IMG/VR virus record: IMGVR_UViG_3300033183_000033
Location: 1 to 23,397 of that record
Length of the DNA stretch: 23,397 bases
From: a virus
Strand: one strand, 5' to 3'
Shown here: piece after piece, positions 1 through 23,397 of the stretch
Layout of the letters: every line of letters starts with the position of its first letter
Numbering within the stretch: the stretch's first letter is position 1
Notes under the pieces: generated by a model
Told to the model about the DNA's origin: nothing
Database searches by the model: none
The model's input: only the letters and a program-made list of their open reading frames with translations
Program-made: the position numbers and the translations under genes

Positions 1-131
1 CAACAGTGATTGGTTGGGTGCAGAACGCTGTTGACCAGACTGCTGTCGAGACTGCGATTGCAGACAAGATTGCGGCAGACAAGAATCCTGCAACTTTGTC
101 AGGTACGCCTTGGAACACTGACGCACAGTAA
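1..131 (+). CDS. 3' end of an unidentified gene (5' truncated)
   Basis: An open frame enters from the left edge (codons in phase from base 3) and ends at a TAA at 129-131. The visible 43 residues are alanine-rich and hydrophilic, and end in the tripeptide DAQ. I do not recognise the family. It lies 9 bp upstream of the holin-like gene and on the same strand, so it is probably part of the same late transcript. A tail fibre, appendage or lysis-related protein is possible from position alone, but nothing in the fragment decides this. Confidence 0.7.
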   Translation, partial: TVIGWVQNAVDQTAVETAIADKIAADKNPATLSGTPWNTDAQ

Positions 132-140
132 GGAAACAGG

Positions 141-335
141 ATGGCCGTTAATATGGCAACAGAAAGCACTAAGCAGATCGTAGATGCCGTAAGTGTAGTC
201 ACCGTTGTAGGAACATTAGGTGAAGTGTTGCCACCACTGGCGGCTCTGTTTACCTTAGTGTGGACAGCAATTCGTATTTATGAAACAGAGACAGTTCAAC
301 GACTTCTAGGAAGGAAGTCAGATCATGATCTTTGA
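141..335 (+). CDS. Putative small holin (one membrane segment)
   Basis: This 64-residue protein has one strongly hydrophobic segment (about residues 17-46, running through VVTVVGTLGEVLPPLAALF and FTLVWTAIRIY). It ends in a short charged tail with RLLGRKSDHD. That size and layout match small phage holins, which form holes in the inner membrane at lysis; the segment ending in 'WTAIRIYET' resembles holin-annotated proteins of marine podoviruses as I remember them. An AAGGA ribosome site lies about 7 bases before the ATG; a second ATG at 153 is a possible alternative start. The 3' end overlaps the next gene by 11 bp. Function is inferred from topology and context, since no endolysin is visible beside it. 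Confidence 0.6.
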   Translation: MAVNMATESTKQIVDAVSVVTVVGTLGEVLPPLAALFTLVWTAIRIYETETVQRLLGRKSDHDL

Positions 336-774
336 AGCGATAGCGGCGATCAAGATAGCCAATGAAGCTATCGGTGCTATTAAAGAGTTTGCAGGTCATT
401 GTGAGTCTGTCGGACAGATGGGTAAAGACCTCACCAAGCTTGCAGACGCTAAAACAGAACTTCAAAAGTCTGCCGCAGACGGTGATATGGAAGCATTCTG
501 GGCATTAGAAGATATTAAACGTCATGAAGCTGAAGTTAAGCAACAGTTTATATATGCAGGAAGACCCGGACTATGGGATGACTACTGCAGATTTATTGAA
601 AACAGAAAGACACTTAGAGAAAATGAAGCCAAGCGAGAAGCCGCTAAGAAAGCCCGTAGAAAGAAACTTATTAAAGACTGGAGTCTTGGTATTGCTGTTA
701 CCATTGGCACTCTTGGTATTATCGGGTTCGCTGTTTATGCGGTTTATTGGCTTGTCAAGTTAAAAGGAAAATGA
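325..774 (+). CDS. Tail-anchored coiled-coil protein, unknown function
   Basis: The 149-residue product has a mostly helical, charged body (residues 1-112, with KREAAKKARRKK just before the membrane). A single C-terminal transmembrane segment follows (about 120-144), then LKGK. The N-terminus (MIFEAIAAIKIANEAIGAIKE) is amphipathic. Similar proteins sit next to holins in marine podovirus genomes as I recall, without an assigned role. A C-terminal anchor with the body in the cytoplasm is the reverse of a classical inner-membrane spanin, so I do not call it Rz. It overlaps the upstream holin-like gene by 11 bp, which suggests translational coupling. A part in lysis or lysis timing is only inferred from its neighbours. 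Confidence 0.75.
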   Translation: MIFEAIAAIKIANEAIGAIKEFAGHCESVGQMGKDLTKLADAKTELQKSAADGDMEAFWALEDIKRHEAEVKQQFIYAGRPGLWDDYCRFIENRKTLRENEAKREAAKKARRKKLIKDWSLGIAVTIGTLGIIGFAVYAVYWLVKLKGK

Positions 775-775
775 G

Positions 776-961
776 ATGTGGACTGTATACGGGATACTAA
801 CTCTCGCCATACAGCCCGGGATATTACAGATTGTGGAAAGAAAAGAGTTTAAAGATCCACAAGATTGCTTCAGAGAAGCGATGGTAATTATGCAAGATGC
901 AGACGATCCTAGAGGCATGGCTTGCGTACCAATACCAACAGACAAAAAGGAAGATGCGTGA
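776..961 (+). CDS. Small protein with hydrophobic N-terminus
   Basis: This 61-residue product begins with a short hydrophobic stretch (MWTVYGILTLAIQPGIL), too short and too interrupted for a confident transmembrane helix but compatible with a signal anchor. A polar domain with two cysteines follows (Cys31, and Cys50 in MACVPIP). There is no lipobox, so it is not an obvious outer-membrane spanin. It starts one base after the stop of the preceding gene, with an AAGGA about 8 bases upstream, and its TGA overlaps the GTG start of the EF-hand gene (GTGA). The family is not recognised; membership of the lysis cluster is inferred from position. Confidence 0.6.
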   Translation: MWTVYGILTLAIQPGILQIVERKEFKDPQDCFREAMVIMQDADDPRGMACVPIPTDKKEDA

Positions 962-1269
962 CTGACCAAGAAAAGATGTATGACCTGAATGGCGATGGAG
1001 TGATTGATGCTGAAGAGCGCAAAATCATGTTGGAAGATATGCGTCGAAAAATGGAAGACTCTGATGCCCAACGTGATAGTATTCGCAAGATGGCTTGGTT
1101 TGCTTTGTTTGGTCTTCTACTGTATCCATTTGGTATTTTTCTTGCTGATGCCTTTGCTATGGGTACAGCCGCTACCTTGATTGCTGACATTGCTCCAACA
1201 TACTTTGCATCGATTGCAGTGTTAGTCTCAGCATTCTTTGGTGCTTCAGCGTTACAGAAGGATAAGTAA
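958..1269 (+). CDS. EF-hand membrane protein
   Basis: I chose the GTG at 958 because it overlaps the previous stop (GTGA) and has AAGGA about 7 bases upstream; an ATG at 922 in the same frame would lie deep in the upstream gene. The 103-residue product starts with a canonical EF-hand loop at residues 9-20 (D9, N11, D13, G14, I16, D17, E20), a calcium-binding signature. A charged helix follows (residues 21-46), then two hydrophobic segments (about 49-72 and 79-98) with a short connecting loop. The layout is a cytoplasmic or periplasmic Ca2+ sensor fused to a helical hairpin. It lies between other small membrane proteins and ends directly before the next ATG. A calcium-responsive holin, antiholin or membrane-anchor role is inference. 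Confidence 0.7.
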   Translation: MTDQEKMYDLNGDGVIDAEERKIMLEDMRRKMEDSDAQRDSIRKMAWFALFGLLLYPFGIFLADAFAMGTAATLIADIAPTYFASIAVLVSAFFGASALQKDK

Positions 1270-1647
1270 ATGCTCCAGATGCTACTTGGCCCTGCGATGG
1301 AACTTGGCAAAGAATTCCTGAAAGGCAAAGCTGACGAAAAGAAAGCCATTCAAGAACGTAAGATTCAAGCGATTCAGAATGATGCAGACTGGGAAGCTAA
1401 AATGGCTGATGCAACTAAATCATCTTGGAAGGATGAGTGGTTTAGTTTAATCCTTAGCGCACCTTTGATTGCTGTAGCTTACTCTGTAGCGATGGACGAT
1501 CAAGCAATTATCGTTCGTATGAATGAAGCATTCACAGCATTAAATTCACTACCAGAATGGTATCAGTATTTACTATTCATTGCAGTCTCAGCATCTTTTG
1601 GTGTTAAGGGGGCTGACAAATTAATGGCTATGAAGAAGGGGAAATAA
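1270..1647 (+). CDS. Putative holin, GTA-holin/3TM-like family
   Basis: This 125-residue protein has a charged N-terminal helix (GKEFLKGKADEKKAIQERKIQ). An SSWKDEW motif at about residues 55-61 comes next, followed at once by a hydrophobic segment (about 61-76), a polar loop, a second segment (about 98-113) and a lysine tail (MKKGK). The [SW]KDE motif just before the first membrane helix is what I associate with the 3TM holin family of gene transfer agents and many phages (Pfam GTA_holin_3TM), though only two segments are clear here. The ATG follows the preceding stop codon directly. It may be the main holin or act with the smaller candidate at 141-335. Confidence 0.6.
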   Translation: MLQMLLGPAMELGKEFLKGKADEKKAIQERKIQAIQNDADWEAKMADATKSSWKDEWFSLILSAPLIAVAYSVAMDDQAIIVRMNEAFTALNSLPEWYQYLLFIAVSASFGVKGADKLMAMKKGK

Positions 1648-1649
1648 CG

Positions 1650-1784
1650 ATGCCATACGGCAAAGGAACATACGGAAGTAAAGTAGGAAGACCTAAAAAG
1701 AAAACTTTCAAAACCTGTTCAGGTTGTTCTAACAAAGCCAAATGTAAAGCCGCAGGACGTTGTTTGAAAAAAGGTAAGAAGTAA
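1650..1784 (+). CDS. Tiny basic cysteine-containing protein (MPYGKGTYGSK type)
   Basis: A 44-residue ORF starts two bases after the previous stop and ends in a TAATG overlap with the next gene. The N-terminus MPYGKGTYGSKVGRPKKK is a glycine/lysine-rich pattern that I recall from small proteins of marine viruses. A second half follows with CSGC and two further cysteines (C-x2-C, then C32 and C38), a possible metal-binding knuckle, and a KKGKK tail. Roughly one third of residues are Lys or Arg. Function unknown; binding to nucleic acid or an acidic surface is plausible from charge only. It is supported by tight spacing on both sides and by its resemblance to the next ORF. Confidence 0.65.
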   Translation: MPYGKGTYGSKVGRPKKKTFKTCSGCSNKAKCKAAGRCLKKGKK

Positions 1785-1915
1785 TGCCGTATCCTAAGGG
1801 AAAAAGAGGTTACTCTGAAAAACAAAAGAAACTCGCTAGAGTAGCTCCTCCAAGAAACAAGATCACAGCGGCTGATCTAAAGAAGGTAAAGAAGCGTGGC
1901 AACTCCAACAAATAA
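1784..1915 (+). CDS. Tiny basic protein, N-terminus like its upstream neighbour
   Basis: This 43-residue ORF starts in the TAATG overlap and has the N-terminus MPYPKGKRGYSEKQKK, resembling the MPYGKGTYGSK start of the upstream gene (possible old duplication). The rest is basic (KITAADLKKVKKRGNSNK). It has no cysteines or membrane segment. Its last 20 bases also encode the start of the next gene, whose GTG lies inside the Arg-Gly codons. Function unknown; similar short 'MPYPKGKRGYS' proteins occur in marine phages as I recall, often beside internal virion or lysis genes. Confidence 0.6.
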   Translation: MPYPKGKRGYSEKQKKLARVAPPRNKITAADLKKVKKRGNSNK

Positions 1916-2033
1916 AGCCTTGTACAACAGAGTCAAGGCAGAGGCTAAGAAGAAGTACAAAGTCTGGCCCAGTGCTTATGCATCTGGTTGGCTCACTAAG
2001 GAGTACAAGAGACGTGGCGGCAAGTACAAGTAA
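1896..2033 (+). CDS. Small basic protein, DUF5872-like
   Basis: This 45-residue ORF starts at GTG 1896, inside the preceding gene (20-nt overlap). Its sequence pattern LYNRVKAEAKKKY..WPSAYASGWL.KEYKRRGG.Y matches what I remember of the DUF5872 family: a short basic domain found in phages and algal viruses whose hallmark is a Ser-Ala-Tyr core and a terminal RGG-x-Y. The function of that family is unknown to me. No good Shine-Dalgarno sequence is present just before the GTG, so translation may depend on the upstream ribosome. Its own last 20 bases again hold the start codon of the following gene. Confidence 0.6.
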   Translation: MATPTNKALYNRVKAEAKKKYKVWPSAYASGWLTKEYKRRGGKYK

Positions 2034-2271
2034 AAAACCTAAAGGTGGCTTGACTAAGTGGTTCAAGGAAGAATGGGTAGACCTGAAGACAGGTAAAGAG
2101 TGTGGACGTAAAAGTGCCAAAGGTAAATCTAAGCGTCCATATCCTTCTTGTCGTCCTAAAGCGGTTGCCGCTAAGATGACAGCCGCAGAGAAGAAAAGTA
2201 GTATTAAACGTAAAACATCCTCTAAGCCAATTAAACATAAAGTGACAGCATCAGGTAAGCGTAGGAAATGA
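2014..2271 (+). CDS. Basic protein with KWFKEEWVD motif
   Basis: The start is GTG at 2014, inside the Arg-Gly-Gly codons of the preceding gene; a longer frame from 1972 would run through that gene and is rejected. The 85-residue product has a conserved-looking block (GGLTKWFKEEWVDLKTGKECGRKSAK, discussed here as KWFKEEWVD, then CGR) and YPSCRPKAVAAKMTAAEKK. A strongly basic tail (SIKRKTSSKPIKHK, SGKRRK) follows. I recall this KWFKE-WVD...CGR...YPxCRP pattern in small proteins of marine phages and large algal viruses, with no known function. Two cysteines (C31 and C48) could bind metal or form a bond. The TGA overlaps the next ATG (ATGA). Confidence 0.65.
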   Translation: MAASTSKKPKGGLTKWFKEEWVDLKTGKECGRKSAKGKSKRPYPSCRPKAVAAKMTAAEKKSSIKRKTSSKPIKHKVTASGKRRK

Positions 2272-2612
2272 TTAAGAAATCCTTCGGGGCAAACTTAACC
2301 ACAACAGAAATCAATCTATACACTGTACCTCAAGGCAAGAAAGCTGAGTGGCGTATGTTATATGCTACAAACCTGGGAAGTGCTAACAAGAAGTTTAATG
2401 CTAGGATTTACAAAGCGGCAGATGATATTCACTTGCAGATGTTTGATGAGTTTATTGTCAACACTAAAGATTTCTTTCATATCGGCGGTGATCAGTTTGA
2501 GTTTGTAATGCTTGATGAAGGTGACATCATTAAAGTGAGCGGCGAAACAGACAACGACATCACATTGCTTGTGTCTGTTATTGAAGAAAACGTAATTATC
2601 CAAGGAGGCTAA
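2268..2612 (+). CDS. Small beta-rich protein, possible virion accessory
   Basis: This 114-residue protein is acidic to neutral, in contrast to its basic neighbours. Alternating hydrophobic strands (INLYTVPQGKKAEWRMLYATNL, FEFVMLDEGDIIKVSGETDNDITLLVSVIEE) suggest an all-beta fold. The 'N-x-TVPxGKxAEWRMLYATN' and 'DEGDxIKVSGETDNDI' patterns are typical of small beta-sandwich proteins encoded near tail genes of marine phages, from memory. The ATG overlaps the previous TGA (ATGA) and a GGAGG lies before the next gene. A tail- or head-decorating role is inference; I cannot assign a family with certainty. Confidence 0.65.
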   Translation: MIKKSFGANLTTTEINLYTVPQGKKAEWRMLYATNLGSANKKFNARIYKAADDIHLQMFDEFIVNTKDFFHIGGDQFEFVMLDEGDIIKVSGETDNDITLLVSVIEENVIIQGG

Positions 2613-2613
2613 T

Positions 2614-2877
2614 GTGCCAAAGTCAAAAGACCCTAAGTTAGCCCGTGCAGGTGTCAGTGCTTACAACAAGCCTAAGCGCACTCCGGGAGCCTCTAAGAAG
2701 TTCGTTGTGGTTGCCAAAGAAGGTAACAAGACTAAAACAATCCGCTTTGGTGATCCTAATATGACCATCAAGAAAGATCAACCTGCAAGACGTAAGAGCT
2801 TTAGAGCAAGACACAAGTGTGACACAAATCCACCCAGTAAACTCACTGCACGTTATTGGTCTTGTAAGAAGTGGTGA
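2614..2877 (+). CDS. Basic protein, DUF6321-like
   Basis: The GTG at 2614 (AAGGAGG 5-11 bases upstream) gives 87 residues. The features GVSAYNKPKRTPG, VVVAKEG, KTIRFGDPN and RKSFRARHKCDTN..SKLTARYWSCKKW match what I recall of DUF6321. That family consists of small basic proteins carrying K-x-I-R-F-G and a R-K-S-F-x-A-R-H motif, found in phages of aquatic bacteria. Function unknown. Cys69 and Cys84 flank the last block. It is the last of the run of lysine/arginine-rich genes and lies six bases ahead of the large repeat protein. The conserved RH and W residues could suggest a nucleic-acid role, but this is not shown. Confidence 0.65.
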   Translation: MPKSKDPKLARAGVSAYNKPKRTPGASKKFVVVAKEGNKTKTIRFGDPNMTIKKDQPARRKSFRARHKCDTNPPSKLTARYWSCKKW

Positions 2878-2882
2878 TTTAG

Positions 2883-4430
2883 ATGGGATGGGGTTTTAAT
2901 CCGTTTAACATTAATACTTATACTAAACCGGTTCAAAAAGCTGCTGATGATATTGTAGGTATCGATGACTCAGGTGGTATTGTTGGCACAACTAAAAGTG
3001 TTGCTGATGATTTTCTTGGTATCGATGATTCCGGTGGTATTGTCGGATCAGTTTCCAAGATTGGTGAAAACATTGAAGATGGATTCAGAGAAATATCTGA
3101 TGAAGTTGATAAGTTAATTGAAAATCCGTATGTCCGCGCAGTTGTTTCTGTTGCTTATCCAGGCATTGCCGCTTACTTAAATGCCTACGCCAAGCTTGAT
3201 TCAGGTGAAGAACTGAATGCCGCTGACATTGCTGCATTAGCTATTCAAGCCGGTAATGACTTTACAGATTTTGAAATCGATCCAGAGATTTCCAGAGCGG
3301 TTAAAACAAGTGCTGCAGCGGCTGAGTCAGATGATCCTATCGGAGTATTAGTTGCTGAGTTTGGTGCTGATGCCGTAGAAGCCAGTGGCCTTGGTGATCT
3401 TGCAAAGGAAACAATTTCTGGAACATACGGTGAAGATGTTTACAACTTCTATCAACAAAATGAAGATGTTCTTCGTGCCGGTTACGCCATTGGTGTTGAA
3501 GGTAAAGACGCTTCAGATGTTTTAGTTGACCGGTTTGGTGATAAGATTGTTACTCAATTAGGTGCAGAGTCTACAAACGAACGTGCGCTTGGTTGGGCAG
3601 GATTAAAAACTGCAGTAGCTCTTGATCAAGGTTTAGACCCTAATCGTGCATTATTGTCTGGTGCTGAAGAATACTACACTCGTGGTGGTGGCTTACCAGA
3701 CTTTGGTGAGATTGCCGATTTAACTGGTGTCAAGGATTATGTTGTTGGTATCGGTGATCTTGGTTTTGATCTCCCAACACTACAAGGGTTTGGTTTAAGT
3801 GTAAGAGATATCTTTGGTCAAGGTCTTGCCGATGTTTCTGGTCTTGGTCTTGCAGGGCTATTCGGTGAAGGTTTTTCAATACCAGAGATTCAAGGCTTAG
3901 GTATTGACATCACAATTCCAGAGCTTGAAGGACTTGGATTTAGTATCCCTGAAATCGCTGATTTAGGCTTTGATATCTCCAGTCTTGGTCTTGAAGGACT
4001 TGAAGCACGTGGATTTACATTACCAGAGATCCGTGGCTTCGGTGTCGATATTTCTGGTTTATCTTTCCCTGAACTCAAAGCACGTGGATTTGAGCTTGCA
4101 GACTTACCTGATTTAGGTTTTGACATTCCGTCAATGAACTTTGAAGGGCTGAAACCAACTGACTTAGGTTTTGATATTGGTAACTTAGGTGAGTTAGCTG
4201 ATTTAGGTGTTGACCTGAAAGACTTGGACTTTGGTGATTATGATTTAGGTGAGTTAGCTGATTTAAACCTGGATTTACAATTACCATCACTTGACACGGC
4301 ATTAGCGGGATTAGGACAAGCACCATCTCAAGTTCAATCCTTAGAGCCTGATGAAGATTTATTTGATGGTACAGCAGCGTTTGAAGACCCTACAATTCGT
4401 AGACTCTCACGTGAAATTTTAAAATCTTGA
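2883..4430 (+). CDS. Repeat-containing putative structural protein
   Basis: This 515-residue acidic protein has three visible parts. Residues 21-35 and 41-55 are a near-identical duplication (ADD[IF][VL]GIDDSGGIVG, 20-residue period). The middle part (about 60-285) is alanine-rich and helical. The C-terminal half (about 285-465) is a run of degenerate repeats of the type L-G-[FV]-[DS]-[IL]-x-x-L-x-x-L (for example LGFDIPS, FTLPEIRGFGVDI, LGELADLGVDL), which could form a solenoid or beta-helix. It lies just before the tail adaptor gene, and the TGA is embedded in the -35 box of a promoter. Its position and size suggest a virion or host-contact protein. I do not recognise a named family; the GIDDSGG motif is one I associate with marine phage structural proteins. 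Confidence 0.75.
   Translation: MGWGFNPFNINTYTKPVQKAADDIVGIDDSGGIVGTTKSVADDFLGIDDSGGIVGSVSKIGENIEDGFREISDEVDKLIENPYVRAVVSVAYPGIAAYLNAYAKLDSGEELNAADIAALAIQAGNDFTDFEIDPEISRAVKTSAAAAESDDPIGVLVAEFGADAVEASGLGDLAKETISGTYGEDVYNFYQQNEDVLRAGYAIGVEGKDASDVLVDRFGDKIVTQLGAESTNERALGWAGLKTAVALDQGLDPNRALLSGAEEYYTRGGGLPDFGEIADLTGVKDYVVGIGDLGFDLPTLQGFGLSVRDIFGQGLADVSGLGLAGLFGEGFSIPEIQGLGIDITIPELEGLGFSIPEIADLGFDISSLGLEGLEARGFTLPEIRGFGVDISGLSFPELKARGFELADLPDLGFDIPSMNFEGLKPTDLGFDIGNLGELADLGVDLKDLDFGDYDLGELADLNLDLQLPSLDTALAGLGQAPSQVQSLEPDEDLFDGTAAFEDPTIRRLSREILKS
4185..4265 (+). repeat. 60-bp-period direct repeat inside the repeat protein
   Basis: A perfect 21-base match occurs at 4185-4205 and again at 4245-4265, exactly 60 bases apart, encoding the repeated peptide LGELADL. 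It marks the most recent duplication in a longer series of degenerate units (about 3735-4280) that share codons for LGFDI and LGVDL. The same 20-residue period appears in the protein's N-terminal duplication. Such identity at DNA level suggests recent slippage or recombination and could allow unit number to vary between strains. Confidence 0.85.
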
Positions 4431-4455
4431 CATATAACATAAAATAGTGTATACT
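4427..4455 (+). promoter_or_regulatory. Sigma70-type promoter ahead of tail adaptor gene
   Basis: TTGACA at 4427-4432 (perfect -35), a 17-base spacer, and TATACT at 4450-4455 (5 of 6 for the -10). The -35 box overlaps the stop codon of the upstream gene. The expected start of transcription is about 4461-4463, only 3-5 bases before the ATG at 4466. A GAGG at 4456-4459 can act as a ribosome site only for read-through transcripts. It indicates use of host RNA polymerase with a primary sigma factor for the tail and ejection genes. Confidence 0.8.
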
Positions 4456-4465
4456 GAGGCGTATC

Positions 4466-5113
4466 ATGACCTATTTAGAGCTAGTTAATTCTGTACTAAG
4501 ACGATTACGAGAAACTACGGTTGCAAACGTCGATCAAAATTCTTATTCCGCATTGATCGGTGAATTTGTCAATGACGCTAAACGTTATTGTGAAGATGCT
4601 TGGGACTGGTCACCACTTCGAACAACATTGACTGCAACAACCTCTCAAGGTGTGTTTAACTACACTCTGACAGATTCTGGACAGCGTGTTAAAATTTTAA
4701 GAGTTATCGATGATACAAATAATCGTAGACTCGAATATCAAACAGCAGACTGGATGTCTAATGTTTACCTCACTGGAAACGCTCCAAATTCTGTTCCATC
4801 CTATTACAGTTTTAATGGTGTTGATTCAAACGGTGATACGCAAGTAGACCTCTACCCTATTCCTGCAAGTGCATACACCATTCGGTTTGAAGTTGTTAAG
4901 CGTACAGAACGATTTACAGAAGATACCGATACTCTCACAATCCCTGATGATCCAGTAATCCAGTGGGCTTATGCGTATGCATTACGTGAACGTGGTGAGA
5001 CTGGTGGACAATCTGCTGCTGAACAATTGTTAATTGCTAAAGAAACTCTATCAGACGCAATTGCTCTCGATGCTCAAAAACATCCTGAAGAAACTATTTG
5101 GATTTATAGTTAA
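4466..5113 (+). CDS. Head-to-tail adaptor / tail tubular protein A-like
   Basis: The 215-residue product begins MTYLELVNSVLRRLRE and has the W-x-W motif CEDAWDWSPLR near residues 43-53. A beta-rich centre (QVDLYPIPASAYTIRFEVVKR) and a C-terminal helical part with AYALRERGE follow. This is the pattern of phage adaptor proteins (T7 gp11 tail tubular A / P22 gp4 type), which form the ring between portal and tail hub. Its length is near that of T7 gp11 (about 196). It is the first gene after the 4427-4455 promoter, and its TAA overlaps the ATG of the hub gene (TAATG), so the two partners are probably translated in coupled fashion. Confidence 0.85.
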   Translation: MTYLELVNSVLRRLRETTVANVDQNSYSALIGEFVNDAKRYCEDAWDWSPLRTTLTATTSQGVFNYTLTDSGQRVKILRVIDDTNNRRLEYQTADWMSNVYLTGNAPNSVPSYYSFNGVDSNGDTQVDLYPIPASAYTIRFEVVKRTERFTEDTDTLTIPDDPVIQWAYAYALRERGETGGQSAAEQLLIAKETLSDAIALDAQKHPEETIWIYS

Positions 5114-6624
5114 TGGCACAGCAACTTCGCAATATCACAATTGCCGCTCCAGGATTTGCGGGTATCAACACCCAAGATAGTCCGATTGGTATCGGCACTC
5201 AGTTTTGTTTGATTGCTGAGAATGCTGTGATTGACCAGTTTGGACGAATCGGTGCTCGTAAGGGCTATGAAGTCCAGACTGCAGATAACACTGCATTAGG
5301 CTCTGCACCCTTACAAGGTATCTTTGAGTTTCTTGATACCGATGGCACGGTAACCACAGTATCGACAGGGAACAACAAAGTCTTCACAGGTGAATCCACA
5401 CTTACAGACATTACTCCTGCAGCGGCTTCGATCAGCGGTGATAACTGGACAGGAGTTACCTTTAACGGTTTCTTGTTCTTATTCCAAGACTCGCAAGACC
5501 CAATCTACTATGATGGAACCACCTGTGATCTTGTCGAAAACCATGCAAACTATTCAGGGACAGTTCCACAAGGTAATGAAGTTATTGCCTCATTCGGACG
5601 GTTGTGGGCTGTAAGCGCAGATAAACGAACTGTTTACTGGTCAGACCTCTTAAACGGCTTTGCTTGGGATACCGGTAGCTCAGGTAGTATCAACGTCAAT
5701 AAAGTATGGGCTGATCAGTCTGACGAGATTCAAGCACTGGCTTCACATAATGGATTCTTGTTAATCTTTGGTAGACGACAGATCCTTGTCTACAAAGGGC
5801 CACAAGACCCTGCGACAATGGAACTGGCTGACACAATTGTTGGTGTTGGTTGTATTGCTCGTGACAGCTTGCAAAAGACTGGTACAGATATCTTGTTCTT
5901 GGCTGATTCAGGTGTCCGTAGTTTTAATCGTGTTGTGCAAGAAAAGTCGATGCCAATGCGTGATATTTCTAAAAACGTGCGTAGTGATTTGATGGGATTA
6001 GCGTCAATTCAGACCAATCCAATTAAATCAGCCTACTCAGAAGACGAAGCATTCTATATTATTAGCTTCCCAACCAGTAATGCACTGTATTGTTTTGATA
6101 TGCGTACTACACTAGAAGATGGTGCAAATCGCGCAACATTATGGACTGGTTTGGCTCCAAGAGCATTCTGCACCAAGCGTGATGGCACATTGTTGTTCGG
6201 TGATAACAATGGGATATCGGAGTACAAAGGATATAACGATAATGATAATAGTTATCAGTTCCGGTACTTCTCAGCCTATTTAGACTTTGATGCTCAATCA
6301 AATATTAAGTTCCTGAAGAAGTTAAACATCACGATTATCGGTGGTCAGAATACTCAAGCAACCTTGAACTGGGGTTATGATTATACATCGGCATACACCC
6401 GTGAAGTATTTAACTTTGCATCGGCAAACCTCGCAGAATACGGTATCTCTGAATACAACACAGAAGATGCAGAATACAATGCCAGTGTTGTTATTCAAGA
6501 ACCACGAGTAAACACTTCGGGATCAGGTACTGTTGTACAAATTGGATTGGAAGCACAGATTAACAATGCTCCATTCTCTATTCAAAAAATTGATATACAC
6601 GCATTAGTAGGAAGGATTGTCTAA
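5113..6624 (+). CDS. Tail hub / packaged-DNA stabilisation-type protein
   Basis: A 503-residue, beta-strand-rich protein. It opens with APGFAGINTQDSPI and ENAVIDQFGRIGARKGY, the start typical of proteins that cap the adaptor ring and form the tail nozzle. Repeated blade-like segments follow (NGFLFLFQDSQDPIYYDG, FGRLWAVSADKRTVYWSDL, HNGFLLIFGRRQILVYKG, TDILFLADSGVRSF), suggesting a beta-propeller core. The length is closer to P22 gp10 (about 470) than to T7 gp12 (about 790). It ends with the TAATG overlap to the next gene. It would act in the virion tail, keeping DNA in and guiding ejection. The general role is well supported; which of the two families it belongs to is not settled. Confidence 0.8.
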   Translation: MAQQLRNITIAAPGFAGINTQDSPIGIGTQFCLIAENAVIDQFGRIGARKGYEVQTADNTALGSAPLQGIFEFLDTDGTVTTVSTGNNKVFTGESTLTDITPAAASISGDNWTGVTFNGFLFLFQDSQDPIYYDGTTCDLVENHANYSGTVPQGNEVIASFGRLWAVSADKRTVYWSDLLNGFAWDTGSSGSINVNKVWADQSDEIQALASHNGFLLIFGRRQILVYKGPQDPATMELADTIVGVGCIARDSLQKTGTDILFLADSGVRSFNRVVQEKSMPMRDISKNVRSDLMGLASIQTNPIKSAYSEDEAFYIISFPTSNALYCFDMRTTLEDGANRATLWTGLAPRAFCTKRDGTLLFGDNNGISEYKGYNDNDNSYQFRYFSAYLDFDAQSNIKFLKKLNITIIGGQNTQATLNWGYDYTSAYTREVFNFASANLAEYGISEYNTEDAEYNASVVIQEPRVNTSGSGTVVQIGLEAQINNAPFSIQKIDIHALVGRIV

Positions 6625-6857
6625 TGAGCAATTATACTAAGACCGTCAACTTTGCGGCTAAGGATGACCTTGCTTCGGGTAATCCTTCAAAGATCGTTAA
6701 AGGGTCTGAGATTGATACGGAGTTTAACAACATTGCGACTGCAGTAGCTACGAAGTCTAACACTGCAAGTCCAACATTTACCGGTACTGTTACAGCAGCA
6801 ACACTTACCGTCACTGGTACAGCTACAATCGGTACAATTGACGGAGGAACATACTAA
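6624..6857 (+). CDS. Short tail-fibre-like protein
   Basis: This 77-residue product has two parts. Residues 1-45 (VNFAAKDDLASGNPSKIVKGSEIDTEFNNIATAVATK) match a phage tail-fibre N-terminal pattern. A repetitive Ser/Thr/Gly part (SPTFTGTVTAATLTVTGTATIG) resembles the beta-strand stalk of fibres, but stops after about 25 residues, so no receptor-binding domain is encoded here. It might anchor to the hub and recruit a longer fibre made elsewhere, or be a trimmed fibre. Both ends are TAATG overlaps with the neighbours (hub before, ejection protein after). Confidence 0.75.
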   Translation: MSNYTKTVNFAAKDDLASGNPSKIVKGSEIDTEFNNIATAVATKSNTASPTFTGTVTAATLTVTGTATIGTIDGGTY

Positions 6858-7822
6858 TGGCAACTGATGCAGAACTCTATGATACAGCAATGGGAGACAC
6901 AACATCAGGTGAATTTGACCTTGGTGGATTGCTTGGTGGTTTATTCTCTGAAGGTGGTATCTCCAACTTAATCGAAGGATTAACTGGACTCTACGCACTT
7001 GAAACACAGCAAGAACAAGCTCGTGGTTTAGGTGAAGCAGTTGCTACAAAAGCTGAAGATATCGCTACGAAGGCCGGTGAAATGGCGGCTTTCCAACCGT
7101 ACACAATCACTGGCGCACCTGGTTTAGGTGATATCACAATGGATGCTTCAGGTATCACATTGGGTATGACTCCAGAGCAACAAAAGTTTATTTCAGATGC
7201 GTTAACAGGTGCTCAAACAACTCTGGAAGGTTTGTTAAAGCCTCGTGCAGAACGTGAAGCAGAGATCTTCCAAGCAATTGAAACCGCTCGTCAACCTATC
7301 ACAGACCGTGAGCGTTTGGCGATGGAAAGTCGTTTAGCGGCACAGGGGCGTTTAGGCACACAGACAGCGGCATTTGGCGGAACTCCAGAAGCTCTGGCAA
7401 TGGAAAAGGCGATTCAAGAACAACGATCTGCCGATATCCTTGGTGCGATGACTCAAGCAGGTCAAGAACAAACACTTCAACAAGAACTGTTAAGTGGATT
7501 ACTTGGAGCGGCTTACACACCACAATCACAGGCTCTTGAATTGCTTGCCGGTGGTATTGATCCTGCGAAGCTTGCACAGTCTGGACGCTTGTCAGCAAGC
7601 GAAGCTTTACAAGCGGCTATCTCACCGATTGCTCAGGCAACCACAGAAGGTGAGAAGATTGCAATGGGATACACCACTCCATTAATTCAAGCCTACACAG
7701 GATTGTTAGCACCAACACTTCAGGCAGGTGCAAGTGCAATTGGAGCCGAGGATATTGCCACACAAGCAGGTGAGTATTTCCAGACAGCAGTTGAAGACCT
7801 CTTCAAAAGTATCTTTGGTTAA
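6857..7822 (+). CDS. Ejection / internal virion protein A
   Basis: A 321-residue, alanine- and glutamine-rich, mainly helical protein. It has a glycine-rich hydrophobic N-terminal stretch (GGLLGGLFSEGGISNLIEGLTGLYAL). A central block follows with ESRLAAQGRLGTQTAAFGGTPE, a motif I associate with podovirus internal virion or DNA-injection proteins, and an amphipathic C-terminus (TAVEDLFKSIFG). It starts at the TAATG overlap and heads a run of three large genes of the same character, as in T7 gp14-gp15-gp16 or P22 gp7-gp20-gp16. Such proteins leave the virion first and build a channel across the cell envelope. The assignment rests on composition, motif and order; the exact counterpart is uncertain. 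Confidence 0.75.
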   Translation: MATDAELYDTAMGDTTSGEFDLGGLLGGLFSEGGISNLIEGLTGLYALETQQEQARGLGEAVATKAEDIATKAGEMAAFQPYTITGAPGLGDITMDASGITLGMTPEQQKFISDALTGAQTTLEGLLKPRAEREAEIFQAIETARQPITDRERLAMESRLAAQGRLGTQTAAFGGTPEALAMEKAIQEQRSADILGAMTQAGQEQTLQQELLSGLLGAAYTPQSQALELLAGGIDPAKLAQSGRLSASEALQAAISPIAQATTEGEKIAMGYTTPLIQAYTGLLAPTLQAGASAIGAEDIATQAGEYFQTAVEDLFKSIFG

Positions 7823-7833
7823 AGGAAAGAATA

Positions 7834-9426
7834 ATGGCAGAGACTAAACCATCTATCGACACCTTATTCGGTGGTCTTGTGTCGGACTCAGCGTTACAGG
7901 ACTATACCAAAGCACGTGATTTAGCAATGGGTCAACAACTTGCGGGTGTTGCTCCAGAGCGTGTTGGATTGCTGTATGCTCCACAAGCGGTAACAGCGGC
8001 AGGACGACTTGGACGTAGAATTGCAGGACGTGATCCACGAACAGAAAAAGAAATCGAAATGGCGACAAATCGTGATCTGTTCAAAACAATTAACGAAGAA
8101 GCCCAACGTCAATTCCCAAATGATCGTACCGCACAGCTTAACTACATTGCAAACGAACTCACGAGCAAAGGTAAAGTTGTCGAGGCTCAACGTGCTCGTC
8201 AATTAGCTCAAGAGTCTAGAAAGGCTGATGTAGACATTGCAAAGACTAAATCAGAAGAATCTAAAAACAAAGCATTAGAGGCCAAGGCTAAGGCTGAAGC
8301 GGAGACGGAAATCAATCTACGTAAGAAGTATGATGCTGAAGCATTGAAGAGCGAAGCACAGGCTAAAAAGGCTGAAGCAGACCAAAAGAAGGCTGAAGCA
8401 GAGGCTTCTCTCATTCCTGAAGAAAAGAAGAGATTACTTGCAGAAGTTAAGAAGCTTGAGGCAGACGCAAAACGACTGAACGCATTAGCAGACAAAGCAA
8501 CTCGTGAAGCCGGTGTCGTCGGTCTTGGTTCCATCGATCCTGATAAGTTTACTCCAGAGTCGTTAGAACAGTATCAAGAAAGTGTGCGTCAGGGTAATCC
8601 AAACTATGGGTTATTGGTTGTCCGTGATGAAGTCGATATGACGACTTATCAAAAAGAATTACAAGCGGCATTCCCTAATGATCCTGCAAAACGTTCTCAG
8701 TTATTCCAGAAGTATATCACTGAAAAATCTCAGCGTGGTGGTTTGGATGTTGCATTAGACCGGACAGAACAGGAATGGGTATTTAACCACAATGCAACCG
8801 GTATCACAGAATATCGATCTCGTGGTGAGAAATCACAACAAGTTGCTCAGGCTGTCGATGCATTAATCCCAACAGTAGATCAAGCTATCACAGGCGCAGG
8901 TGCTGACTTAAAATCATTCATTCAAAGCGTCGCTCAACAGCTTGGTATTCCTGCAGACTTCGGTGATTTGACTGGAACTCAATTAATTAACCAGTTCCTA
9001 TCACAAGAAGTTCTTGGGGCGGCATCAGGTCTAAGTGGTGCATTGTCTGACAAAGATATTAAATTCTTGCAAGACACTGTCGGTGGTATCGGTAACACAC
9101 CAGAGGCTATTCGAGTCGCATTAGCGGCCCTGAAACAACGTAAGCTTGTTGCACGTCGCACTGCTGATCAAGCGCAGACAATGTTTGCTGAAAAGAATAA
9201 ATCATCTCTGACACTCACCGATACATTAAACTTTGATCAGATTGAAGAATCTGTACGACAAGAGCTTGGACTACCAAATCCACGTGTATTCGGTGGAGCC
9301 TGGATTTTATCAGATGGTACAGTTGATCCAGAGATTGCAGCCAACTACACAGATGAACAATATGAACGAGCGACTCCAGAAGCTAAACGAGCTTTAGCAG
9401 AATACTTCCGTAGTCTTCAGCGATAA
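7834..9426 (+). CDS. Ejection / internal virion protein B with long coiled coil
   Basis: The 530-residue protein has a short N-terminal domain (IDTLFGGLVSDSALQDY...). A highly charged Ala/Lys/Glu-rich coiled coil runs from about residue 120 to 225 (KAEADQKKAEAEASL, KKLEADAKRL), then a mixed domain to the end. An 'AAFPNDPAKR' segment echoes an earlier 'RQFPNDRTAQ', hinting at an internal duplication. AAGGAAAG lies 5 bases or so before the ATG. As the second of three large genes after the tail proteins it fits the middle ejection protein of podoviruses (T7 gp15 or P22 gp20 position). The coiled coil could form a tube in the periplasm; this is inference. Confidence 0.75.
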   Translation: MAETKPSIDTLFGGLVSDSALQDYTKARDLAMGQQLAGVAPERVGLLYAPQAVTAAGRLGRRIAGRDPRTEKEIEMATNRDLFKTINEEAQRQFPNDRTAQLNYIANELTSKGKVVEAQRARQLAQESRKADVDIAKTKSEESKNKALEAKAKAEAETEINLRKKYDAEALKSEAQAKKAEADQKKAEAEASLIPEEKKRLLAEVKKLEADAKRLNALADKATREAGVVGLGSIDPDKFTPESLEQYQESVRQGNPNYGLLVVRDEVDMTTYQKELQAAFPNDPAKRSQLFQKYITEKSQRGGLDVALDRTEQEWVFNHNATGITEYRSRGEKSQQVAQAVDALIPTVDQAITGAGADLKSFIQSVAQQLGIPADFGDLTGTQLINQFLSQEVLGAASGLSGALSDKDIKFLQDTVGGIGNTPEAIRVALAALKQRKLVARRTADQAQTMFAEKNKSSLTLTDTLNFDQIEESVRQELGLPNPRVFGGAWILSDGTVDPEIAANYTDEQYERATPEAKRALAEYFRSLQR

Positions 9427-9435
9427 GGATACGAC

Positions 9436-11490
9436 ATGAGTTTAACAGCCGAAGAAATGCGTAGGCTTCAACGAGAAGCACTACAAAGAACTCAACAAGC
9501 AACAACAGCCCAAGCAACTGCACCAACTAAACCAAGCCTTGGTGAAGCTGTTTTAGGTGGTACGATTGCCGGTTTGACTGATTTATCTTCAATGTTGATG
9601 GATGTACCGTCAGCAATTGCGACAATGACCGGTGTCGCTGAAAAGCCTACGCAAATGGCAGAGACTTTAAAAGGTGAGGCTGAAAAACTCACAGGCATCG
9701 GTACAACAGTACCTGAAGATGATGTCGGTGATGTAGCCTTCCAAGCGGCTTCTGGTTTTATCCAAGGTGCTCCATTTGGTGCGCCATTTGGACCGCTTGG
9801 TGTTGCGGCGGCAGGGACAGCGGGTGCAATTAGTAATGTCATCCTGACACGTGACTTCTTTGATGATAGACCATTATTACAAATTGGTCTTGGTGTCCTC
9901 ATGCCACAAGGTGTCGGTAGTAAAGTTAAATCCTTAGCCCCACGTCGAGGTTTCGATCCTCGTCGTCCTGTAACATCGGCTGAAGCACAGGCTTTACAGA
10001 TTGGTGGGCAGAAAGCGGCTCTACAAGCTGTAGCAGGTGAAGGTACTGCAGCAACAGTTGACGCATTGCAAAAACGTTCCTCATTAATTGAGCGTTCATT
10101 ACAGGCTGATTTAGGCTTGTTAGATGGTCCACCTCTGACACCGGCTGAAGTGAATTCTCTTGGCGCAAAGATGCAGTCAAAAGTTAATAATCTAAGAGCA
10201 TCATTTTCCAAGGCTGAAGATGATCTTTGGGGTCAGATTCCTAACGATATTAACTTACCTATCCAACCAATCAAGAACAGACTGAAAGAGGTCTACAACA
10301 GTCCTAAAACATTGGATACGCCTAGAACCTTAAAAGCAACAAATCTGTTTATCAAGCGATTTGATGACAAGGTTAGTATGTCTCCAAAAGAACTTCAAGA
10401 GCAAATGCGTCAGTTAAATGATATTGGATTCGGTAAAATCAAATTTGATGAATCGGCATTCTACAATGAATTATTAGAATCCGGTAATACAGAACTGATC
10501 AATGCAATTAAAAAGATGGATGTTTCTGGTCAACAGTCATTCTTTAAAATCATGGCGTTGAACATGAAAGAAGGCATCGGTGATGTGGCTCAGACTGAAG
10601 GTTATCGTGGCGATGTTGCTCGAAAGCTCGATAATTTTAAGAGACAAAGTGATGTACATCGACAGGTGTTATCACGGATTGAGAATGCACCACTGTATAA
10701 ATTCTTTGGTGAAGATTACTTCAATCTACCGGCCTCAAAAGTTGCTGAGAAAATGTCTCAGGCTTCTAAAGAAGAATTACGGATGTTCTCAAGTCTTTTG
10801 CGTAAGACTCAACCAGATGCTTACGTCAAACTACGCCGTGTTGCTTTTGAAGACTTCATGTCCAAATACAAGATTCCACGTTCTGAGTCACAAGGACGAG
10901 TGATGTATGACTTCGAAAAACTTGGAAGTGATGAAGCCATGAAAGAATTGCGTGGTAATGCGTTCTTATCTGGATCAGGTGACAGTGTTCAGTTGTCTAA
11001 GACTTTGAAGGCTATTACAGACATTCGATCAAAATATGATCCTAAAATTGTCGGTGTGCAAACAGAACGGACAACAGCGGCTAATCAAAAGCTGATTGAG
11101 GGCACGCTTCAGTTTTTAAGGTCAGTTAACTATACCGGAGCAATTGCGGCTCAGGGTATCAAGAATATCGTGATCGGTGTTGTCGCACGTAATCCAAAAA
11201 CACTTGGGTTGTTTAATAATCAAGAATTAAAATTGATGGAACGTGCGCTGAAAGGTGAAAACATTAAACAAGAAGATGCTTTAGAGATTGCCGATAAGTT
11301 TGAAATGTATGGTTCACTTCTATCGGCTGCACCATCTGTCGTAACAACATCACAGGCTGCACAGCGTGAAGTCACTAAACCGGCTGAAGCAGGACGTGGA
11401 GCACCGTCAACCGCTGAGATAAGAGCTTTGCAACGGAGTGTGATGCCACAGACTCCACAAGCGGCAGAAACTCTTCCGTTGTCGCCATAA
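9436..11490 (+). CDS. Ejection / internal virion protein C (large)
   Basis: The 684-residue protein is the last gene of the plus-strand arm. The N-terminal third contains glycine/alanine-rich hydrophobic segments (GEAVLGGTIAGLTDL; FGPLGVAAAGTAGAISNVIL; LLQIGLGVLMPQG). These could insert into or cross a membrane. The rest is helical and charged, ending with a proline/glutamine-rich tail. There is no recognisable transglycosylase motif (no clear ES..N catalytic set), so I do not claim peptidoglycan cleavage. Position and size fit the largest ejection protein (T7 gp16 position, though shorter than its roughly 1300 residues). GGATA precedes the ATG. Its TAA directly adjoins the terminator at 11489-11511. 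Confidence 0.75.
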   Translation: MSLTAEEMRRLQREALQRTQQATTAQATAPTKPSLGEAVLGGTIAGLTDLSSMLMDVPSAIATMTGVAEKPTQMAETLKGEAEKLTGIGTTVPEDDVGDVAFQAASGFIQGAPFGAPFGPLGVAAAGTAGAISNVILTRDFFDDRPLLQIGLGVLMPQGVGSKVKSLAPRRGFDPRRPVTSAEAQALQIGGQKAALQAVAGEGTAATVDALQKRSSLIERSLQADLGLLDGPPLTPAEVNSLGAKMQSKVNNLRASFSKAEDDLWGQIPNDINLPIQPIKNRLKEVYNSPKTLDTPRTLKATNLFIKRFDDKVSMSPKELQEQMRQLNDIGFGKIKFDESAFYNELLESGNTELINAIKKMDVSGQQSFFKIMALNMKEGIGDVAQTEGYRGDVARKLDNFKRQSDVHRQVLSRIENAPLYKFFGEDYFNLPASKVAEKMSQASKEELRMFSSLLRKTQPDAYVKLRRVAFEDFMSKYKIPRSESQGRVMYDFEKLGSDEAMKELRGNAFLSGSGDSVQLSKTLKAITDIRSKYDPKIVGVQTERTTAANQKLIEGTLQFLRSVNYTGAIAAQGIKNIVIGVVARNPKTLGLFNNQELKLMERALKGENIKQEDALEIADKFEMYGSLLSAAPSVVTTSQAAQREVTKPAEAGRGAPSTAEIRALQRSVMPQTPQAAETLPLSP

Positions 11491-11511
11491 AAAAGCCCCG
11501 ACTAGCGGGGC
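11489..11511 (-). terminator. Rho-independent terminator of the minus-strand arm
   Basis: Inverted repeat GCCCCG (11495-11500) / CGGGGC (11506-11511) with a 5-base loop. Read on the minus strand, the GC stem is followed by TTTTTT (11494-11489), a textbook intrinsic terminator. On the plus strand the stem is followed by CAAGG, without a U-tract, so it should stop the early/metabolic transcript much better than the late one. The U-tract overlaps the TAA of the last plus-strand gene. Confidence 0.9.
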
Positions 11512-11532
11512 AAGGTTCACTGGAGAGCGAAA

Positions 11533-11718
11533 CTATTCAAAGACCTCGAAGATATCTCCAATCATAATTTTAAAGAATGGAATGTTAATCACATATCCAT
11601 CGAAGAAGAACACTTGGGCATCATCGATGTCCTCGTCTTCTTTCCAACCAAGCACTGGTTGAGACTGCACAGTCTCTGCTGAGATTCCAAATACGTTATG
11701 GAATTTAATACTTACCAT
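11533..11718 (-). CDS. Small conserved-looking protein after RNR small subunit
   Basis: I chose the ATG at 11718 (61 residues), overlapping the RNR stop by 7 bp with GAGG upstream; a TTG two codons earlier is less likely. The product has an acidic middle (WKEDEDIDD) and a hydrophobic, aromatic C-terminus (VFFFDGYVINIPFFKIMIGDIFEVFE). No cysteine pair is present, so it is not a glutaredoxin. Not recognised. It is the last gene of the minus-strand arm, 22 bp before the terminator, and probably co-translated with the RNR subunit. Confidence 0.65.
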   Translation of the reverse strand: MVSIKFHNVFGISAETVQSQPVLGWKEDEDIDDAQVFFFDGYVINIPFFKIMIGDIFEVFE

Positions 11719-12665
11719 CCCCAATCCTCGCCATTTAATCCGTGTGCGTTGTAATCCGTGACCCTTTTCTCAAAAAAGTTGGAAATAGAACTACCACCAA
11801 GCAACTCCTCCATCCACGGTAGAGGGTTCTCCTTAACCTTCCAGTTCGGCTTGAGGCCAAGTTGGAGTAAACGTCTGTCTGCGAGGTAGCGAATGTACTG
11901 CTTAACATCTCCCGCTGACAAACCTTCCAAGTCACCCATCTCATACGCAAGATCAATAACCTTGTCTTCAAGCTTGACTGCAGTGCGGAACATTTCGTAG
12001 ATATCTTTCTTAAAATCATCATTCACTACCCTTGGGTGTTCATCACAGAACTCCCGAAATAACTTAGCCATTCCTTCAGCGTGTTGTGATTCATCACGGA
12101 CAGACCATTCAACAACGGTACACATTCCAGGCATCTTGCCGTATCGTTGATAGTTGAGAAGCATTGCAAATGCGCTAAACAACGACATACCTTCGTTAAG
12201 TACAGACCGTGCGATAGCCATTGCAGTGCCATGATGACTATGTACATCGATATCGGACATAAACTCAACTTTCTCAGCCATCTGCTTGTACTCTAAGAAG
12301 GCACTAAACTCTTCTTCAGCAAGACCAAGTGTATCATTCAGGAGTGCATACGCACGTTGATGAATAAATTCCCTCGAAGCAAACGCCGTAAGCATCGCTC
12401 TGACTTCGTTATTCTTAAACTTCGGAATGTAATATTCAAGGTAGTTCGTACCAACTGCTACATCTGTCTGCGTGAACAGTCTCAGAATCTGCGTTATGTG
12501 GTTCTTCTCAGCCGTTGTGAGCGCACCTGACTTCCAATGATTCACATCAGTCTGAAGCTCTAACTCATCCTCAATCCAGTGAATACGCTCGTGATTCACC
12601 GCATATTCTACAGCCCAAGGATAGCTGAATGGTTTATAACTTCTGTTCTGTTCCAGCAAGCTCAT
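11712..12665 (-). CDS. nrdB: Ribonucleotide reductase class I small (radical) subunit
   Basis: This subunit holds the di-iron centre and tyrosyl radical needed by the large subunit to turn ribonucleotides into deoxyribonucleotides. All expected residues are present in the 317-residue product: D68, E99, H102, E158, E192 and H195 as metal ligands, and Y106 as the radical tyrosine (E-F-I-H-Q-R-A-Y), so it is the tyrosyl type rather than the tyrosine-lacking subclass. I chose the ATG at 12665 (MSLLEQNRSYKPF, GGAGA upstream); a frame from 12728 adds 21 residues unlike the family. The C-terminus (NGEDWGW) is short and acidic-aromatic, as used for docking to the large subunit. It is separated from the large-subunit gene by four small genes. 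Confidence 0.93.
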   Translation of the reverse strand: MSLLEQNRSYKPFSYPWAVEYAVNHERIHWIEDELELQTDVNHWKSGALTTAEKNHITQILRLFTQTDVAVGTNYLEYYIPKFKNNEVRAMLTAFASREFIHQRAYALLNDTLGLAEEEFSAFLEYKQMAEKVEFMSDIDVHSHHGTAMAIARSVLNEGMSLFSAFAMLLNYQRYGKMPGMCTVVEWSVRDESQHAEGMAKLFREFCDEHPRVVNDDFKKDIYEMFRTAVKLEDKVIDLAYEMGDLEGLSAGDVKQYIRYLADRRLLQLGLKPNWKVKENPLPWMEELLGGSSISNFFEKRVTDYNAHGLNGEDWGW

Positions 12666-12801
12666 AAAGTTGTCTCTCCAGTATATCGATTTTTGCTTGT
12701 AGTTCTTGGATTGTTTCATAACAATCATTCAATATTCGTTTATTAAACGGATCAGAGTCTTTAATCAACTCTAATCGTTTAATTATTGTGCTTTTGTCCA
12801 C
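12634..12801 (-). CDS. Small coiled-coil protein nested before RNR small subunit
   Basis: A 55-residue ORF starting at GTG 12801 (AAGG close upstream) and ending 32 bp inside the RNR small-subunit gene. The product is helical, with heptad-like spacing (IQELQAKIDILERQLYELAG), so probably an oligomerising coiled coil. It overlaps the upstream 50-residue gene by 23 bp. The reading frame is open over the whole inter-gene space and carries the ribosome site for the RNR gene. Function unknown; a role in RNR translation coupling is possible. Confidence 0.5.
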   Translation of the reverse strand: MDKSTIIKRLELIKDSDPFNKRILNDCYETIQELQAKIDILERQLYELAGTEQKL

Positions 12802-12931
12802 GGACCTTCAACTCCAGTTCTAATCCAATAATCTTTGCGTGTAAGTTCCTTGCTTTGTTCCACTTCTTGTTGCACTGAGCCTTCAGAAGTTTGAGGTACA
12901 CCTTCTTTAGTTTGGTTACTATATGATCCAT
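12779..12931 (-). CDS. Small basic helical protein
   Basis: This 50-residue ORF has a perfect AAGGAGG four bases before its ATG, the strongest ribosome site in this neighbourhood. The product is basic and helical (MDHIVTKLKKVYLKLLKAQCNKK, described here as KLKKVYLKLLK, then ELELKVRGQK), with one cysteine. It follows the 74-bp spacer at 12932-13005. Not recognised; nucleic-acid or protein binding is possible from its charge. Its end overlaps the following GTG-initiated coiled-coil ORF. Confidence 0.6.
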   Translation of the reverse strand: MDHIVTKLKKVYLKLLKAQCNKKWNKARNLHAKIIGLELELKVRGQKHNN

Positions 12932-12951
12932 GTGACCTCCTTATGGTTCAT

Positions 12952-12988
12952 AAGTTATAACTTTTTTATGCGCTGATAAGTGTACACA
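12952..12988 (-). promoter_or_regulatory. Palindromic sites in the 12,932-13,005 spacer
   Basis: The 74-bp gap before the 50-residue gene holds two perfect palindromes: AAGTTATAACTT at 12952-12963 and GTGTACAC at 12980-12987. The motif TGTACACA (12981-12988) recurs in the only other sizable gap of this region (13609-13616). A weak -10-like TATAAC sits in the first palindrome, but I find no good -35 at 16-18 bases. I read it as a possible operator or RNA-processing site rather than a proven promoter. Confidence 0.35.
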
Positions 12989-13005
12989 AACAACACTTTT
13001 TTGCG

Positions 13006-13263
13006 TTATTCGTGTAAACCATCCTTGATCGTGTACTCCGTATTCTCTGCGTCAATGGCCTTCTCAAGTAAGGATATCAAACCCATCTCTACAAGAAAGC
13101 GAGTTCCTTCAGGAGATGTGTCGATGATGGCAGTAGCACTACCGTCCTCGTGTTCTTTGATCTCATTCACTACAATGAGTTGTATGTCTTTTGTTCGTCC
13201 TTGACTACAATCCATCTTATGATCCCCATCTCTCATGTAACACTCTGGACAATTATCACTCAT
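13006..13263 (-). CDS. Small CxxC protein with acidic regulatory-like domain
   Basis: The 85-residue product starts with a probable metal-binding knuckle (CPEC, then C19 in KMDCSQG). The domain that follows is acidic, with VVNEIKEHEDGSATAIIDTSPEG and FLVEMGLISLLEKAI. The 'EHEDGSA...FLVEKGL..LL..AI' pattern is one I remember from many T4- and T7-like phages of aquatic bacteria as a conserved protein of unknown role. The ATG overlaps the upstream TGA (ATGA) with GAGAAGAA before it. It lies between the two RNR subunit genes; a link with dNTP supply is only suggested by context. Confidence 0.7.
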   Translation of the reverse strand: MSDNCPECYMRDGDHKMDCSQGRTKDIQLIVVNEIKEHEDGSATAIIDTSPEGTRFLVEMGLISLLEKAIDAENTEYTIKDGLHE

Positions 13264-13535
13264 GTGTTCTTCTCCTCATACTCACTAGAAGTCTTATCTG
13301 TCGTATTAGGGTGTTCTGTATGCCCTAACCTACCGTCTGACATCCAATCATACAATTCATTTGCAGGAATGAAGTAATCCATAACGATATACAAGGCGTT
13401 AAGCAACTCTACATCCACCTCAATCACATCATTACTGCAATCAACTTTGTCTGGAATACTGTTTAAAAGATAAGCCTTTTTCAACTCCTCTTTAACAATT
13501 TCATCAACAATTTCATCTGGTATCGCAAACTTCAT
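13260..13535 (-). CDS. Small acidic protein, unknown
   Basis: I chose the ATG at 13535 (AAGGAG 7 bases upstream); a longer frame to 13604 would cross the palindrome region and lacks a ribosome site. The 91-residue product is acidic and helical (IPDEIVDEIVKEELKKAYL, IEVDVELLNALYIVMDYFIPANELYDWM), with a polar, probably disordered tail (HTEHPNTTDKTSSEYEEKN). It is the first small gene after RNR large subunit and is coupled to the next by ATGA. Not recognised. Confidence 0.65.
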   Translation of the reverse strand: MKFAIPDEIVDEIVKEELKKAYLLNSIPDKVDCSNDVIEVDVELLNALYIVMDYFIPANELYDWMSDGRLGHTEHPNTTDKTSSEYEEKNT

Positions 13536-13604
13536 GTGTTCTGCTCCTTCTAAATAGGGTGAGGCACTCGACTGGGTAGTCCCTGTCCTTATCCTCATTA
13601 TCAA

Positions 13605-13620
13605 CCTATGTACACATAGG
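13605..13620 (-). promoter_or_regulatory. Inverted repeat in the RNR large subunit downstream gap
   Basis: CCTATGT (13605-13611) and ACATAGG (13614-13620) form a 7-bp inverted repeat around a 2-base centre, in the 107-bp gap between the RNR large-subunit stop and the next start. The centre is too short for an RNA hairpin loop and no U-tract follows on either strand, so it is unlikely to be a terminator. It contains TGTACACA, shared with 12981-12988. On the minus strand a GATAAT lies just downstream, but no -35 fits well. Confidence 0.4.
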
Positions 13621-13642
13621 AATTACAAAGTGGTTCTTTTAA

Positions 13643-15415
13643 TTAGCCTTGACAGCTAACACACTCCTCACCTTCAAAGTCCTTCAGCGCATTTCTGTCC
13701 ACCGATGTTCCAACCTTCTCCGCAGTAACGCCCGCAGTCGTGCGTAGGTAATATAGTCCTTTAAGCCCTTCCTTCCACGCCTTGAGATGTACTTGATTAA
13801 CAATAGCCTTGTCAGTACCGGACGGGAAGAAGACGTTAACACTCTGGCCTTGGCATATGAAATCCTGTCTTTTAGCGGCGTGTTCCACCACCCATCCCTG
13901 ATCGAGTTCAAACGCAGTCTTAAACGTGTCTTTCTCAGCTTCGGAGAGGAACTCCAAGTGCTGTACGGAGCCTTCGTTTTCGATGATACTTTGCCAAACC
14001 TTCTTGGTATTCTGCCCGTGTGCATTTAAGACCTCCTCCAAATACGGATTACGAACTGTGTGACTACCCGCACGAGTACGATGCACATAGCAGTTACTAA
14101 TGCGAGGCTCAATACTGGCAGAGCAGCCACACAGAATAGAAGAGTTAGCATTGGGAGCAATAGCAAGTAAATGCATATTCCTAACCCCAGTGCCAGATCC
14201 ATCAGGACACTCACCACGCTCTGTTGCGAGTTGGTAGGTTGCATCGAGTGATTGCTCCTTAATGTCTTTAAAGATCTGGTAGTTCTCTGAGGTTGCTTGC
14301 CAACTCTCCCACGCTATTCCTTTGCTTTGGAGGTAGCCGTGGAATCCCATTGCTCCAAGACCGACTGAACGCTCTCTGTAAGCTGAGTAGACAGCTTTTG
14401 ATAGTTCTTCTGGTGCGTTGTCAATAAAGTATTGAAGCACGTTGTCCAAGAATCGGATAAGGTCACCAACCATGCCGCTTGTTCGCCACTCATCGTACTT
14501 TTCGAGGTTGACGGAACTGAGGCAACAGACTGCTGTACGTTCTTCATCTGTTGCGAGATGGATTTCATTGCAGAGGTTGCTACCATTAATTGTGAGTCCA
14601 AGCCTTTTCTGAGCGTCTGGTAAGCTTCGTCTGGCTGTGTCGATAAAGTTAAGATATGGACTGCCAGTTCTGAACCGAGCTTCAAGGATTCGTTGCCATA
14701 GTCTGCGAGCTTTGACTGTATCTCTGACAATTCCTGTATTCGGGTCTGTAAGATTGAATTCTCCATCATTGATCACTTCTCCCATAAATTCATCTGTGAT
14801 GTTTACTGCGTTGAATAAATTAAAGCACTTACGGTTGATATCACCACCTGTCGGCACTTTAAAACTAATAAATTCTTCGATATCTGGATGAGACACATCT
14901 AAGTAGGCTGCGTAGCTTCCTTTGCGTGTCTTTCCTTGTTTATAAGCTGTCATCTGTGCATCGACAACTTTCATGAACGGTATCGGACCTGGTGCAATGT
15001 CGGACACACCTCTGACATCGCCCCAATGACCACCAACTCCACCACCTTTAACAGACAGCCAAGCTACTTCGCCATTATGCTGAATAAGGCTATCAAGATT
15101 GTCACCCACGTAAGTAAGGAAACAAGAAATAGGAAGACCACGATTACTTCGATCTCCGTCAGGTGCGTTACTGAGGACAGGTGACGCAAACATAAACCAA
15201 CCTTTCGAAGCATAGTCGTAAATGCGTTGTGCAAGATCGAGGTCACCATAGCAATAAGCTGTTGAAGCCCGTGCAAAGGCTTCTTGAGGACTGGTTTCAT
15301 GTTCAAGCATATAGTAGTCCCGCATGAGCGTAATTGCTTGATCACTGAGTCGGTTGTCCCTATCATAATCAATCGTTATCCCAAGATGCGTCTTCGTCGA
15401 ATGGGGTGATTTCAT
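13643..15415 (-). CDS. nrdA: Ribonucleotide reductase class I large (catalytic) subunit
   Basis: It reduces ribonucleoside diphosphates to deoxy forms with the radical from the small subunit, supplying dNTPs for phage replication. In the 590-residue product the catalytic set is complete: C98 (PISC), C298 (CCLSS), N280/C282/E284 (SNLCNE), radical-path Y555-Y556 (LYYLRTT) and the C-terminal redox pair C585-C588 (CVSCQG). The N-terminus lacks a complete ATP-cone domain, so dATP feedback inhibition is probably missing; the length (E. coli NrdA is about 760) agrees. I chose the ATG at 15415 with GGAGA upstream; the ATG at 15439 lacks a ribosome site. The start lies within the end of the small gene upstream. 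The small-subunit gene is about 1 kb downstream. Confidence 0.93.
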   Translation of the reverse strand: MKSPHSTKTHLGITIDYDRDNRLSDQAITLMRDYYMLEHETSPQEAFARASTAYCYGDLDLAQRIYDYASKGWFMFASPVLSNAPDGDRSNRGLPISCFLTYVGDNLDSLIQHNGEVAWLSVKGGGVGGHWGDVRGVSDIAPGPIPFMKVVDAQMTAYKQGKTRKGSYAAYLDVSHPDIEEFISFKVPTGGDINRKCFNLFNAVNITDEFMGEVINDGEFNLTDPNTGIVRDTVKARRLWQRILEARFRTGSPYLNFIDTARRSLPDAQKRLGLTINGSNLCNEIHLATDEERTAVCCLSSVNLEKYDEWRTSGMVGDLIRFLDNVLQYFIDNAPEELSKAVYSAYRERSVGLGAMGFHGYLQSKGIAWESWQATSENYQIFKDIKEQSLDATYQLATERGECPDGSGTGVRNMHLLAIAPNANSSILCGCSASIEPRISNCYVHRTRAGSHTVRNPYLEEVLNAHGQNTKKVWQSIIENEGSVQHLEFLSEAEKDTFKTAFELDQGWVVEHAAKRQDFICQGQSVNVFFPSGTDKAIVNQVHLKAWKEGLKGLYYLRTTAGVTAEKVGTSVDRNALKDFEGEECVSCQG

Positions 15416-15569
15416 CAAACTCTCCGATAAGTTCTTCATATTTTGATTCTATAATATCGCCACAGCGATTAACTAAGTCCTCAGAGGTCAACTGCAGAGT
15501 CTCTAACAGTGTGACCTCATCTAACTTAGTCAGTTTGTCTTTCAGTTCTTGTAGTGTTATCACGGACAC
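15369..15569 (-). CDS. Small acidic protein overlapping RNR large subunit
   Basis: The 66-residue frame uses GTG at 15569 (or a second GTG at 15563, better spaced from AGG). The product reads TLQELKDKLTKLDEVTLLETLQLTSEDLVNRCGDIIESKYEEL in its helical part, described here by KLDEVTLLETL and TSEDLV, and ends in an acidic tail (DEDASWDND). I recall such 'LDEVTLLELLEIxSEDLV' proteins in many phages beside RNR genes, with no known role. The last 47 bp overlap the RNR coding region, so the two are probably translationally coupled. Confidence 0.7.
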   Translation of the reverse strand: MSVITLQELKDKLTKLDEVTLLETLQLTSEDLVNRCGDIIESKYEELIGEFDEITPFDEDASWDND

Positions 15570-15581
15570 GAACCTACTATT

Positions 15582-15812
15582 TTAATAAAATTCGATAAGC
15601 TTGTCAAGGTAGTGACGTGCTTTTTCGAGATCAATTTTACCACCTTTATCGTCGCAACGAGCTAGGTATTTGATCACATTCCCCCAGATGAAGCCTTTGA
15701 ATGCCTCTTCAGACATCCAAGACTCCATTGCATCCCAAGGCTGCACAGATTTACTGAGATAGTGATCCCCACCGATTTGGTAGTTCTTCGCCATCTCATG
15801 TAAATCACTCAT
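15582..15812 (-). CDS. DUF3310 protein (SaV-like)
   Basis: The 76-residue product carries the DUF3310 signature: GGDHY near the N-terminus, then KSVQPWDAMESW, GFIWGNVIKYLARC, DKGGKIDLEKARHYLDKLIE. Such small proteins are widespread in phage replication regions. The family's biochemical role is not firmly known (some annotations link it to nucleotide kinases). The start overlaps the upstream gene by 8 bp. Its place between the PP-loop gene and RNR is consistent with nucleotide metabolism, but this is inference. Confidence 0.85.
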   Translation of the reverse strand: MSDLHEMAKNYQIGGDHYLSKSVQPWDAMESWMSEEAFKGFIWGNVIKYLARCDDKGGKIDLEKARHYLDKLIEFY

Positions 15813-16038
15813 CGCTTGGCTTCTCTGGGCAGTAGATACCGATGTCTTCTAAGTTTCTCTCAACATCAAATGCATAACCATAAGATGACTGCAGCACTTT
15901 CACAACATCGTTAAGAATCTCTGACCATCCCACTGCATTATCATACGTGCCACGGAACTCATGTGTTTTACCCCAGGCAGTGATTTCAAAGTTAACATGG
16001 AACTTCTCTTCGTCAGGCCATAGTAAATCTCTGTTCAT
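15805..16038 (-). CDS. Small hypothetical protein
   Basis: A 77-residue product with an N-terminal beta-like part (FHVNFEITAWGKTHEFRGTYDNAV) and a helix (WSEILNDVVKVLQSSYGYAFD), ending acidic. No known motif. The ATG overlaps the stop of the PP-loop gene (ATGA) and its end overlaps the DUF3310 gene by 8 bp, so it is a member of the same translated chain. Not recognised. Confidence 0.65.
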   Translation of the reverse strand: MNRDLLWPDEEKFHVNFEITAWGKTHEFRGTYDNAVGWSEILNDVVKVLQSSYGYAFDVERNLEDIGIYCPEKPSDE

Positions 16039-16907
16039 AACTCTAACTCCAATTGTGGTTGCTCATCAAAATTGACTTCACACGATTCAGAACATCCATT
16101 ACTGATATCTAAATAATGTTGATCAATAAATTCATTATACCCTTCTTTTGCCATATCTCGTAGATCCTGTACAGATTTAAAACCTCTAAAGAATTTAATT
16201 TCTTTACCTAGTTTATTCGCAACTGCACCTGTATTTCCATATAACTGTTCCATGCGTTCTGGAAACTCAAATGCTTCAGGGCGTTCATCAAGTAAGGTCA
16301 ATAACTTTCTGAACGATTTCTTCCAACACCACAAACAATTTCCATGATGTTCTGGAATATCTAAATCAAACGGTTGTCCTCGCCACCAGTTTAATACATC
16401 TTGTTTTGTAACATGATGCTCCACCAAAGGATAAATCAATGAATTTTCTGCAGCCGTGGCAGACATTCTATCAATTTCATCCACACGAATACCGATAGCC
16501 ATACGATAATCAGATTTTTTTAACCCTAACGATCTCACATAAGATTGAATGGGGTATAATTTCAATTCTCTTGTGCAGTGAGGTGACTTGGTAAACGGTA
16601 TACCATACTTTGCAATCACAGCTTCAAACGGAGTCCCGTCACGGGAAGCAGTCTGATAATTCACTTTCTGAAATGAAGTACCGACACCCTTCTCTGGAGT
16701 CACTAGAGCTTCAAGCCATACTGTATTGAAATCGAAAAACGTATCACAGTTATGTACAAACTCTAAGGTACGATCATCTTCTTGTCCGGTATTTGCAAAC
16801 AAGACAATGACATCTTTCCACTGCTCTCGTTGTTGTAACAACAAGCGAGTCATATATGCGGAAGTGCGTCCACCGCTAAAACTAATAATTAGCGTTTTGT
16901 CTTGCAT
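16035..16907 (-). CDS. PP-loop ATPase, PAPS reductase-like family
   Basis: The 290-residue protein has the PP-loop nucleotide-binding motif SFSGGRTSAYM (residues 9-19), an LFANTGQED strand, GIRVDE (139-144) and HCTRELK (110-116). These mark the adenine nucleotide alpha-hydrolase fold shared by PAPS reductases, DndC and tRNA thiolases. Cysteines stand at 111, 191, 194 (CLWC), 272 and 276 (CSESC), a set that could hold Zn or an Fe-S cluster. The CysH catalytic ECGLH tail is absent, so classical sulfate reduction is unlikely. Phage members of this type are often annotated 'phosphoadenosine phosphosulfate reductase'. It sits between nucleases and RNR, which would fit nucleotide, DNA or tRNA sulfur modification. 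Activity not established. Confidence 0.8.
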   Translation of the reverse strand: MQDKTLIISFSGGRTSAYMTRLLLQQREQWKDVIVLFANTGQEDDRTLEFVHNCDTFFDFNTVWLEALVTPEKGVGTSFQKVNYQTASRDGTPFEAVIAKYGIPFTKSPHCTRELKLYPIQSYVRSLGLKKSDYRMAIGIRVDEIDRMSATAAENSLIYPLVEHHVTKQDVLNWWRGQPFDLDIPEHHGNCLWCWKKSFRKLLTLLDERPEAFEFPERMEQLYGNTGAVANKLGKEIKFFRGFKSVQDLRDMAKEGYNEFIDQHYLDISNGCSESCEVNFDEQPQLELEL

Positions 16908-17230
16908 ACCAACTCCATAAAATGATCCAAGTCCACAACAGCCAGTGCTTTGGATCTGTTTTGTTTAATTACAACTAGCGGTTCGTATTCACCGTGCCCT
17001 GAAGCCTGTTCATAATAGTTAAACACAGCGATCTTGGCTAAGTTCTTACACTCAACAGAATACGGGAACAGCTTCCTTGCTGCCGGAGATAACTGAACAT
17101 CCTCTCCACCTGCCCCCATACTTGTGGAGCGTACATCATCAGGTTCAAGTTTCGGAAATGCAGTTAAGATTGCATCACGAACGGCTTGCTGTAGTCTGCG
17201 TCCTTTTGCTTTAGCTGATTGAGCTTTCAT
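16889..17230 (-). CDS. PD-(D/E)xK endonuclease, resolvase-like
   Basis: This 113-residue protein reads KGRRLQQAVRDAIL, RSTSMGAGGEDVQLS and YSVECKN in order. D44 and E60-x-K62 give the D...ExK active-site pattern of the PD-(D/E)xK nuclease fold. Small proteins with this 'MGxGGEDVxLS...SVECKN' pattern are common in podovirus replication regions. They probably cut branched DNA before packaging or help degrade host DNA, the role of T7 endonuclease I (gp3), to which I see no direct sequence match. It overlaps the exonuclease gene by 20 bp and the PP-loop gene by 19 bp. Fold call is strong; substrate is inferred. Confidence 0.78.
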   Translation of the reverse strand: MKAQSAKAKGRRLQQAVRDAILTAFPKLEPDDVRSTSMGAGGEDVQLSPAARKLFPYSVECKNLAKIAVFNYYEQASGHGEYEPLVVIKQNRSKALAVVDLDHFMELVCKTKR

Positions 17231-17915
17231 TCGACTTTACCGTTGGTGGTGTAAACTGATCGCCTGTTGACCGAAGCATATATAACAGATGACCATTTTC
17301 GATAGCTCTGTCATACCCCAGTTTCTCAACAATGATCTCCCACATTTCCTCTTCTGTTTTACCTGCAAGCAGTGCCGTAGCTCTCTTGTCACCGATACCT
17401 CGAACACCTTCGATGTTGTCAACAGCATCGCCTGTCAAGAACTGCTTGTAGAAATTGAACTTGGCAGTTTCTTCGTCAACGTAGTAGTGGAGTCTTTTCA
17501 CAAAGTTGTAGTGATTTCCGACAACCTGGTCCAAGTCTTTATCCAGTGATACAATGACACCTTTGTCGCCTAGTTCAGTGGCCTCAATCGCAACCGCATC
17601 ATCGGCTTCCATACCGTTCCACACTGTCGCATCCCATGACCACGCTAAGTAGTCTCTGAGAGCTTGGTAGTGCGTAGGCTTCTTGTTACCTTTACGATTC
17701 GCTTTATAAGGCCGAGTAACGGCAAAATCATCCCTGAAATTGCCCTTACCAGTTAGGTGTAGCGTCCATGTGGTGCAGAATGGAAGATCAAACATGATCA
17801 TGTCTTCCAAGAATCCCGCCATCGTGCGGATTGCAACTGCCTCGTCCTCATTAACAGTTGCAAAGCCGATACGGTAAACCAAAATGTCTGCATCAATGAT
17901 CGCATGATGACACAT
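17211..17915 (-). CDS. 5'-3' exonuclease (FEN/T7 gp6-like)
   Basis: The 234-residue product has the acidic metal-binding residues of the family. These are D8/D10 (IIDADIL), E104-D105-D106 (GMEADDAVAI), D125/D127 (SLDKDLDQ) and D163/D166 within the helix-hairpin-helix GDAVDNIEGVRGIGDKRA (162-179). It should degrade duplex DNA from 5' ends and remove RNA primers. In T7, gp6 does both and supplies nucleotides from host DNA. The length is somewhat below T7 gp6 (about 300). The ATG overlaps the SSB stop (TAATG). The arginine-rich loop (RPYKANRKGNKK) matches the DNA-binding arch. Confidence 0.88.
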   Translation of the reverse strand: MCHHAIIDADILVYRIGFATVNEDEAVAIRTMAGFLEDMIMFDLPFCTTWTLHLTGKGNFRDDFAVTRPYKANRKGNKKPTHYQALRDYLAWSWDATVWNGMEADDAVAIEATELGDKGVIVSLDKDLDQVVGNHYNFVKRLHYYVDEETAKFNFYKQFLTGDAVDNIEGVRGIGDKRATALLAGKTEEEMWEIIVEKLGYDRAIENGHLLYMLRSTGDQFTPPTVKSNESSIS

Positions 17916-18379
17916 TAAAGGATTTCGTCCTCTTCCTCGTCCACAGAAAGAAGATCATCGACACTCGTGTCATCATTTCCACCATACTTAACAAGCTCAG
18001 TAACCACGATCTTCTTTGCAGACGGTGAGATACCTTCCTTGTTCATATACTTCCATGTATATGGTTCGATCAGTGCAACACACTCTGATCCATTCCCGAT
18101 TTTAATTGACTGAGGTGATGGAGAACCATCCTCCTTCAACGGAAATCCGGTCAATTGCTGACCATCCGCATCGTAGGTAACGATAGGATACTTTGAAGAC
18201 TTACAAGTGATGAAGTAACCCTGACCATCTTTCTGATTGACAGTGATACCCATATCTTCGATAGCTTGGACAGCTTTGTCAGAAAGATCACAAAGATCGA
18301 TCTGGAACTTATTGGACATTGGATTGTGAGCATCAGTTGAGGCCCACATGATTTTCGCTTTGACTTTAACACGCGACAT
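17915..18379 (-). CDS. ssDNA-binding protein (T7 gp2.5-like)
   Basis: I chose the ATG at 18379 (AAGGAG 6 bases upstream); a GTG at 18382 is too close to it. The 154-residue product has an OB-fold-like beta pattern (KFQIDLCDLSDKAVQAI, PIVTYDADG, VALIEPYTWKY, KKIVVTELVKYG). It ends in an acidic tail (DDLLSVDEEEDEIL) with a hydrophobic end, which in T7 gp2.5 contacts polymerase and helicase. It is the first gene after the 18409-18437 promoter and lies between polymerase and exonuclease. Sequence match to gp2.5 is by pattern and context, so moderately firm. Confidence 0.8.
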   Translation of the reverse strand: MSRVKVKAKIMWASTDAHNPMSNKFQIDLCDLSDKAVQAIEDMGITVNQKDGQGYFITCKSSKYPIVTYDADGQQLTGFPLKEDGSPSPQSIKIGNGSECVALIEPYTWKYMNKEGISPSAKKIVVTELVKYGGNDDTSVDDLLSVDEEEDEIL

Positions 18380-18408
18380 CACATTCTCCTTTTGGTGTGA
18401 TATTACCT

Positions 18409-18437
18409 ATTATAACATAGTACGAAAGTATAACCAA
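18409..18437 (-). promoter_or_regulatory. Extended -10 promoter ahead of the SSB gene
   Basis: On the minus strand TATAAT (18414-18409, perfect) is preceded by TGT, giving the extended -10 TGnTATAAT. A TTGGTT lies 17 bases further up (18437-18432, 3 of 6 for the -35). The predicted start is about 18402, leaving a leader of about 22 bases containing the AAGGAG of the SSB gene. It sits in the 63-bp gap after the polymerase stop, so it would give an extra transcript of SSB, nucleases and RNR genes from host RNA polymerase. Confidence 0.72.
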
Positions 18438-18442
18438 ATACT

Positions 18443-20098
18443 TTAATGTGTTTCGTACCAGTTATTCCCAATCTTAGACTCTGCAGCCACCGGACAACGG
18501 AATCCAAGAATCTCTCCTGCTTCTGGAGCAGATTGTTCCATGATTTGAGCAACACGATCAGCGTCTGATTTAGCGCACTCAACCTGAATCTCATCGTGGA
18601 CAAACGCCACTTGTTTGACTTCGATACCTTCCTTACGGAAGTTACGATGCATTTGAACACACCACTGCTTGGCAACGATACTACCGGCTCCTTGCAACAA
18701 TGTATTCAATGCACTGTGTTCACTACGGACCTGAATACGTCGTCCGTCCAAACCTGGTACATACCCCTTCAGAGCAAGCCTACCGACTTTCTCCATCAGG
18801 ATACGAAGCTTCGGTGTATTTTTGTAGAAGCGGTGCAGTATCTTGTCACCTTCTTTCCGTCCACCACCAACAATCGATCCAACCTTGGCAGACCCTGCGC
18901 CATACAACGTTGCATAGATCAGTGTCTTGGCGTTATCACGACTGATACCGGCTGCATCAGCGTTCTTCTGATGCACGTCACCGTTCAGTAGTTCTTCCGT
19001 CCAGTCTTCGTCTTGCATATAATGCGCCAGACAACGTAGTTCGATACCAGACAAATCACTACCAACGAGAACATTACCTTCGTCTACCGTAAACAATGAT
19101 CGACACTCTTTACCATACGGCTTCTTCACTGATGGGATCTGTCCCAAATTAGGACTGTGATGCGCCATTCTGTTAGTAATTGTGCCAATTGTAATGATTG
19201 CGCCATGTACACGATTGTCCGTTTCATCGACATGACTGAGCCATGCGTTGATCAAACCGACACGTTTCTGAAGCATCAGATACTCAGCAATCTTTTCAGC
19301 CTGTGGTATGTCGATATTCTCCAAGGTGGATTCATCGACAATCGGTTGACCTTTTTCAGTATGCTTCTCAGGTTTCCATCCAAGCGACATCAGACGTTCT
19401 GCAATCTGCTTACGGCTACCGACATTGAACACCGTCACTTTGTCCTTCAGGTGCTTTCCTGTTTTCTCAGACCAACGCTCTTCAACAATCGGCGGAAAGA
19501 TGTTCTGCAACTCATCTTCAATAACTCCCATTCGATCTGACAGTTCAGCAGAAAGTATTTGAGCTTTAACAACATCCAGTTTAAAACCGTTTCTCTCCTG
19601 CTTGGAACACTCGATTGCAACGTCGCGTTCCAGTAGTAACGCTGTCTGGGCATCACGCCATTTATCAAGCGATTCACGCAGCCTTTTGTATAGTTCCACA
19701 GTGAGGTGGACATCTTGGATACAGTAGTCACGCATTTCATCTGTCAGACCTCCATCAAAGTCTGTGAAGTCTTGTTTACCATCACCACCGAATCTTACTC
19801 CCCAAGCTCGCAGGGAATGGCCTCCTTCGATTACGGGGTTTAAAAGTCGTGACATGATCAGAGTGTCTACTGCCTGACCACGCTTGATCCCAATATTCCA
19901 CAGCCTCTTCAGCACTGGAGCATCGAAACCAATCAGGTTGTGACCGATTACTCTGTCGTACTGTTTCAGCAAAAGCTCTAAACTTTGTGGCTCTGTGTGA
20001 CATTGGACTTCTCCTGTCTGTACGTCTTCAGTTACGCAAATCCAAATCGTACTGTGTTTCCGATCTGTCTCGATATCCAGTACCAGTTCCTTCGTCAT
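18443..20098 (-). CDS. DNA polymerase, family A (T7 gp5-like)
   Basis: The replicative polymerase has 551 residues. A 3'-5' exonuclease domain comes first: D8/E10 (LDIETD), H53-N54...D59, D78, and Y125...D129. The polymerase domain has motif A SDLSGIELRCLAHY (D348), motif B RDNAKTLIYATLYGAG (R387, K391, Y395) and motif C VHDEIQVE (H501-D502-E503). The residue equivalent to E. coli Pol I position 762 is Tyr, as in T7. The order of motifs and FPNLxQIP-like segment follow T7 gp5, but it is about 150 residues shorter. The stretch where T7 carries its thioredoxin-binding insert is reduced to a few residues. The start is fixed by the exonuclease motif and lies 71 bp inside the HNH gene. Confidence 0.95.
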   Translation of the reverse strand: MTKELVLDIETDRKHSTIWICVTEDVQTGEVQCHTEPQSLELLLKQYDRVIGHNLIGFDAPVLKRLWNIGIKRGQAVDTLIMSRLLNPVIEGGHSLRAWGVRFGGDGKQDFTDFDGGLTDEMRDYCIQDVHLTVELYKRLRESLDKWRDAQTALLLERDVAIECSKQERNGFKLDVVKAQILSAELSDRMGVIEDELQNIFPPIVEERWSEKTGKHLKDKVTVFNVGSRKQIAERLMSLGWKPEKHTEKGQPIVDESTLENIDIPQAEKIAEYLMLQKRVGLINAWLSHVDETDNRVHGAIITIGTITNRMAHHSPNLGQIPSVKKPYGKECRSLFTVDEGNVLVGSDLSGIELRCLAHYMQDEDWTEELLNGDVHQKNADAAGISRDNAKTLIYATLYGAGSAKVGSIVGGGRKEGDKILHRFYKNTPKLRILMEKVGRLALKGYVPGLDGRRIQVRSEHSALNTLLQGAGSIVAKQWCVQMHRNFRKEGIEVKQVAFVHDEIQVECAKSDADRVAQIMEQSAPEAGEILGFRCPVAAESKIGNNWYETH

Positions 20099-20450
20099 CT
20101 AACTCACCTCTCTCCAGTTGGTATTTATGATGCATCAAGTAGCCTACAGCTTTCATCAGATCATTCAATGTATCACCAAAGAAACCAAATCCCTTGTTGC
20201 AATTATGGCAAATCCATCCACGAAATGTTTCTGTCTCATGACAATGATCAAACGCTAATTCACGATCTTGAGAGCCACAACATTGACAAGCGTCTGGTTT
20301 AGGTGGTGCAGTCTTCTTCATCTCACGGATTAGTTTTTTACCGGCATTATGACACTGTTTACATCGAGGATCTAAACGATCAATGGTGGAACGATTTCCC
20401 CAAAACTCATCAGTCGATTTAAACTCCTGACAAATGCTACACTGCTTCAT
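20028..20450 (-). CDS. HNH endonuclease, recombination endonuclease VII-like
   Basis: The 140-residue protein has two zinc-binding modules. One is CSIC...CKQC (residues 4-33). The second is CQCCG...DHCHETETFRGWICHNCNKGFG (about 55-88), the signature of the endonuclease VII family: a DHCH active site and an R-G-x-[IL]-C-x-x-C-N. T4 endonuclease VII resolves branched DNA; many phage relatives are free-standing homing endonucleases. It starts in an ATGA overlap with the upstream 37-residue gene. Its last 71 bp overlap the start of the DNA polymerase gene in another frame. Whether it cuts junctions or host/rival DNA is not decided by sequence. Confidence 0.85.
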   Translation of the reverse strand: MKQCSICQEFKSTDEFWGNRSTIDRLDPRCKQCHNAGKKLIREMKKTAPPKPDACQCCGSQDRELAFDHCHETETFRGWICHNCNKGFGFFGDTLNDLMKAVGYLMHHKYQLERGELDDEGTGTGYRDRSETQYDLDLRN

Positions 20451-20560
20451 TCCTCGTCCTCCTCATCATCGATTGGACCGGCCCATTCTTTGCACTCACG
20501 GCAGATGCCGAGGTCATTCTCATAACCGTCTAACGGTGCATCACAACATTCACTGTTCAT
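20447..20560 (-). CDS. 37-residue acidic CxxC protein
   Basis: A short ORF fills the gap between helicase and HNH genes exactly: its ATG overlaps the helicase stop (ATGA at 20560-20557) and its TGA overlaps the HNH start (ATGA at 20450-20447). The product has four cysteines (ECCD, then ICREC) that could form a small zinc ribbon, and an acidic tail (IDDEEDEE). Such tight joints on both sides make it very likely to be translated. Function unknown; with two neighbours that work on DNA, a replisome accessory role is a guess. Confidence 0.7.
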   Translation of the reverse strand: MNSECCDAPLDGYENDLGICRECKEWAGPIDDEEDEE

Positions 20561-22170
20561 AACGTCTCATCCTCATCGTCAACGTCAAAGATTTCGTTCA
20601 TCCTACCGGTTGTCAAACTATACAGCAAGTTACAGGCAGGACCAGTTGTCCCACTGAATCGATTCTTCAGTACACGAACCCGTGTCGTATTCCGTTCTTT
20701 CTCATCTTCAGCCTGTCCATTACGCTCAAGCCCTAACACCATGTCAGAGAGTTGAGCAATAGAACCAGAGCCTCGAAGTTGCGCCAGACTTGTTGCAGCC
20801 CCTTCTTCATGACCTTTGTTCTCTGGACGCTTCAGATGTGATACGACTATCAGAGCGATACCAGTTTCCTGTACGAGCATCCGTAGCTTCGTCATGATCT
20901 CGTCAATCGCTTTACGTTCATCACCGTTTGATTGGGCTGAAACAATGATCGATATATGATCGACAAACACATAATCACAACCAACAACCTTCGCCAGATA
21001 ACGAACACGATTCACGATGTTGTCCACATCAGAGCTACCGAAGTGATCAAACATAAACAACCGGTCTGTACCAAGTGTCGCATTAAATGCTCGATCCTTC
21101 TCTGCTTGATTTGCTTCAGTGTCCGGAAGATGTAACGGTTTATCGACAGCCAATGACATCAACGACAAACCTGTTTTACGGGTAGACTCTTCCAAGAACA
21201 TCAGCCCGATATTTGATTGCGTACACTGCAGAATATGCCAGATCATTTCCCGAAGGAACTGGGATTTACCAAGACCTGAACCGGCTGTCACTGTGACTAG
21301 CTCCTGCTTTCTGATGCCATACGTCAGCTTGTTCAGTCCATCATAAGGATAATCACAGTCAGCCTTCTCCAACGGCTTCATCACCTGTTCATACAGACTT
21401 GAACCGGCAATGATTCCATCAGGTGTCCATCGCTCTGCTTTCCAGAATGCCGATACAAACTCCGATGTGTTATTACTCACAAGATAATCGTTTGCATCCT
21501 TCATGCTGTTCAGATGCTTCACACACTTGGCTTTGTGGCTGAACAATTCAGCACACTGCGCTTGCGCCTCCAAACCTGGTGGATCGTTGTCAAAACAGAA
21601 GATGACCTCATCAAAACTGTCGAGGTAGTCATAGTTTGCTTTAACATCCTTCAAGGCTGATTGAGCACCATTACGCACAGAAACACATGGTGTTTTGTAC
21701 GACATCATCTGGTGCGCTGATAGTGCATCAAACTCACCTTCACAGACTACAATGTATTTCTGACCGGCAGAGAATCTTTCCTGACCAAACAGGGTGGAAT
21801 CATCTCTCCAACCACCTTCAATGGTGAAGTCCTTCTGACCACCTTTTCTGATTTTTGCAGCCTTGTTGTCGTTGTAAGGAAAAACAATATCGTCACCTCT
21901 GAAACCTACACCGTAAGTCTCCATCGCTCTGATACTGATCTTCCTATCCGACAAAGCCCTGTAAATTAGGCCCTGAGACGCATTGTAAGCCTCTGTATCG
22001 GACGATCTCTTCTCCATGCGTACTACCCTACCTGAACCAGTGTCACCAACCCTATCAGGTGGTGTTTTCTTGTCGCAACTAAAACAGGTTGCCCAACCGT
22101 TATCATCGATTGCGTAGCCTCTACTGCTTCCGCAATCAGGACACTCCATGCTGTGTTGTACGAACGCCAT
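20557..22170 (-). CDS. Primase-helicase (T7 gp4-like)
   Basis: A 537-residue bifunctional replication protein. It has an N-terminal zinc ribbon (C10, C13, C29, C32) that reads template sites for primers. A TOPRIM primase domain follows (E144 in CEGEFD, D193/D195 in FDND, KDAND at 224-228). The C-terminal RecA-like hexameric helicase has Walker A GSGLGKS (297-303), Walker B VFVDH (D404), SHLKRP (about 444-449) and LRGSGSIAQLSD. The acidic tail (DVDDEDETL) matches the T7 gp4 tail that binds the polymerase. It would unwind the duplex and make primers ahead of gp5-like polymerase. Start ATG 22170 has GAGG upstream; it lies inside the end of the preceding small gene (35-bp overlap). Confidence 0.93.
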   Translation of the reverse strand: MAFVQHSMECPDCGSSRGYAIDDNGWATCFSCDKKTPPDRVGDTGSGRVVRMEKRSSDTEAYNASQGLIYRALSDRKISIRAMETYGVGFRGDDIVFPYNDNKAAKIRKGGQKDFTIEGGWRDDSTLFGQERFSAGQKYIVVCEGEFDALSAHQMMSYKTPCVSVRNGAQSALKDVKANYDYLDSFDEVIFCFDNDPPGLEAQAQCAELFSHKAKCVKHLNSMKDANDYLVSNNTSEFVSAFWKAERWTPDGIIAGSSLYEQVMKPLEKADCDYPYDGLNKLTYGIRKQELVTVTAGSGLGKSQFLREMIWHILQCTQSNIGLMFLEESTRKTGLSLMSLAVDKPLHLPDTEANQAEKDRAFNATLGTDRLFMFDHFGSSDVDNIVNRVRYLAKVVGCDYVFVDHISIIVSAQSNGDERKAIDEIMTKLRMLVQETGIALIVVSHLKRPENKGHEEGAATSLAQLRGSGSIAQLSDMVLGLERNGQAEDEKERNTTRVRVLKNRFSGTTGPACNLLYSLTTGRMNEIFDVDDEDETL

Positions 22171-22396
22171 ACTTCGCTATTTCCTCCTCAAGTGCGTGAA
22201 TGTGGACTGCCGATGGTATTGCTTTACCTTCCTTCGGCGCAAGCTGTTCAGCGATTGCTTTGAACTTATCGTATTTGATGTAGTCATCAGCCATATCAGC
22301 TTCGTTTGCCAAGAACAATGCCCACAAGTAAGCACACTCTCCAGTTAAACCGATGGTCCAATCATACGGTCTTTCGATGTAAGGAACTTTGCTCAT
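22136..22396 (-). CDS. Small hypothetical protein before helicase
   Basis: The 86-residue product starts MSKVPYIERPYDWTIGLTGE. It has a helical hydrophobic segment (CAYLWALFLANEADM) and a second helical part (IHALEEEIAKYG). GAGAGGG lies 8 bases before the ATG. No membrane or metal motif stands out. It overlaps the helicase start by 35 bp and the upstream zinc-ribbon gene by 35 bp. Not recognised. Confidence 0.65.
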   Translation of the reverse strand: MSKVPYIERPYDWTIGLTGECAYLWALFLANEADMADDYIKYDKFKAIAEQLAPKEGKAIPSAVHIHALEEEIAKYGVRTTQHGVS

Positions 22397-22523
22397 TTTT
22401 CTTTACCCTCTCCAACAATGCTCGATGAACTTTTAACCAACAGACTGCACAAGAATAAAACGCATCATTCTCGACAACATCTGCAACTCGATCACACTTG
22501 TCACACTTTTTTGGCTCACTCAT
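22362..22523 (-). CDS. 53-residue zinc-ribbon protein
   Basis: The ORF starts at ATG 22523, overlapping the previous stop by 8 bp, with GAGG about 8 bases upstream. The product has CDKC (residues 7-10) and CAVC (25-28), a classical short zinc ribbon, followed by a helical, basic tail (LKVHRALLERVKK). Its end overlaps the next gene by 35 bp in another frame. The cysteine pairs and the coupling support a real gene. The role is not known; small zinc ribbons in early phage regions often bind host transcription or nucleic-acid factors. Confidence 0.65.
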   Translation of the reverse strand: MSEPKKCDKCDRVADVVENDAFYSCAVCWLKVHRALLERVKKNEQSSLHRKTV

Positions 22524-22725
22524 CACGCAACCTCATCTGGTTCTCATAACGCTTGGTGATATTATCCAGTTTGTACATCAGAGACTTCAGAGACTCTTCA
22601 ACGGCTGTTGATTCACTCCAAAGATCATCAAGTACAGTATCTGGGATAGGCTCTTCAGCTTCCAGTGTGTTGAACAAGCGACTACGCAGTTCACACATCA
22701 GAAGGTAGGTATCGATGTTATCCAT
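22516..22725 (-). CDS. Small acidic helical protein
   Basis: I chose the ATG at 22725 (69 residues), with AAGGAG 7-8 bases upstream; the longer frame to 22806 would run through the preceding gene. The product is helical and acidic (MDNIDTYLLMCELRSRLF, LEAEEPIPDTVLDDLWSE, VEESLKSLMYKLDNITKRYENQM, given here as separate pieces). It overlaps the upstream gene by 8 bp and the downstream one by 8 bp. Not recognised. Confidence 0.65.
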   Translation of the reverse strand: MDNIDTYLLMCELRSRLFNTLEAEEPIPDTVLDDLWSESTAVEESLKSLMYKLDNITKRYENQMRLRDE

Positions 22726-22942
22726 CAGTTTTCTCCTTTGGTTCGGAATTTGAACCCTGGCACAAAACTTTGATGATTGCAAGCTGATTTTGCTCATCAG
22801 GAACATATTCGAGTAACTTCGTCAGGAACTCTTCTGTTCCCCAAGATTGGATGTATTCCGCATTGACGCACATTGCAACGTGCAACGCCATCTCCTGAGC
22901 GGTGACATCAGTGAATTCATATTCGTCTGTTAGCTTCGCCAT
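22718..22942 (-). CDS. Small acidic protein, first gene after the AT-rich leader
   Basis: The 74-residue product (AKLTDEYEFTDVTAQEMALHVAMCVNAEY, then WGTEEFLTKLLEYVPDEQNQLAIIKVLC, here in short: EFTDVTAQEMALHVA and FLTKLLEYVPDEQ) is acidic and helical with two cysteines. AGAGG precedes the ATG. Being the first gene after the gap at 22943-23091, it would be the first translated from a promoter there. Not recognised. Confidence 0.65.
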   Translation of the reverse strand: MAKLTDEYEFTDVTAQEMALHVAMCVNAEYIQSWGTEEFLTKLLEYVPDEQNQLAIIKVLCQGSNSEPKEKTDG

Positions 22943-23091
22943 AATTTAACCTCTGATTAAGCTGAAATAGCTATATCGATGATCATTAGTAATAGTAATA
23001 ACAATAAACATCGACATGAACTAGTTCAACTCTAATATACTATATAGTATATATAAAGAAGGGTAGCATAAAAATCTCCATGACCTAAGCA
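22943..23091. promoter_or_regulatory. AT-rich palindromic region, possible promoter or origin
   Basis: This 149-bp gene-free stretch is very AT-rich. It has a perfect 18-bp palindrome (23035-23052, ATATACTAT/ATAGTATAT) and a perfect 12-bp one (TGAACTAGTTCA, 23017-23028). Short ATTACT repeats lie near 22988-23000. On the minus strand TTGAAC (23027-23022) is followed after 17 bases by TATTGT, a 4/6 and 4/6 promoter match; the large palindrome itself also offers TATACT and TATAGT. A leader of the early arm, an operator or a melting region for replication are all possible. Confidence 0.45.
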
Positions 23092-23286
23092 TTAGTTCAG
23101 GTCATCAGAATCGGTTAAATCCATCAGGTCTTGGATTGATTCCAAGCTTGGATTCTCAGTGGTGATCATGTCCTCTTTAACGTATCTGAAACACTCGTTA
23201 CACAGATCAATAAATTCACCTGTCGATGCGCTCTTCCTTGTGGACTCAAATTCCGATAATGCTTTGTTACACGCTTTGCAACGCAT
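23092..23286 (-). CDS. Small zinc-ribbon protein
   Basis: I chose the ATG at 23286, which has GGAGG 6-7 bases upstream; the longer frame up to 23379 has no such site and crosses a hairpin. The 64-residue product has CKAC (residues 3-6) and CNEC (29-32 or nearby), the two halves of a zinc ribbon, around a serine-rich loop (STRKSASTGEF). An acidic tail ends the protein (SIQDLMDLTDSDDLN). It is the first complete gene at the right side of the window. A DNA- or protein-binding regulatory role is possible; I cannot name the family. Confidence 0.7.
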   Translation of the reverse strand: MRCKACNKALSEFESTRKSASTGEFIDLCNECFRYVKEDMITTENPSLESIQDLMDLTDSDDLN

Positions 23287-23317
23287 TACTGCCTCCTGCT
23301 GCAGTCGGTTAAGAGCA

Positions 23318-23397
23318 TCAGAGTCTACCACAAAAACAGCCCCAAAGCCAGTGATTCCAGGCATCAGGGCTGATTTCACGCATCAGGGTGGTTAAGC
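23318..23397 (-). CDS. Possible C-terminal end of a gene entering from the right
   Basis: A frame open to the right edge ends at TGA 23320-23318. Its last residues are DAWNHWLWGCFCGRL, rich in Trp and Cys. Only 25 codons are visible and the competing frame (the unused N-terminal extension of the zinc-ribbon gene) covers the same bases, so the choice is open. If real, its stop lies just past the U-tract of the hairpin at 23332-23372. Not recognised. Confidence 0.25.
   Translation of the reverse strand, partial: LTTLMREISPDAWNHWLWGCFCGRL
23332..23372 (-). terminator. Possible weak intrinsic terminator at right edge
   Basis: On the minus strand CAGCCC (23372-23367) pairs with GGGCTG (23342-23337). 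An inner GCC/GGC pair lies across a symmetrical internal loop, and the outer stem is followed by TTTTT (23336-23332). It could end an upstream transcript or act as an attenuator before the zinc-ribbon gene. The internal loop and long apical loop make it much weaker than the 11489-11511 terminator. Confidence 0.3.

Follow-up and report, generated by a model that had tools for sequence, protein, structure and literature searches.

A marine phage gene usually annotated as a PAPS reductase belongs to the lambda NinC family and encodes a candidate SspD-like sulfur transferase

We find that a marine phage gene normally filed as cysH belongs to the lambda NinC family. We think it most likely that its product puts a sulfur mark on DNA and does not serve host sulfur metabolism, as the NinC family is sister to SspD, the PP-loop enzyme of the SspABCD system of single-strand DNA phosphorothioation, and the nearest bacterial relatives of this gene adjoin a DNA-sulfur-dependent antiviral operon. 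In its full form, our proposal is that the protein would be an SspD-like ATP-dependent sulfur transferase of the NinC family that acts on DNA and self-marks the phage DNA, a reading drawn from sequence comparisons to which we give an even chance. It also offers lambda NinC, so far without an assigned function, a specific role that can be tested.

The DNA analyzed is a 23.4-kb virus contig (hereafter the window, 23,397 nucleotides at full length) in which the plus strand carries the large open reading frames (ORFs) of the first half and the minus strand carries the genes for replication in the second half. The ORF of interest is real and lies on the minus strand, a detail absent from the earlier note on this DNA (Table 1). 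The locus is ordered helicase-primase, endonuclease VII, PolA, gp2.5-like protein, 5'-3' exonuclease, RusA-like nuclease and NinC-family gene, followed by a 77-aa ORF, a DUF3310 protein, a 66-aa ORF, NrdA and NrdB. This bears out the placement of the gene between DNA nucleases and ribonucleotide reductase (RNR), with an exonuclease beyond the adjoining nuclease and three small ORFs before NrdA. As the gene overlaps the RusA-like nuclease gene by 19 nt at its start and the 77-aa ORF by 4 nt at its stop, it probably belongs to a compact transcription unit. The same arrangement was seen in outline at L002, L003, L004 and L040 (proteins 74-87% identical), and comparison with L002 (dN 0.11, dS about 2.5, which is saturated) indicates strong purifying selection on the protein. 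A megablast search of the whole window against phages returned no close record, and we recognized no methyltransferase, DndD or DndE in the window. Together, the ORF, its cysteine pattern and its gene context are far beyond chance.

Table 1. Positions of the NinC-family gene, its neighbors and its conserved motifs in the window.
Feature	Position	Strand	Evidence or remark
NinC-family PP-loop gene (P0001), 290 aa	16035..16907	-	ORF, PHROG 424, PADLOC, HHalign, tree
RusA-like Holliday-junction-resolvase-like nuclease, 113 aa	16889..17230	-	PHROG 244 E 1e-14; no Pfam match
5'-3' exonuclease	17211..17915	-	
77-aa ORF	15805..16038	-	Kept in L002 and L040; no Pfam match
DUF3310 protein, 76 aa	15582..15812	-	Pfam E 1.7e-15
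66-aa ORF between NinC-family gene and NrdA	15369-15569		No Pfam match
Ribonucleotide reductase large subunit (NrdA)	13643..15439	-	
PP-loop SGGRTS, residues 11-16, ATP-pyrophosphatase type	16860..16877	-	110/110 members
C111-T-R-E-L-K116, first predicted Fe-S ligand	16560..16577	-	C111 and K116 111/111; alignment
GIRVDEIDR, residues 139-147, conserved nucleotide/substrate motif common to SspD	16467..16493	-	
C191-x2-C194, second and third predicted Fe-S ligands	16326..16337	-	111/111; alignment
C272-x3-C276, C-terminal tail, proposed persulfide carrier	16080..16094	-	92/98 and 108/109

The window protein is covered over its full length by PHROG 424, the lambda NinC family (E 4.6e-55), which is present in 493 of 50,697 phage records, and it contains the complete family signature (SGGxTS, CTRxLK, GIRxDE, NCxxC and CxxxC). 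The earlier note had singled out five cysteines (C111, C191-x2-C194 and C272/C276) and called for a check of their conservation; all five are where it placed them. In an alignment of 111 NinC-family members less than 80% identical to one another, residues C111, K116, E144, R147, C191 and C194 are invariant, as are S11, G12, G13 and S16 of the PP-loop, and the two C-terminal cysteines, which belong to a tail motif CxESCE, are nearly so (Table 1). A sixth cysteine, C54, is variable (81/111). Using the window protein as query, phmmer found no relevant match among sequences of solved structures, and NCBIfam profiles gave only weak, sub-threshold matches. NinC is listed as poorly understood (PMC3224144), and in the literature searched, which was mostly outside subscription journals and preprints, we found no paper that assigns it a function. 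Under laboratory conditions lambda can do without ninC (PMC10695390), which counts against the DNA-sulfur reading. NinC-family genes of some Klebsiella and Salmonella phages (H5-H7 and H31) are labeled 'head morphogenesis protein' or 'holin', apparently wrongly.

A PAPS reductase label is what this protein would usually receive, as anticipated, since that is the name given to both Pfam PF01507 ('PAPS_reduct') and PHROG 424. If the label were right, this would be an auxiliary metabolic gene that encodes a genuine PAPS/APS reductase (CysH) and enhances assimilatory sulfate reduction, and CysH-type structures are indeed nearest to the protein in fold. However, the PF01507 match covers only the N-terminal 58 residues. 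Among reference sets taken from the genomes searched (19 CysH, 9 DndC and 14 SspD), the C-terminal catalytic motif ECG[L/I]H is present in 18 of the 19 CysH proteins and SGGxxS in none of them, the CysH loop being SFGxxS or looser; SspD, DndC and the NinC family all have SGGxxS and none has ECG[L/I]H. The missing ECGLH tail had been pointed out before, and we find that the motif is absent from the window protein and has no conserved counterpart in the family alignment. In our tree the 19 CysH rows form one clade (100/99) with NinC outside it. From the intact SGGxxS ATP loop, the missing ECG[L/I]H, the separate clade and a far closer profile match to SspD, we conclude with high confidence that the window protein is not CysH, in agreement with the earlier view that this is no CysH metabolic gene; a reductase role is highly improbable.

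This conclusion bears on how phage sulfur genes are counted. Phage cysH genes are taken as a viral drive of sulfate assimilation, for which the NinC family has the wrong active site; surveys have counted 167 (PMC10914622) and five (PMC8725595) such genes in this way, and a 2025 review marks phage cysH genes as 'not validated' (PMC12713726). A tblastn search with E. coli CysH matched 9 of the 50,697 phage records, a lower bound given the single query and the sensitivity of tblastn. Two of these 9, one of them a 691-kb Salmonella contig, are more than 90% identical to the bacterial gene and so are probably host sequence. The NinC family is found in 493 of the same records. Many of the genes reported as 'viral cysH' may be misnamed.

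The closest characterized relative of the NinC family is SspD. The HHalign score of NinC against SspD was 208.9 (E 2.7e-30), in comparison to 78.6 (E 3.8e-10) against DndC and 72.8 (E 6.8e-10) against CysH, and PADLOC matched the window protein itself to SspD (E 5.8e-15). In a maximum-likelihood tree we recovered four clean clades in which NinC (100/98) pairs with SspD at 95/83; the window protein is sister to the SspD clade and not inside it (100/98 for each clade). As this tree is midpoint-rooted and the branches that join between CysH and DndC are long, we used only the grouping of NinC and SspD away from these two. The suggestion of DndC-like DNA chemistry in the earlier note is supported as the best reading at present, with SspD rather than DndC as the nearest relative. 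A separate search with SspD matched 121 phage records, 27 of them from Mycobacterium phages and others from Pelagibacter and Roseobacter phages, which suggests further SspD-like branches among phages.

Partner genes are where the kinship argument is most exposed. SspA, SspB and SspC were absent from the window and from every NinC locus examined, and none of the phage NinC loci examined had SspB, SspC, DndD, DndE or Pbe partners adjoining. To our knowledge, no phosphorothioation system described so far can do without partners of this kind, and the absence of a known one (SspB/SspC or DndD/DndE) in phages is the weakest link of the DNA-sulfur reading. For a lone phage gene, targeting would have to be supplied by a DNA-binding partner from the host or phage or by a fused methyltransferase.

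To relate the conserved cysteines to structure, we used an AlphaFold2 model of the window protein (98 sequences; mean pLDDT 91.9, pTM 0.87), in which residues 266-290, containing C272 and C276, are disordered (pLDDT under 50). The earlier note had proposed a fold comparison with CysH, DndC and TtuA/TtcA. In ours, the reductases of APS and PAPS came first (Z 11.3 to 10.5), level with two [4Fe-4S] proteins, the tRNA thiolase NcsA (Z 10.5) and LarE (Z 10.4), with TtuA at 9.2; DndC was not among the matches listed, which is not evidence against kinship. In a profile alignment with APS reductase, C111 corresponds to the first cysteine of the CC pair, Thr112 to the second, and C191/C194 to CxPC. Of the four ligands of the APS-reductase [4Fe-4S] cluster, three are therefore matched and the fourth is replaced by threonine, leaving three ligands and one open position. 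DndC has been reported to have a three-cysteine cluster (PMC10853773). We infer from the aligned sequences that the three core cysteines may hold a [4Fe-4S] cluster. The suggestion that all five cysteines make one metal or Fe-S site is thus retained for C111, C191 and C194, and probably fails for C272/C276, whose disordered tail more likely relays sulfur. By its sequence this CxxxC tail looks like the counterpart of the C-terminal CxxC of SspD, and it may act as a persulfide carrier. A NinC-family protein of an Acinetobacter plasmid (L039:4983-5759), encoded directly after a C5-methyltransferase, has no C-terminal cysteine tail and offers a natural test of the role of the tail; 140 Acinetobacter plasmid records match the window query.

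The closest bacterial relatives of the window protein (57-58% identical) are encoded in a Crocinitomicaceae MAG (L116) and a Flavobacteriaceae MAG (L117), and form one clade (100/99) with it and with L042, whose NinC gene adjoins MT-A70 and what looks like the end of a C5-methyltransferase. In both MAGs the NinC-type gene is the first of a NinC-PbeA-PbeB-PbeC-PbeD operon: PbeA follows 16-27 nt after it (PADLOC E 1e-140 to 1e-153), then a PbeB-sized ORF (about 55 aa), PbeC (E 1e-61 to 1e-82) and a 142-aa ORF at the PbeD/DndE position. This last ORF had no Pfam match, and was called PbeD/DndE by position and by weak similarity (1.2e-7) to the PbeD-position ORF of L215. The Pbe-type CxC-ATPase and DndE-like genes of these operons are the only DndD/DndE-type partners found at NinC loci. 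As the two NinC proteins are 79% identical to each other, against 41% for PbeA, 25% for PbeC and 24% for PbeD, the link holds across diverged modules.

We compared these operons with 15 Pbe loci from other genomes. SspD is directly upstream of PbeA in L211, L214 and L216 and three genes upstream in L210, DndC with a neighboring ATPase (DndC/DndD-like genes) is found at L206, and a cysteine desulfurase is directly upstream in L207-L209; L212, L213, L215 and L219 have none of SspD, DndC or cysteine desulfurase. The NinC gene of the two MAGs is thus in the slot held elsewhere by SspD. PbeABCD immunity was shown experimentally to require phosphorothioation, with phosphorothioated virus escaping, and known Pbe systems are described as occurring with DndCDEA, with methyltransferases or alone (PMC6459918). 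According to a 2024 analysis, some DndD/CxC-DndE systems have no DndC and no close PP-loop replacement is known (PMC10853773); in L116 and L117 the NinC-type gene is a candidate to fill precisely that gap. A NinC-type Pbe partner is not mentioned in the portions of these two papers that were available. A sample of about 750 Bacteroidota genomes in addition to G001 and G002 contained no further NinC-Pbe operon, so that Pbe-linked NinC is rare, with two cases only, which counts against the DNA-sulfur reading.

Other NinC loci are associated with DNA methyltransferases. Unbiased clustering of neighbors gave no universal partner gene; its leading clusters, at 10 loci each, consisted of a C5 methyltransferase and a DnaB-like helicase. 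Methyltransferases occupy 19 of 577 gene slots within 3 genes of a NinC gene and 11 of 798 at a distance of 6-15 genes, a modest signal (2.4-fold, p = 0.02). NinC is fused to Dam in a 523-aa protein of L022 and in a 479-aa protein of Vibrio phage 44E38.1, with six related records, and a 1099-aa ORF on a 382-kb contig of Mixta tenebrionis (L149:6393-9689) joins a C5-methyltransferase, NinC and a D12 adenine methyltransferase. Phage P1 Dmt has both methyltransferase parts and no NinC, and the Mixta ORF resembles a Dmt-like double methyltransferase whose C5 half is separated from its N6 half by an inserted NinC domain. At L131 two tandem NinC-family genes (6301-7200 and 7205-8062) are preceded by a C5-methyltransferase; phages with two 'cysH' genes have been reported in a survey (PMC10914622). 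The chi protein gp52 (L034:1413-2096), 'phosphoadenosine phosphosulfate reductase' in RefSeq, was dropped as a homolog, being a Dam N6-adenine methyltransferase (PF05869, E 5.3e-30) whose label probably spread from NinC-Dam fusions.

We consider it likely that the window protein, with its ATP-pyrophosphatase-type PP-loop, is of the ATP-dependent, Fe-S, sulfur-transfer type, and propose that it would work as follows. C111, C191 and C194 would hold a [4Fe-4S] cluster in which one iron is open, ATP would adenylate an oxygen of the substrate, and a host cysteine desulfurase (IscS or SufS) would supply sulfur, which would take the place of the adenylated oxygen after passing through the cluster, the C272/C276 tail or both. 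In the Ssp and Dnd systems, SspA binds SspD, the probable sulfur acceptor, and IscS can replace DndA (PMC7188994). The substrate would likeliest be DNA, which we infer with slightly better than even confidence, and the product a phosphorothioate or a thiolated base; for phosphorothioate in particular we put the chance a little below even. Modification during phage replication would then label the phage DNA as 'self' and protect it from immunity that senses sulfur or modification. Of the substrates raised before (nucleotides, DNA or tRNA), DNA is our best reading, and we found no specific support for tRNA.

Thiolation of tRNA by a TtcA/TtuA/NcsA-like enzyme, tuning host or phage translation, would fit the fold tie with NcsA, the TtuA match and three cysteines at cluster positions. 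We regard it as quite unlikely given the grouping with SspD by both profiles and tree, the replication and recombination neighbors in the window, L002-L004 and L040, and the DNA methyltransferases or Pbe genes found elsewhere. Somewhat less doubtful, although still unlikely, is an ATP-dependent adenylation that activates or modifies a nucleotide or base (e.g., a dNTP or methylated base) and yields no phosphorothioate. The base methyltransferases seen as fusions and neighbors, the proximity of RNR and DUF3310 in the window and a nucleoside deoxyribosyltransferase adjoining in chi would all suit such a role; against it, the chemistry of SspD and of the PbeABCD link is that of backbone sulfur. 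The protein could also be a non-catalytic counter-defense decoy that mimics SspD/DndC and sequesters host desulfurase or jams Ssp/Pbe complexes, as might be expected of a phage gene akin to a defense component with no partner genes nearby. We judge this improbable, as all predicted catalytic and cluster residues are kept in about 110 diverse members. The known phage Dnd inhibitor JSS1_004 was considered and set aside, being a kinase unrelated to NinC.

The preferred reading, an SspD-like sulfur transferase that would act on DNA, can be extended to the family as a whole, lambda NinC included. Its members would then be stand-alone writers of DNA sulfur modification that give phage DNA a 'self' mark recognized by phosphorothioation-dependent immunity and that in some bacteria partner PbeABCD where DndC/SspD is missing. 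We offer this extension tentatively and think it rather doubtful; if it is true, phage DNA would be naturally sulfur-modified.

In comparison to known systems, the window protein is of one family with lambda NinC (Orf290), with which it shares 34% identity, the five cysteines, the PP-loop and its length; the lambda gene is in the nin recombination region, whereas its counterpart in the window belongs to a cassette of replication and RNR genes. SspD has in the same order the SGGxxS loop, CTRxLK, xIRxDExxR, CxxC and a cysteine pair at the C-terminal end. NinC differs from it in being a separate, fully supported and mostly phage-borne clade of about 24% identity with no adjoining SspA, SspB or SspC, and in having its CxxxC in a longer disordered end, whereas the CxxC of SspD is in the last six residues (14/14). 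DndC resembles NinC in its SGGxDS loop, RWCTxxxK and CWxC cysteines, and its reported three-cysteine cluster (PMC10853773) resembles the pattern of three ligands and one open position; it is longer (most about 390-490 aa), has no C-terminal cysteine tail and is a weaker profile match. With CysH/APS reductase the NinC family has in common the PP-loop fold and three of the four APS-reductase cluster positions, but it has an ATP-type loop, no ECG[L/I]H and a threonine in place of the fourth cluster cysteine. TtuA, NcsA and LarE are fold matches (Z 9-10.5), and the three invariant core cysteines of the NinC family, at ligand positions, may hold a [4Fe-4S] cluster with an open iron as in these thiolases. 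Finally, the likeness to PbeABCD, with its CxC ABC-ATPase, is one of gene order, in that two bacterial NinC relatives open Pbe operons, whereas the window gene itself is not Pbe-linked.
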